Source: Brachypodium distachyon
Lineage: Eukaryota > Streptophyta > Magnoliopsida > Poales > Poaceae
Direction of reading: 5' to 3'
DNA length: 64,000 nt
Assembly: GCF_000005505.3 (NCBI RefSeq)
Contig: NC_016131.3
Location: forward strand, 36,171,001-36,235,000
The notes beneath the pieces are model-generated. The model did no database searches. It saw nothing but the letters and a program-made list of their open reading frames with translations, and was not told where the DNA came from. A program made the translations under genes and the position numbers. This document shows positions 1 to 64,000 of this stretch, piece by piece (within the stretch, counting starts at the first letter, position 1; the number at the start of each line of letters is the position of its first letter).

Positions 1-238
1 GACGCTCTTTTCAAGTGTGTATACTCCCCCCTCAAAATTAATTGTTGGAAAGGATACTCAAGTGGACTAATTTGGGAAGAAGATTACCACCAGCATATTA
101 CAATGTTACTTCTACCTAATCAGTATATATCTTTTTTCCCATTAAAAAACAGTTCTGATATTTCCATAGTTCATTCTTCTTTCACTTTCAAAACTTAATT
201 TGAGATAAATGGTAGTAAACACGCAAATTTGTATTCTT

Positions 239-1376
239 GATACTACATAAGTTATACTATATTGTGAATATTACTTTTTACCGGCCTCTTGCACATGATT
301 GTCCATTTTCTAATATTGAATTTTAATGCATTTTTATACACAATTATCCTCTCATAATGTGTTTCACCGTGCAATCGCACATCAAGCTCCAAAATTGTTC
401 GTGATCTCGGAATTAGCTACTCCATCACAGCTTGTGAATCTACATATTTGTTTGAATCTGGTGTGTGCGCCCCATAGTGCTATCGTAGAAACCTTTTGGC
501 CATGACACGATGTACCAACCCAGCCATTGTAGTTGATGCCCACCGTAGGATGCAACAACGTCATCATTATTGTCGCATATGATTTTTTGAATTCTTGTGG
601 TAAACGTGTACCCTTTTTTAATATTGTTGTCCAATAGAAACCCTAAGAGAGAAACCATTATATTCCTATGTATCCACATTTGAATAGGCATTGTCCTCAA
701 TGCCGGTAGCTAGCATCTTCCTTTTTGTCCTTGTCCTTACTTTGTCGTGGAGCTGCTGCCGCCCCCAACTAGAGTTATCATATTCTAGAAGGTGGTTAAA
801 TCCTTGTAACCCGAATCTAGATACTGCATGAGTTATAATTATAAATATATCTTTTTACCAGCCACTTGTATGGCACTGCTCTTTTTCTAATATTGCATTT
901 TTAAACACAATTGTCCTCTCATGTGTTTCACCATACAGTCGAACAATAAGCTAAAAAATTATCCGTGATCTAGGAATTAGCTACTCCATCACATCTTGCG
1001 AATCTATATATTTGTTTGAATCTGATTTGTACATCCATAGCGCTACCGTGGGAACCTTTGTTGTCCATGTCACGATGTACTAACCTAGCCATTCTAGCTG
1101 ACGCCCATAATAGGACGCAACAGTGTCATCATTATTGTCGCATATGGTTGTTCGAATTCTGACAGTACACGTGTGTTGCTTTTTTAATAACATTGTCCAA
1201 TAGAAACCCTAAGAGAAACCGTTATATTCCTACTTATCCACATCGTCGACGGTATTGTCCTCAATGCCATTAGTATCTTCCTTTCTGTCCTTTACCTTGC
1301 TTTGTCGTGGAGCTGCTAGTGCTGCCAACTAGAGTTATCAGTCTAGAAGGCGGTTCTATCCTTGTAATCCGAATCA
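239..1376. repeat. Divergent tandem duplication, period about 0.57 kb
   Basis: Two head-to-tail copies, about 239-820 and 821-1376. Matching landmarks recur in the same order: a start resembling gatactacataagttata, a block around 400-440 and 960-1000 (aattagctactccatcac), the phrase catcattattgtcgcatatg near 560 and 1125, and a closing ctagagttatca at about 768 and 1329. The copies differ by many substitutions and small indels, so the duplication is old. No convincing reading frame spans either copy. It may be a decayed transposon remnant. Confidence 0.75.
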
Positions 1377-1880
1377 TATTCGGACAAATAAAATGTGAAA
1401 GAAATACATTTTCTTCTTCTTTTGTATTGCAACTTCTCTTCCATTTGCTTTTCCTAATCTGCTTAAAATTGTCTTCTATGTTCACAAATCTTGCCGACTA
1501 TTCCCATTTTTACCTGAATCAAGTCTATTGTGGAAATCATTAAATATGATATACGATGCATCGAAGTACTGCTTAATTGAGCAATTACCCCATTTTTATT
1601 CATATTGATTCAACATCAAAAAAAATTATTTTGCATTAGGACACACATTCGCGTCCATATCTTACCCGTTTAGTATATACATGAATATGAAGATAACCTA
1701 GACGTGATTGCAGAAATAGTAATACACATGGTAGAAAACTGTAGTTAGTCCTAAACTAATCCATATCTAAACACAATTTTTTTTGAAAGGAAGGATATAT
1801 ACCGGCATCTGCATCAATGGATGCACACTGCCATCCATATATTTAGATAAAGTAAATAAGTAAAATAGAAGAAGAAATGT
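1377..1880. other. AT-rich intergenic DNA, no gene seen
   Basis: AT-rich, with short poly(A)/poly(T) runs and no long reading frame. I see no clear transposon ends. Positions 1-238 have the same character. Confidence 0.6.
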
Positions 1881-2263
1881 AACGTGGCACATGTGTGTTT
1901 TCCTAAAAAGCACACCTACAGTTTCCTGCCATCAGATTGGTCCATTCTCTCACGGTCTCAGTCTCACCCCATTGACATTTTCTCCATAGTCAAGTGGGGG
2001 ACCGTGTTACGCCATCCCCTCAAGAAAGAACACCATGAGGGCCTCATGATGAGGCTGGCCGGCTGCCTGATAAAACCCCCCTCTCCCTCTCCTTCCCCCC
2101 CTCTCTCTCTCTCTTCCTTTTCAGGTCTGCCCACCAACATCTCTCTCCTTCCCCCCACGAACAGCGGCAGACGATAAACAAAACCAGAAGTCAGCGCCCC
2201 CCCCCCCCTCCCCTCCTACTCCATAACCCCACCCCCACCCGGAGAACTCGATCCTAGGCCGAC
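1881..2263 (+). promoter_or_regulatory. WRKY gene proximal promoter and 5' leader
   Basis: This interval ends at the WRKY start codon. An ABRE-like ACGTGGC lies at 1882-1888 and a W-box core TTGAC at 1972-1976. W-boxes are the binding sites of WRKY proteins, so auto- or cross-regulation is possible. A weak TATA-like gataaaa lies near 2068. It is followed by a CT-rich microsatellite at about 2078-2120, typical of grass 5' leaders, and a run of 12 C at 2197-2208. The transcription start is not determined. Confidence 0.45.
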
Positions 2264-3290
2264 ATGAAAGGGGACGCCGGGTGGTACTATCAAAGTGCAA
2301 GCCAAAACGACTGGGACCTCAACGCCGTCGTGCGCTACGCGTGCGGCGGCCGCGTCTCGCAGCCGCGGCCCTCGGACGACCCCTTTGCTTCCTTCCTGCC
2401 ACCGGCGCAGGAGCCGGTGCCGGCCCCGACGCCGGACGTGACGACGCTGGGCGCCGGGCCGTCGTCGCTTCTCCCTGATCTGACGCCGAACAACGACGAT
2501 CCGCTTGCTGTCGTGGACGAGCTCTCCATCGCCTACTTGGTCACGCAGTCGCAGCTGGCACTGCAGCCTCCTCCTCCTCAGCCGCCGCAGCCACCCGTAG
2601 CGGTCGTGCAGCCGCAGCAAGACGACGCGGCGCCAGTGCCACCGCCGGTGCCGCAGATCACCGTCGGGCAAGCGTCCGGGGTCGAAAGGCCAAGATCCAA
2701 GAAACAGTATGTGACTAAGTAATATCCTCCCCGGCCGCTTTAACTGAATTTTACTGATATATGGTGATCCAAGAGCTTGAAGCAAAGTAGTAGTAATTTG
2801 ATGGATGTGTGGTGCACCGTGCAGGAAGAGGCATGCGAAGAAGGTTGTGAAGAAGCGCGTGGCGGTGGGGGAAGCGTCGGAGGCGGACCCATGGGCGTGG
2901 CGCAAGTACGGGCAGAAGACCGTCAAGGGGTCCCCCTACACGCGCAGCTACTACCGCTGCAGCACCGCCAAGGAATGCGGTGCGCGCAAGATTATGGAGC
3001 TCTGCCCCACCGACCCGGACACCCTCATCCTCACCTACACCGGCGCCGACCACAACCACCCGCCCCCACTCCACCGCAACTCCCTCGCCGGCACCACGCG
3101 CAACAGGCAGCAGCGTCGTCACCACCTTCCGTCCCCCCCTCGTCAGCACGCAGATCGGCAGAGCCCGGGGCCGTCGACTTCGCCGTCCACGGAGATGGAG
3201 ATGGAGGACCACACTGAGGACGACGACGACCTGCTCAAGCTCCTGAACGAAGCGACAGACACCGGCGGCCACGACGGAGAGTGGCGTTGA
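2264..3290 (+). CDS. WRKY transcription factor, group IIe-like (two exons)
   Basis: Sequence-specific nuclear DNA-binding protein expected to recognise W-boxes. I read exon 1 as 2264-2706 and exon 2 as 2825-3290, with a GT-AG intron at 2707-2824. The join is in frame (a CAG codon split 2+1) and gives about 302 residues. The N-terminal half is proline/glutamine-rich. A basic stretch (SKKQ then KRHAKKVVKKR) precedes the domain. WRKYGQK is followed by a zinc finger with C-X5-C and HNH. RNSLAG after the domain is typical of group IIe. The C-terminus is acidic (EDDDDLLKLL). Two oddities: the spacing from the second Cys to the first His is 24 rather than the usual 22-23, and there is no intron inside the WRKY domain, where this group normally has one. 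Start choice: first ATG of the open exon, after a CT-rich leader. The family call is firm; the subgroup is inferred from motifs. Confidence 0.9.
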
Positions 3291-5354
3291 CCTTGACCCG
3301 TCCGTACATTTCCATATATAGCAGCATTAATTTCATGCCGTCGAAAAAGAGAAAGCTACTAGTGTTGGAAATCATCGTTTCGTTACAGCCTTTTAATCCG
3401 TATATTCTAGCTAGCTAGAACTCCAGTGATCAAGTGCCGCCCAGTAGTATCGATCCGCCTAGTGTAATTAAGTGCTAATCTTAGCTCTGGATCAGTAGTA
3501 CTGTACTAGTACTAGGAGAGTGTTCGTTGCTGGCCTAATTACATTAAGTTTACCGCATGTTATTAGTATAATTTAGCCCCAACTCAGAGATAACCTTTTT
3601 ATCTATACATCAGTTCTTCTCTTTAATTATGGACATGCATGTTTGGGTCTTTCAATGCCTGCCTTCATTTGGATGTTGCAACATTCTTGCATAGTCGACT
3701 CATTTGTAGCACCCTTGTGATGGAACAAGCTAGACGGCTGAGCAAAAGGGTGGAAGACGTTCAAAAAAGAGGAGAAAAGGGAAGCAAAGGAAATGGAAGG
3801 ACCGGAAGAAAGGGGAGTTGGTGCTGTACTGCTGTGTGGTGGCTCCTCTTGTCTCTCCCTTTCGCTGTGTGCTCGATTTGCGTGTGTAGTGTGGCTTTTT
3901 GCCTGAGGCTGCACTTGCAGTTATGCTTTTGCAGGCCAGGGACCAGCTTGGAGTGGCCATGGATGGAACTTTTCTCTCTGGGATCTCGCACCACCTATCT
4001 GGTAGTTCTACGATTGCCACAACCGGTTTCCCCTTAAATTATCGATGTACTATTATCTAAGGTATTCTATTAAAAAAAGTATTGATTAATCTGAGACCGA
4101 TATGTGATGAGCAATAAGAGTGGTCATGATACAAGACTAATGCAGTTGAATTAGTATAATACAGCTTCTTCTTCTTTGACAATGGTCTAATGCAGCAAAT
4201 TTGTTGAGTATACTAAAAAAAGTATTCCGAGGAATCCCTCGAATACTTTATTGGTCAACATGTTGCAGTGGAGAGTGCAGTAGTCTCGAAATGAAATGAA
4301 ACGGTTTTAACGTACGCGTATAACCGCCAGGCTGCCTGCGGAAGGCAGCACGAGACCTCGGCCCAGCTGTAACTGGTCGATTTTTTTTGTAATTTCAACA
4401 TTTGGTGTTTACTTTCTCTAGAAAACTTTGATCAACAATTAATAAGTACTGTAACTGATATCATTAAATTAGTATCCAAACCGTTGTATACCTACGTAGA
4501 CAGCCTTTTATAGACGAAACCGAAAAGATAGATAAATTATTGTTTGGCCATCGCCCCTTGTATCCTTATGCAATTAATTGCATTACCATACAATCATCGG
4601 CTCTCTCCTTATCTTCTCCACCTCACTACACCCACTAGCTAGGATGACATCATTCCTTAAAATCATTTGTCTAAGAAATCTGCTGGGATAGCATGCATAG
4701 ATACAAAGAAATAGCGCAAGTAGTTTCAGGAAAACTCTGGCGAGGACTGCATGTAAATATAGATACAGAAGAAACGAAGAAAGTACGCCGTGTATTAAGT
4801 ACGATGAAACGTATGGAGTGGTACTGGATTTCAAAATGTATCCAAAGTAAGCTTGTACAGTAAGCGTCAGAAAAGAAGTGATGTGTGGCCGTAGCATACG
4901 AGTTGAAGGCCCTTGTTTAGGGGAGTAACTACGAGCTTTAGTTTTAATGCCAAGTAACTTGCTACAGCTTAGTTAATGTCGTAGTCCTCTAAAAAAAAAA
5001 GTTAATGTCCTAGCCGGGGCCCACCGCAGGCTTCAGGAGCGGGGCGTGGTGCTCCATGCACACAGCACAGACAGACAGCAATGTGCCAACGCAGCATATA
5101 CGTACGGCGGTGCAAGACCCGGAGCATGTTTGGTTCGATGATCGGAGGAACAAAACTAGTGTCTGTCTCACTTTCTGATATGAACTCGATCGGAGTAGTA
5201 CTATGCAGGCAAAGGGAGCGCGTGGTGCTCACGCGGACCGCCAAAACGTCTCTTGACCCTCGGTGGCCCTCGTCGTACGCCATCGTGCCCCGGTTTTGGC
5301 TACACCAGGTGCGCGGTGCCCCGCGTGCCGTCTCTGCCCTGCCCGTCCGTTCTA
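3291..5354. other. WRKY 3' flank and intergenic DNA, no gene seen
   Basis: Starts with the AT-rich 3' flank of the WRKY gene. Reading frames here are short and low in complexity. A ggcccttgtttag motif near 4908 resembles the terminal repeat of some grass MITEs, but I could not find a convincing inverted partner. The right boundary is the poly(A) end of a LINE. Confidence 0.5.
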
Positions 5355-5363
5355 TTTTTTTTT
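5355..5363 (-). other. LINE poly(A) tail
   Basis: Nine T on the plus strand, which is the A tail of the minus-strand LINE, sitting just past its terminal AT-rich 3' UTR. This fixes the 3' end of the element. Confidence 0.8.
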
Positions 5364-5454
5364 AAAGAGAAATTTATTAAATATTAACAACAAAGTACAT
5401 GTTGTTGCATACATGAGCCTCCTCAGAGTATAAGCAGTAGAGTTATGCCTTTGA

Positions 5455-6111
5455 TTAGTACAGGAGACTACAGGAGAGCTCTTGAGAAGATTTGGCTTTC
5501 TTAGCTAAATGGTGTGCTAAGATGTTATTATCTCTAGGAGCGTACACCATTGAAGCATTAAACTTGGAGTGAACTTCTAAAATTTGTATCAAGATTGGTC
5601 TGATACTCCAATGTTCTGGATTATTGTCAGCATCATTCTTCTGACATGCTAGAGCAAGACTTTGATTGTCTGTGATTTGTTTTGCCTCCTGTTGATTAAG
5701 GTGTGAAATGATGCTAGCAGCAAGGAGGGCACCTAGAGCTTCCGCATGAATTGCCGATGACACTGGGGTGGTAATAGCCTGAATCTGTGCAGTCCACTTG
5801 TTAAGAGGATCAAGAGAGTCTATGAAGATTCTTATGCCAGCAGGAGCAAACCCCTCAGCATTTTTTGGATCCTTCCAAGCAGCATCTGAGTAAATATTAA
5901 ACCCCTGCAAGTGAGAAATTTGAGAGGTGGAAAGGAGAAGAAAAGGATTTTCCTGTTGCCTTTGATCCTCCTGAATGTTTGTATAGTCCCTGTCTGTGTT
6001 CTTCTCCAACTCCAAACCTGCAATTAAGCTTCTAGCATTTAGAAAAATTGCAAGGGGGAGGAGATCTTCCTGTTGAAAAGAAAGTTGTTCCTGGATTTCC
6101 AGATGCACCAA
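5455..6111 (-). pseudogene. LINE RNase H domain
   Basis: C-terminal RNase H-like domain of LINE ORF2 (RVT_3 type), which degrades RNA in RNA-DNA hybrids during reverse transcription. The acidic catalytic set is visible in order: D in YSDAAWK, E in HAEALGALLA, D in TDNQSLALA, and a late HHLAKKAKS in place of the usual DxLAK. It is an open stretch of 218 codons, but the frame differs from upstream ORF2, so the full polyprotein is broken. Confidence 0.8.
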
Positions 6112-8294
6112 AGGAAGGTTAGAATGTTTTGGACAGATTTAGGTGACCAGAGCAAGAGATATCCATTAGAATGTTGAGAATAGAATTATGTTGATTAGCA
6201 TAACACTCCGATCTAATGAACCAAGGGGCTGCAAACCAGGCAGCTTTAGTAAAAGGACAGAGGAAGAAAATATGAATTTCATCCTCTAAGCCTCCACATC
6301 TAGCACAGGATTTGGAAATATGCTTTGAAATTTTACCTGTAGGAAGAGCATTTTGAATGAGCCTCCAGGCCAAAGTTTTGATTCTTGGAAGGAGCGAGTT
6401 GCTTTTCCAGATCTCCATAAGTGCCGAGCTGACCTGTGAGGGAATAGAGACAGGAGGTGTAGAAGCTTGAAGATTCCTGGCACAATATTTGTAAGCTTCT
6501 TTGGCAGTGCAGATCCCTGCTGAGCTATACTTCCAACATAAGATGTCTTGACCTTCACCTGGGAGGATTTGGGTCCTTAAAATTTCATCGGTTGTAGGGT
6601 TATCAAAGAGCTGCAAAATCACATTAGTATTCCAAGATTTAGTGTTAGCATTCCAAAGATCCTTGACCTTAGCCGGGTACCTGAAATGATTTCCCTGAAT
6701 TTTAAGATGATCATGGATGTTCTTCCAAAGAGGAAACCAAGGAGAACTCCACACCGACGTGTTTTCATCTCTAAGCTGAAAAACAGGAATCTTGGAGGAT
6801 TGGGGAAATTTTTGGAGATGGAAGCCCAGAAGGCAGATTTAGGAGTGTTAGTATTGGGCTTCCAAAAGAAGGTATTAGGAAAATATTTGGCTTTAAGGAT
6901 CCGAGATAAGTGGCTGTTGGGATCACTGGCAATATTCCAAGCCGAAGAGACTAGTAGGCTTCTATTCATGGCTTGAAGGTTCCTAATACCCAGCCCACCA
7001 AGCTTCTTGGGCTTACAAATGTCATCCCAAGCTTTCAGACAAAGAGGTTTGGTCTGATCTCCATCTCTAATACCTGTCCACCAGAAGTTCCTAATTATTG
7101 CAGTGAGCTTAGCTAGGAATTTCCTGGAAAAAAGAAAGTTGGACATATAGTAAACAGGAATGGAGGAAAAAACCGAGTTGATTAAGGTAAGCCTGCCAAC
7201 ATGGGAGAGACGATTAGCTTTAGAGCCATTAAGTTTAGAGTTGAATTTGTCAATGATGAAGTTGTAGGCTGAAGATCGATCCTTTGCTGGGAGAATAAAG
7301 GGGTGCCCAAAGTGCAAAGTGGAGTTGTCTAAGTTTTGAACAGGAAAGATGTTTTTTATTTGGGCAGCAAGAGTTGGCTCCACCTTTTTACTGAAAGGAA
7401 TCGCAGATTTACCCCAATTAGGAGTATGACCAGAGTTAAGACAAAAGTCATTAATAATCTGAAGGATGTTTGTCGCTTCTTGAATGGTGGCTTCTCCACA
7501 AATGATCAGGTCATTAGCATACATTAAAGAATGGATGGGGGGGGGGGGGCAGTGGGGACCAAGGGATATTCCGCTAAGCTGATGATTCTGTAGAGCCTCT
7601 TGAAGTCTAATAGACAAGTCCTTAGCAGCAAGGACAAAAAGGTATGGCGATAAAGGACAACCTTGTCGGATTCCGTGACCGCCAGAGAATCTACCAAACG
7701 GTTGGCCATTAATGAGAACAGAAAAGGTGGGCGACGAGATGCAGGCCATTATGAGCTTTATGAAATTACCATGCAGTCCTTTACATACAAGCGCTCTCCG
7801 GATGAAATGCCATTCTAGGCGATCAAAGGCCTTAGCAAGATCTATTTTAAGCATGAAAGCATGGTGATTCTAAGAGGCAAGGCTGAAGGAGTGAGTAATT
7901 TCCTGAGCAATGATCAGATTGTTGCTAATTCTTGGATCAATGTAATCAGGAAGATGGCTTTTGAGACGATTAGCAAGAGCTTTGGAAATGATTTTGTAAA
8001 CCACATTGCAAAGACTGGTAGGTCTAAAGTCACGAGTGGTGGTAGGAGTGAGCTTTTTAGGAATTAGAGCAATAAAAGTGTCATTAAGTTTCTGAGGAAT
8101 AATACCTGTATTGAAGAAGTTCCTTACCACTTTAAAAATATCATCACCTATCCAGTCTCAAGCAGCAAGGTAGAAAGCACCATTGAAGCCATCAGGTCCT
8201 GGGGAAGCATTCCTTTTCATGGATTTTAAGATCTGAAAAATCTCATCTTTTGAAGGAGTGGAGTAGGTAAAATCATCTGGGTTAAGCTCTGAAT
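6112..8294 (-). pseudogene. LINE reverse transcriptase with zinc-finger connector (C-terminal part)
   Basis: Minus-strand remnants of the ORF2 reverse transcriptase. Recognisable in order are SPGPDGF, the ALIPKK block, RPTSLCN, KIDLAKAFDRLEW, GIRQGCPLSPYLF, the catalytic block near 7510-7530, and the CARCG...HIFFLCP zinc-ribbon near 6240-6310. The catalytic Y/F-A-D-D is YAND here, so one catalytic aspartate is an asparagine. Stops occur near 8157 and 7868 and a frameshift near 6750. The first part of this domain lies at 32702 and beyond, across the Tat-A insertion. Confidence 0.85.
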
Positions 8295-8299
8295 TATTG
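8295..8299. repeat. Target site duplication of Tat-A, left copy (TATTG)
   Basis: Five bases immediately before the terminal TG of the left LTR, identical to 32702-32706. This proves that 8300-32701 entered the LINE as one retrotransposon insertion. Confidence 0.92.
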
Positions 8300-9248
8300 T
8301 GTCGTAGCCCGGGGCTTAGACACCGGGGATGCGAGGCACCCCTTTTTGGTTCGGCAGTGGGCGTTGGGGATTGCTCCGGCGATCGCCGACGAGGCCAATG
8401 ACGGGCGCTGCAATGCACAAGTCGGTTTATCCAGGTTCGGGCCACCCGGAGGTGTAAAACCCTACGTCCTGCTTCTGAGTGTTTATTAGCCAATGAACAA
8501 GCGTTTACAAGGTTGTCGGGGGAGCCCCCGAGCGCTCTCTTCCCTTTCTGCTAAGTGGCTACTTGCTACTTCTGGACTAAATCTCTCGGGATTGCAATCT
8601 ACGCTCGAGTCTAACCTTCGGAAATCGGAACCCCTTGACCAGTGGCGCGGGTCCTCCTTTTATACTCAAGGGGAGACCACAGGTGCCACAGTCTGCATGG
8701 GGGACGCGCTCTAGGACACGCGTCGAACAGAGGCCCAAGGCAGCTACCTTCGCTGCACTGTCATGCATGTACGGTGAAATGCACTGTAGCTAGGGCCACA
8801 CGTGCCCTAGATTCACTGCGGGCTACTCACTGTAGGTTGACTAGACGGGTAACCTCCTCCCTGTCGGAGCATTTAATGCTCGGCTTGTGCCACACTCCAC
8901 GCTCTGACCAGCCCTGCACAAAAGGAGCCTGCCGGGCAGCCACGTGGCGTCGATACTCTGCTTGTTGGGCATCGGCCCTGTTGTAAACGCCTGTGCCAGG
9001 GAACACTCTCCCCGGCAAGTGGGCTTCCCGAGGGGCGTCCTGACGGGGATCTTCACGCTGTCTTCCGTGGTAACCCCCGCAGCCCGGCTAGTCCTTGTCC
9101 ACGGCAACCCCCTTCCTAGGATCCTGCCGGGCTGGTGCCTTCCCGGGCAGCTCGCACCGCGCTGCCCAGGGTGCCGTCCTTGCAGGAAGCAAGTGAGGCA
9201 ACCCACGCGTTGAGCAATCATGGTACCCCGGGTGCCACTGGTGCGACA
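8300..9248 (-). repeat. Tat-A 3' LTR
   Basis: Starts TGTCG and ends GCGACA on the plus strand, and is clearly homologous over its length to 31739-32701. It is 949 bp against 963 bp in the partner, with scattered substitutions and a small indel near 8830/32270. On the minus strand it carries TATAAAA at 8658-8664. The interior begins at 9249 with gtagccctcgg, the conserved Tat junction also seen at 36769 and just before 49619. Confidence 0.92.
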
Positions 9249-9629
9249 GTAGCCCTCGGGCATGGGCCTGCAACGCCTGTTCCCGGGCGAAATCATCCTT
9301 GGTCGGTTGCCGGGCTACACCCTAACCGACGCGTGGGTCCCGAGTCGTTTCGGGCTCCCGACCATGCGCTGCACCAGGAACTCCGCCGTTACGGGGGGAG
9401 CGGTGGGGGCGAGATTTCCGCCCTAACCTTCCCCTTAATCGCGGGTGGTTAAGGCCACGTCTCGCATTTCCCCCTTAAAACGTAGTTATCCCCAACGCAC
9501 CCGTAGGGTGCGGATGTATCTGTTGTTCAGCGCTGGGGTGCTATAAAACCCCACCGCTGCACTGAGGGGCAATCACTTAGCCCCGAGTTCATCTTCCTCA
9601 TCCCCATTCCTCCTCGTGCTCCCTAACCT
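9249..9629 (+). promoter_or_regulatory. Promoter of the antisense gene in Tat-A
   Basis: Between the LTR and the antisense reading frame. TATA box ctataaaac at 9541-9549. Equivalent TATA-like boxes occur in Tat-B (37069-37076) and Tat-C (49318-49325, minus) at the same place relative to the antisense gene, which argues for an independent promoter facing opposite to the retrotransposon. Confidence 0.6.
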
Positions 9630-12600
9630 TCCACGAACTCTGCGGTCGACAAGGGCGAGAAAGCCCCCAAGAAGCCCGTGTCGGAGAAGGACCAGAAGAA
9701 CTTGGAGATGAGGGCCACGCGGGCCTTCTTCAAGCCCGGCTACAACGGCAAGGGGGTCGACAAGATCCGGCACGCCGTCGCCACCTCGTTCAACGAGTAC
9801 GGCGAGACGCTCATCTTCCCCGCCGGCAGCGGCCACTAGGACAACGACTTCCGGGTGTTCGGCCGCTTCATCCTCGCTGGGTTCATACCTCCGTACTCCC
9901 TCTTCGTCCATGCTCTCATGGCGGCGTAGCAGCTTAAGGTTGCGCAGATCCACCCCACTTCCCTCTTCCTTCTCGCCGTCTTCCGATTTCTCTATGACGG
10001 GTTTGTCGGGGTGATGCCATCGGTGGCGTTATTCCGCCATTACTTCTACCCGCGCGTCGAGCAGTCGAGAGCGATGTCGTCAGGGGTCTCGTTCCGTGCC
10101 CGCAACAAGATGAAGTCGGAGTTCATCGTGCGGAGCGAGAAGAAGATCGAGAAGGAGTGGCGCGGGAGCTGGTGTTGGGTTCGCGTGGATGAGCCCGACG
10201 AGTTCATTCATGCGCCCACCGAGCTACCGGCGAGTAACGGCAGCTGGCGGGACTGGTACAGCTGAGACACCGAACTCCTTCCCATCATCAAGAAGATCAA
10301 GGCCCTGCGGCTAGCGGGGCTCACTGATCTGGACGTGGCGCGCACCTACATTAGCCGGCGCATCGCGCCGCTGCAGTTGCGGTCCCGCCCCGCGTGGATG
10401 TACACGGGGCCCGGCGACACCACGCGCTTGCAAAGCGTGGGTGTGACGCCGGAGGTGATCCAGGAGTGGGTGAAGGGAATCACAGGCGAGGACGTCCCAT
10501 TCACGGAGCTGGCCCCGGGGGCTCCATCCCTTCACGCCGGCGTCGCGGGCCTCCACGACATCATCGGCAGCTGCCCACCCTGCAACGAGTTGGGGCTGAT
10601 GTCCGATGCCCCGGTCCCAGCCCTGAAACCTCCGCCACCCGCTGCCCGTGGGAAGCACGTGGCCGAGGAGAGCGAGCGGGGATCGGATTCCAGTTGGCCC
10701 GGCAACGAGTCCTCCGGCGACGAGGCTGGCGACGTTGCCGGAGCCCGGATGGTCCTCCCCGAGGCGGAGGTGGAGGACAAGGATGACGTGCCGCGGGCGC
10801 GGCAACCAAGAGCGCCGGCGGTCGGGGCACCCCGCGGGAGTTCATCTCTCGCGGGTCCCGCTGCCTCAGCGGCCCCGGCTGCGTCGGCAGCAGCTACCCC
10901 TGCAACGGCTGCAGGCAGCCCGGGGGCATCCACGGCAACTGGGGCTGCGGCAACTCCACGAGGGTCCGCGGCCCCGCCCAAGCGGGGAATCTTCACGGGT
11001 TACTCGCTCAAGCTCAAGCCCCCAAGGTAAGCTGACATTTTCTCCCCCCTTCTATTTACGAGTTGGCGCTTGCCCTAATTCCTTCGTTTCTTCGTTGACG
11101 CCTTGCACGGACAGCGCTCCGGCGGGAGCCGGCAAGAGGGGGAGGACCGACACTGCACCCGCCACGCCCAGTAAGAAACCGCGTACCCGGGCTAGTGCCA
11201 GTCAGACCGGCACGAGGACCAGCGGCGCTGCCACTACGCGTGCTGCCGACCCGGTCCCAGAGGAGGAGGAGCCCGCAGCAGGTACAGACCCCTCCCCTGA
11301 CTCCATTGTACATGCTCCTTCTGCACGTTGACCCTTAATCGTGTGTTTGCCTTGGCTTGCAGGCGAAACGCAGCCTGCAGGGGACAGCCCGGCAGCAGAA
11401 ACCGGGACAGAGGGGGACAAGCCTCTCCCCGAAAGCGCGATGACCCTGCATGGTACACATCCAGAACTCCCTTGTGCTCGTCGCTTGGTACCCCATCTTG
11501 ATTTGAGGTAATTACTCTGCCCTTGTCGCAGGTCCCGATGCGCCCCCCACAGGGGCGGACGATACGGTGATCGACCTCACCTCTGACGTCAAGGACGCAG
11601 AGTTGAGGGACGAGCCAGAGGTGGCTCCCGCGCCAAGCCCTGCTGCCCCAGACGCGACGGTGGTTGCGCCCGTCGCCGCTACCGGAGCAGGACCCAGCGG
11701 CGCGTCCCCTGCCTTGCAGGCCGGGGGCGCGAGTCCTGCGGCCGCCCAGCAGGAGACGACTCCTGCCGGGAGCACCGCCCCTCCACCGGACGCGCATCCC
11801 GCGGGCGCGGTTGTGGAGGAGGACGTGGCTGAGGCGCAGCCGGCAGCCCTCCTGCAAGGGGACGGTGCCCCCCCCGGCCAAACCATGGCGACGGGGGTCT
11901 TGTCATCGTCCGCCGCTACCTCCAGCCCAGACCTCGGCATTCTTGCCGGGGCGACTTGGGACCCAAGCATCTATGATCAGGGGCACCAATTCTTCGATGC
12001 CATCAAGGAGCAACAGTTGGCGTTCGTCAACACCACGAGCTCGTGAAGCTCCAGCTGGGTGAGGTGCGGCTAGATGTCGAGAGGGAGAGGCGGGAGCTCT
12101 CCCGGCTAAGGGAGGAGACCCGGCTGGCCCGGCAGGCCTGGGACGAGGCCACCATGCCAGTCAACCCCGAGGCGGAGCTCCTTCGGCAGCTGGAGGCCCA
12201 GCGCGTCGAGCACCAGCAGGTATTGGACTCGCTGGCCGCGGCGTGGGAGAAGGCCGACAAGGAGCACGAAGACGTGCTGGCCACAGTTCAAACTCGCCTC
12301 AACGAGAAGAGCGAGCTGGTCAGTGGCTACTCCTCCCAACTCCAAGCGTTGTGCGTGAAGTTGGAGGAGCAGGCCAAGGCTGTAGAGGACGCGGCAGCGG
12401 GGTCGGCGCGGCGGGAGAAGGAGCTGCGGGAGCAGGTCTGGACCCGGGAGCGCGAACTCGTGGGGGAGCTTAATTCCACCAAGGAAAAGAGCGCCCATCT
12501 CGAGTCCGAGCTGACCACTGCCCAGGGCGAGCTCGTCAAGACTGGTGAGGACAATGTGGGCAAGGCCAAGGAGATCGTGCGGCTCACAGAACTCCTCCAC

Positions 12601-13068
12601 AAGGCAAAGCTTGCGGTGGCATCGTCACGCACCAACCACGACAAGTTGGCGGAGCAGTGGCGGAGGGAGACCGAGAAGCTGCACGAGATCGCACAGGCTG
12701 TTCGCGTGCAGCTGCCGAGGTTGGAGCTGCAGGCGGCGAAGGTGGACGGCACGGACGTCAACACCTTGATCCCGTTCTTCTCCAACATGGTGGGAAAGCT
12801 CGGGGCGCTGGATGTGTGGATCTCCAAGTTCTGCGACGGGGAGATATCATCGTGTGCCAGGGAGATCGCTGAGATGATCCTCCCCCGGGTGCACTACTAC
12901 CACCCCGACTTCCCCTTCGAGGTGCTGCTGGACGCGTGGTCGGACAGCGAGGACGGCCCCTCCCACACTAGGGCAGTGGGTAGGTTTGTCGACAAGGTGG
13001 TGGAGCGGATGCAGCGGAAGCCGAAGCTGGAGCCCCCAGCGGAAGACCCCGGCAGCAAGTTGTCGTAG
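9630..13068 (+). pseudogene. Tat-A antisense gene: gypsy-type transposon-family protein with coiled coil
   Basis: Encoded opposite to gag-pol. The N-terminal part (about 9690-10560) resembles the plant putative gypsy-type transposon family (Pfam Transposase_28): RAFFKPGYNG, FGRFILAGFIPP, QIHPTSLFLL, ALFRHYFYPR, WCWVRVDEP, HPAWMYTG-like. A proline/alanine/acidic linker follows, then IDLTSD, then a heptad-rich coiled coil (about 12040-12720) and a conserved C-terminal block (TLIPFFSNMVGKLGALDVWI). Three GT-AG introns keep the frame: 11027-11114, 11282-11362 and 11453-11531. In-frame stops occur at 9837-9839, near 9928 and near 10263; the first looks like CAG to TAG and the third like CGA to TGA. 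There is a 1-base shift near 12040. Function unknown; family call by motif memory. Confidence 0.75.
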
Positions 13069-14559
13069 TCCCCTGTTATCTTTTGTTTTATTTTTGTTTC
13101 CTGCAAGTGGAGCTTGGCGCCATTAAACAATTATGGTTTCATTAGCCCATGTAATCGTTTGCTACTTTTAGAAATTCCGCTTTCTGGTTCTACTTGGTAT
13201 TTGCTCATGAAATTGACTCGCGGGGTGTGTCTTCCTGTCCTCGTGTGTTATACTTTGTGTTGCCGGGGACTCGCATGCTACCCACTTAACCAGACCAGGG
13301 ACCCGGGACGGACCCGCAGTGCCGACCTGGGGTTAAGCAGCAGCGGCGAGCCACTCCACTTGCGGGTTAGCTACTCCGAAGCACGCGGCTGCGGGACGGA
13401 CCTGCAAGCCGCATGAGGAGCGCGCTCCCCCCGCAAGCGTCCTTCCAACACTCCAGCCACACGCAAGACCCAACCCACACCAACGAGCCAGCGTTGAGAT
13501 TAGAAAGCTAGGCGCCTAGGATAACGCACTTAGCTGTCTGTTCTCTAGTCGAACGTAAAGGCTCTGCACTTGGAACGCCTGCTGGAGGGATGCGGCAAGG
13601 GCGATGTGAACTAATGGCATGCACCACCACAGCGTCTCTGCAGCAACCCTCGCCTTGGAACCGCTTGCTGGGGGGATGCGGCAAGGCCGCGGTGGCCGTG
13701 CACCCATCGACGCTAAGCACTGATGGCATGCACCCCCATCGCGCCTCTGCAACAGCCCCCGCCTTGGAGACGCCTCGTGGAGTGACGTGGCAGGGACGCG
13801 ATGGAGGGAACACCCTCGGTGCTTGTGCACGGAGAAATGCACCACCACCGCTCCTCTACTGCATCACTCGCCACCTTCTTAGCTTTGCTTTGAGTTGCTC
13901 CGTGGCCACCATGCCCTTTTATAGGCATGGTGGAGAATCCTGCCGCCGCGCGCGCCGAGCCACCGCGGCACAGGTGGCGACACCCTCCTGCGGTAAGAAC
14001 CTTGAAGCGGTCGACATGCCCAAGTGGCTGCCCGCTAGACGACACGGCCCGTGAGTACTCCACGAGTATCACAATGTGTCTGACCCCTAACCTTGTCCTG
14101 CATGTTAGATCCTTACCAAGCCCAAGATGCTGCAATTTTTTTCGAAATGCACGAAAAAAGGTACAGCACAGATAGCCCTCCTGCCTCCCAGCCCCCGGGC
14201 ACAGAAGGGTCGATACTCGATACCAAACTTGGGTGTGAGCACTCTCCTATTCCCAAGACGCAGCTGCTGCGTGGTGCGCGTTGCGGGGAACCCGGCAACG
14301 GCACGACCCCGTGCCGGAGTGATCCGGCAACGGGATTTTTTGTGCGAGGCTCCGGCAGCCCCCTGCTCACAGCCAAGGATGAAAAGAGACTTCTGTGCAC
14401 CTAGAGCAGGAGACAGAAGAAAAAACATGCAATAACGAGACAACTTGATATTCAAAGGAAATTACTTATCTTTATTCATAGAAACTAGCGGATTACAATC
14501 GGGGGTTGCCAGGCTACACTAGTTCGAGAGGCATGCTGCAGCAGCATCACCTGCGGGAC
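13069..14559 (-). other. Tat-A 3' domain between integrase and antisense gene
   Basis: Non-coding on the minus strand. In sense order it has AATAAA (plus 14471-14476), a pyrimidine-rich block, repeats of gttgccggg type, TATAAAA (plus 13917-13923), degenerate hairpin units (about 13600-13870), and the 3' flank of the antisense gene (13080-13430). Every part has a counterpart in Tat-C and Tat-D, so it is a conserved module and not random spacer. Confidence 0.7.
13686..13745 (-). repeat. 60-base hairpin unit in Tat-A
   Basis: Arms at 13686-13702 (gccgcggtggccgtgca) and 13729-13745 (tgcacccccatcgcgcc) pair with a central two-base mismatch, as in units of Tat-C and Tat-D. Neighbouring units at about 13601-13640 and 13795-13853 are decayed. 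A minus-strand TATAAAA lies upstream at 13917-13923. Confidence 0.65.
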
Positions 14560-14785
14560 AGGCTCCGCCGCTTCACGGGTAGAACTTGCGCAAGTGCTCA
14601 AGATCCAATTGTTTTGCACCGGCAAGCCTTCTTCGGTTTCCAGCTGGACAGCCCCCGGCTTGGTCACTTGCACTACCCGGAAGGCGCCCTCCCATTTCGG
14701 AGCCAACTTGTTCCTGGCCTTCATTCCTTGTATCCGACGCAGGACAAAGTCTCCGACCTCGAGCTCCCAGTACGGACTCGCCTGT
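14560..14785 (-). pseudogene. Tat-A integrase, C-terminal part
   Basis: Minus-strand end of the integrase (FVLRRIQGMK, KWEGAFRVVQVTKPGAVQLE), cut at 14785 by the Tekay insertion and continued at 26358. A small frameshift near the end alters the last residues compared with NIEHLRKFY in Tat-C and Tat-D. Confidence 0.85.
14781..14785. repeat. Target site duplication of Tekay, left copy (CCTGT)
   Basis: Pairs with CCTAT at 26358-26362, one mismatch. Uninterrupted Tat copies (for example plus 60123-60127 in Tat-E) read CCTGT at this site, so the right copy carries the mutation. Confidence 0.8.
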
Positions 14786-17700
14786 TGTAACATCCCAAAT
14801 TTTTCAAATTCGGATGTTCGCACCTTTTCATTTCTTATGCATATCACCTTGATCATATCTTAAAATATTGGTGTTCCTTGTGATGCATTATTGAAAGTGT
14901 TTGAAATGGTGTTTTGGAATGTTTTAGGTTGATAGAAACTGATCTGAGAATTTTCTAGAGTTTAAAAATGCATTTTAGGATTTTATTTGGGTTTATTTAA
15001 AGCTTAGAAACATTAAAACTATTTTTACAAATGTCTTTTTGAGTGGGAATAATTTTCCTCGACTCTAAATGAAATATATTATTTTACAAAAAAATTGGGA
15101 ATTTTTCTGAAGCCTTTTGTTATTTTAAATGATTTAAATGGAATTTCGGGTGAATTATAGATCCTCAAAAGTATTTTATAATCTTTTTCTTTTATTCTTT
15201 TTCTTTTTCTCTGAAAATACGCTTTCTCCGCGGGAACACGTATTCACGGAGAAATACGCTTTCACTTAAAACCCTGAAGGGTTATCTTCTAATCTCGGCC
15301 GTTCATCTCAGATCCAACGGTCACATTTTTTTTCCTATCTCTCTCTCTCTCACTGACGTGTGGGGCCCACGCGTCATCCGCTACCTCTTGCCATTCCGCC
15401 CACGTCGCCAGCGGCCGCGTTTTCCGGCCCAACCGCCGCGCCTGCCTGCGCGCTTCCCCGCGCCAACCCCGCGCCCGCGCGCACGCCTGCACCACCCCGC
15501 GCCCGCGCCTGCCTTCCCGCCTGCCCTCGCCGCCGCCCGCCGCGCGCGCCCGCACCCGCCTTCGCCGGCCGCTCGCCCGCGCATGCCCCCGCGCCCCCGC
15601 TCGCGCGCGCGCGCCTGGCCACGCGCGCGCCCGTGCAATCGCGGCACGCCCCGCGCCCCCGACCCCACGCCCGTGCCCCCGCCAGCCACGCGCCTCTGCC
15701 CTATAAAAATCGCCCGCACGCCCTCTCTCGCGCGCCCCCGCCTGCACCCTCTCGCCCACCCGCATTCTCCTTTTCCGTGCGCGCTCCCTGCTCGCCCTGC
15801 ACCTCAAGTTCTGGCCAAAACCGCCGCCGCCGCCGCCCAATTCGGGCGAGAAATTGCCGGAGCTGCGCTGCCCCGTTCGCCGAGCCGCCACCGCCTTCAT
15901 GATCCCTGCGACACCGTGAAACCCCCCCCCCCCCCAACACTTCATTTTCTTCCCCGAGTCCCGATTCGTCGAATCGTTCATCTCAAGTGAGATTTGGGTA
16001 TGAGCTTGTTTAAAGTTCTCTGAAACTTATGCTTTTCGGTTAGCTCTGTTCAAGCGTCGATTGTTAGCATACCATTGATCATTATGTGCTCTAGTTTGCA
16101 CCATTGTGTAGAGGGAATGTTTCTCTATAATTTCTCTGTAGACAGTAGCCGTAGATGGTTCATCTCGGGCATTGCATCGTCGTCGCAAAATGGTATTCTA
16201 AGCAGCCTCTCTGCCGTATCTCTGCCGCGGCAGAAAGTGCAGCACCATTCTTAGTGAGTAGCCTTATTCGCAGTAGTTCTTCTTGTTGTCCGTAGTATCA
16301 TTTTAGTTGTTTCTTTCTGTAGATTGAACTTTAGGAACACCCCTTCACAGCCATTTCCTAGTTGGACCATGTCAACTTCACCTTCACTAGCAGCTCTACG
16401 GTAGAAGTTCATATCCTATTCTGTTCTGTTTTAGAGTAGCCACATTCACCTGTTCTTAGCTACTGCCTCATATCTCCATAGTTAGTGAAACTAGTGCCAT
16501 TTGGAAGAGCAGATCATATTGTTGGATTCCTTTGTTTATTTCTCTGTCATTGGAATAGTTTAGCACCAGTAGATTTTCAGTAGAAGTTAGTAGTCTTTGT
16601 CTGTCAGAATCTGACTAGGTACCTTTGCAAGTTAGTAACTTTTGACCTGTTTATTCATTGACCTGAAACCTGTTGCATTAGTTGGTACGACCTTAGAACT
16701 ATACTTAGCATAGGTTTCATGCCATGTTCTGTACTTTAGCACCTTTTGCGTGTCAACCCTAGTTGCTATTTGTTAACAGTTGCTATCTGTTAACAGTAGC
16801 AAAGTATTAAGTGCTCTTTATGAGTGAGTATGTTTTTGGAAAAATGTTTTCAAAATAAAACCAAAATTTTTTATCTGGATGGAGTGGTATGATGGAGGCC
16901 AGTTGGCTGTTGGCAAGTTTTGTAACCCCGTAACGGGTACACGCTCAGGAGAAGGTGGGGACCGCCGTCTAGAAATCCAAGAGTTCAAAACTTCTCATGT
17001 ACCCAAAGGCTTTCTTGTGCAACCACTTGCTATTATGGGCTCTGGCTTGGTCGATTAACTAGCGGGAAACCCTTACCTGGGTATCGCCATCCGGAGAGGG
17101 GCCAATGTGCTCATATGGGGCGGGCGGTGCCAGAATTAGGTATCAGGGGGCTTCTAGAAAGACTTCGTCACAATCTTTACCTGTTGCGCACGCTTGTCGT
17201 TAGGTAACATTTTGGACTGATTGTGTCAAGTGGGTAAAGTGTACAAACCTCTCAAGAGTGTCAATCTAATCGATTAGCCATGCCCCTGGTTACGGGCGAC
17301 TTTGAGTCATTAAGTCAGGAGAAGTGGAGATCTTAAAGTTTTGTTTTCAAAAACCCCAAAACTGTTTTGACTCGATGGAAGGTTCCACAGAATGAGTCAG
17401 GGAAAAGGGATGCTATGTGAGTGTCAGTTGACCCAGAGTGCATAGCTAGGTCGTGGAGTGAACATCCACAGAATGACCATACTATTGATCAAACCCTGTT
17501 TTATCAAAACTGTAGGATGGAGATTTTCAAAGAAAAATACTATGAGTATTTCGAAACCCCAAAAGCAGCATTTTGCAAAAACAACCCTAGTAGCCAAACT
17601 AGGAAATTCTTCATCATTTCCATGCATTCCTCCTAACCACATAGGTATGACTTGCAAGTACATTCAATGTACTGACCTGCACCTATCATGTGCAGAGAGT

Positions 17701-17957
17701 GACGCATAAGAAGAAGACGCAGGGTCGCGAGTCTACACTCAACTTGCCTGTGGCGTTGATGGGACTGCCTCTTTATCAGTGTGTTTTATTTGAACTTCCG
17801 CTTGGCTTGTATTAATTACTCTGGATTTGTTATTCGAACCGATGTAATAGACATGTGTATGGTATTTCATCAATGGAACTGTGTGTGCTAGCATTTGATC
17901 TAGGGACTAGCACAGTTTACACAGAGGTCCGGATCCTTACGGGTCTGGGTCGCCACA
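14786..17957 (+). repeat. Tekay 5' LTR
   Basis: 3172 bp, from tgtaacatccc to cgccaca. A TATA box ctataaaaat lies at 15701-15710, after a very GC-rich stretch (15360-15700) that produces spurious long ORFs on both strands. The same TATA box is at 24751-24760 in the partner LTR. Confidence 0.93.
15701..15710 (+). promoter_or_regulatory. TATA box of the Tekay 5' LTR
   Basis: ctataaaaat, conserved at 24751-24760 in the 3' LTR and placed after a GC-rich U3. Likely drives the genomic RNA. Confidence 0.7.
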
Positions 17958-17959
17958 GA

Positions 17960-17970
17960 TGGTATCAGAG
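17960..17970 (+). other. Tekay primer binding site
   Basis: TGGTATCAGAG two bases inside the 5' LTR end. It matches the complement of the 3' end of plant initiator methionine tRNA, the usual primer for chromoviruses. Confidence 0.9.
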
Positions 17971-18129
17971 GGCATGTTGCCTGTAGGTCGTGACCCTAGT
18001 ATTGGAAAAGCCATAAGTACTTATTTTAAGTAAATCAAGATGAATATATACGTATATTTATACTCCTATTCTTGTCTATCTAACATGAATTCCAATTCAC
18101 TCTTCTGATCTTTGTTAAAAATTGTGTAG

Positions 18130-19104
18130 ATGGCTGCCAACGGAGAGTTTCACCAGGCTGGACAGGGCGACTTTCGTTTTGAGGCACAGCTGCGTGATGT
18201 GACCACGTGCCTGCGCATGCCTTCATCAGAGTTCCGTGCTTACCGTCACGCGGACCGCCCAGGACACGTCGACATCGGCGCCAAGATCTGTGGACGCCAG
18301 GTTCACCCCGTCACCAGGGACGTCACCTTCACTGTGGAAGCGGATACCTGGGAGGCTGGCCTAATAAAGGCTATGCAGGAGGCTCTTGCCCGCATCTGCG
18401 GCGAGTACGCCTCTGAGCTTGTCTTTACAGCCTACGAGGACTTCGGCAAGAAGACCCGATACGGGAATCTGTTTCCCCATACCGGCGACCTCACCCCCAG
18501 CGCCCAACAGTACGACGACCTCGAGCGTTACCTCGACAGTGTCCAGAGTCAGCATGAGGTCACTAGGATCATCTCGGATGCACACCTCCACACCCGAGAT
18601 GAGCTGAACCGGGAGTTAGCCCTGGCTGATGTTCAGATTGCCGCTCTCAAGCGGGAGAATGATCTGCTGAAGACCAAGGACATGGAGTCGCAGCAGAAGG
18701 TTCAGGAACTGGAAGCCCTGAACAAAGACGCCAATGACGAGCTACAGCAGCTTCAGGAGACAGCTGTCATACAGCAAGAGGAGCTAGGGGAAGCAGCAGA
18801 TGAGAAGGAGGAACTGAAGAATCAGATCAATAGCTTTAAGATGGAAGTGCACCTTCTCAAGGGAACCATTTCCACCCTCCGGGAAAAGCTGGACGAGGCA
18901 CGTGACAATGGAGAGGATGTTCAGGCTGAGGATGAGGCTTTCCTCAGCAATGACGAGGACTACGAGGAGGAGATGCAGTTCAGAGTTGAGGTGTTCGACT
19001 ATGAGATTGCCAACTCCGGAAACGAGGACGAGCCGATGGAGGACGAGGAAGACCCCGAGGAGGTTATCTTCGAGTCCGACCTCGAGACCGACCGTGACGA
19101 GTAG
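18130..19104 (+). CDS. Tekay extra ORF upstream of gag, coiled-coil protein
   Basis: Intact 324-residue frame between PBS and gag, starting ATGGCTGCC. The N-terminal ~120 residues look globular (FRAYRHADRPGHVDIG, LVFTAYEDFGKKTRYGN). Residues ~160-260 are a glutamate/leucine/lysine heptad-rich coiled coil. The last ~65 residues are very acidic (DEPMEDEEDPEE). It has no gag, CCHC or enzyme motif. It remains open although gag and pol of the same copy are broken. The role is unknown; an accessory structural or RNA-binding partner protein is only a guess. Confidence 0.7.
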   Translation: MAANGEFHQAGQGDFRFEAQLRDVTTCLRMPSSEFRAYRHADRPGHVDIGAKICGRQVHPVTRDVTFTVEADTWEAGLIKAMQEALARICGEYASELVFTAYEDFGKKTRYGNLFPHTGDLTPSAQQYDDLERYLDSVQSQHEVTRIISDAHLHTRDELNRELALADVQIAALKRENDLLKTKDMESQQKVQELEALNKDANDELQQLQETAVIQQEELGEAADEKEELKNQINSFKMEVHLLKGTISTLREKLDEARDNGEDVQAEDEAFLSNDEDYEEEMQFRVEVFDYEIANSGNEDEPMEDEEDPEEVIFESDLETDRDE

Positions 19105-19348
19105 CGTCCTTACCCTTAGTTTGTTTATGAGTTGTTTTCGCGCTAGTATCGTTAGTATGCTGATCAATCGTCATGTGATCATCAGGATTAGACTTTTGTG
19201 TGAACTTACCACTATGTTTTATCACTTTGCTTGTTCATGAATGAAGTTTTAATTGGAGTTATATGGTTCTTTTCATGCTGCTAGCATATATGGGTAGTAT
19301 GTTATTCTGATAGATCCATTTATCTCGACTCTCACCTTTTCCAGCAAG

Positions 19349-20582
19349 ATGGCTGCCCGAAACACCCGTCGTACCACTAGCAATGCTGGAGGCAGCAACA
19401 ATGACAACAACAACAACGGGGGATTTCCTGGATTTGCTGAATTCATCCAAGCTCAAACCCAATTGGTCAATCTGATGACTGAGACTCTGCAGAACAGCCG
19501 ACAGAACAATCCACCCCCCCCCACCACCACCATCGGACAGGCTTACCCTATTACTTAGACTCCACCCACCTACATTTGCAAACTCAGCTGAACCAATTGA
19601 AGCCGATGATTGGCTTAGAGTCATTGAGAAGAAATTAGCCACCATCCAATGCACAGAGCAAGAGAAGGTTCTGTATGCAAGTCACCAACTGGAAGGCGCA
19701 GCTGCCGCATGGTGGGACAACTTCAAGTTTGGTTATGATGGAGAGGTCATCGCTTGGGACGACTTCATCCGTGGATTTCGGACCGCCGACATTCCAACTG
19801 GAAGTATGGGACTGATGAAGAAGGAATTCCGCTCTCTTCGCCAAGGTTCCAAATCTGTGAAGGAGTATTTGGACCGTTTCACCAGCTTGGCTAGGTATGC
19901 CCCAGGAGATGTGGCTGATGATGATGATCGTCAGGAGAGGTTTCTCGAAGGACTGAATGATGAGCTTAGTGTGCAGCTGGTGTCCATTAACTTTTCTACA
20001 TTTCAGCATTTGGTGGACAACGCCATACGCCTTGAGGGAAAGCAAAAGGAGATTGAAAACAGGAAGAGGAGGGCAAGTAACCACAAGATTGATTCTAGGC
20101 CCCATGTCAAGTCTCGCCACTTTTCACCTCCTAGACACCACCACTTTGGATCATCCTCTGGAAGATTCCATGGCATGAGTCATCAGCAGCACAGGCACCA
20201 GAGTCACCGCAATCACCAAGATCACAAGGAGAACCGGCACCATGGAAGTGGACACCGTCACCACCACAACGACTCTGCTCCTGAGAAGAGGGACATGAGT
20301 CAGGTGAAATGCTTCAACTGCGGCAAGATGGGCCACTACAAGAGTTCTTGCACGGAGAAGCCACGTGAGGACAAGAACCAGGGAGGTAGCAAGCCCAATC
20401 CGTTTGTGAAGGCCAAGCTCAACCATGTGTCTGCTGAGGAGGCATATGAGTCACCGGACGTCGTTGTCGGTACGTTCTTGGTCAATTCCAACCCTGCAGT
20501 TATCTTATTTGATACCGGAGCATCGCATTCTTCATTTCTCAATCATGGGTGCAAAAGCATGGGTAGCCACCAAGGCACTTAG
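19349..20582 (+). pseudogene. Tekay gag (frameshifted) running into protease
   Basis: Starts MAARNTRR. The capsid-type retrotransposon gag domain follows (EADDWLRVIEKKL, AAAWWDNFK, FRSLRQGSKSVKEYLDRF, RFLEGLNDEL), then a His-rich basic tail and one CCHC knuckle CFNCGKMGHYKSSC near 20310-20355. The frame changes at a run of nine C (19514-19522), which ends the first segment at a TAG at 19556-19558. The shift fits a one-base C insertion. Protease begins in this frame with FDTGASHS at about 20508-20531. Confidence 0.88.
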
Positions 20583-23500
20583 TAGATACTTAGCTGTGAC
20601 TTCCCCTGGAAAAGAATTCCGAGCAGACAGATTTTGTCATGGAGTTCAAATAAGGATTGGAAAGGAAATTTTTCCGTTAGACCTTATCCTTTTGGAGACC
20701 CAAAGTCTAGATGTGATATTAGGCATGGACTGGCTATCAAGCCGAAAGGGCCACATTGACTGTGCCAATTTAGTGGTTGTGTTGACCAGCCTTGAAGGCA
20801 AAAGAATTAGGTTTACCACCAAAGCCAGACCTAGGAAGGCCATAGTGAATTCCCTTAAGGGGGATAGCTCTGAGGAGATACCCATTGTTTGTGAGTATCC
20901 ATATGTGTTTCCCAAGGATTTGCCGGGCATACCACCAGATACAGAAGTGGAGTTTTTGATTGATTTGGTTCCAGGAACAGCACCTATAGCCAAGAGACCC
21001 TATAGGATGGCAGCAAATGAGTTGGCAGAACTCAAGAAGCAGTTGCAAGAGTTGCAAGAGAAAGGATACATCCGACCTAGTTCTTCATCATGGGGAGCAC
21101 CAGTTATATTTGTCCAGAAGAAAGATGGAACACAAAGGATGTGTGTTGACTATCGTTCCCTCAATGAGGTCACCATCAAGAACAAATACCCTTTGTCAAG
21201 GATTGATGACTTGTTCGATCAATTGGAAGGAGCCTTAGTGTTTTCAAAGATAGATCTGCGATCAGGTTATCATCAGTTGAAGATCCAAACCCAGGATATA
21301 CCCAAGACGGCATTTTCCACCAGATATGGATTGTATGAGTATACAGTTATGTCATTTGGTTTGACCAATGCCCCGGCCTATTTCATGAACATGATGAACA
21401 AGGTGTTCATGGAGTTCTTGGACAAGTTTGTCGTTGTCTTCATTGATGACATCCTTATCTATTCCAAATCCCGAAGTGAACATGAGGTTCATCTACGGAA
21501 AGTACTGGAGAAACTTAGAGAGCACCAACTGTATGCCAAGTTGAGCAAGTGTGAGTTTTGGTTGGAAGAAGTAGCATTTTTGGGACACATCGTGTCAGAA
21601 AAAGGAGTAGCTGTAGACCCATCCAAGGTAACAGCCGTGACCGAATGGAATTCTCCCAGGACAGTGAAGGAGATCAGGAGTTTCTTAGGACTTGCAGGTT
21701 ATTACAGTAGGTTTATTGAGAATTTTTCAAAGATAGCTAGACCTATGACCAACCTCTTGAAGAAAGAAAAGAAGTTCAGTTGGACCCCGGAATGTGAAGC
21801 AGCATTTCAGGAATTAAAGAAGAAGCTTGTGTCAGCCCCTGTCCTGATTTTGCCAGACATACACAAGAACTTTCAGGTCTATTGTGACGCCTCTCGCCAT
21901 GGCTTGGGTTGTGTATTGATGCAAGAAGGCAAAGTAGTTGCTTACGCATCACGACAACTCAAACCTCATGAGATGAATTACCCCACTCATGACTTGGAGT
22001 TAGCAGCTGTGGTTCATGCACTGAAGATATGGAGGCACTATCTTATTGGAAATCATTGTGATATCTTCACGGACCACAAGAGTTTGAAGTACATTTTCAC
22101 CCAGAATGAGTTGAACCTCAGACAAAGGAGATGGTTAGAACTAATCAAGGATTATACCCTAAACATACAGTATCACCCTGGAAAGGCTAATGTAGTGGCT
22201 GACTCCTTGAGTCGCAAGAGTCATTGCAATTCCATCACAGCGAAAGTGATATCACCCAAGCTCTGTGAGCAGTTCAGGAGCCTAAGTATTGAGGTAGTAC
22301 CTAAAGGATTTCTTGCAGCATTGGAAGTAAAACCCATTCTGTTGGATCAGATAAGAGAAGCCCAGAAGAAGGATGACAATATTGGAAAGATCAAACAAAG
22401 TATGAGCGAAGGAAGATCATTGGAGTTCTCAAAAGATGAGCATGGAACCATTTGGTTTGAAAAGCGTATTTGTGTACCCCAGAATCCTGAGATTAAGAAG
22501 CTGATACTTCAGGAAGCCCATGAGTCACCATACTCTATACACCCTGGAAATACCAAGATGTATCTGGATTTGAAGGAGAAGTTTTGGTGGCCGAGTATGA
22601 AGCGAGAAATTGCTAAGTATATCGCGAAGTGCGATGTATGCCAGAGAGTCAAGGCACAGCACCAGAAGCCAGCAGGTTTGCTGCAACCCCTTCCTATACC
22701 GGAGTGGAAGTGGGATAGTATTGGGATGGACTTCATCACTGGACTACCAAGGACCCGTTCCGGGTATGATTCCATTTGGGTAGTAGTGGACCGACTGTCC
22801 AAAGTCGCACACTTTATCCCAGTCAAGACAACCTATAGTAGTGCCCAATTAGCAAAGTTGTATATGTCTAGAATCGTGTGTTTGCACGGAGTACCCAAGG
22901 AAATAATATCGGATCGTGGAACTCAATTCACATCCAAATTTTGGGGTCAGTTACATGAAGCCCTAGGAACAAGGTTAGAATTCAGCACGGCTTTTCATCC
23001 TCAGACAGATGGTCAGACCAAAAGAGTGAACCAGATTTTGGAAGATATGCTAAGAGCCTGCGCTTTGGATTATGGATCGAGTTGGGATGATAATCTACCA
23101 TACACAGAGTTTTCTTACAACAACAGTTACCAAGCTAGTTCGAAGATGTCCCCGTTTGAGACCCTTTATGGAAAGAAGTGTAGGACGCCACTCATGTGGG
23201 ATGAGGTAGGCGAAAGACAGTTGTTTGGGCCAGACCTAATCAAGGATGCTGAGGAAAAGGTCAAGTTGATCAAGGACAAACTGAAGGTAGCCCAATCGAG
23301 ACAGAAAAGCTATGCAGATTCTAAGCGTAAGGCAGTCACATATGAGGCAGGAGACCTAGCATATTTGAGAATTTCACCTCTTAGAGGAGTGAAGAGGTTT
23401 GGAATCAAGGAAAAGTTAGCACCTCGTCTTTGTGGACCTTATAATATTATGGGAAGACGAGGAGAAGTATCATATCAGTTGGAATTACCTGAAGCATTGT

Positions 23501-23814
23501 CTAGTGTGCACAACGTTTTCCACGTATCACAGTTGAAGAAGTGTCAGGCAGAGGAATCAGAGGTACCACTCCGGGATACAGTACCTTTGGAAGCTATACA
23601 GCTGAAGAAAGATCTGACTTATGAGGAGAAACCAGAAAAGATTCTTGAGACCACTGAACGAATCCCCAGATCAAAGACTACCATATTTTGTAAGGTTCAG
23701 TGGAGTCATCACAGTGAGGAGGAAGCAACCTGGGAACGAGAAGAGGATCTGAAGAAGGACTACCCTCACCTTTTTACCAGCCAATCCGAATCTCGGGGTC
23801 GAGATTCACCTTAA
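20508..23814 (+). pseudogene. Tekay pol: protease, RT, RNase H, integrase, chromodomain
   Basis: After the protease DTGA motif the frame shifts by one base at about 20530-20560. Pol is then open to the stop at 23812-23814. Visible: MDWLSSRKG (protease end), VDYRSLN and FIDDILIYS (RT, catalytic pair near 21439), [21 protein letters not shown] and [10 protein letters not shown] (RNase H), HPG...KCDVCQ (integrase zinc domain), GMDFITGLP and SDRGTQF (first two catalytic Asp). The third catalytic residue, normally Glu in QTERVNQ, is Lys (AAA, 23020-23022). The C-terminal KILETTERI...[14 protein letters not shown] is a chromodomain, which in this clade steers integration towards heterochromatin. 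Two inactivating changes are therefore seen. Confidence 0.92.
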
Positions 23815-23824
23815 GGGGGGTAGG
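23811..23824 (+). other. Tekay polypurine tract
   Basis: Purine-rich aggggggtagg directly before the 3' LTR and overlapping the pol stop. Expected primer for plus-strand DNA synthesis. Confidence 0.8.
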
Positions 23825-23826
23825 TT

Positions 23827-26357
23827 TGCAACATCCCAAAATTTTCAAATTCGGATGTTCGCACCTTTTCATTTCTTATGCATATCACCTTGATCATATC
23901 TTAAAATATTGGTGTTTGTTGTGACGAATTATTGAAAGTGTTTGAAATGGTGTTTTGGAATGTGTTAGGTTGATAGAAATTGATTTGAGAATTTTCTAGA
24001 GTTTAAAAATGTATTTTAGGATTTTATTTGGGTTTATTTAAAGCTTAGAAACATTAAAACTATTTTTACAAATTTATTTTTGAGTGGGAATAATTTTCCT
24101 CGACTCTAAATGAAATATATTATTTTACAAAAATTTTGGGAATATTTCTGAAGCCTTTTGTTATTTTAAATGATTTAAATGGAATTTCGGGTGAATTATA
24201 GATCCTCAAAAGTATTTTATAATCTTTTTCTTTTATTCTTTTTCTTTTTCTCTGAAAATACGCTTTCTCCGCGGGAACACGTATTCACGGAGAAATACGC
24301 TTTCACTTAAAACCCCGAAGGGTATCTTCTAATCTCGGCCGTTCATCTCAGATCCAACGGTCACATTTTTTTTCCTATCTCTCTCTCTCTCACTGACGTG
24401 TGGGGCCCACGCGTCATCCCCTACCTCCGGCCATTCCGCCCATGTCGCCGGTGCCCGCGTTTTCCGGCCCAACCGCCGCGCCTGCCTGCGCGCTTCCCCT
24501 CGCCGACCCTGTGTCCTCGCGCACGCCCGCACCACCCCGCGCCCGCGCCTGCCTGCCTGCCTGCCCGCACCGCCGCTCGCCGCGCGCGCCCGCGCCGACC
24601 GCTCGCTTGCGCGCGCTCGCGCATGCCCCCGCGCCCACGCCCGCGCGCCCGCGCTCGCGCCCGCCTGCACCGGCCCGCGCCCGTGCAACCGCCGGACGCC
24701 TCGCGCCCATGACCCCACGCCCGCGCAACCGCCGGCCAGGCGCCTCTGCCCTATAAAAATCGCCCGCACGCCCTCTCTCGCGCGCCCCCGCGTGCACCCG
24801 CTCGCCCGCCCGCGGTCTCCCTGCCCGTGCGCGCTCCCTGCTCGCCCTGCACCTCAAATTCCGGCCAAAACCGCCGCCGCCGCCGCCCAACTCCGGCGAG
24901 AAATTGCCGGAGCTGCCCTACCCCGTTCGCCGAGTCCCGATTCGTCAAATCGTTCATCTCAAGTGAGATTTGGGTATGAACTTGTTCAAAGTTCTCTGAA
25001 ACTATGCTTTTCGGTTAGCTCTGTTCAAGCGTCGATTGTTAGCATACCATTGATCATTATGTGCTCTAGTTTTCACCATTGTGTAGAGGGAATGTTTCTC
25101 TATAAATTCTCTGTAGACAGTAGCCGTAGATGGTTCATCTCGGGCATTGCATCGTCGTAGCAAAATGGTATTCTAAGTAGCCTCTCTGGCGTATCCCTGC
25201 CGCGGCAGAAAGTGCAGCACCATTCTTAGTGAGTAGCCTTATTCGCAGTAGTTCTTCTTGTTGTCTGTAGTATCATTTTAGTTGTTTCTTTCTGTAGATT
25301 GAACTTTAGGAACACCCCTTCACAGCCATTTCCTAGTTGGACCATGTTAACTTCACCTTCACTAGCAGCTCGACGGTAGAAGTTCATATCCTATTCTGTT
25401 CTATTTTAGAGTAGCCACATTCACCTGTTCTTAGCTACTGCCTCATATCTCCATAGTTAGTGAAACCAGTGCCATTTGGAAGAGAAGATCATATCCTATT
25501 CTGTTCTGTTTTAGAGTAGCCACATTCACCTGTTCTTAGCTACTGCCTCATATCTCCATAGTTAGTGAAACCAGTGCCATTTGGAAGAGAAGATCATATT
25601 CTTGTTAGGCAACACTTTGGACTGATTGTGTCAAGTGGGTAAAGTGTACAAACCTCTCAAGAGTGTCAATCTAATCGATTAGCCATGCCCCTGGTTACGG
25701 GCAACTTTGAGTCATTAAGTCAGGAGAAGTGGAGATCTTCAAGTTTTGTTATCAAAACCCCAAAACTGTTTTGACTCGATGGAAGGTTCCACAGAATGAG
25801 TGACGGAAAAGGGATGCTATGTGAGTGTCAGTTGACCCAGAGTGCATAGCTAGGTCGTGGAGTGAACATCCACTGAATGACCATACTATTGATCAAACCC
25901 TGTTTTATCAAAACTGTAGGATGGAGATTTTCAAAGGAAAATACTATGAGTATTTCGAAACCCCAAAAGCATTTGCAAAAACAACCCTAGTAGCCAAACT
26001 AGGAAATCCTTCATCATTTCCATGCATTCCTCCTAACCACATAGGTGTGACTTGCAAGTACATTCAATGTACTGACCTGCACCTATCATGTGCAGAGAGT
26101 GAGGCATAAGAAGAAGACGCAGGGTCGCGAGTCTACACTCAACTTGCCTGTGGCGTTGATGGGACTGCCTCTTTATCAGTGTGTTTTATTTGAACTTCCG
26201 CTTGGCTTGTATTAAGTACTCTGGATTTGTTATTCGAACCGATGTAATAGACATGTGTATGGTATTTCATCAATGGAACTGTGTGTGCTAGCATTTGATC
26301 CAGGGACTAGCACAATTTACACAAAGGTTCGGATCCTTACGGGTCTAGGTCACCACA
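23827..26357 (+). repeat. Tekay 3' LTR (internally rearranged)
   Basis: 2531 bp, from tgcaacatccc to caccaca. Collinear with the 5' LTR except for loss of roughly 0.65-0.7 kb (matching about 16515-17195 of the 5' LTR), a tandem duplication at 25384-25592, and a shorter GC-rich end near 24900. Confidence 0.92.
25384..25592 (+). repeat. About 104-bp tandem duplication in Tekay 3' LTR
   Basis: Two copies, about 25384-25487 and 25488-25592, each running from tcatatcctattctgttct to ttggaagagaagatcatat. The 5' LTR has a single copy (16406-16520). It borders the deletion in this LTR, so both may have arisen in one replication-slippage or template-switch event at the shared tcatat. Confidence 0.85.
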
Positions 26358-26362
26358 CCTAT
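26358..26362. repeat. Target site duplication of Tekay, right copy (CCTAT)
   Basis: Right partner of 14781-14785 with one substitution. Confidence 0.75.
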
Positions 26363-27480
26363 CATGATAACAGCGGAGCCCCTGCTGATAGCGCACAGCT
26401 CGTAGAGCAGCTCGGCATCGAATTTCTTCGATGAAGTTAAGATCGTCAACCCTCTGGTCGTGTTGGCTCTGCTCACCGTACGCGCGTACCCGAGGGGATC
26501 CATGCTTAAGCTCGAGGGGCAGCACCGCTTCTGCCCCATAGACAAGGGCGAAAGGAGTTTCAACCGTTGCCCAGCTAGGTGTGGTCTTGATCGACCACAG
26601 CACGGGCTGGAGTTCTTCAATCCAGTGCTTCCCGTGGCCTTTGAGCTTGTCAAAGGTTCTCGCCTTCAGCCCCCGCAGCACCTCTGCGTTAGCTCTCTCC
26701 GCTTGTCCGTTGCTCCTCGGCTGAGCACCAGAGGCGAAGTGGATCTTCGTGCCCATGCCCTCGCAGTAAGCTTGGAACACGGTGCTTGTAAATTGTGTGC
26801 CATTATCGGTGATGATGCCGTTGGGCACACCAAACCGGCACACAATGCCCTTGAACAACTTGATGGCCGCCTGAGCGCTCACCTTCCGCCCTGGTTCCAC
26901 CTCCACCCATTTGGAGAACTTGTCGATGGCCACGAGCAGATACTCGTAGCCGCCAACCGCTCTCGACAACTTGCGGACCATGTCCAGCCCCCAGACCGCG
27001 AACGGCTAGGAGGATGGAATGACTTGCAGGGCTTGCGCCGGCTGATTACTCTTCTTCGCATGGAACTGGCAGGCCTCACACGTCTTGACCAGTTGCTCGG
27101 CATCGGTTAGTGCTGTAGGCCAGTAGAAGCCGTGCCGAAAAGCCTTGCCGGTTAGAGCCCGGGAGGCCACATGGTGCGAGCATGTGCCTCAGTGTATATC
27201 TTCCAGGAGTGCGCGCCCTTCGTCTTGGGGCACGCAGAGGAGTTTTACTCCGTTTGCACGCCTCTGGTAGAGATTCCCGTCTACCAGAGCGTACATCTTG
27301 GCTTGCCGGGCTATGCGCTCCGCAGCAACGTCGTCTTCCGGGAGGGCTTCCCCCTCGAGATAGCGGGCGATGTCCACCGCCCAAGGCGGGGCTTCCCTAT
27401 TCATGCATGCCGCCACATCGGCGGCATGGACCCCTGCTGTTGCGGGGTTTCCTTCGGTTGCCGGGGGAGCTTCCCCGGCA
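26358..27480 (-). pseudogene. Tat-A integrase, N-terminal and catalytic part
   Basis: Minus strand. Order: HHVASRAL and CEACQ (zinc domain), WGLDM (first Asp), VGGYEYLLVAIDKFSKWVEV, TDNGTQF (second Asp), NGQAERANAEV (catalytic Glu), ETPFALVYGAEAVLP. The frame breaks near 27008 (a stop in place of Trp in SSWPFAVWG) and again at the Tekay insertion. No chromodomain follows in the other half, which fits the Tat lineage. Confidence 0.88.
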
Positions 27481-28498
27481 GCCGGCTTGGGAGTGACTGA
27501 AGGCACAGTCTGCCTGTGCCAGAACACTCCCGCTGGGACTTTCCGGCGCTCTGCCGCCCACTTGGACAGTTCATCAGCCACGAAGTTATCCTTGCGGTTG
27601 ATGTGCTCGAATCGCAAACCCTTGAACTTGTGTTCTAGCTTGTGGACTTCATCCACATACGCTGCCATCTGCGGGCAGTCATAGTCCTTGTTAACCTGGT
27701 TGATCACGAGTTGCGAATCCCCGCGGACAACCAGGCGCTTAATATCGAGGGCGATCGCCGCCCGCAACCCGGCGAGCAACCCCTCGTACTCAGCTGTGTT
27801 GTTGGTGGAGTTGGGGAAGTCGAGTTGGATGGCGAACTTTAACTGGTCTCCCGTGGGTGACTCGATGACAACTCTGCGCCAGCACCCTGCAGGCTGAGCG
27901 CGCCATCGAAGTACATGACCCAATGGCCTTCGTCCAACCTGCCGGGCAGGCTGGTCTCCGGCTCCTCTTCTTCTATGCCCGTCGAGGTCCACTCTGCAAC
28001 GAAATCAACCAGAGCGGCACTCTTGATACTCTTGGTGTTCGTGAAGTGCAGATCAAACTCCGACAGCTCCATCCTCCACTCGGCCACCCTCCCGGTGGCT
28101 TCTCGGTTGGTGAGGGCCTGCTCGAGGCAGAACCCTGACACCACCGTGACGCGGTGCGCCTGGAAGTAGTGGCGCAACTTGCGGGATGCAAGCAGAATCC
28201 CCAGCAAGAGCTTCTGCACTTGCGGGTACCGCACGCGGGCGTCACGCAACACCGTGCGGACGAAGTACAGCGGGTGCTGCACGAGCCGCTTGCGTGGTGT
28301 CGACGCCGCCGGCTCGATGGTGGTTCCCGGGTCCGAGGCGGTTGCCGGGGCTGGCTCAGCCCCCAGCCCCGCAACCCCAGCCCCCTGGAGATCTTCTTCT
28401 TTCTCGGCGACAAGCACCGAGGTGACCACTTGGTCAGTCGCTGCTAGGTAGAGCAGCAGCGGCTCGCCCGGCTTAGGGGCGATGAGGATAGGCGGCAA
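27481..28498 (-). pseudogene. Tat-A dual RNase H region
   Basis: Minus strand. The first RNase H (gypsy type, about 28050-28498) has LLLYLAATDQVVTSVL, YFVRTVLRDA and TNREATGRVAEW. The second, archaeal-type RNase H (about 27540-27950) has a YFDGALSLQGAG Asp, AEYEGLLAGLRAA Glu, VVRGDSQLVINQV Asp and NFVADELSKWA. Two RNase H domains in tandem are diagnostic of the Tat clade. A frameshift separates them near 27845. Confidence 0.85.
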
Positions 28499-28892
28499 CG
28501 CAACCGTTGAGGCGCTGGACGTCCTTCACCTTCTACTATTTGATCAATGCGGGGTACAGGGAAAGGGTCTTTAGTACATGCACGATTTAAATCGGTAAAG
28601 TCTACACACATGCGTAGTTTATTTTCCCCCTTGGGTACTACAACTGGGTTTGCTAACCAACTGGGGTACAATACTTCCCTGATAGCCCCTGTAGCCTTTA
28701 GCTTGTCCACTTCTTGCTTGATGAAGTTTTTGCGCTCCTGTGCTTGCCGTCGGACCTTCTGATTGATGGGGTGGGCGTCTGGACGCACCGCCAGTCGATG
28801 CTCGATCACCTCCATAGGGACTCCGGGAAGATCCGATGGTTACCAAGCAAAACGTCGGATTTCTCCCGAAGGAAAGTGATGAGGGCGCTTTC
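28499..28892 (-). pseudogene. Tat-A reverse transcriptase remnant
   Basis: Minus strand. Only the N-terminal RT motifs remain (IREVLYPSWLANPVVVPK, MCVDFTDLNRAC, PFPVPRIDQIV). The sequence then jumps to the KVKDVQRLNG connection, losing roughly 0.45 kb that includes the catalytic YMDD block seen in Tat-C (about 40105) and Tat-D. A second deletion of about 0.15 kb follows. There is also a frameshift between the amber stop and the RT start. Confidence 0.85.
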
Positions 28893-29639
28893 CTATTTGG
28901 CATCGAGGTTCGCACCGATGGTGACGGTGCGCCCCTCGTTGCCTGCTTGGAGGGGCAGCTTTTTCACCTTGGCGGCCTCCTCCTTGAGCTTGTGGCCCTT
29001 GCCGGGGCGTGAGCTCGAGGTTGTGCTTCCCCCGGCTAGTGGTTGTGGGGTAACACGAGCCTTCTTCGCTGTGGGGTGATCGCCCGGCAGTGAGCCTTCG
29101 CTTCCGGTGACGCCCTCGTCACCGGAATCAGCTGCGGCGGCGGCCTTAACAACCTCGCCAACACACCAAGCCGCGTCCTTGAGATCGCACTTGATGGAGA
29201 GGTCTCCGTATGTGGACGGCATCTTCATCACGCTATAGGCGCAATGAGTTGCCGCCATGAACTTGATCAGCGCCGGCCGACCAAGGATCCCATTGTACGA
29301 CAACGGGGTGTGAGCCAAATCAAATATGAGGTGCTCAGTTCTAAACGCTTCCCGGGACCCGAAGATAACCGACAGCATGATGCGCCCCGGGGGCGCACGA
29401 TCCTGGGGTTCACCCCCTGGAACGGGTCGGTGGACTTCATGTGCTCCAGCGGCAGCTGAAACTTCTCCACTCACCTGGCGGACAGGAGGTTTAACCCCGC
29501 TCTGTTGTCCACCAGCACCTTGGTCACCGTCATGTTGTTGATGATCGGTGAGACCACGAAGGGCAGAACCCCTGACCCCAGCTGCCGGGCTGGTTGATCG
29601 TCAAAGTTGAAGGTGATCGGCACGTGCGACCACTTCAAC
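28893..29639 (-). pseudogene. Tat-A aspartic protease region, ending in TAG
   Basis: Minus strand. VVSPIINNMTVTKVLVDN then AGLNLLSAR gives the D-N-R-A active-site variant where retroviral proteases have D-S/T-G-A. YNGILGRPALIKFMA is the conserved C-terminal protease block. A frameshift lies near 29472. The segment ends at an in-frame TAG (28893-28895) found at the same place in Tat-C and Tat-D. Confidence 0.82.
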
Positions 29640-31631
29640 GGCTGCTGCGTCTCCATGTCCGGCAACAGCGCACACACCCCCCGGGTAAGGCGCTTTACCG
29701 CGCTATAGGATGGGAGAGCGTAAGCTCCCCCATGGATGCAGGCGACGCCGCGGGGCTCCTGGAAGCCGGGCTTGTCGCCCTCCTTGTAATCAGACCCGCG
29801 CTGCTCCTCAGCGCGAGCCTTGTCTTGTCCCCGGGGAGGCCGGTCCCTGCCGACGCGGGCTTGTCCTCGACTGGGCTTCTTCTCTGCCGGCATCTCCGCC
29901 GGCAGGCTTCGCTCCAGCTCTGGGGTCATTCGGGCAATCGCGGGAGAGAATCCCGATATCCCCACAGTTGAAGCAGGTGCCGGGTGCCCGGCGCTCCTCG
30001 TGGCGCTGCTCATGCCTCTCATTGATACCCTGCAGGATGCAGCAATCCTGCGCGTCATGGGTGGCGTTGGCGTGGATGGTGCAGCGGGGCGCATCGCCCG
30101 GTTTGCCACCAGACCCGCTAATGGATGAGGCCTTTTTCGCAGGCCTCGAGGTAGCCCCCGGTTCCGCGGCAAGGATTTGCTTCCTGCTGCGCTTCTGGGA
30201 GCCCTTCTTCTGTGAGCCCTCAGCGGGACTCGCGGCAGCCTTAGCTGCAAGTTCGGGAGCCAAGCGCCCTTCCTCGGCCATGGCACACTTGTGCGGCAAG
30301 ACGTAGAGCTCATGCGTCGTCCAGATCCGGTGCGTGCTCAGCTTCTCCCCCATCTTGGGGTCACGAACGTTGATGGCGAAGGTGTAGATGATGGCGGCAG
30401 CCACCGCCTCAGGAATGGAGTAGGAGAGACTGGAGAAGCGGTTGATAAAGCTCCGCAACGTCTACCCCCGTTTCTGCACGACCGCGTGCAGCTCCGCCAT
30501 GGTTCCCGGACGCTTGTAATCGCCCTGGAACGTGTAAACAAACTGCTCATGCAGGTCAGCCCAGGAGGCTATGGACCCGGCGGACAGGTTGAGCAACCAG
30601 GTCCTCGCTGATCCCTTGAGGACCATCAGGAACCAGTTGGCCCTGACCTTGTCGTCGGCGCCGATGACGTGCATCCCCCACGTGTAGGTCAGGAGAAAAT
30701 CCTTGGGGTTCACGGTCCTGTCGTACGTCCCGAGCGCTGGTGCTCGGGACTTGTGAGGCCATGTCACCCGGCGCAGCTCGTGAGTAAACGCAGCGCAGCC
30801 GTCCTCGGCGCCCATGGGAGCATCCTCCTGCTCTTCTGGGCATTGGCGTTCTGCCTCACGCCGGCGCCGACGCTCCAAGCGCTGCCGGAGGTCTTCTTGC
30901 TGGCGAGCTTTCAGGATACCCCGCGCGTCACCCCGTGTAATGGTCGGTGATGAATCTGAGCACCCTTCGGGATCCTCGCCTCCTTGCCCTCCCTACGGGG
31001 GAGGATGCTCTCCATGCCCTGAGAAGCGGGGCGCGTCTCCGCGTTTCGGGTTCTGCCCCTGGCCTGAACCGGCTGGGGCGCCCTCACCTTGCGGTCGTTG
31101 GGCGGCGAGTGCGAGGAGCGCGTCCAGCTCCGCACTCCACGCTTCATGCGCCGGCATGCCTTGCCGTGGCTCGTAGCGCACCATGACATGCGCGGCTATG
31201 ATGGCCTCCACCGGGGTTTGGGCGGGAGGCTGCCGATTCTCTGACCGGCGGCCCTCCGCCCTGTCCCCTGGTGCCCTCGGGTGAGTGGGGCGAGATTCCG
31301 TCGGCGTCGCACGCGACGCGCTGTGCTCTTGGCGCAGCTGCCGCTGCACGTCTTCGGCCCGCGAGTGGACTCGCTGGCTGGCACGTGCGGCATGATGGCC
31401 GCTCACGCGACTTGCTCCGGCACATGGAGCCGCAAGCCCCCTCAGCCGGTTGTCCGCCGACAGCCGAGGAGGTGGCAGTAGTAGCTATGACTGCTGCTAC
31501 TGCTGCTGCACCCGGGCAGGCTCAGGGTTCTCCTGATCCTGCGATGTGGGCTGCACGTCGTGTGACCGCGTGTGCGCTGCGGGGGCACCACGCGGATCGA
31601 TCCGAGAGTCGCTAGCCCGCTTGGGAGGCAT
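29640..31631 (-). pseudogene. Tat-A gag
   Basis: Minus strand, starting ATGCCTCCCAAGCGGGC at 31631, as in Tat-D. Contains HEAWSAELDALLALAAQ, a charged linker, the gag core (KDFLLTYTW, WFLMVLKGSARTWLLNL, DLHEQFVYTFQG, INRFSSLSYSI) and a knuckle near 29960 reading CFNCGDIGILSRDC. The zinc-binding His is Ile. A stop interrupts the frame near 30460 and shifts occur upstream near 30880. Nucleocapsid function of this copy is probably lost. Confidence 0.85.
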
Positions 31632-31717
31632 AGCGACCAGTTCTTCCGTCGGAGGAGACGAAGCTGATGTAGTTGTAGACGATGACGCCGACGTTCACCG
31701 GCGAGCTCTCCGCACGC

Positions 31718-31736
31718 CCCCCTACCTGGCGCGCCA
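31718..31736 (-). other. Tat-A primer binding site candidate
   Basis: Minus strand TGGCGCGCCAGGTAGGGGG, two bases inside the 5' LTR end. Tat-D has TGGCGCGCTAGTTCGGGGG in the same position (50657-50675). The priming tRNA is not identified. Confidence 0.7.
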
Positions 31737-31738
31737 GA

Positions 31739-32701
31739 TGTCGTCGCTCAGGGCTTAGACACCGGCGATGCGAGGCACCCCTTTTTTGGTTCGGCAGTGG
31801 GCGTTGGGGATCGCTCCGGCGATCGCCGGCGAGGCCAATGATGGGCGCTGCAATGCAGAAGTCGGTTTACCCAGGTTCGGGCCACCCGGAGGTGTAAAAC
31901 CCTACGTCTTGCTTCTGATGTTTATTAGCCAATGAACAAGCCTTTACAAGGTTGTCAGGGGAGCCCCCGAGCGCTCTCTTCCCTTTCTGCTAAGTGGCTA
32001 CTTGCTACTTCTGGACTAAATCTCTCGGGATTGCAATCTACGCTCGAGTCTAACCTTCGGAAATCAGAACCCCTTGACCGATGGCGCGGGTCCTCCGTTT
32101 ATACTCAAGGGGATACCACAGGTGCCACATTCTGCATGGGGGACGCGCTCTAGGACACGAGTCGAACAGAGGCCCAAGGCAGCTGCCTTCGCTGCACTGG
32201 CATGCATGCACGGTGAGACGCACTGTAGCTAGGGCCAAATGTGTCCTAGATTCACTGCGGGCTACTCACTGCAAGCAACTCACTGTAGGTTGACTAGACG
32301 GGTAACCTCCTCCCTGTCGGAGCATTTAATGCTCGGCTTGTGCCACACTCCACGCTCTGACCAGACCTGCACAAAAGGAGCCTGCCGGGCAGACAAGTGG
32401 CGTCAATACTCTGCTTGCTAGGCATCGGCCCTGTTGTAAACGCCTGCGCCAGGGAACACTCTCCCCGGCAAGTGGGCTTCCCGGGGGGCGTCTTGATGGG
32501 GATCTTCACGCCGTCTTCCAAGGTAACCCCCGTAGCCCGGCTAGTCCTAGTCCACGGCAACTCCCTTCCCAGGCTCCTACCGGGCCGGTGCCTTCCCGGG
32601 CAGCTCGCACCGCGCTGCCCAGGGTGTCGTCCTTGCAGGAAGCAAGTGAGGCGACCCACACGTTGAGCAATGGTGGTACCCTGGGTGCCACTGGTGCGAC
32701 A
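31739..32701 (-). repeat. Tat-A 5' LTR
   Basis: 963 bp. As read on the minus strand it starts TGTCGCACC and ends CGACGACA. The TATA position (plus 32097-32103) reads TATAAAC here but TATAAAA in the 3' LTR. It directly precedes the PBS on the minus strand. Confidence 0.92.
32097..32103 (-). promoter_or_regulatory. TATA box position of Tat-A 5' LTR
   Basis: Minus strand gagTATAAAC followed by ggaggacc. The 3' LTR counterpart (8658-8664) is TATAAAA and the Tat-D LTR has CATAAAA at 50179-50185 before the same ggaggacc. Likely genomic RNA promoter. Confidence 0.6.
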
Positions 32702-32706
32702 TATTG
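32702..32706. repeat. Target site duplication of Tat-A, right copy (TATTG)
   Basis: Identical to 8295-8299. Immediately followed by the continuing LINE sequence. Confidence 0.92.
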
Positions 32707-33957
32707 AGCTCAAAATCTTCCACCTGTTGAGTGTTAGTGGAAGAGAACAGGAAAACGAAATAGGTTTTGAAAGTATTAGCAATTTGCTCAGGATCAAAGT
32801 GAGTATTACCTGTCTCATCTTGGATGGAAACTATTCTATTTCTTCTTCTTCTTTTCATAACAGCTTGATGAAAGAAGGATGTATTCCTGTCATTGTTCAT
32901 AGCCTAATGCTTTTTTGCACGCTGCCTCTGTTGTTCAGTTAGTTTGGTCAGTGTCTCTTTATAAGTTGTAACCAGAACTTCTTCTATGTTGTGATCTTGA
33001 AGATGAATGGGCTGTGATTGAATTTGTAGGATTTGCTCGTTGATTTCATCAAGCCGTTGCTGAAGAGGCTTTTTCTTTTTTGCACCATCTTCTGAGAGTA
33101 CCTGCCAGGTTAGTGGATCTAACACAAAAATTCTGATGATGAGTAGCAATCCATTGAGTTTTAGCCACATTTTGAAAGTCTTTCTCCATAAGCCACCAAT
33201 TTTCAAATTTGAAACTGAGACGAGGGCGGCGAAAGCTAGAGTCTGTAATAGTAAGAATAGGGGCATGGTTACTTAGAATGATAGGGAGATTGTAAACATT
33301 AGTGTTAGGAAAGGCAGCACACCAATCAACATTCCCTAAACATTTGCCCAAGCGCTCATAAAAAAAATTAGAAGTGAAACATTTCTTGCACCAAGTATAA
33401 GCAGGACCACTGAACCCCAAATCGATTAGACCACATCTTTTCACAAAGTGATTGAAACGCTGCATACGAGGAACATTGATACGAGTAGTACTTTTATCAC
33501 AGGGTAGCATAATATTGTTCAAGTCACCCATACATAGAACTGGGATATCTAGATTATCATACACAAAAGATTCTATCTTATCCCAGATTTGATCATCTAG
33601 GCAGTGGTACGGATCGCCATATATACAAGCCAGCGCAAAAGTCACTCTAGGGCTACCATTAGAGACTAAAGCTAGAACTAGGTTACTAGATATAAACTTC
33701 ATCGACATATCCACATCATGCTTCCACATCAGCCACAGACCACCAGCATGACCAGAAGCAGGGCAGACAATGCTATCAAAGAGATTAAAGCGATTTTTTA
33801 GTTGAAAGGAGGTAATCTTAGAAGATTTAGTTTCTGAAATAAAAATTACCTGAGCTTTTGTGGAGGAGATCAAACAGGTGAGGTGCTCCATTTTCCTACT
33901 GCCCACGCCCCCGCCCGAGCCTCGGCAGTTCCAGGCTATCAGGCTCATGGCACCCAT
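32702..33957 (-). pseudogene. LINE ORF2 N-terminus: AP-like endonuclease and start of RT
   Basis: The endonuclease nicks target DNA to prime reverse transcription. Visible from the N-terminus at 33957: IAWNCRGSGG (Asn), ISETKSS (catalytic Glu), GGLWLMWK, ACIYGDPYH, CMGDLNNIM (Asp/Asn pair), YTWCKK, then SNHAPI. The last motif is normally SDHxP, so the catalytic Asp is Asn. The preceding ERLDR is ERLGK. A frameshift near 33050 separates it from the connector (TKLTEQQRQRAKKH, NDRNTSFFHQ) leading into RT. Confidence 0.85.
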
Positions 33958-36492
33958 GGCACCTTAAAGGCTGGCGCCATCGCCTCTGCATCATCTTCCA
34001 GGTTGACTTCCAGAGCGGGATCATGCTGTTGCGTCAGATTTCCTCTAGTGGCGCTGATCTGAGTCTGTACTTGAACCTCGGACGAATCCCTTTCCCCCAA
34101 ATGACCATGAGTAGATACGACACCCACGACGGGGGGGGGGGGGGGGGGGCTCCATCTTGAGCACAAAAGCCAAGTCCTTCTTGAGTCTCATCAGTAATCT
34201 TGCCTTGAAGCTTGCTGTCCTGTTCAGTGTATGGATTGGAAGTACCTGCTGTGGAGCTACTAGCTTGTTTGCCAGCGATAGGAGTACTGGGGTGCAGTAG
34301 TGGCTCCAAATCCCTGCTGGTGCAGGCGGCGACAGAGATGTGGCCGCCCATCTCTCCGGCCTGTTTGCTTCCACGCCCATGGAGAGCACCAAGTCCACCG
34401 GAGTTGGCTGCTGCAGAAGGGGGATTGCTACCTCCAGCTCCAGAAATAGGAGGCACATCCCATCCCGAATATCTCCTTCGAATCCCCCACGAAAAGAAGG
34501 AAGAGGAACTACGACTAGTTCCTCCTCTCTGAGCAGCACTTCTTCCTCCTCTACCTCCAGTACTAGATCGGGGTGGTGGATCTGCTCTCCCAGACTCGCC
34601 GATGAACTCCAAGGAAGCAAGCTCGATCTGGAGGGGGGGTTCTCCAGATCCGCTATTGAAGAAACCCTCGGAGGTGGATTGGAAAGAGTGGGATGAGCTC
34701 GGAGCTCTGGCGAGGACGCCGTGCGCCAGCGCAGCATCACCGAAGGAGATGCTGGCCGGTTTTTTCACCGGAGGGAGACCGAGAATGGAGGTGGGATAGG
34801 AATGCCTCTTAGACGCGTGGGTGGATTTGTGTAGGTTGCTTGGCCTGGAGTTAAAGATGGGATGGGAAGAATTAACATCTTGACTTGGGTGTAGAGGCCT
34901 CTGCGATGAAGATGCCATTGCAGCAGCAGATGTGATGTTTTCAGTATGAGTCAGTGGAGCTGTAAGTCGTAGCTGCCTAGAGGAGACGAAGGGTTTAGAG
35001 CACATGTCCATTTTACCCTTTCCATTGAACGTGGTTGTTTCTGCTAGAAAGTAGTACTTCCTTTTGGGCCAGCAGCAAGATGTGGGTCCCATGTGTGCTT
35101 GACTAGTACTGCCCTTGTTCCTGGAGGACCAGGGTCTCTGAAAGTGTATATCCCTTTTTGCTTCCGGATTATTACTTGTTGCTTCTATATCATCTCCTGC
35201 AGAATTCTCATTTCCTCTTCGAGGGACTGCAGCAGAGTGTACAGCGAGGAATCAAGAGCTAGTTGAGAGTTTTCTGGAGCCTGTACTTCCATGCGGTCGG
35301 TAGCTTCAGTCATCACCTGATCCTCTTGTCCCTGTAACTCAGCCCGGTTGTTCTCCATCTGTGCTTCCACTGCAGCAGCCTTTGTGAGGTGTCCTCCATG
35401 CAGCTGAGGTGAATTAATTGCACCGAGTAACTGGGAGCTTCCATCATTAATGCGATTAGGCGAGTGAACAGTGCCGTCTTCAACCTCTGCTCCTTTCTCC
35501 ATGATTCCTCTCTGGTTCCTGTTTGCTGAAGAAACTTCACCTTCATCAAATCTTAGCTGCTTCCTTGGCATGATGTGCTTGGGATCTCTTGGATCTTCAA
35601 CACTGTCATAGTTGGAAGCTTGATCTTCCTTTGACCTGTCTGGGTCCTGATCAATCTGCGAGTTGAACATCCTTCTAAATCTCCTCAACATGACATTGCT
35701 CTCCAGGATCTCGTGATCAAGCTTTGTCTCTTGAGGGATTTCTTATATCTCTGTCATCCATTTACCAAATCTCTCAAAAGGGATATCAGCTACTGACTGT
35801 TTCTTAGCAATTCTTTCCATGAAAAGTTCTCTTCTCTTGCTGTAGTGAAGGACTGTATGAAACATAATTCCACAGAAGTTGCAGATTCTTCCTATTTTCT
35901 CATAGTGAATGTAAGCGGTAATGCTGGTAGATTCCGTGATAGTAAGCCTGACTCTATCCTTGACTGTCTTGAGAACATTAACCTTGGCTATGCCTAGGAT
36001 GTAAGAGCCTTTTGCAAACAACATACTTTCAGTTAACAGATGCAGATCTGAGGGCTCTCCTATTTTGCAGAGTATTCCTCTAAGCAAGTTAAGAGATCTT
36101 AAGGACTAGGGAATACCATAAATTCTAATAGGAACATAAAGAGTTTCAAAAGTGTAATCTTCATTGAACTTCCTATCTTCATCAGGGTTAATCCATTCAA
36201 TCAAAAGGTTATTTGATCCCATGGTCCAAGGTTGTTTAGCAATCACAAAGTGCATAGGCTCAGCAGAATGAAACTGTGCCATAAACAAGTTTGGAGCAAA
36301 CTCTACTATAAGATGGTAGTTCCTACCCCAAGATCTTGCCATGGCAACAGAAATGGTACGCTGTGAAATGTTCCTAGGTGTTCCTCCTGAGCAAGCAACT
36401 TTTAGAAGTAAGTTGTAATGAGAGGTGACAGCATACCCAGGTTGTACTTCTTGTACCTGAAGACTGAACTCTCTTGTCTTCACTGTTTTGCA
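33958..36492 (-). pseudogene. LINE ORF1 (gag-like, DUF4283/zinc-knuckle type)
   Basis: Minus-strand RNA-binding ORF1, broken into several frames. The N-terminal part (36106-36490) has the DUF4283-like core (MARSWGRNYHLIVEFAPN, FVIAKQPWTM). The middle (35743-36087) has the post-core block and a knuckle-like CNFCGIMFHTVLH, where the last Cys of CCHC is missing. Further segments (35185-35691 and 34030-35092) are low-complexity, acidic and serine-rich. A run of 19 G at 34131-34149 lies in its 3' part and would shift any frame. Confidence 0.72.
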
Positions 36493-36768
36493 GGCCCCGC
36501 CTGCACTCCCGAGCGTGGGTTGCTGGGGTGCCCCTTCCCAGCTAGCGCACCCGGCCAGTTGCCGGGGAGGCGTTTCTTCCACTTCCCGGGACCAGAGTTC
36601 CCGGGCGCTTCTTCTATTTCGGCCCTTTGCTTTGCTTCCACCAAGGGCCGTCTCATTGGGGCAGGCTTCCCGGGCCTATCGTTCCCGGGAGGTCAACCTG
36701 GCGGGGCTTTGCCACTGGCGACCCACGTGTCCCGTACCAGTGGGACCTCGTGGGCCACTGGTACGACA
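36493..36768 (-). repeat. Tat-B LTR fragment
   Basis: Ends ...ccactggtacgaca at 36768, which on the minus strand is the TGTCG LTR start. The interior begins gtagcccccgagcg as in other Tat copies. Only about 276 bp remain of an LTR expected near 1 kb. The edge contains a perfect 11-base inverted repeat (cgtaccagtgg ... ccactggtacg). Confidence 0.7.
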
Positions 36769-37068
36769 GTAGCCCCCGAGCGTGGGCCGGCAGCCTTGAA
36801 GCCCCCGTAAGTGCTATCCTCGATCGGTTGCCGGGCTACGCCCTATCCGACGCGTGGGTCCCGAGGGGGTCCCCCGGCACCCGGCCTTGTTGGCCGCATT
36901 TGTAGTTCCACTCTTCCAAGTGAAATGGTCGGGCGCACGATTTCGTGCCTTATCCCCCTTAACCACTAGAGAGGTAAGGCCACGTCACGCACCGCCATCT
37001 TAATCCCCGATTCTTTAGGGCACTTTATTGCCGATCGTGGGGGTGCCCGTTGCAGCCCGCCAGCCCCG

Positions 37069-37076
37069 ATAAATAT
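37069..37076 (+). promoter_or_regulatory. TATA-like box of antisense gene in Tat-B
   Basis: ataaatat about 95 bases before the ATG at 37162, at the same relative place as 9541-9549 in Tat-A. Confidence 0.5.
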
Positions 37077-37161
37077 CCAAGGTCGGCGGCGGGCACTCCC
37101 CATTGCCTCTTACTTCCGCCATTGCCCGCCAAGCTCCCCGCGCCCCATCCGCCAAGACATC

Positions 37162-38752
37162 AATGTCTTCCAAGGGCCAGAACCGACCCAAGGGGAGCAC
37201 TAGCAAAGGAGAGAAGCGTGAGAAGGCTAGCAAGAAAGAGCTGTCAGACCGAGCATGGAAGGATGAGGAAATACGGGCCAGGTTCGCCTTCTTCCCCCCC
37301 AGGTACAACGGCGAGGGGGTGGATAAGCTGGTCTTGGCACTCGCCACCAAGCAGAACGAGTACGGGCCGACGTGGATTCTCCCCGTCAGCGCGGAGCGTG
37401 ACCGACAGTACTTCCGGATCTTCGGGAGATTCATCCTAGCCGGGTTCGTGCCGCCGCACTCTTTTTCCTTTCCGCCATCATGGAGACCTACGGGCTCATC
37501 ATGGCGCAAATTCACCCCACGTCGTTCTTCACATTGGCTGTCTTCCAACACCTCTGTGAAGCGTTCATGGGGGCGATGTCATCGGTGGCTTTGTTCTGCC
37601 ACTTCTACTACCCGATGGTGGAGGCGAAGGCTCCCCTGTCCTCGGGAGTGGTGTTCCGATTCCGTGACAGGATCAAGTCAGATTTCATCCGGCTAGGGAA
37701 GAAGAAGATCGAGTTCGAGTGGCGCCGCGACTGGTGCTGGGTGCGCACCGACGAGCTCCAGGAGTTCCACGAGGAGCCCCTCGGGCCCCCAAGGGCTCTG
37801 ACGACTGGACGCTCCATGACCAGAAGGACGAGGAGGTAGCCCCAATTTGTGCCAAGATCAAGGTGCTTCGTGAGGCCGGGCTCACGGACATGGATGTAGT
37901 GCGCCACTTCATCGGGAGGCGCGTGGCTCCCCTACAGCGTTGCTCTCATCCGGCGTGGATGTACACTGGGCCAGGCGACCGAACCTGGCTGCAGCGCACA
38001 GAGCTCCCTCTGGAGGAGGTGCAATTCTGGGTGAAGGGCATCACCGGCGAAGACGAAGCCTACCGGCTGCCGCTGCTCGGAGCGCACCCGCTCCATGCCG
38101 GGATCCCGAACCCGGGAGCCTAGGATCTCCCACTCTGCGATGAGTGGGGCATCGTGGAGGATCCCTCGGCGCAGCCCCCCCCCCCCCCCCCGGAGCCTAG
38201 GCCCCGCAAGGGCAAGGAGCCGGCTGCCGATTTGGGGAAGGGGGGGGGCCAAGGCCAGGGCTCCTCCAGGCCGGAGGACTCGGACTCGGACTCCGACGAC
38301 GACGACGCTCCCCCGGCAGCCAGCGGGGTCGCCCCCCCCGGAAGCCAGCAGGGTCGCGCCGAAGGAGGATGACGAGGAAGATGACGTCCCCCTGGTGAGG
38401 CGGTCTACGGCGGAGCGGGCGAGCAGGCAGGAGGCCAGCCTGCAGGCTCAGGAACCTCACGCCGACGTGGGGACTGGGGCCTCCGGCAGCAGCGATGCGG
38501 CTGCAGCAGCCCCGACGGCTCCGCCTATTCCCCTCGCACGAAGCGGCCCCCCCGGCGAGGAACATCCTGGCGGACAGGGTGTTCAAGCTCAAACCGGCGG
38601 TGTGAGTTCGACATTCTTCTGAACGCTCTGGATTTTGCGAATTTGACATGTCGTCGAGGAAGAGGGGGCAGACCAGTATGTCGCCGGCAGCCCTGACCAA
38701 GAAGCCCCGCCCGACATCGGGCGGCGGTGACCAAGACGCCGCTGATGCAGCT
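37162..38752 (+). pseudogene. Tat-B antisense gene, N-terminal part
   Basis: Starts MSSKGQNRPKG. The same transposon-family domain as Tat-A follows: FAFFPPRYNG, IFGRFILAGFVPPHS, QIHPTSFFTLAVFQHLCEAF, SVALFCHFYYP, WCWVRTDEL, HPAWMYTGPGD, FWVKGITGED. Frame changes occur near 37473 and 37790, with a stop near 38123. A run of 17 C (38175-38191) and an acidic DSDSDSDDDD linker follow. FKLKPA then a gtgtgagt donor-like site at about 38600 marks the first intron position known from Tat-A. The rest of the gene is missing at the 38752 junction. Confidence 0.72.
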
Positions 38753-39524
38753 GTTGCGCTGATGTGGAGTCACAACAGCCGCTGAGGTGGTCGCATGTGC
38801 CGATCACCTTCAGCGCCGACGATCACCCAGCGTGGCAGGTGGGTTCAGGGGTAATACCTTCGTCGTCTCACCGATCATTAGGAATATGACGGTGACCAAG
38901 GTACTGGTGGACAACGGAGCGGGGCTTAACCTCCTGTCCGCCAGGCTGGTGGAAAAACTCGAGTTGTCGGTGGAGCAGCTGAAGTCCACCGACCCGTTTC
39001 GAGGGGTGAACCCCGGGATCGTGCGCCCGCTGGGGCGCATCATGCTGCCGGTCACCTTCGGGTCTCGGGAAGCGTTCAGGACCGACCACATAGTGTTCGA
39101 CGTAGCACACATGCCGTTGCCCTACAACGGGATCCTTGGTCGGCCAGCGCTGATCAAGTTCATGGCGGCTACGCACTGCACTTATGGCGTGATGAAGATA
39201 CCATCCGTGTATGGAGTCCTCTCCATCAGGTGCGACCTCAAGGACATGGCCTGGTGTGTGGGTGAGGTCGTCAGGGCTGCCGCCGCAGCTGACGCCGGCG
39301 ACGAAGATGCTGCCGAAAACGACAGCTTGTCGGGCGACGCCCCGGCAACGAAGAAGGCCCGCGCTACCCCGCAAGAGCTTGCCGGGGGAAGCGCAGACTC
39401 GAGCTCATGCCCCGGAAAGGGGCAGAAGCTCTGGGAGGAGGCCGCCAAGGTGAAGAAGCTGCCCCTCCAAGCCGGCAACAAGGAACGCACCGTCACCGTC
39501 GGTGCGAACCTTACTGCCGAATAG
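38753..39524 (+). pseudogene. Tat-C protease region, ending in TAG
   Basis: Begins with decayed gag C-terminal sequence and continues as VVSPIIRNMTVTKVLVDNGAG (active-site variant D-N-G-A), NLLSARLVEKL, YNGILGRPALIKFMA. The frame is open from 38787 and runs in frame into the RT through an amber codon at 39522-39524, with no other break, which makes readthrough a real possibility. Confidence 0.82.
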
Positions 39525-41058
39525 GAAGGCGCCCTCATCACTTTCCTCCAGGATAATGCTGACGTGTTCGCTTGGGAACCGTTGGATCTTCCCGGAATGC
39601 CCAGGGAGGTGATTGAGCACCTACTCGTGGTGCTCCCGGATGAGCGCCCCGTCAAGCAGAAGATTCGGCGGCAAGCACAAGAGCGTAAAGATTTCATCAA
39701 GCAGGAGGTGGACAAGCTCAAGGCTGCCGAGGCAATCAGGGAAGTTCTGTACCCCACTTGGCTGGCTAACCCTGTAGTAGTACCTAAAGCAGAGAATAAG
39801 CTTCGCATGTGTGTAGATTTTACTGATCTTAATCGTGCATGCCCCAAGGATCCCTTCCCTGTACACCGTATCGATCAAATAGTTGATTCTACCACTGGTT
39901 GTGACGTGCTGAGTTTTCTGGATGCTTTCTCCGGCTACCATCAGATTAAGATGGCGGTCGAAGATGAGGAAAAAACAGCGTTCATCACCCCGGTTGGCTA
40001 CTATTGTTATACATGCATGCCTTTCGGGTTGAAGAACACGGGCTCCACATTCCAGCGCGCCCTGCGTGAATGTTTGGGTCCCAGCTAGGCCGCAACGCGG
40101 AGGCCTACATGGACGACATCATCATCAAATCGAAATGTGGGGACTCGCTGATTGATGACCTGCGGGAGACGTTTGATAACCTCCGCAAGATCAAGCTCAA
40201 GCTGAATCCCGAGAAGTGCACCTTCGGTGTCAACTCCGGGCAGCTTCTGGGTTTCCTGGTTTCACACAGGGGGATACAAGCCAACCCGAGCAAGATAGAG
40301 GCCATCAAGAAGATGGAGGCCCCCCGCAAGGTGAAGGATGTCCAGCGGCTCAACGGCTGCGTTGCCGTGTTGGGACGTTTCATCTCCAGGCTGGGCGAAC
40401 GCACCCTGCCTTTCTTCAAGGTGATGAAGAAGATGGGTCCGGTTGACTGGACTCCTGAGGCCGAGGCGGCATTCCAAGAACTCAAACAGTACCTGAGGTC
40501 GCCGCCCGTCCTCGTCGCCCCCAAGCCGGGCAAGCCGCTGCTACTCTACCTAGCAGCGACTGGCCAGGTGGTCAGCTCGGTGCTGGTTGCCGAGAGGGAG
40601 AAAGATGTCCCAGGACTGAGGCTGCGGGGCACAGGGCTGAGCGACCCCTGGCAACCGCCTCGGACCCAGGGACCAACCCCGAGCTGGCTGCTTCTGCACC
40701 GCGGAAGCGATTGGGGCAGCACCCCGGTGTACTTCGTTAGTACGGTGCTGCGCGACGCGCGAAGCAGGTACCCACAAGTACATAAGCTCCTTCTGGGGAT
40801 TCTCCCTACGTCCCGCAAGCTGCGCGACGACTTTCAGGCACACCGCGTCACGGTGGTGTCGGGGTTCTGCCTTGAGCAGGCCCTCACCAACCGTGAAGCC
40901 ACCAGTAGGGTGGCCGAATGGAGGATGGAGTTGTCGGAGTTCGACCTCCACTTCACCAACTCTAAAAGCATCAAGAGTACGGCCTTGGCGGACTTCGTCG
41001 CGGAATGGACGTCAACAAGCGTGGAAGAGAATGAACCGGAGACCAGCCTGCCCGGCAA
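39525..41058 (+). pseudogene. Tat-C reverse transcriptase and first RNase H
   Basis: In frame after the TAG: FAWEPLDLPG, IREVLYPTWLANPVVVPK, MCVDFTDLNRAC, LSFLDAFSGYHQIKM, TCMPFGLKN, then catalytic AYMDDIIIK at about 40105. A one-base loss near 40078 (gggtcccag against gggaccccag in Tat-D) splits the frame just before YMDD. FLVSHRGIQANP, LGRFISRLGE, LLLYLAATGQVVSSVL, STVLRDAR and TNREATSR follow, the gypsy-type RNase H. All catalytic RT residues are present. Confidence 0.87.
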
Positions 41059-41690
41059 GTTGGACGAGGACCACTGGGTCCTCTACTTCGATGGCGCGTT
41101 CAGTCTCCAAGGAGCAGGTGCCGGGGTCGTCATCGAGTCACCGACAGGGGACCAGTTGAGGTTCGCTGTCCAGCTCGATTTCCCGAACTGCACCAACAAC
41201 ATGACGGAGTACGAGGGCTTGCTCGCCGGGTTGCGGGCGGCGGTCGCCCTCGACATCAAGTGCCTAGTTGTTCGGGGAGATTTCCAGCTCGTGATCAACC
41301 AGGTGAACAAGGACTAAGACTGCCCGCAGATGGCACCGTACGTGGAGGAAGTTCGCAAGCTAGAACGTAAGTTCAAAGGTTTGCGATTCAAGCACGTCAA
41401 GCGGAAGGATAACTTCGCTGCTGACGAGCTGGCCAAGGTGGCAGCAAAGCGTCGGAAGCCTCCGACGGGGGTGTTCTGTCAGAAGCAAGCGGCTCCTTCA
41501 GTTGCCCCCGAGCCGGCTACCGAGGATGCCCCTCCGGCAACCGAAGGAACCCCTGCAGCAGCAGGGGTCCATGCCGCTGACATAGCGGCATGCATTGGCA
41601 GGGAGACCCCTCCCTGGGCGGTGGAAATCGCCCGCTACTTGAAAGGGGAGGCTCTCCCGGAAGATGACGTTGCCGCGGAATGAGTAGCGC
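41059..41690 (+). pseudogene. Tat-C second (archaeal-type) RNase H
   Basis: HWVLYFDGAFSLQGAG (Asp), MTEYEGLLAGLRAA (Glu), VVRGDFQLVINQV (Asp), then NFAADELAKVAA. A nonsense change (TAC to TAA, about 41315) interrupts VNKD-DCPQ and another stop lies near 41681. The DFQL in place of DSQL is a further lesion. Confidence 0.82.
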
Positions 41691-42847
41691 GGCAAGCCAA
41701 AATGTACACTGTGGTGGATGGAAACCTCTACCGTAGGCGTGCAAATGGGGTCAAGCTCATCTGCGTGCCGTAAGACGAAGGGCGCACACTATTGGAGGAA
41801 ATACTTCGAGGCACCTGTTCACACGTGGCCTCCCAGGCCTTAGCCGGCAAGGCGTTTCAGCACGGTTTTTACTGGCCCATGGCCCTGGCCGACGCGGAGC
41901 GGCTGGTGAAGACGTGCGAGGCGTGCCAGTTCCACTCGAAGAAGAGCAACCAACCGGCGCAGGCACTACATGTCCTCCCTTCCTCGTGGCCGTTCGCGGT
42001 CTGGGGGCTCGACATCGTCGGCAAGCTACCGAGAGTGGTTGGCGGTTATGAATATTTGTTCGTGGCCATCGACAAGTTCTCCAAGTGGATAGAAGTGGAA
42101 CCAGTGCAGAAGGTGACCGTCCAGGCGGCCATCAAGTTCTTCAAAAGCATTTTGTGCCAATTTGGTGTGCCTAACAGCATCATCACCGACAACGGCACGC
42201 AGTTCACAAGCACAGTGTTCCAGGCCTATTGCGAAGGCATGGGCACTAAGTTGCACTTCGCGTCCGTCGCTCATCCAAGGAGTAACGAGCAGGCGGAGCG
42301 AGCCAACGAAGAAGTGCTGCGGGGGCTCAAGACGAGAACCTTTGACAAGCTCAAAGTCCACGGGAAACACTGGGTCGAAGAAATCCAGCCCGTGCTGTGG
42401 TCGACCAGGACCACACCTAGTCGGGCAACGGGCGAAACTCCTTTCGCCCTTGTCTACGGGGCAGAAGCGGTGCTGCCCCTCGAGCTCAAGCGGGGATCTC
42501 CCCGGGTACGCCCGTACGGCCACACCAGCCAACACGAGCAAAGGGTCGATGATCTAAACTTCATCGAAGAACTTCGATGCCGGGCTGCTGTGCGAGCCGC
42601 GCGCTACCAGCAAGGACTCCGTCGTTATCACGACAGGCGAGTCCGCCCTCGGGGGCTCGAGAACGGAGACCTTGTCCTGCGCCGGATACAAGGAACGAAG
42701 CCCGGGAACAAGTTGACTCCGAAATGGGAGGGCCCCTTCCGGGTAGTGCAGGTGACCAGGCCGGCGGCTCTCCGGCTGGAAATCGAAGACGGCTTGCTGG
42801 TGCCAAATAGTTGGAATATTGAGCACTTGCGCAAGTTCTACCCGTGA
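41691..42847 (+). pseudogene. Tat-C integrase
   Basis: A stop near 41771 precedes a long open part from 41792. The zinc domain reads CSHVASQ, one His fewer than CSHHVASR of other copies (a 3-base loss), with CEACQ retained. WGLDIVGKL, TDNGTQF and EQAERANEEV hold the catalytic Asp, Asp and Glu. GETPFALVYGAEAV and NIEHLRKFYP complete it. No chromodomain is present. Confidence 0.86.
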
Positions 42848-42943
42848 AGCGGCGGAGCCCGACCCTCAGGTGATGCCGCCGATGCATACCTCTCGAACTA
42901 GTGTAGTCGGGCAGCCCCCGTGGGTAAACCGCTAGTTATTGTG

Positions 42944-42949
42944 AATAAA
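42944..42949 (+). terminator. Conserved AATAAA after Tat-C integrase
   Basis: gtgAATAAAgataagtgttt lies 97 bases after the integrase stop. The same motif and spacing occur in Tat-D (56169-56174), and the motif is also present in Tat-E (minus 59818-59823) and Tat-A (minus 14471-14476). A poly(A) signal before the 3' domain would separate gag-pol mRNA from downstream transcripts. Confidence 0.6.
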
Positions 42950-43657
42950 GATAAGTGTTTCGTTCCTGAGCTTTAAAGTTGCCTTGCTTATTTGTGTGTT
43001 CCCTCCTTCTTCTGTCTCCTGCTTTTGGTGCATGGAAGTGTCTTTCCAAACTTGGTTGTGAGCAGGGGGCTGCTGGAGCCTCAAAAGCAAAAAACCCCGT
43101 CACCGGATCACTCCGCCACGGGGCATGCAGTCGCCGGGTTGACCGAGACATGCATCAAGGGACATGCAGTTGCCGGGTCCGTCGCAACGTGCATCACGGG
43201 GCGGGTGGGTGCTGGGCTTCCCGCAACACGCGCCTCGGCTAGGGAATGGAATGCTCACATCCAAGTTGGCTTCAACCCTTCCGTGCCGGGGGGGCTGGGA
43301 GGCAGGAGAGATGAGGTTACTCGTGTTGCTTTGTGTATTTTTGTGAATTTCGAAAAAAACTTGCCGCACCTCGGGTCTGGTAAGAATCTAACCTGCAGGA
43401 AAAGATTGAATCTTATGCACTGTAATACCCGTGGGCTGCCCACGGGTCGCGGCATGCAGCGGTGCCTTGTGGTGCGGGACGACCGCAACACAGGAGACTC
43501 ACCGCACTCCGAGGCTCCTGACTCGGGAGGGCGCCGCCACGTGTGCCACAGCAGCTTGGCATGCGGGCTGGCGGAGACTGTACCACATTTCAAGGGAGGG
43601 TTGCCACGGGTGCCGCGCTGATCCGTCGAGCGTGGTGGCAAGCCCCTCCCCCGCGCC

Positions 43658-43664
43658 TATAAAA
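43658..43664 (+). promoter_or_regulatory. Internal TATA box, Tat-C module 1
   Basis: TATAAAA in gcctataaaaggcgcg. A start about 30 bases downstream would lie near 43690, just before the first hairpin at 43737 and after the ATG at 43679. That argues against translation from that ATG. Equivalent boxes: 44791-44797, 56819-56825 and minus 13917-13923. Confidence 0.6.
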
Positions 43665-43736
43665 GGCGCGCCCCAGCCATGGAACGGCTCAGAGCGAAGC
43701 CAAAAGAGGGGCTGTTGAGGCGGGCAGTGTCGCGGA

Positions 43737-44124
43737 GGCGCGATGGGGGTGCATACCATCCGCGCTTAGCGCCGATGGGTGCACGGCCATCGCGCCCTTG
43801 CCGCATCGCCCCATCGAGCCCACCACGACGGGCGTCGCAGAGACACGGTGGTGGTGCATGCCATCAGCGTTCTGCGCCGACAGGTGCACTGCCACCGTGC
43901 CCCTGCCGCGCCTCCCCAAGCGGGAGGCTCCTGGGCGAGGGCTGCCGCGGAGGCACTGTGGGGGTGCATCCCCTTAGCGCCCGGTGCTGACGGGTACACT
44001 GCCGCAGTGCCCTTGCTGCATCCCTCCATAGGGCACCTCCGCAAGGAGCAGGGGCTGCCGCGGAGACACTATGGTGGTGCATAACATCCACGCCTTACGC
44101 CGACGGGTGCACCATCATAGTGTC
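43737..44124 (+). repeat. Hairpin array, Tat-C module 1 (four 60-base units)
   Basis: Units at 43737-43796, 43842-43901, 43952-44011 and 44065-44124, each exactly 60 bases with 17-base arms around a loop containing a ccatc...gcgcc-like core. Arms differ between units but remain complementary. Unit 4 pairs gacactatggtggtgca with tgcaccatcatagtgtc (one G-T wobble). Unit 1 pairs ggcgcgatgg with ccatcgcgcc. Most units share a central two-base mismatch. The pattern suggests a structured RNA; the role is unknown. Confidence 0.8.
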
Positions 44125-44177
44125 CCGGCCACATTCCCCTTGAGAGAGCCTCATTTTTCAGGCGCAGGTCGTTCCGA

Positions 44178-44347
44178 GGACGTTGTGATGGCGCCGGTGT
44201 CACCGCCCGCCGCCCGTTCCGGCCCATCACCGCGTCCCTGCCACGGCTCTCGAGCAGTTTTGCTCCCGGGCAGCGAGGGCTGCTGCGGGAACATCGTGGC
44301 ATCCTTGCCGCCCGCTTTCAGCAGTGGTGGCGAGGAAGCCACGATGT
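44178..44347 (+). repeat. Second-class hairpins, Tat-C module 1
   Basis: One 60-base inverted repeat at 44178-44237 (ggacgttgtgatgg with ccatcaccgcgtcc) and another at about 44291-44347 (acatcgtggcatcc with ggaagccacgatgt). They continue the array with different stem sequences. Confidence 0.65.
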
Positions 44348-44790
44348 CCCTGCTGCACCCCTCGGGACGAGCTCCCCAGAAAAACCAGGTCTCCCCGGAT
44401 GCGGGGGCTGTCGCCGGGAGGCTATAACTTCCTCGCCACTCGGGAGGCTATCTGATTTACCTGTGTTGCTTGTTTTCGTAAGTTTCGAAAAAAAATTGCA
44501 GCACCTCGGATCTGGTAAGAGTCTAGCCTGCAGGAAAGGGAGGAATCTTGTACACTATGGCGCCTGTGAGCAGCCCATGGGCCGCACCATACACCGGTGC
44601 CTTGTGGTGAGGGAGGACCGCAAGACAAGGGGTTCACCGCACTCCGAGGCTTCTAAGTTGACGGCTTGCCGCCACGTGTGCCGCGGTTGCCCGGTAAGCA
44701 TGGCGGCGGAAACTGCGCCGCGTTCGAGGGAAAGGCGCCACGGTGTCGTGCGGATCCGTCGCGTGCGGTGACAAGCCTCTCTCGCGCTTC

Positions 44791-44797
44791 TATAAAA
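44791..44797 (+). promoter_or_regulatory. Internal TATA box, Tat-C module 2
   Basis: TATAAAA followed by ggcgcgacccaaccatgg, closely matching module 1, about 75 bases before the first hairpin of module 2. Confidence 0.6.
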
Positions 44798-44869
44798 GGC
44801 GCGACCCAACCATGGAATGGCTCAAAGCGAAGCCTGGATCGGGGCCGTGAAGGCAGGTGGTGCAACGGA

Positions 44870-45368
44870 GGCGCGGAGGTGGTGCTTCCCGCCCGCGCCT
44901 AGCGCCGGCGGATGCGCGGCCATCGCGCGCCTGCTGCATCACCCCATCGAGCCCACCCCGAGGGGCGCCACAGAGGCACGATGGGAGTGCATGCCATCGG
45001 CGTCTCGTGTCGACGGGTGCACTGCCGTTGTGCCCCTGCTGTGCTTCCTCAAAGGGGCGGTTCCTGGTCGAGGGTCGCCGCAGAGGCATTGTGGTGGTGC
45101 ATCCCATCAACGTCCAGCGCCGACGGAGTGCATTGCCACAGTGCCCTTGTCGCCCCCCTCCGTAGGACACCTCCGCAAGGAGCAGGGGCTGCCGCAGAGA
45201 CTCTATGGTAGTGCATGCCATCCGTGCCTCATGCCGACGGGTGCACTATCATAGAGACCCGGCCGCATTCCCTTTGAGAGAGCCTTTTTCGGGCGCGGGT
45301 CGTTGCGAGGACGCTGTGATGGCGCCAGTGCCGGCGCTCGTCGCCCGTTCCGGCCCATCACCGCGTCC
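44870..45368 (+). repeat. Hairpin array, Tat-C module 2
   Basis: Units at 44870-44929 (weak), 44975-45034, 45085-45145 (61 bases) and 45199-45258, then a second-class unit at 45309-45368 (ggacgctgtgatgg with ccatcaccgcgtcc, one mismatch). Unit 4 pairs gactctatggtagtgca with tgcactatcatagagac. Against module 1 unit 4 it shows two paired substitutions (A-T to T-A and G-C to A-T) that keep the stem. Confidence 0.78.
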
Positions 45369-45500
45369 TTGCCGCGGCCCTCGAGCAGTTTTGCTCCCGG
45401 GTAACAAGGGTCGTCGCCTCCCTTGGGACGAGTTCCCAGAGAAAACCCAGGTCTGCCCAGTTGCGGGGGCTGTCGCTGGAGGCTATAACGTCCTCGCCAC

Positions 45501-46343
45501 CCGTGCCCGTTGTTCAGAGTGGGGCGAAACCGGCGGCGAGGTCGTTATAGCCGTCTTGCGGCTGCTCCCGGGGCGGAGTCCTCCTAAGCAAGGGTTCGTC
45601 CCTGAAAGCCAGGGTCCGCCCTTGAGGGCGAGGGTTGCCGCGTGAGCGTGGTGGTAGCATCGTCGGCGGCGGTTGCCGGCGGCGGCGATCCTGCCCCCGT
45701 GTTCCTACCGCATCCCTCCGAGATCGTTTTCCTTGAACAGGTACCCCGGATGGTTTCCTACCGAGGCAGTGCCCCGTCTGCACTCTACCGCAGGGCATCG
45801 CGAAACATTGGACCAAACGGAAAAGCTAAGTATCTAAACATGAACGCTGAATTCGCTAAGAGCTGAACGAAACTGAGCACTGTTCCACTGGGTGCGGCCC
45901 CGGATCCCGCGCGTAGCTGGAGTGTTAAAAGGGACGCTTGCGGGGGGAGTGCGCTCCCCGTGTGGCTCCCGGGTCCGCCCCGGGAGGACACGGCTTGGAG
46001 TGGTTACCCCTCAAGCGGAGTGGCTCCTCGCTACCGCTTGGCCCCAGGTCGGCACCGCGGGTCCGTCCCGGGTCCCTGGTCTGGTCAAGGGTGAGGCGTG
46101 CGCGAGTCGCCGGCAACACAAGGCCAAACACGCAAAGGCTAAGGGAACCACCCCGCGAGGCGGCCTCGGGGATAAAGGACAAAAATGGAGCAAAATAACA
46201 AGCTTGATTGACCAAGTGTCGAATGGTTACATGGACTAATCGAAAGGTCATTGTCCAAACGGCGCTAAGCGCCATACTTGCAGGAAAAGCAGACAAGAAG
46301 GAGGTACAGTAGAAGTAACGAGTATACCTAGGGGGTGCGGCAA
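45501..46343. other. Tat-C 3' flank of the antisense gene
   Basis: Non-coding. 45890-46200 has clear counterparts at 57870-58150 (Tat-D) and 13080-13430 (Tat-A), including ttgcggggggagtgcgctcccc and the cgcgggtccgtcccgggtccctgg-type block. It probably includes the 3' UTR of the minus-strand antisense gene. Confidence 0.6.
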
Positions 46344-49286
46344 CTATCTATCGCCGTCTTCGGCCGGGGGGTCGACGGGGGGATCAGGCTCCGGCTTCAT
46401 CTGCATCCGCTCGACGACCTCGTCGACGAACTCGCGCACTGCTTCAGTGTGCGTGGGCTCATCCTTGCTGTCGGACCAAGCGTCCAGCAGGGACTCGAAG
46501 GGAAATTCCGGGTCCCGGAGATGAATCCGTGGGAGGATTGTCCCGGCAACCTCCCGGGCGCAGTTGGCGACTTCATTGGCGCCATACTTGGCGATCCAAA
46601 CATCGAGCGCCCCGAGCTTCCCCAACAAGTCGGAGAAGAAGGGGATCAGTGTTGTGACGTCCGTGCCGTCCACCTCCGCCGCCTGTAGCTCGAACTTAGG
46701 CAGCAGGTCGCGCAGCGACTCGGCGATCTTCGCCAGCTTCTCCGTCTCGAGCTGCCGTTGCCCGATCAGCCTGCCGTGATGGAGTCGGGCATGTTGCGCG
46801 GCCTTCTTGGCCTTGCTGACGCGGCCCTCCAGCTTCGCAAGCTCTAAGGCCTGGGTCGCGTTGGCCTCGCCGGCCTTAGTGAGCTCTTCCCGGAGGGCGG
46901 TCAACTTGTCCTCAAGGCCGGCCGCCTTGCCTTTGACGGAGTTGAGCTCGGCCTCGTGCTGAGCCGCCGCTCTCGCCGCGACCTCGACAGCCTTGACCTG
47001 CACCTCCAGCAGGACACGAAGGCCTTGGATTTCGCTGCGGTAGTTGGCGATTAGGTTGCTCTTCTTGTCCAGCCGCGCCTGGGCCGTCACGAGCACCTCG
47101 ACATGCTCCTTCCGGGACGCTTCGAGAGTTGCCGCCATCGTGTCGAGCCTTCCTTGGAGCTCCGTGCGCTGGACCTCCAGCTGCCGACGGAGCTCTGTCT
47201 CCGGGACTACTGGCTCCCGAGCAGCCTCCAGGGCTTGCCGAGCCAGCCGCGCCTCCTCTTCGGCGAGGCCCGCCTCCTCGCGCAGCCGGGAGAGTTGGCG
47301 CCGCTCCCTCTCCACGGCCTCCCGCACCTCGCCGAGTTGATTCTTGGCGGCGGCGTGGCACTCCCTCACCTCGTTGTAGGAGGTGACGAAGGCGAACTGC
47401 TGGTCCCGGACAGCGTCCAGGAACCGGTGCCCCCGCTCGAAGATGTTCGGATCCCAGGTAAGAGGATTCCAAGCGACCCCGGCGAGGGTGCCGAGGTCGG
47501 TGCCGGGGAGAGCCCCCGAGGATGATGAAGCCCCTGCTGCCGAAGTGGAGCTAGACGCGGGGTCGCCAACTTGCTCCCGGGGGTCTTGCCGTCCTTCCCC
47601 GGCAACTTTCCCCGCGCCTAGGCTCCGGGACACCGGGGTTGGAGAGGGCTCCCTGCTTCCGGCGGGGGTCGCCCCCTGTGGGTCGGGTGCCAAGCTCACG
47701 GAGGCCCCTGCTACCGGAGCGAAGGCCGTCGCTGGGGCGCCGGTGGCCCCCGCAGGTGCGGGCGTTGCCGGGGTACCGGCGGGCACCCGGGGAGCAGTTC
47801 CCGCCGCGGAGCTGGTGACCGCCGCCAAGGCAGGGGCCGCCGCCGAGGCACTCGCGACCCCTGTTGCCGCGACTGCCGTCGGGGTACCAACGGGCGCCCC
47901 AGGAGCGGCGACCGCCGCCAGGTTGGGGGCCGCTGCCGAGGCGGACGTCGCTGTTGAGGAGGTGGCTGCGGCCGCCACGAACGCCCTCGACCTTCTCACG
48001 ATCACGGGCGCGCTGTCGCTGCTTTCCTCGTCGTCGTCCTCCATGGCGACGACTTCCGGGGTCACAGCCACCTGGCCCGCCTCGTCGTCCAGCGACAGGA
48101 GGGAGGGCCCGCTGGGCTCGGACCCGCCCTCGCTCTCCTCGAGCACCTGCTTCCCGCGGGGTGCTTGCGGGGGAGCGTGCGGGACACGGGTGGGGGTGTC
48201 GTCCATCAGCCCCCACTCGTTGCAGGGTGGGAAGGCACCGACGATGTCGCTAAGCGCCCTGACACCGGCACGGAGAGCGGAGACCCCCGGCGGGAACTCC
48301 GTTGACTGGAAGACCTCGCCGGAGATCCCCCTGACCCACGTCCTGAGGGACTCCAAGTCCATGCCATCCGCCTGGAGGCGTGTCCTGTCCCCGGATCCCG
48401 TGTACATCCACGCGGGCTGGGAACGTAGCTGCAGCGGGGCTATGCGCCGATGGACGAAGGTGCGCGCCACGTCGACATCGATGAGCCCCGCTAGCCGCAA
48501 TGCCTTGATCTTCTCCACGATGGGGAGGAGGTCGGCGTCGCGGTGGTACCTATCCTGCCAGCCGATCTGGGGCACCGGCAACTCCTTCGGCGGTTGGATG
48601 AACTCCTGGGGGTCCTCCACTCGGACCCAGCACCAGTTGCCCCGCCACTCTTTTTCGATCTTCTTCCCCGACCGGACGATGAACTCCGACTTCATCTGGT
48701 CGCGGGCGCGGAAGACCACCCCCGACGACATCGCCTTTGCATTGTCGATGCGCGGGTAGAAGTAATGGCGGAAGAGCCCCACTGACGGCATCACCCCCAC
48801 GAACGCCTCGCAGAGAAACTAGAAGGTGCCGAGGAGGAAGAGCGAGGTGGGGTGGAGCTGCGCCACCCGCAACTGATAGGACTCCATCAGCGTGTGGAGG
48901 AACAGAGAGAAGGGCGGCACCATGCCGCAGAGGAGGAAGCGCGCGAACAACCGGAAGTCGTTATCCTGGTGTTCGACGCCCGCCGGGAAGATCCGCATCT
49001 CCTCGTGCTCGTTGAAGTTGGAGGCGACGGCGTGCCGGAGCTTCCCCAGCGCCTCGCCATTATAGCCGGGGCGGAAGAAGGCGACTGTGGCGCGCATCTC
49101 CCGCCTCTTCTGGTCCTTGGCGGCGGCCGCTTTGAGTGCCGCCTCGGTCTTGCTGGTTGCGGGCTTGTTCGAAGACCGGACCTCCTTCCCCTTCCTGGTG
49201 GTGGGGGGCGCCGTGGGGAGCAAGGGCGGAAGCTGGCAGGAGCGCAGGGATACGAGATGCGGAAGAGGATGGAGGCAAAAGGGCAA
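46344..49286 (-). pseudogene. Tat-C antisense gene, nearly intact (about 980 codons, one stop)
   Basis: Minus strand. The first part (49286-48819) has TVAFFRPGYNGEALGKLRHA, FRLFARFLLCGMVPP and LHPTSLFLL. A single TAG near 48819 follows, where Tat-B has a glutamine codon, so a CAG or CAA to TAG change is likely. The frame is then open for 818 codons to 46344: SVGLFRHYFYPRID, WCWVRVEDPQEF, QPAWMYTGSGDR, an alanine/proline-rich linker, LAGVAWNPLTWDPNIFERGH, a long coiled coil (about 47340-46760), TLIPFFSDLLGKLGALDVWI and an acidic tail. No intron is needed; the KLKPP region and its introns of Tat-A are absent. Such a long intact frame in a dead element is notable. Confidence 0.8.
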
Positions 49287-49317
49287 AGTGTTGTTCCCCT
49301 GTTGGCAATAGTGGAGG

Positions 49318-49325
49318 CTTTATGG
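49318..49325 (-). promoter_or_regulatory. TATA-like box of the antisense gene in Tat-C
   Basis: Minus strand CATAAAG about 35 bases upstream of the ATG at 49286, in the same relative position as the TATA box of Tat-A. Confidence 0.45.
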
Positions 49326-49618
49326 CACCCGGCCGTTTGATAACGGCAGGTTCCATACCCTACGGGTGCGCGGGGATAACTCCTAATCACTGGGAGTAAT
49401 GCGCGGAGTGGCCTTAACTACCCTATTTGGGGGGGAGTTAGGGCGGAAATCTCGCGCGTCCACTGTTCCGCTTTTAACGGCGCCGTACACGGGGCAGCGA
49501 AGGGACGCGGGCCCGCGACTGATCGGGGGCCCACGCATCGGTTAAGGGCATAGCCCGGCAACCGACTAGATGGAGACCCTTCCGGGAAAAGGTGATGCCG
49601 GCCCACGCCCGGGGGCTA

Positions 49619-50654
49619 CTGTCGCACCCGTGGCATCCGGGGTACCACCGCTGCACGACGCGTGGGCCCCTCCCCTGGGTTCCCCGGAAGGTCTCATCAC
49701 GGGTAGTGCCGACGAGCTTCCCGGCAAGCTACCAGCCCGAAAGGGGCTCGCGGGGCTTTGGAGAATATTTCCGCTTGGGCACCTCCCGGGAAGCTGCTTC
49801 CCGGGAGGAGGGTCCCGGGTGCGCTGGGCCCGGGTGCTTCCCGGGGTTGACTTGCGGGGACTGGAGGTTCCCGGGCGCGTGTCCCCGCCTCGGTTGTGGG
49901 GCACAGTGGATAGCGCCACGCGGGCGCGTGGTGGGCGCGGGACGCGGGGTCCCACCAAGGCAAGGAGTAAGGCGCGCGGCTCAGTAAACGAGCCGACCGA
50001 CGGGTAGTTACCCATCCGATCAAAGGAACAGTGGTTGTCCAATCCTACCCTAGGGTCTTAGGCCCCTAGCAGCGGAGGTGGCACCCATGCATGCCACCAG
50101 TTCACCAGGGGGAGTTGCTTGCCTCCCCGTTGGACACTTGTAGCTCATGCACCGTGGCACGTGTGGCATCCCCTTGTGCATAAAAGGAGGACCCATGCCA
50201 ACGGTCAAAGGGGAGACGGTGAGGAAGCTGGACAGGTTGTAGGTTAGTGAGTTGGTTGGTTGGTTCCAGTAGACAGCTAGTAGAGAGCAGTAAGGGTACT
50301 TAGACATGGAGAGGAAGCCCGAGAGCTGACAGAGCAACTTGTAAATGTTTCACCCGCGATCAATATCAGTTCAGACAGGCAGGACGTAGGGTTTTACACC
50401 TCCGGGTGGCCCAAACCTGGGTAAAAAACGTGTGTGCACTTGTTCTTGTACCCGCACGCGCCCTTATCATTCTGTCTCACCGGCCCCATAGGGCCTCATC
50501 GGCCGTGCCGGTGATCACCGGGTCTTCGCCCCAGACGCCCCAACCGAACCTAAAAGGGGGACGTGGCCGCATGCCCCCGGTGTCGGAGCACCGAGCGACG
50601 ACAAAAAGGGGGTGTGCCGGCACGACCCCGGTGTCGGAGCCCCGTGCGACGACA
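49619..50654 (+). repeat. LTR shared by Tat-C (3') and Tat-D (5')
   Basis: 1036 bp, from TGTCGCACCC to GCGACGACA, homologous to the Tat-A LTRs read on the minus strand. Left of it is the Tat 3' edge (cccgggggctac, a purine-rich tract) and right of it the PBS and gag of Tat-D. One LTR between two internal regions is the product expected from LTR-LTR recombination or tandem insertion. Confidence 0.85.
50179..50185 (+). promoter_or_regulatory. TATA-like box of the shared Tat LTR
   Basis: CATAAAA followed by ggaggaccc, aligned with the TATA boxes of the Tat-A LTRs. Confidence 0.55.
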
Positions 50655-50656
50655 TT

Positions 50657-50675
50657 TGGCGCGCTAGTTCGGGGG
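50657..50675 (+). other. Tat-D primer binding site candidate
   Basis: TGGCGCGCTAGTTCGGGGG, two bases after the LTR end. Same TGGCGCGC core as Tat-A. Confidence 0.7.
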
Positions 50676-50762
50676 CGCGAGAGGAGAGCTTGCCAGTGAC
50701 TGTCGACGGCAGTGTCTACTTCGACGTCGGCCACGTCTTCTCTGCTGACCGAGCTGGCCACC

Positions 50763-52101
50763 ATGCCCCCCAAGCGGGCTGGTGACCCTCGGATCGACCC
50801 GCGAGAGGCCCCAGCGAGGAGTTGGACGCGCTACTCGCGCTCGCCACCCAACAGCCGCAAGGCGAGGGCTCCCGGCAGGCTCCGGCCGCGGGCAGAACCA
50901 GGAGCGCGGAGACGCGCCCCGCGCCTCACGACGGGCGGAAAGCCCTCCCCCGCATGGAGGCCAGGGAGACGGGGACCCGGAGGGGTCCTCGGACTCGTCA
51001 CCCACAGTCACACGGGGTGACGCGCACGGCATCTTGAATGCCCGACAGCAAGAAGATCTACGCCGGCGCTTAGAATGCCGGCGCCGGCGCGAGGTAGAGT
51101 GCCAACGCCCGCTGGAGCCGGAAGATGCTCCCATGGGCCTCGAGGACGGCTGCACCGCGTTCACGCGCCAGCTGCGCTGGGTGACATTGCCCCGCAAGTT
51201 CGGAGCGCCAGCGCTCGGCATGTACGACGGGACTGCGAATGCCAAGGATTTCCTCCTGACCTACACGTACAACGGGTTAGAGCCAACTGGTTCCCGATGG
51301 TCCTGAAAGGATCAGCGAGAACCTTGCTGCTCCACCTGCCCGTCGGGTCCATTGCCACGTGGGCGGATCTGCACGAGCAATTTGTGAGCATGTTCCAGGG
51401 CGGCTACAAGCGCCCGGGAACCATGGCGGAACTGCACAGCATCGTGCAGAAGCCGGGAGAGACATTGCGGAGCTTCGTCAACCGCTTCTCCAACCTCTCC
51501 TACTCTATCCTGGAGGCGGAGGCAACTGCCATCATCAACACCTTCGCCATCAACGTCCGTGACCCAAAGATGCACGAGAAGCTGAGCACGCATCTCGGAT
51601 CCGGACGACGCAGAATCTGTACGCCCTGGCGCGGCGCTTAGCGCCCGAGCTAGCAGCCAAGGCTGCCGCAAGCCCTAGCGAGGGTTTGCAGAAGAAGGGT
51701 CCCCGCAAGCGCAGCGGGAAACAGGTTCTCGCTGCGGATTCGGATGGCACTGCTGGTGCCTGCTTGAACTGCGGTGACATCGGGCATCTCTCTCGAGATT
51801 GCCCGAATGACCCTAGAGCGGGGCCGAGGCCGGCAGGGGCGAACCCCAGGGGGGACACGGCCAGGCCCACGTGGGCAGGGAGCGCCCTCCCCGGGGACGC
51901 GACCGGGCTCGCGCAGAGGAGCAGCGCGAATCCGACTGCATTGGCGGCGACAACCCGGGCTTCTAGGAGCCTCGCAGCGTCGCCTGCATCCATGGGGGAG
52001 CCTATGCTCTCCCATCCCATGCTGCGGTAAAGCGCCTGACCCGCGACGTGTGCGCGCTGTTGCCGGACGCGAAGCTGTAGCAGCCGCTGAGGTGATCGCA
52101 C
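50763..52101 (+). pseudogene. Tat-D gag
   Basis: Starts ATGCCCCCCAAGCGGGC in a good context (accatg). Parts: a charged N-terminus, gag core (KDFLLTYTY, NWFPMVLKGSARTLLLHL, DLHEQFVSMFQGG, VNRFSNLSYSI) and an intact CCHC knuckle CLNCGDIGHLSRDC near 51762-51803. A short deletion near 51273 and a frameshift near 51600 break it, and TAG/TGA stops occur near 52078 and 52093 before the protease. It is the only gag here with all four zinc ligands. Confidence 0.83.
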
Positions 52102-52754
52102 ATGTCGATCACCTTCAGCGCTGACGATCACCCAGTGCGGCAGCTGGGTTCAGGGGTAATAGCCTTTGTCGTCTCACCGATCATCAGCAACATGACAATG
52201 ACCAAGGTGCTGGTGGACAACAGAGCGGGGCTCAACCTCCTGTCCGCCAGGCTGGTGGAGAAGCTCCAGGTGCCGGTAGAGCAGCTGAAGCCCACCGACC
52301 CGTTCCGGGGGGTAAACCCCGGGATCGTGCGCCCCCTACGGCGCATCACGTTGCCGGTGACCTTCGGGTCCCGGGAAGTGTTTCGAACCGAGCACATAGT
52401 GTTCGACGTGGCACACACCCTGTTGCCATACAACGGGATCGTGGGTCGGCCTGCGCTGAGCAAGTTCATGGCGGCTACGCATTGCGCCTACGGCGTGATG
52501 AAAATGCCGTCCGTGTACGGAGTTCTCTCCACCAGGTGCGACCTCAGGGACGCGGCCTGGTGCGTGGGTGAGGTCGTCAGGGCCACCGCCGCAGCCGACG
52601 TCGGTGACGAAGACGTTGCCGTGGACGAAGGCTCGCCGGGCGACGGCCCGGCAACGAAGAAGGCCCGCGCTGCCCCAAGGTGAAGAAGCTGCCCCTCCAA
52701 GCCGGCAACCAGGAACGCACCGTCACCGTCGGTGCAAACCTTACTGCCGAATAG
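52102..52754 (+). pseudogene. Tat-D protease region, ending in TAG
   Basis: VVSPIISNMTMTKVLVDNRAG (active-site variant D-N-R-A), NLLSARLVEKLQ, YNGIVGRPALSKFMA. About 75 bases present in Tat-C are deleted near 52680, causing an early stop. Downstream sequence keeps the conserved KKLPLQAGN block and the amber codon at 52752-52754. Confidence 0.8.
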
Positions 52755-54698
52755 GAAAGCGCCCTCATCACTTTCCTCCGGGAGAATGCCAACGTGTTCG
52801 CTTGGGAGCCGTCGGATCTTCCTGGAGTCCCCAGGGAGGTGATTGAGCATCGACTCGCGGTGCGCCCGGACGCCCGCCCCATCAAGCAGATGATCCGCCG
52901 GCAGGCGCAGGAGCGGAAGGATTTCATCAAGCAAGAAGTGGACAAGATCAAGGCTGCCGGGGCTATCAGGGAAGTTCTGTATCCCACTTGGTTAGCTAAC
53001 CCTGTAGTAGTGCCTAAGGCGGGAAACAAGCTCCGCATGTGTGTAGATTTTACTGATCTAAACCGTGCGTGTCCCAAGGATCCCTTCCCTGTACCCCGTA
53101 TTGATCAAATAGTCGATTCCATTGCTGGTTGCAATTTGCTGAGCTTTTTGGATGCGTTTTCCGGCTACCATCAAATCAAGATGGCAGTCGAAGATGAGGA
53201 GAAAACAGCATTCACCACCCCGGTTGGCTGCTACTGTTACACATGCATGCCTTTTGGGTTGAAGAACGCGGGCTCAACATTCCAACGCGCGCTGCGCAAG
53301 TGTTTGGGACCCCAGCTAGGCCGAAACGTGGAGGCCTACATGGACGACATCGTCATCAAATCGAAGCGCGGGGACTCGCTGATTGATGACGTGCGGGAAA
53401 CGTTTGACAACCTCCATAGGATCAAACTCAAGCTGAACCCTGAGAAGTGCACCTTCGGCGTGGACTCGGGCCAGCTTCTGGGTTTCTTGGTTTCTCACAG
53501 GGGGATACAAGCCAACCCGCAGAAGATAGAAGCAACCGAGAAGATGGAGGCTCTCCGCAAGGTGAAGGATGTCCATCTCAACGGTTGCGTTGCTACGCGG
53601 GGCCGCTTCATCTCAAGGCTGGGCGAATGTGCCCTGCCTTTCTTCAAGGTAATGAAGAAGAAGGGTCCGATTGACTGGACCCCCGAGGCCGAAGCGGCGT
53701 TCCGGGAACTCAAACAATACCTGAGGTCGCCGCCCGTCCTCGTCGCCCCCAAGCCGGGCGAGCCGCTGCTGCTCTACCTAGCAGCGACTGACCAGGTGGT
53801 CAGCTCGGTGCTGGTGTCTGAGAGGGAGGAAGACGTTCCGCGGACCGAGGCTGTGGGGCAGGGGGCTGAACGGCCCCCAGCAACCGCCTCGGACCCGGGG
53901 ACCACCCCCGAGCCGGCAACTCCAGCACCGCGCAAGCGGCTATTGCAGCACCCTGTGTACTTCGTTAGTACGGTGTTGCGCGACGCCCGAACGAGGTTCC
54001 CGCAAGTACAGAAGCTCCTCTTGGGATTCTACTTGCGTCCCGCAAGCTGCGCCACTACTTCCAGGCGCACCGCGTCACGGTGGTGTCGGGGTTCTGCCTG
54101 GAGCGAGCCCTCACCAACCGTGAGGCTAACAAAAGGGTGGCCGAATTGAGGATGGAGCTGTCAGAGTTTGACCTCCACTTCGCCAACTCCAAGAGCATCA
54201 AGAGTGTGGCCCTGGCAGACTTCATTGCGGAATGGACGTCAACGAGCGTGCAAGAGGATGAGCCGGAGACCAGCCTGCCCGACAAGCTGGAGGAAGGCCA
54301 CTGGGTCCTCTACTTCGACGGCGTGTTCAGGCTCCAAGGAGCTGGCACCGGGGTCGTCATCGAGTCACCAACGGGGGACCAGCTAAGGTTCGTCGTCCAA
54401 CTCAATTTCCCGAACTCCACCAACAACACAGCGGAGTGCAAAGGCTTGCTCGCCGGGTTGTGGGCAGCAATCGCCCTAGACATCAAGCGGCTGGTCGTTC
54501 GCGGGGACTCCCAGCTCATGATCAACCAGGTGAACAAGGACTACGACTGCCCGTAGATGGCACCGTACGTGGAGGAAGTCCTCAAGCTAGAACGCAAGTT
54601 CAAGGGTTTGCGATTCGAGCACGTCAAGCGGAAGGACAACTTCACGGCTGACGAGCTGTCCAAGATGGCAGCAGAGCACCGGAAGCCCCCGCCGGGGG
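52755..54698 (+). pseudogene. Tat-D reverse transcriptase and dual RNase H
   Basis: Open from just after the TAG to about 54025: FAWEPSDLPG, MCVDFTDLNRAC, LLSFLDAFSGYHQIKM, AYMDDIVIK (catalytic), FLVSHRGIQANP, WTPEAEAAFRELKQYL, LLLYLAATDQVVSSVL. A G lost near 54025 shifts the frame inside the first RNase H. The second RNase H follows (HWVLYFDGVFRLQGAG, VVRGDSQLMINQV) with a TAG near 54554 in place of Gln. Confidence 0.86.
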
Positions 54699-56072
54699 GT
54701 GTTCTGCCAGAAGCAAGCGGCTCCTTTAGTCGCCCCCAATCCGGTTGCCAGGGATGCCCCTTACGCAACCGAAGGAAACCCCGCAACAGCAGGGGTCCAT
54801 GCCGCCGACATAGCGGCATGCGTTGGCAGGGAGACCCCTCCCTGGGCGATGGAAATCGCCCGCTACCTGAGGGAGAGGGCCCTCCCGAAAGACGACGTTG
54901 CCGCAGAGCGAGTGGCGCAGCAACCCAAAATGTACACTGTGGTGGATGGAAATCTCTACCGCAGGCGCGCGAATGGGGTCAAGCTCATCTGCGTGCCGCA
55001 AGACGAAGGGCGCGCGCTGTTGGAGGAGATACATAGAAGCACATGTTCACACCATGTGGCCTCCCGGGCGTTGGCCGGCAAGGCGTTTCGGCACGGTTTT
55101 TACTGGCCCACGACCCTGGCCGACGCGGAGCAGCTGATGAAGACGTGTAGAGCGTGCCAGTTCCACTCGAAGAAATGCAACCAGCCGGCGCAGGTCTTGC
55201 ATGTCATGCCGGCCTCGTGGCTGTTCGCAGTCTGGGGGCTGGACATCGCCGGCAAGTTGCCGAGGGCGGTCGGCGGCTATGAGTATTTGTTCATGGCCAT
55301 CGACAAGTTCTCCAAGTGGGTGGAAGTGGAACCAGTGCGGAAGGTGACCGCCCAGGCGGCCATCAAGTTTTTCAAGAACATTGTGTGCCGGTTTGATGTG
55401 CCTAACGGCATCACCACTGACAATGGCACGCAATTCATGAGCACGGTGTTCCAAGCCTACTGCGAGGGCATGGGCACCAAGTTACACTTTGCGTCCGTTG
55501 CACCCCCGAGGAGTAACGGGCAGGCGGAGCGAGCTAACGCAGAAGTGCTGCGGGGGCTCAAAACGAGAACCTTTGACAAGCTCAAAGGCCACGGGAGACA
55601 TTGGGTTGAAGAACTCCAGCCTGTGCTGTGGTCAATCAGGACCACACCCAGTCGGGCAACGGGCGAAACCCCTTTCGCCCTTGTCTACGGGGCAGAAGCG
55701 GTGCTGCCCCTCGAGCTCAAGCACGGATCTCCCCGAGTGCGCGCGTACGGCAACTCCCGCCAACACGAGCAAAGGGTCGACGACCTGAACTTCATCGAAG
55801 AGCTTCGATGCCGGGCTGCTGTGCGGGCCGCGCGCTACCAGCAGGGACTCCGTCGTTATCACGACAGGCGAGTCCGTCCCCGGGGGCTTGAGAACGGAGA
55901 CCTGCGCCGGATACAAGGAATGAAGGCCGGGAACAAGTTGACTCCGAAATGGGAGGGCCCCTTCCGGGTAGCGCAGGTGACCAGACCGGGAGCTGTCCGG
56001 CTGGAAACCGAAGAAGGCTTGCCGGTGCAAAATAGTTGGAATATTGAGCACCTGCGCAAGTTCTACACGTGA
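54699..56072 (+). CDS. Tat-D integrase, open frame
   Basis: 457-codon open frame (entered through a one-base insertion in a G run near 54696-54701, so it is not connected to RT). HHVASRALAGKAF...CRACQ zinc domain, WGLDIAGKL, TDNGTQF, NGQAERANAEV (catalytic Asp, Asp, Glu all present), ETPFALVYGAEAV, ending NIEHLRKFYT. GDLVLRRIQ of other copies is GDLRRIQ (6-base loss). It integrates the cDNA of the element in intact relatives. Activity here is doubtful because the polyprotein is broken. Confidence 0.82.
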   Translation: MFCQKQAAPLVAPNPVARDAPYATEGNPATAGVHAADIAACVGRETPPWAMEIARYLRERALPKDDVAAERVAQQPKMYTVVDGNLYRRRANGVKLICVPQDEGRALLEEIHRSTCSHHVASRALAGKAFRHGFYWPTTLADAEQLMKTCRACQFHSKKCNQPAQVLHVMPASWLFAVWGLDIAGKLPRAVGGYEYLFMAIDKFSKWVEVEPVRKVTAQAAIKFFKNIVCRFDVPNGITTDNGTQFMSTVFQAYCEGMGTKLHFASVAPPRSNGQAERANAEVLRGLKTRTFDKLKGHGRHWVEELQPVLWSIRTTPSRATGETPFALVYGAEAVLPLELKHGSPRVRAYGNSRQHEQRVDDLNFIEELRCRAAVRAARYQQGLRRYHDRRVRPRGLENGDLRRIQGMKAGNKLTPKWEGPFRVAQVTRPGAVRLETEEGLPVQNSWNIEHLRKFYT

Positions 56073-56168
56073 AGCGGTGGAGCCCGACCCTCAGGTGATG
56101 CCGCCGATGCATACCTCTCGAACTAGTGTAGCCGGGCAGGCCCCGTGTGTAAACCACTGGTTATTGTG

Positions 56169-56174
56169 AATAAA
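56169..56174 (+). terminator. Conserved AATAAA after Tat-D integrase
   Basis: Same gtgAATAAAgataagtgttt context and 97-base spacing from the integrase stop as in Tat-C. Confidence 0.6.
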
Positions 56175-56818
56175 GATAAGTGTTTCTTTCATGAATTTCA
56201 AGATTGCCTCGTTTATTTGCGTGTTCCTCCTTCTTCTGTCTCCTGCTTTGGGTGCACGGAAGTGTCTTTCCATACTTGGTTGTGAGCAGGGGGCTGCTGG
56301 AGCCTCGAAAACGTAAACCTGTTGCCTGATCTCTCCGGCATAGGGCATGCAGTTGCCGGGTTTCCCGCAACGTGCATCACGGGACATGCAGTTGCCGGGC
56401 TTCCCGCCACGTGCATCGCAGGACTTGCAGTTGCCCGGCTTCCCGCAACGTGCACCATGCCGCCGCTGCGTCTGGGAAATGAATTGCTCACATCCAAGTT
56501 TGGCATCGACCCTTCCGTGCCCGGGGGACGGGAGGCAGGAGATTGTGGCTATCCATACTGCTCTGTATTTTCGTGAATTTCGAAAAAAAGTTGCAGCACC
56601 TCGGGTCTGGTAAGAATCTAATCTGCAGGGAAAAGTGGAATCTTGCGCACTGTAATACCCGTGGGCCACCCACGGGTCGCGGCAGGTAGCAGCGCCTTGT
56701 GGTGCGGAGTGACCGCACCACGAGGGATTCGCCACACTCCGAGGCTCTTGACCCAGGAGGGGTGCCACGAGTGCGGCGCTGATCCGTCACGCGCGGTGGC
56801 AAGCCCTTCCCCCGCGCC

Positions 56819-56825
56819 TATAAAA
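56819..56825 (+). promoter_or_regulatory. Internal TATA box of Tat-D 3' domain
   Basis: TATAAAA in cgcctataaaaaccgc, followed by ccatggaacggct as in Tat-C, about 70 bases before the first hairpin. A perfect cccgtggg...cccacggg inverted repeat sits upstream at about 56658-56676, with a counterpart in Tat-C near 43428-43446. Confidence 0.6.
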
Positions 56826-56896
56826 ACCGCACCCCAGCCATGGAACGGCTTACAGCGAAGCCAAGGAAGAGGCTGTTAAGGCGGGCGGTGCCGCGA

Positions 56897-57279
56897 GGCG
56901 TGATGGTGGTGCATACCATCAGCGCCCAGCACCGACGGGTGCACTGCCATCGTGCCCTTGCAGCATCGCCCCACCGAGCCCACTCCGAGGGACCTCGCAG
57001 AGACACGGTGGAAGTGCATGCCATCACCGCTCCGCGCCGATGGCTGCTGCCGTGCCCTTGCCACGTCTCCTCTAGCGAGTGGCTCCGAGGCGAGGGCTGC
57101 CGCGGAGGCACTGTGGTGGTGCATTCCATCGGTGCCCGGTGCCGACGGGTGCACTACTGCAGTGCCCCCGCCACACTCGTCCAGAAAGTATCTCCGCAAG
57201 GAGCGAGGGCTACTGCGGAGACACTATGGCGGTGCATGCCATCCGCACTCAGCGCCGATGGGTGCACTGCCATAGTGAC
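56897..57279 (+). repeat. Hairpin array, Tat-D (four units)
   Basis: Units at 56897-56956, 57002-57056 (right arm shortened), 57107-57166 and 57220-57279. Arms are 17 bases, for example gacactatggcggtgca with tgcactgccatagtgac. The same spacing, loop core and stem logic as Tat-C, with different stem bases and several G-T wobbles. Confidence 0.78.
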
Positions 57280-57328
57280 CCTGCCGCACCCCTCCAGAGA
57301 GCGCCTCCACGTGCGAGGGTCGCCGCGA

Positions 57329-57611
57329 GGACGCTGTGATGGCGCCGGTGCCGGCGTTCGCGGGTCGCTCCAGCCCACCGCAGCGTCCCGGCTGCGGCCC
57401 TCGGGCAATTTTACTCCCAGGCAGCGAGGGCTGCTACGGGGACGTCGTGGCATCCTTGCTGCCCACGTTCGGCGGTGGTGGCGAGGAAGCCACGACGTCC
57501 CTGCTGCGGCCCTCAGGCAGATTTTCTCCAAGCAGCGAGTGCTGCTGTGGGGACGTCGTGACGTCCTCGTCGCCCGTGTTCAGCGGTGGTGCCGAGGAAG
57601 TCACCACGTCC
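57329..57611 (+). repeat. Second-class hairpins, Tat-D
   Basis: 57329-57388 (ggacgctgtgatgg with ccaccgcagcgtcc), 57440-57500 (ggacgtcgtggcatcc with ggaagccacgacgtcc) and 57551-57611 (ggacgtcgtgacgtcc with ggaagtcaccacgtcc). The last two differ by a paired G-C to A-T change in the stem. Confidence 0.68.
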
Positions 57612-58299
57612 CTGCCACATCCCTCGGAACAGGCTCTTCCGAGGGCAAGGGTTTCCGCAGCGGTGCGGCGGTAGCACCGTCATCGGCGCTTGACGCCGGC
57701 GACGATCCTGCCACGGCGTCCCCGCCGCATCCCTCTATCAGGCATTTGCAAGGGCAGCGAACCAGGAGTGCACCTTCGGTGAATGCTTCAAGCGTAAGAC
57801 TGAACGAAAAGCTAAGTGCTGGCACCGAAATGACAAATCCTCCAAGAACTGAACGTAATTGAACGCTGCTTCGCCAAGTGTGGCCCCGGAACCTGCACGT
57901 GGCTAGAGTGTTAGGAGGACACTTGCGGGGGGAGTGCGCTCCCCATGTGGCTCCCTGGTCCGTCCCGGGAGGGTATGGCTTAGAGTAGTTACCCCTCAAG
58001 CGGAGTGGCTCGCCGCTACCGCTTGACCCCGCGTCGACACTGCAGGTTCGTCCCGGGTCCCTGGTCCGGTCAAGGGTGAGGCGCGCGAGTCCCCGGCAAC
58101 ACAAGGCACAACATGCAAAGGTTAAGGGAGCCGTCCCGCGAGGCAACCCTTGGAAACAAGGAACAAGAATTAAGCAAATTAAAGAGCTTGATTAACTAAG
58201 TATTGAATGATTACATAAGCTAATGGGAATGTATTTGTTCAAACGACGCCAAGCGCCACACTTGCAAGGCAAAAGCAAAGGAAGATAGATAGTAAAGCA
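57612..58299. other. Tat-D 3' flank of the antisense gene
   Basis: Non-coding. 57870-58150 matches Tat-C 45890-46200 and contains a perfect tcaagcgg...ccgcttga inverted repeat near 57995-58026. Confidence 0.6.
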
Positions 58300-59650
58300 G
58301 TGGGGACTGGCAGGAGGCCACGGCAACTAGTTGCCAGAGTCTTCCGCCGGGGGCTCCGGGGATGGCTCGGGGTCCGGCTTCCGCTGCATCCGCTCGACCA
58401 CCTCGTCGACGCATCCGTGCACCGCTTGGGTGTGGGTGTGCTCATCCTCGCTGTCCGACCAGGCGTCCAGCAAGGACTCGAAGGGGAACTCCGGGTCCCG
58501 GAGGTGTATCCTCGGGAGGGTCGTCCCGGCTACCTCCCGGGCACAATTGGCAACCTCGTTGGCGCCATACTGGGCGATCCAGACGTCGAGCGCCCCAAGC
58601 TTCCCCACCAAGTCGGAGAAGAAGGGGATCAGCGTTGAGACGTCCATGCCGTCCACCCCGCGGCCTGCAGCTCGAACCGGAGTAGCAAGTCGCGCAGCGC
58701 CTGGGCGATCTTGAGCCGCTCCTCGGTCTCTATCTGCCGCTACCCGATCAGCGTGCCGTGGTGGAGCCGGGCATCATGCACGGCCTTCTTGGCCTTGCGG
58801 AGGTTGCTCTCCAGCGCTGCAAGCTCCGCGGTCTTGACCACGATGTCGTTGCCGGCCTTGCGAGCACCTCCCGAATGGTGGCCAGCTCGGTCTCAAGCTT
58901 GGCTGCCCTGTCCTTGGCAGAGCCGAGCTGGATCTCATGCCGAGCCGCTGCTTCCACTGCACTCTCGGTGGCCTGAACCTGCCCCTCCAGCTTGACGCGC
59001 AGGCCCTGGATCTCGCCGCGGTAGTTGGCGATCAGGTCGCTCTTCTCGTCAAGCCGGGCCTGGGCTGCCGCGAGCACCCCGGCATGCTCCTTCTTGGTTT
59101 CCTTGAGGATCGCCACCAGCGAGTCCAGCGCCCCCTGAAGCTCGGTGCGCTGAGCCTCCAGTCGCCGGTAGAGCTTAGCCTCCGGGACGACCGGTCCCTC
59201 GGCGTCCTCCAGAGCTTGCCAGGCAAGGCGCGCCTCCTCTCTGGCGAGGCGCGTCTCCTCGCGCAGCCGGGAGAGCTCTTCCCGCTCCTTCTCCACGGTT
59301 TCCCGCACCTCGCCGAGTTGGCTCTTGGTGATGGCGTTGTGCTCCCTCACCTCGTTGAAAGAGGTGACGAAGGCTAGTTGCTTGTCCTTGACGGCGTCCA
59401 GGAACCGGTGTCCTCGCTCGAAGACACTTGGATCCCATGTGATGGGATTCCAAGCCACCCCGGCAAGGGTGCTGAGGTTGGCGTCGAGGGAGGCAGCCGA
59501 TGACGACGAAGCCCCCGCTGCCACCGTGGAGCCGAGCGGGGGGTCGTCTGCATGTGCCGAGGCGTCCTGTCTCCCTTCCCCGGCAACCTCCCCTTCGCCC
59601 GTGCTCAGGCCGGTAGAAGGCGAGCGTGGCCCTCATCGCCCGTGCATGTC
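58300..59650 (-). pseudogene. Tat-D antisense gene, deleted copy
   Basis: Minus strand C-terminal half: LAGVAWNPITWDPSVFERGH, coiled coil (about 59330-58750), then TLIPFFSDLVGKLGALDVWI and the tail to 58327, with a frameshift near 58860 and another near 58656. At the 5' side only MRATLAFYRP of the N-terminal domain remains (about 59605-59640), fused directly to the linker. The whole middle of the transposon-family domain is therefore deleted. Confidence 0.75.
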
Positions 59651-59817
59651 TCGTGCCGGAGCGATCCGGCAACGGGTTTATGTTTTCGAGGCTCCGGCAG
59701 GCCCCTGCTCACAACCAAGTATGGAAAGACACTTCTGTGCACCTGAAGCACGAGACGGAAGGAGGAGGAACATGCAAATAAACAAGACAATTAAACATTC
59801 AGGGAATGGCACTTATC

Positions 59818-59823
59818 TTTATT
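59818..59823 (-). terminator. Conserved AATAAA after Tat-E integrase
   Basis: Minus strand gtgAATAAAgataagtg, about 96 bases past the integrase stop (59919-59921). Confidence 0.55.
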
Positions 59824-59918
59824 CACAGTAACTAGTGGTTTACACACGGAGCTGCCCGGCTACACTAGTTCGAGAGGTATGCATCGGCCACATCACCTGA
59901 GGGTCGGGCTCTGCTGCT

Positions 59919-61305
59919 TCACGGGTAGAACTTGCGCAGGTGCTCAATATTCCAGCTATTTTGCACCGGAAGCCTTCTTCGGTTTCCAGCCGGACAGCCC
60001 CCGGCCTGGTCACCTGCACTACCCGGAAGGGGCCCTCCCATTTCGAAGACAACTTGTTCCCAGCCTTCGTTCCTTGTATTCGGCGCAGGACAAGGTCTCC
60101 GTTCTCGAGCCCTAGGGAACGGACTCGCCTGTCATGATAACGACGGAGTCCCTGCTGATAGCACGCGGCTCGCACAGTAGCCCGGCATCGAAGCTCTTCG
60201 ATGAAGTTCAGATCGTCAACCCTTTGCTCGTGTTGGCTGGAGTTGCCGTACGCGCATACTCGGGGAGATCCGTGCTTGAGCTCGAGGGGCAGCACCGCTT
60301 CTGCCCCGTAGACAAGGGCGAAAGGGGTTTCCCCCGTTGCCCGGCTAGGTGTGGTCCTCATTGACCACAGCACGGGCTGGAGTTCTTCGACCCAGTGTTT
60401 CCCGTGGCCTTTGAGCTTGTCAAAGGTTCTTGTCTTGAGCCCTCGCAGAACTTCCGTGTTTGCTCGCTCCGCCTGTCCGTTACTCCTTGGGTGAGCAACG
60501 GACGCGAAGTGTATCCATGTGCCCATGCCTTCGCAGTAGGCCTGGAACACCGCGCTCGTGAATTGCGTGCCGTTGTCGGTGATGATGCCGTTAGGCACAC
60601 CAAACCGGCACAAAATGTTCTTGAAGAACTTGATGGCCGCCTGGGCGGTCACCTTTCGCGCCGGTTCCACTCCACCCACTTGGAAAACTTGTTGATGGCC
60701 ACGAGCAAGTACTCGTAGCCGCCAGACCGCTCGCGGCAGCTTGTCGACGATGTCCAGCCCCCAAACCGCGAATTGCCACGAGGACGGGATGACCTGCAGG
60801 GCCTGCGCCGGCTGGTTGCTCTACTTCACGCGGAACTGGCACGCCTCACACGTCTTCACCAGCTGCTCCGCATCGGCCAGGGCCGTGGGCCAGCAGAAAC
60901 CGTGCCGAAACGCCTTGCCGGCTAGCGCCCGGGAGGCCACATGGTGGGAGCATGTGCCTCGATGTATCTCCTCCAACAGTGCGCGCCCTTCATCTTTGGG
61001 CACGCAGAGGAGCTTGACTCCATTTGCATGCCTGTGATAGAGGTTCCCGTCCACCACGGCGTACATCTTGTCTTGCCGAGCCACTCGCTCCGTGGCAACG
61101 TCGTCTTCCGGGAGAGCCTCCCCCTTCAGGTAACGGGCGACTTCTACCGCCCAGGGAGGGGTCTCCCTGCCAACGCATGCCGCTACGTCAGCGGCATGGA
61201 CCCCTGCTATTGCGGGGTTTCCTTCGGTTGCCGGAGGGGCTTCCCCGGCAACCGGCTCGGTGGTGACTGAGGGCGTAGCTTGCCTGTGCCAGAACACCCC
61301 CGCCG
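59919..61305 (-). pseudogene. Tat-E integrase
   Basis: Minus strand: HHVASRALAGKAFRHGF and CEACQ (zinc domain), the GGYEYLLVAI-like block, VPNGIITDNGTQF, NGQAERANTEV (catalytic Glu), ETPFALVYGAEAV. Frameshifts near 60668 (one base lost in ggttccac-tccaccc), 60825 and close to the C-terminus (about 59975) disrupt it. Confidence 0.83.
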
Positions 61306-61992
61306 GAGGCTTCCGGCGTTCTACTGCCATCTTGGACAGCTCGTCAGCCGTGAAGTTGTCCTTCCGCTTGACGTGCTCGAATCACAAACCCTTGAACTTG
61401 CGTTCTAGCTTGCGGACTTCCTCCACGTACGATGCCATCTGCGGGCAGTCGTAGTCCTTGTTAACCTGGTTGATCACGAGCTGAGAGTCCCCGCGAACGA
61501 CCAGGCGCTTGATGTCTGGGGCGATAGCTGCCCGCAACCCGGCGAGAAAACCCTCATACTCTGCCGTGTAGTTGGTGGAGTTCGGGAAATCGAGTTGGAC
61601 AACGAACCTCAACTGATCCCCCGTCGGTGACTCAATGACGACCCCGGCGCCGGCTCCCTGGAGGCTAAACGCACCGTCGAAGTAGAGGACCCAATGGCCT
61701 TCGTCCAGCTTGCCTGGCAGGCTTGTCTCTGGCGCCTCCTCTTCTACACCCGTGGACGTCCACTCCGCGATGAAGTCCGCCAGGGCCGCACTCTTGATGC
61801 TCTTGGAGTTGGTGAAGTGCAGATCGAACTTTGACAGCTCCATCCTCCATTCGGCCACCCTCCCGGTGGCTTCACGATTAGTGAGGGCTCCCTCAAGGCA
61901 GAACCCCGACACTACCGTGACGTGGTGTGCCTGGAAGTAGTGACGCAGTTTGCGGGAGGCGAGCAGAATCCCCAGGAGGAGCTTCTGTACCT
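61306..61992 (-). pseudogene. Tat-E RNase H remnant
   Basis: Minus strand second RNase H (HWVLYFDGAFSLQGAG, TAEYEGFLAGLRAA, VVRGDSQLVINQV) and the tail of the first (SGFCLEGALTNREATGRVAEW). At about 61992 the sequence jumps directly into the end of gag (LLPDAEPQQPLRWS), so protease, RT and most of the first RNase H are deleted. Confidence 0.83.
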
Positions 61993-64000
61993 ATGACCAC
62001 CTCAGCGGCTGCTGCGGCTCTGCGTCCGGCAACAGCGTGCACACGTTGCGGGTGAGGCGCTTCACCGTGGCGTGGGATGGGAGAGCGTAATCTCCCCCAT
62101 GGATGCAGGCGACGCCGCGAGGCTCCTGGAAGCCCGGCTCTTCGCCGCCAGTGCAGTCGGACTCGCGCTGCTCCTCCGCACGAGCCGTGTCTCGTCCCCA
62201 GGGAGGGCGCTCCCTGCCACCGCAGGTTTGGCCGCGTCCCCCCTAGGCTTCCTCCTTGCCAGCGTTGCCGTAGGCACGCTTTGGCCCCGCTCTGGGGTCG
62301 TTCGGGCAATCTCGGGAGAGAGGCCCGATGTCGCCGCAGTTGTAGCAGGCGCCGGCTGCTCGGCGCTTCTCGGGGCGCTACTCGCGCCGCTGCTTGATAG
62401 CTTGCAGGATGCGGCAGTCCTGCGCGTCGTGGGTGGAGTTGGCGTGGATGCGGCAGCGGGGCGCGTCGCCCTGCTTGACGCCAGACCCGCCACCGGGCGA
62501 GGCCTTCTTTGCAGGCCTCACAGCAGCCCCGGACTCCGCGGCATGGACCTGCTTCCCGCTGCGCTTGCGGGAACTCTTCTTCTGCGAACCCTCTCCCGGA
62601 CTCACGGCATCCTTAGCTGCAAGTCGGGTGCTAGGCGCCTTTCCTCGGCCAAGGCACACTTGTGCGCCAGGGCGTACAGATCCTGCGTCGTCCGGATCCG
62701 ATGTGTGCTCAGCTTCTCGCGCATCTTGGGGTCATGGACGTTGATGGCGAAGGTGTTGACGATGGCAGCAGCCTCCGCCTCCGGGATGGAGTAGGAGAGA
62801 CTCGAGAAACGGTTGACGAAGCTCTGCAGCGTCTCTCCCGGCTTCTGCACTACAGTGTGCAGCTCCGCCATGGTTCCCGAGCGCTTGTAGCCGCCCTCGA
62901 ATGCGCTCACAAACTGCTCGCGCAGGTCCGCCCAAGTGGCGATGGACCCAGCAGGCAGGTTGAGTAGTCAGGTTCTCGTTGATCCTTTCAGAACCTGTTG
63001 GTGAAGTCCCGCAACGTCTCCCCTGGTTTCTGCAGTACCATGTGCAGTTCCTCCATAGTTCCCGGGCGCTTGTAGCCGCCCCGGAATGCGTTCACGAACT
63101 GCTCGCGCAGGTCAGCCCAGGAGTCTATGGACCCGGCAGGCAGGTTGAGCAATCAGGTCCTCGCTGATCCCTTGAGTACCATCAGGAACCAGTTGGCCCT
63201 GACCTTTTCGTCGGCACCAATGGCGTGCATGTCCAACGTGTAGGTCAGGAGGAAATCCTTGGGATTCACGGTCCCGTCGTACGTTCTGAGCGCGGGCGCT
63301 CGAGACCTGCGGGGCCATATCACCCGCCGCAGCTAGCACGTAAACGTGATGCAGCCGTCCTCGGGGCCCATAGGAGCATCCTCCTGCTCCTTTGCGTGTT
63401 GGCGCTCTACCTCGCACCGGCGACGGCGCTCCAGGCGCTGACACAGGTCCTCCTGCTGGCGGGCATTCAAGATGCCACGCGCGTCACCTCGTGCGACGAT
63501 GGGTGACAAGTCCGAGGACCCCTCCAGGTCCCCGCCTCCTGGGCCTCCCTGCGGGGGAGGATTTTCCCCTTGCCGCGAGGCGCGGGGCGCGTCTCCGCGC
63601 CCCGGATTCTGCCCGCGGCCTGATCCTGGCGGGCCGCATTCGCCCTGTGGTTGTTGGGCGGCGAGCGCGAGGAGCGCGTCCAACTCAGCGCTCCATGCCT
63701 CGTGTGCCGGCGTGCCCTCATAGCGCACCATGACTCGCGTGGCGATGATGGCCTCCGCCAGGGTTTGCGGGGAGGCTGCCGGTTTCCCAAACGGCTGCCC
63801 TCCACTCTATCCCTGGACACCCTCGGGTGAGCCGGACACAAGCCAGTTGGCGTCACCCGCGACGCTCCGTGCGGCTACTGCCGCTGCCGCGGTTCGTCGG
63901 CCTGCGGGCCACCCCGCTGCAAGGCGGGGGCGGCGTTTTGACGCTCGCGCGGCTGACTCCGGTGCTGGGAGCCGCCGGCCCTCTCGACCAGTTATCAGCC
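61993..64000 (-). pseudogene. Tat-E gag (5' end outside window)
   Basis: Minus strand: HEAWSAELDALLALAAQ (about 63700), charged linker, KDFLLTYT, gag core, REQFVNAF, and a knuckle near 62310-62350 reading YNCGDIGPLSRDC, with the zinc His replaced by Pro. A tandem duplication (62818-63175) and several stops disrupt it. By comparison with Tat-A the start codon would lie about 170 bases beyond the window. Confidence 0.8.
62818..63175 (-). repeat. About 178-bp tandem duplication in Tat-E gag
   Basis: 62818-62995 and 62996-63175 both contain cgcttgtagccgccc, actgctcgcgcaggtc and ggcaggttgag(t/c)a followed by tcctcg(c/t)tgatcc. They differ by about a dozen substitutions. Tat-A and Tat-D have one copy. 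Confidence 0.8.

Follow-up and report, generated by a model that had tools for sequence, protein, structure and literature searches.

A high-copy family of LTR retrotransposons in the grass Brachypodium distachyon carries, downstream of its integrase domain, an array of four short inverted repeats. Comparison of its genomic copies indicates that this four-unit array probably contains a hairpin core selected on the sense strand, and that it is preceded by a conserved promoter motif internal to the element, which belongs to the Retand lineage. The starting point was a window of 64,000 nucleotides (NCBI RefSeq assembly GCF_000005505.3, contig NC_016131.3, positions 36,171,001 to 36,235,000 of the forward strand), in whose numbering all coordinates are given. 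From the letters of this window, the original prediction had singled out tandem hairpins with compensatory stem changes as a candidate for an undescribed RNA module. Part of that proposal now appears likely, namely selection on the sense-strand core, whereas the double changes exceed chance only modestly and the lower stem shows no strand bias.

The host element and its family

The region 43737-45258 sits within a plus-strand Ty3/gypsy element, Tat-C. Pfam matches on the plus strand between 40070 and 42847 correspond to the end of the reverse transcriptase (RT), the RNase H, a second RNase H (RVT_3) and the integrase. The models concerned are PF00078, PF17917, PF13456 and PF00665, found in the open reading frames (ORFs) 40070-41317 and 41792-42847, with PF17917 at 210-291 and PF13456 at 340-414 of the former and PF00665 in the latter. 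The domain order of Tat-C is therefore RH, aRH, INT, with the second RNase H lying between the RNase H and the integrase, an arrangement that is the rule for the Ogre/Retand branch of Tat (Neumann 2019, PMC6317226). Because Tat-C shows the order RT, RNase H, PF13456, integrase, we place it in this branch.

A hallmark of Retand is an antisense ORF with a TRP28 domain between pol and the 3' LTR (Vicient 2025, PMC11963269). PF04195 (TRP28) was detected in three of five antisense ORFs scanned, all of them from relatives (L015, L019 and L029), while the window's own 818-residue antisense ORF in the 3' domain (46344-48800, minus strand) matched no Pfam family at 0.001. The array lies between the integrase and the antisense TRP28 genes. 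When the 181 downstream comparisons were ranked by dN/dS, 42 of the lowest 45 (0.18-0.45) were antisense; the other three were sense and all overlapped antisense frames, so that no independent sense gene stands out downstream. The length of the region between pol and the 3' LTR also fits the Retand range of 2.9-6.6 kb: in L019 the integrase match ends at 321 and the 3' LTR match starts at 6711-6903, a distance of about 6.4-6.6 kb, and in L021 the corresponding stretch runs from the end of the integrase match at 294 to about 5.6-5.8 kb.

Searches of the 271-Mb genome with the modules yielded 1013-1405 first-look candidates, and since 40 of each search were scored, copy numbers for the family are lower bounds. 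The hairpin arrays belong to a high-copy Retand/Tat family. Copies of the array were chosen as the best matches to whole modules, which biases the sample toward complete arrays, and every copy analyzed comes from one genome. The main set of 36 copies comprises nine of the M1/D subfamily and 27 of the M2 subfamily; a set of 40 copies comprises 13 and 27, respectively. Four type A copies, in which unit 1 has diverged, were left out of the pair statistics. The L018/L017 repeat pair, which does not start at an LTR end, was set aside. In all ten copies that were mapped, the array occupies the same position after the integrase. Two arrays on contig C6, L047 near 11.45 Mb and L048 near 11.18 Mb, are identical over the 600 bases compared and lie in opposite orientation, pointing to either a recent duplication or a pair of very young copies.

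Organization of the hairpin arrays

Tat-C contains two modules of four units each on the plus strand. The unit cores of module 1, each with a 17-bp stem, lie at 43737-43796, 43842-43901, 43952-44011 and 44065-44124, and those of module 2 at 44870-44929, 44975-45034, 45085-45145 (61 bases) and 45199-45258. All eight inverted repeats originally noticed in Tat-C, with their 17-base arms, were confirmed. The four units of Tat-D (56897-57279, plus strand) were likewise recovered at 56897-56956, about 57002-57056, 57107-57166 and 57220-57279, the second having lost five bases from its 3' arm. Tat-A, on the minus strand, has three unit positions, and its one clear unit (unit 2, 13686-13745) is flanked by a diverged unit 1 (13779-13870) and a unit 3 (13584-13652) that is truncated in the window copy.

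The fixed design described for the window extends to the family. Among the 144 units of the 36 copies, 112 are exactly 60 bases long, 28 have 61 bases and four have another length. The starts of successive units are 105, 110 and 113-114 bases apart in the Tat-C modules and 104-105, 104-116 and 113-115 bases apart over the 36 copies, in keeping with the spacing of about 100-120 bases first reported. The number of units is four in all 36 non-A arrays and three in all four A arrays. This constancy, observed among the best whole-module matches, disfavors a satellite-type array with a varying repeat number. A coding array was also considered and rejected, since not every one of the spacings (105, 110 and 113) would preserve a reading frame; a 340-residue ORF across the Tat-D array matched no Pfam family. 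A scan of the 64-kb window against Rfam at the gathering thresholds of its curators returned no match, and neither a tRNA nor any other Rfam RNA was found in the window. Several units carry TGCATG at the top of the 5' arm (43855-43860 and equivalent positions), which we take to be the core of the plant RY element.

The two modules of Tat-C are of separate descent. A scan for the closest relatives in 150-base steps found M1/D copies to be the best match in 31 of the 34 segments between 39,401 and 44,500, the other three being one tie, one M2 and one A, and M2-type copies to be the best match in all 30 segments between 44,501 and 49,000. Tat-C is a chimera of two subfamilies, each of which contributed one module, joined at about 44,440-44,500, and template switching between M1/D and M2 is the likely cause. 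The switch from M1/D to M2 near 44,450 rules out a tandem duplication of one palindrome within Tat-C; the modules of the window are 72-87% alike, depending on the segment. It also follows that differences between module 1 and module 2 are subfamily differences. The two paired substitutions noted between the fourth units of the modules therefore distinguish M1/D from M2 and did not arise after a duplication.

Predicted folding and maintenance of pairing

Against 60 dinucleotide shuffles per sequence, units 1-4 have mean folding z-scores of -5.6, -4.5, -6.8 and -4.6, and in 30, 27, 36 and 30 of the 36 copies, respectively, the sense strand is predicted to fold more stably than its complement. 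In a strand-neutral alignment, where G-T and A-C are scored alike, each unit has 40-51 nested pairs and a pairing score of 23.7-31.6, as against 13.0-15.9 in four control windows upstream. To the earlier picture of 17-base arms around a loop of about 26 bases it must be added that the loop is itself partly folded and that the stem extends outward beyond the core. Strand-specific constraint was seen in the 17-bp core alone.

Persistence of pairing was judged against simulations that placed changes randomly along the tree and took the commonest pair for its root. Over the 36 copies the paired fraction of core cells is 0.928, compared with a simulated 0.840 (sd 0.025) that reached the observed value in none of 400 runs; over the 144 units it is 0.928 against 0.754 (sd 0.042), and none of 300 simulations attained it. 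The lower stem (0.764 vs 0.684) and the inner part (0.844 vs 0.734) likewise lie above all 400 simulations. Among the 24 ways of assigning arms to one another, the assignment of each arm to its own partner was unbeaten in all 40 copies (13/13 M1/D and 27/27 M2). The claim that complementarity has been kept through independent change is supported by the core pairing and by this assignment. In averages of Watson-Crick pairing each 5' arm pairs most with its own 3' partner; with G-T pairs counted, two of the eight unit averages slightly favor a foreign arm (0.86 vs 0.85 and 0.96 vs 0.95).

At eight of the 17 positions in the core, both members of the pair change from one Watson-Crick pair to another across the units and the 40 copies. 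Double changes between the subfamilies number four, with 1.4 expected (p=0.033), and the other restricted analyses of re-pairing gave p=0.040 and, for 14 of 184 pairs against 6.8 expected, p=0.002. Over the units, double changes affect five of the 17 core positions against 3.0 expected (p=0.059). Simulations attained the observed number of two-sided changes in six of 400 runs for the core in orthologous arrays, in 15 for the lower stem and in 163 for the inner part (400 runs each), and in 26 of 300 for the core in units; the number thus exceeds the null for the core in arrays, but neither for the core in units nor for the inner part. Taken alone, double changes are modestly above chance.

A comparison of inherited changes (states in two or more copies) with private ones (in one copy only) supplies a measure of constraint, with the windows for units 2-4 beginning one base early in these counts. 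Core stems have 49 inherited and 59 private changes and loops 66 and 38, the stem being the more constrained (p=0.009), whereas for the 60-base units as a whole the difference from upstream sequence is not significant (p=0.098).

Strand signature of probable selection in the core

In a paired arm, a change of C to T or of A to G leaves a G-U pair in the sense RNA, while the mirror change leaves an A-C mismatch, and mutation alone would be expected to produce both about equally. In the core of the 36 copies, inherited changes are 28 G-T to 5 A-C and private changes 11 to 16 (Fisher p=0.00085). No bias is seen in two symmetric controls, the lower stem (27:32) and the inner part (19:21). With 40 copies the core counts are 30:8 inherited and 10:17 private (p=0.00084), and collapsing the core over the four units gives 17:5 (p=0.017). 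Within subfamilies, inherited one-sided core changes comprise 17 G-T, 5 A-C and 1 other, against 20, 22 and 25 private ones, a G-T excess with p=0.0004 relative to the rest and p=0.033 relative to A-C; two-sided changes (3 shared, 5 private) were left out of this count.

The asymmetry is partly ascertained, because the core was originally picked from the window by a reader that accepted G-T pairs. Removal of the pair types present in the three window copies reduces the inherited core counts to 10:4 (p=0.18). The same removal within subfamilies, using 40 copies, leaves 10 G-T, 5 A-C and 1 other inherited against 15, 21 and 23 private changes, with p=0.13 for G-T against A-C and p=0.008 against A-C plus other, two-sided changes (1 shared, 5 private) again being omitted. 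The G-T excess among inherited core changes is thus weaker once window-visible states are set aside. When the best window of 17 pairs is chosen strand-neutrally, the core is recovered only in units 3 and 4; G-T and A-C cells in these windows number 101:3 and 50:11 for units 3 and 4, and 62:28 and 42:66 for units 1 and 2. On this body of comparative evidence, selection on the sense RNA for the 17-bp core is likely.

An internal promoter motif and a putative fifth hairpin

A new element of the picture is a conserved TATA box; the start predicted from it would fall 46 bases ahead of the hairpin 1 core. Every module of the window, in Tat-A, Tat-C and Tat-D, has TATAAA followed about 33 bases downstream by a start motif, which is CTCARAGC in Tat-A and in both Tat-C modules and reads CTTACAGC in Tat-D. 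The TATA boxes lie at 43658-43664 (Tat-C module 1), 44791-44797 (Tat-C module 2) and 56819-56825 (Tat-D) on the plus strand and at 13917-13923 (Tat-A) on the minus strand. By the usual spacing, transcription from module 1 would be predicted to begin at A43691, which lies 33 bases beyond the TATA box's first T and within a putative start region at 43689-43697 (plus strand). TATAAAA is intact in 34 of the 36 copies; L029, the one other type A copy inspected, has TATAAGA at the TATA position. The block 43652-43697 has accumulated 12 inherited and 23 private changes as against 137 and 84 upstream (p=0.003). An exact match to the TATA box plus start motif occurs 146 times genome-wide, and the reversed-pattern control does not occur at all. 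Four LTRs from two copies have a TATA of their own in a different setting.

Short inverted repeats flank the TATA boxes of the family (43650-43672; around 13923 on the minus strand; at the LTR TATA 8664, minus strand). Their arms differ between Tat-A and Tat-C, and the LTR promoters are flanked likewise. An RNA-level hairpin around the TATA box was considered and rejected, with a pairing score of just 6.6 and pairs rich in A-C; given this poor showing as an RNA hairpin, the inverted repeat is more likely a DNA-level feature.

Downstream of unit 4 lies a putative fifth hairpin of different sequence, H5 (44163-44252, plus strand), with 37 nested pairs and a pairing score of 24.3, compared with 13.0-15.9 in the four upstream windows. 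Its cells contain 177 G-T and 48 A-C, although shared pair types number only 14 and 10. With 38 inherited and 47 private changes, H5 is more constrained than upstream sequence (p=0.007). Types M1/D and M2 share the layout of promoter, leader, four hairpins and H5, and the Tat-A of the window likewise has the promoter and hairpins.

Possible functions and competing explanations

The array is most economically read as a structured sense-strand RNA module serving as the leader of an internal sense transcript in Retand-lineage (Tat) elements, an explanation to which we give about an even chance. RNA polymerase II would start at about 43691, and four or five hairpins would make up the 5' leader of a transcript that heads for the 3' LTR, against the direction of the antisense genes. 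Such a transcript would probably be non-coding, because the conserved downstream frames are antisense. The least certain steps concern its action: the hairpins might stabilize the transcript or bind a protein, with the element's Gag and the TRP28 product as leading candidates. The transcript in turn might temper the antisense gene or the genomic RNA. Somewhat speculatively, one may go further and propose an accessory non-coding RNA gene, with a sense promoter and four to five selected hairpins, that regulates the element, for example as a bait for TRP28 or Gag or by acting against the antisense mRNA; no sense RNA gene of this kind is named in the available text of the Retand survey (PMC11963269). 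The chief rival of the internal leader is a cis-acting role in full-length genomic RNA, in packaging, dimer formation, nuclear export or translation control, the TATA box being separate or unused. Retroviral packaging stem-loops and the 3' export elements of simple retroviruses offer an analogy. The two readings are compatible, since either RNA would contain the hairpins, and genomic RNA would account equally well for selection on the sense strand. The position after the integrase, constant in the ten mapped copies, fits such a role, as does retention of the array in copies without an RT match between the 5' LTR and the integrase (L022/L021 and L030/L029), though the missing RT may reflect later deletion in single copies. 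A genomic-RNA role alone leaves the constrained TATA box and start block unexplained, and the Rfam scan furnished no match; we regard it as possible but not probable.

The remaining explanations appear less attractive. Old palindromes whose arms are copied from one another, or are decaying, could have no RNA function at all and at most provide sites for DNA-binding proteins. Templated repair and template switching are routes for such copying between arms, and the pairing beyond the null without strand bias in the lower stem and inner part is what DNA palindromes would show; the modest excess of double changes and the partial ascertainment of the core asymmetry point the same way. We nevertheless consider this improbable, as templated copying or DNA sites predict equal numbers of G-T and A-C, in conflict with the inherited and private counts of the core, and the constancy of four units in all 36 arrays of two subfamilies, together with the divergence between modules, argues against youth. 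Processing of the hairpins to small RNAs, whether in the manner of the bovine leukaemia virus miRNA cluster or by plant Dicer-like enzymes, is very unlikely. The hairpins of that viral cluster are comparable in size and are processed to small RNAs, and a succession of hairpins of about 60 bases in the 3' part of a retroelement does resemble it. In addition, five or six T follow directly 3' of unit 4 (44153-44157) in 30 of the 36 copies, yet this run is missing in five of nine M1/D copies and one of 27 M2 copies. Moreover, none of the 36 copies has a run of four or more T between the predicted start and the end of unit 4, and among five sequences scanned a B box was found in none and an A-box match in two. 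Stems of 17 bp are short for plant Dicer substrates, which also counts against this reading. Small-RNA production and the use of polymerase III thus have little support.

Relation to known systems and implications

In the Retand survey, tandem arrays adjoin pol and differ in repeat number between copies of a single cluster; where the repeats come from and what they do is described there as unknown (PMC11963269). The family studied here resembles this lineage in its second RNase H, the long region between pol and the 3' LTR, the antisense PF04195 ORF of its relatives and a repeat array beside pol. It differs from the arrays as described in the survey (PMC11963269) in having four units in 36 of 36 copies, in the hairpin form of the units and in the sense promoter motif that precedes them. 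The words hairpin, TATA and secondary structure are absent from the main text of PMC11963269, hairpin and secondary structure from the main texts of PMC7004042 and PMC3305785, and hairpin and promoter from PMC6317226; in the available text of PMC3290532, hairpin occurs once. None of the titles and abstract openings listed describes such hairpins, whether on satellites from LTR retrotransposons, on RNA structure and covariation in plant retrotransposons, on Retand hairpins or internal promoters, or on accessory genes and antisense transcription.

Other known systems share features with the array. A 2013 study by Gomez-Orte is said to have found that the maize element Grande has an accessory gene with its own promoter. 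The likeness would lie in the 3' internal region of a Retand-lineage element having a transcription unit of its own. However, the accessory gene of Grande is antisense and encodes a nuclear protein (PMC11963269), whereas the promoter motif described here has the sense orientation and faces frames whose conservation is on the opposite strand. The miRNA cluster of bovine leukaemia virus, which is driven by RNA polymerase III (PMC7601775), is similar in that short hairpins follow one another in the 3' part of a retroelement, away from its main promoter. Unlike that cluster, the present array lacks a B box in the five sequences scanned and T runs between its hairpins in the 36 copies, and it has one TATA box for all of its hairpins. 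Retroviral packaging stem-loops and constitutive transport elements also consist of several sense-strand hairpins with a role in genomic RNA. The array differs from them in position, number and type of element, and the Rfam scan by which homology was checked revealed none.

What makes Retand elements retain so long a stretch between pol and the 3' LTR is a question that the survey leaves open (PMC11963269). If the present interpretation is correct, this region would gain a testable RNA function from a selected array of hairpins preceded by a conserved internal promoter, and plant LTR retrotransposons would encode a non-coding RNA besides an antisense protein. The comparison of inherited with private G-U and A-C states can be applied to any high-copy retroelement. 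Elsewhere in the window, at 25378-25599, there is a 105-base tandem repeat of about two copies with 98% matches.
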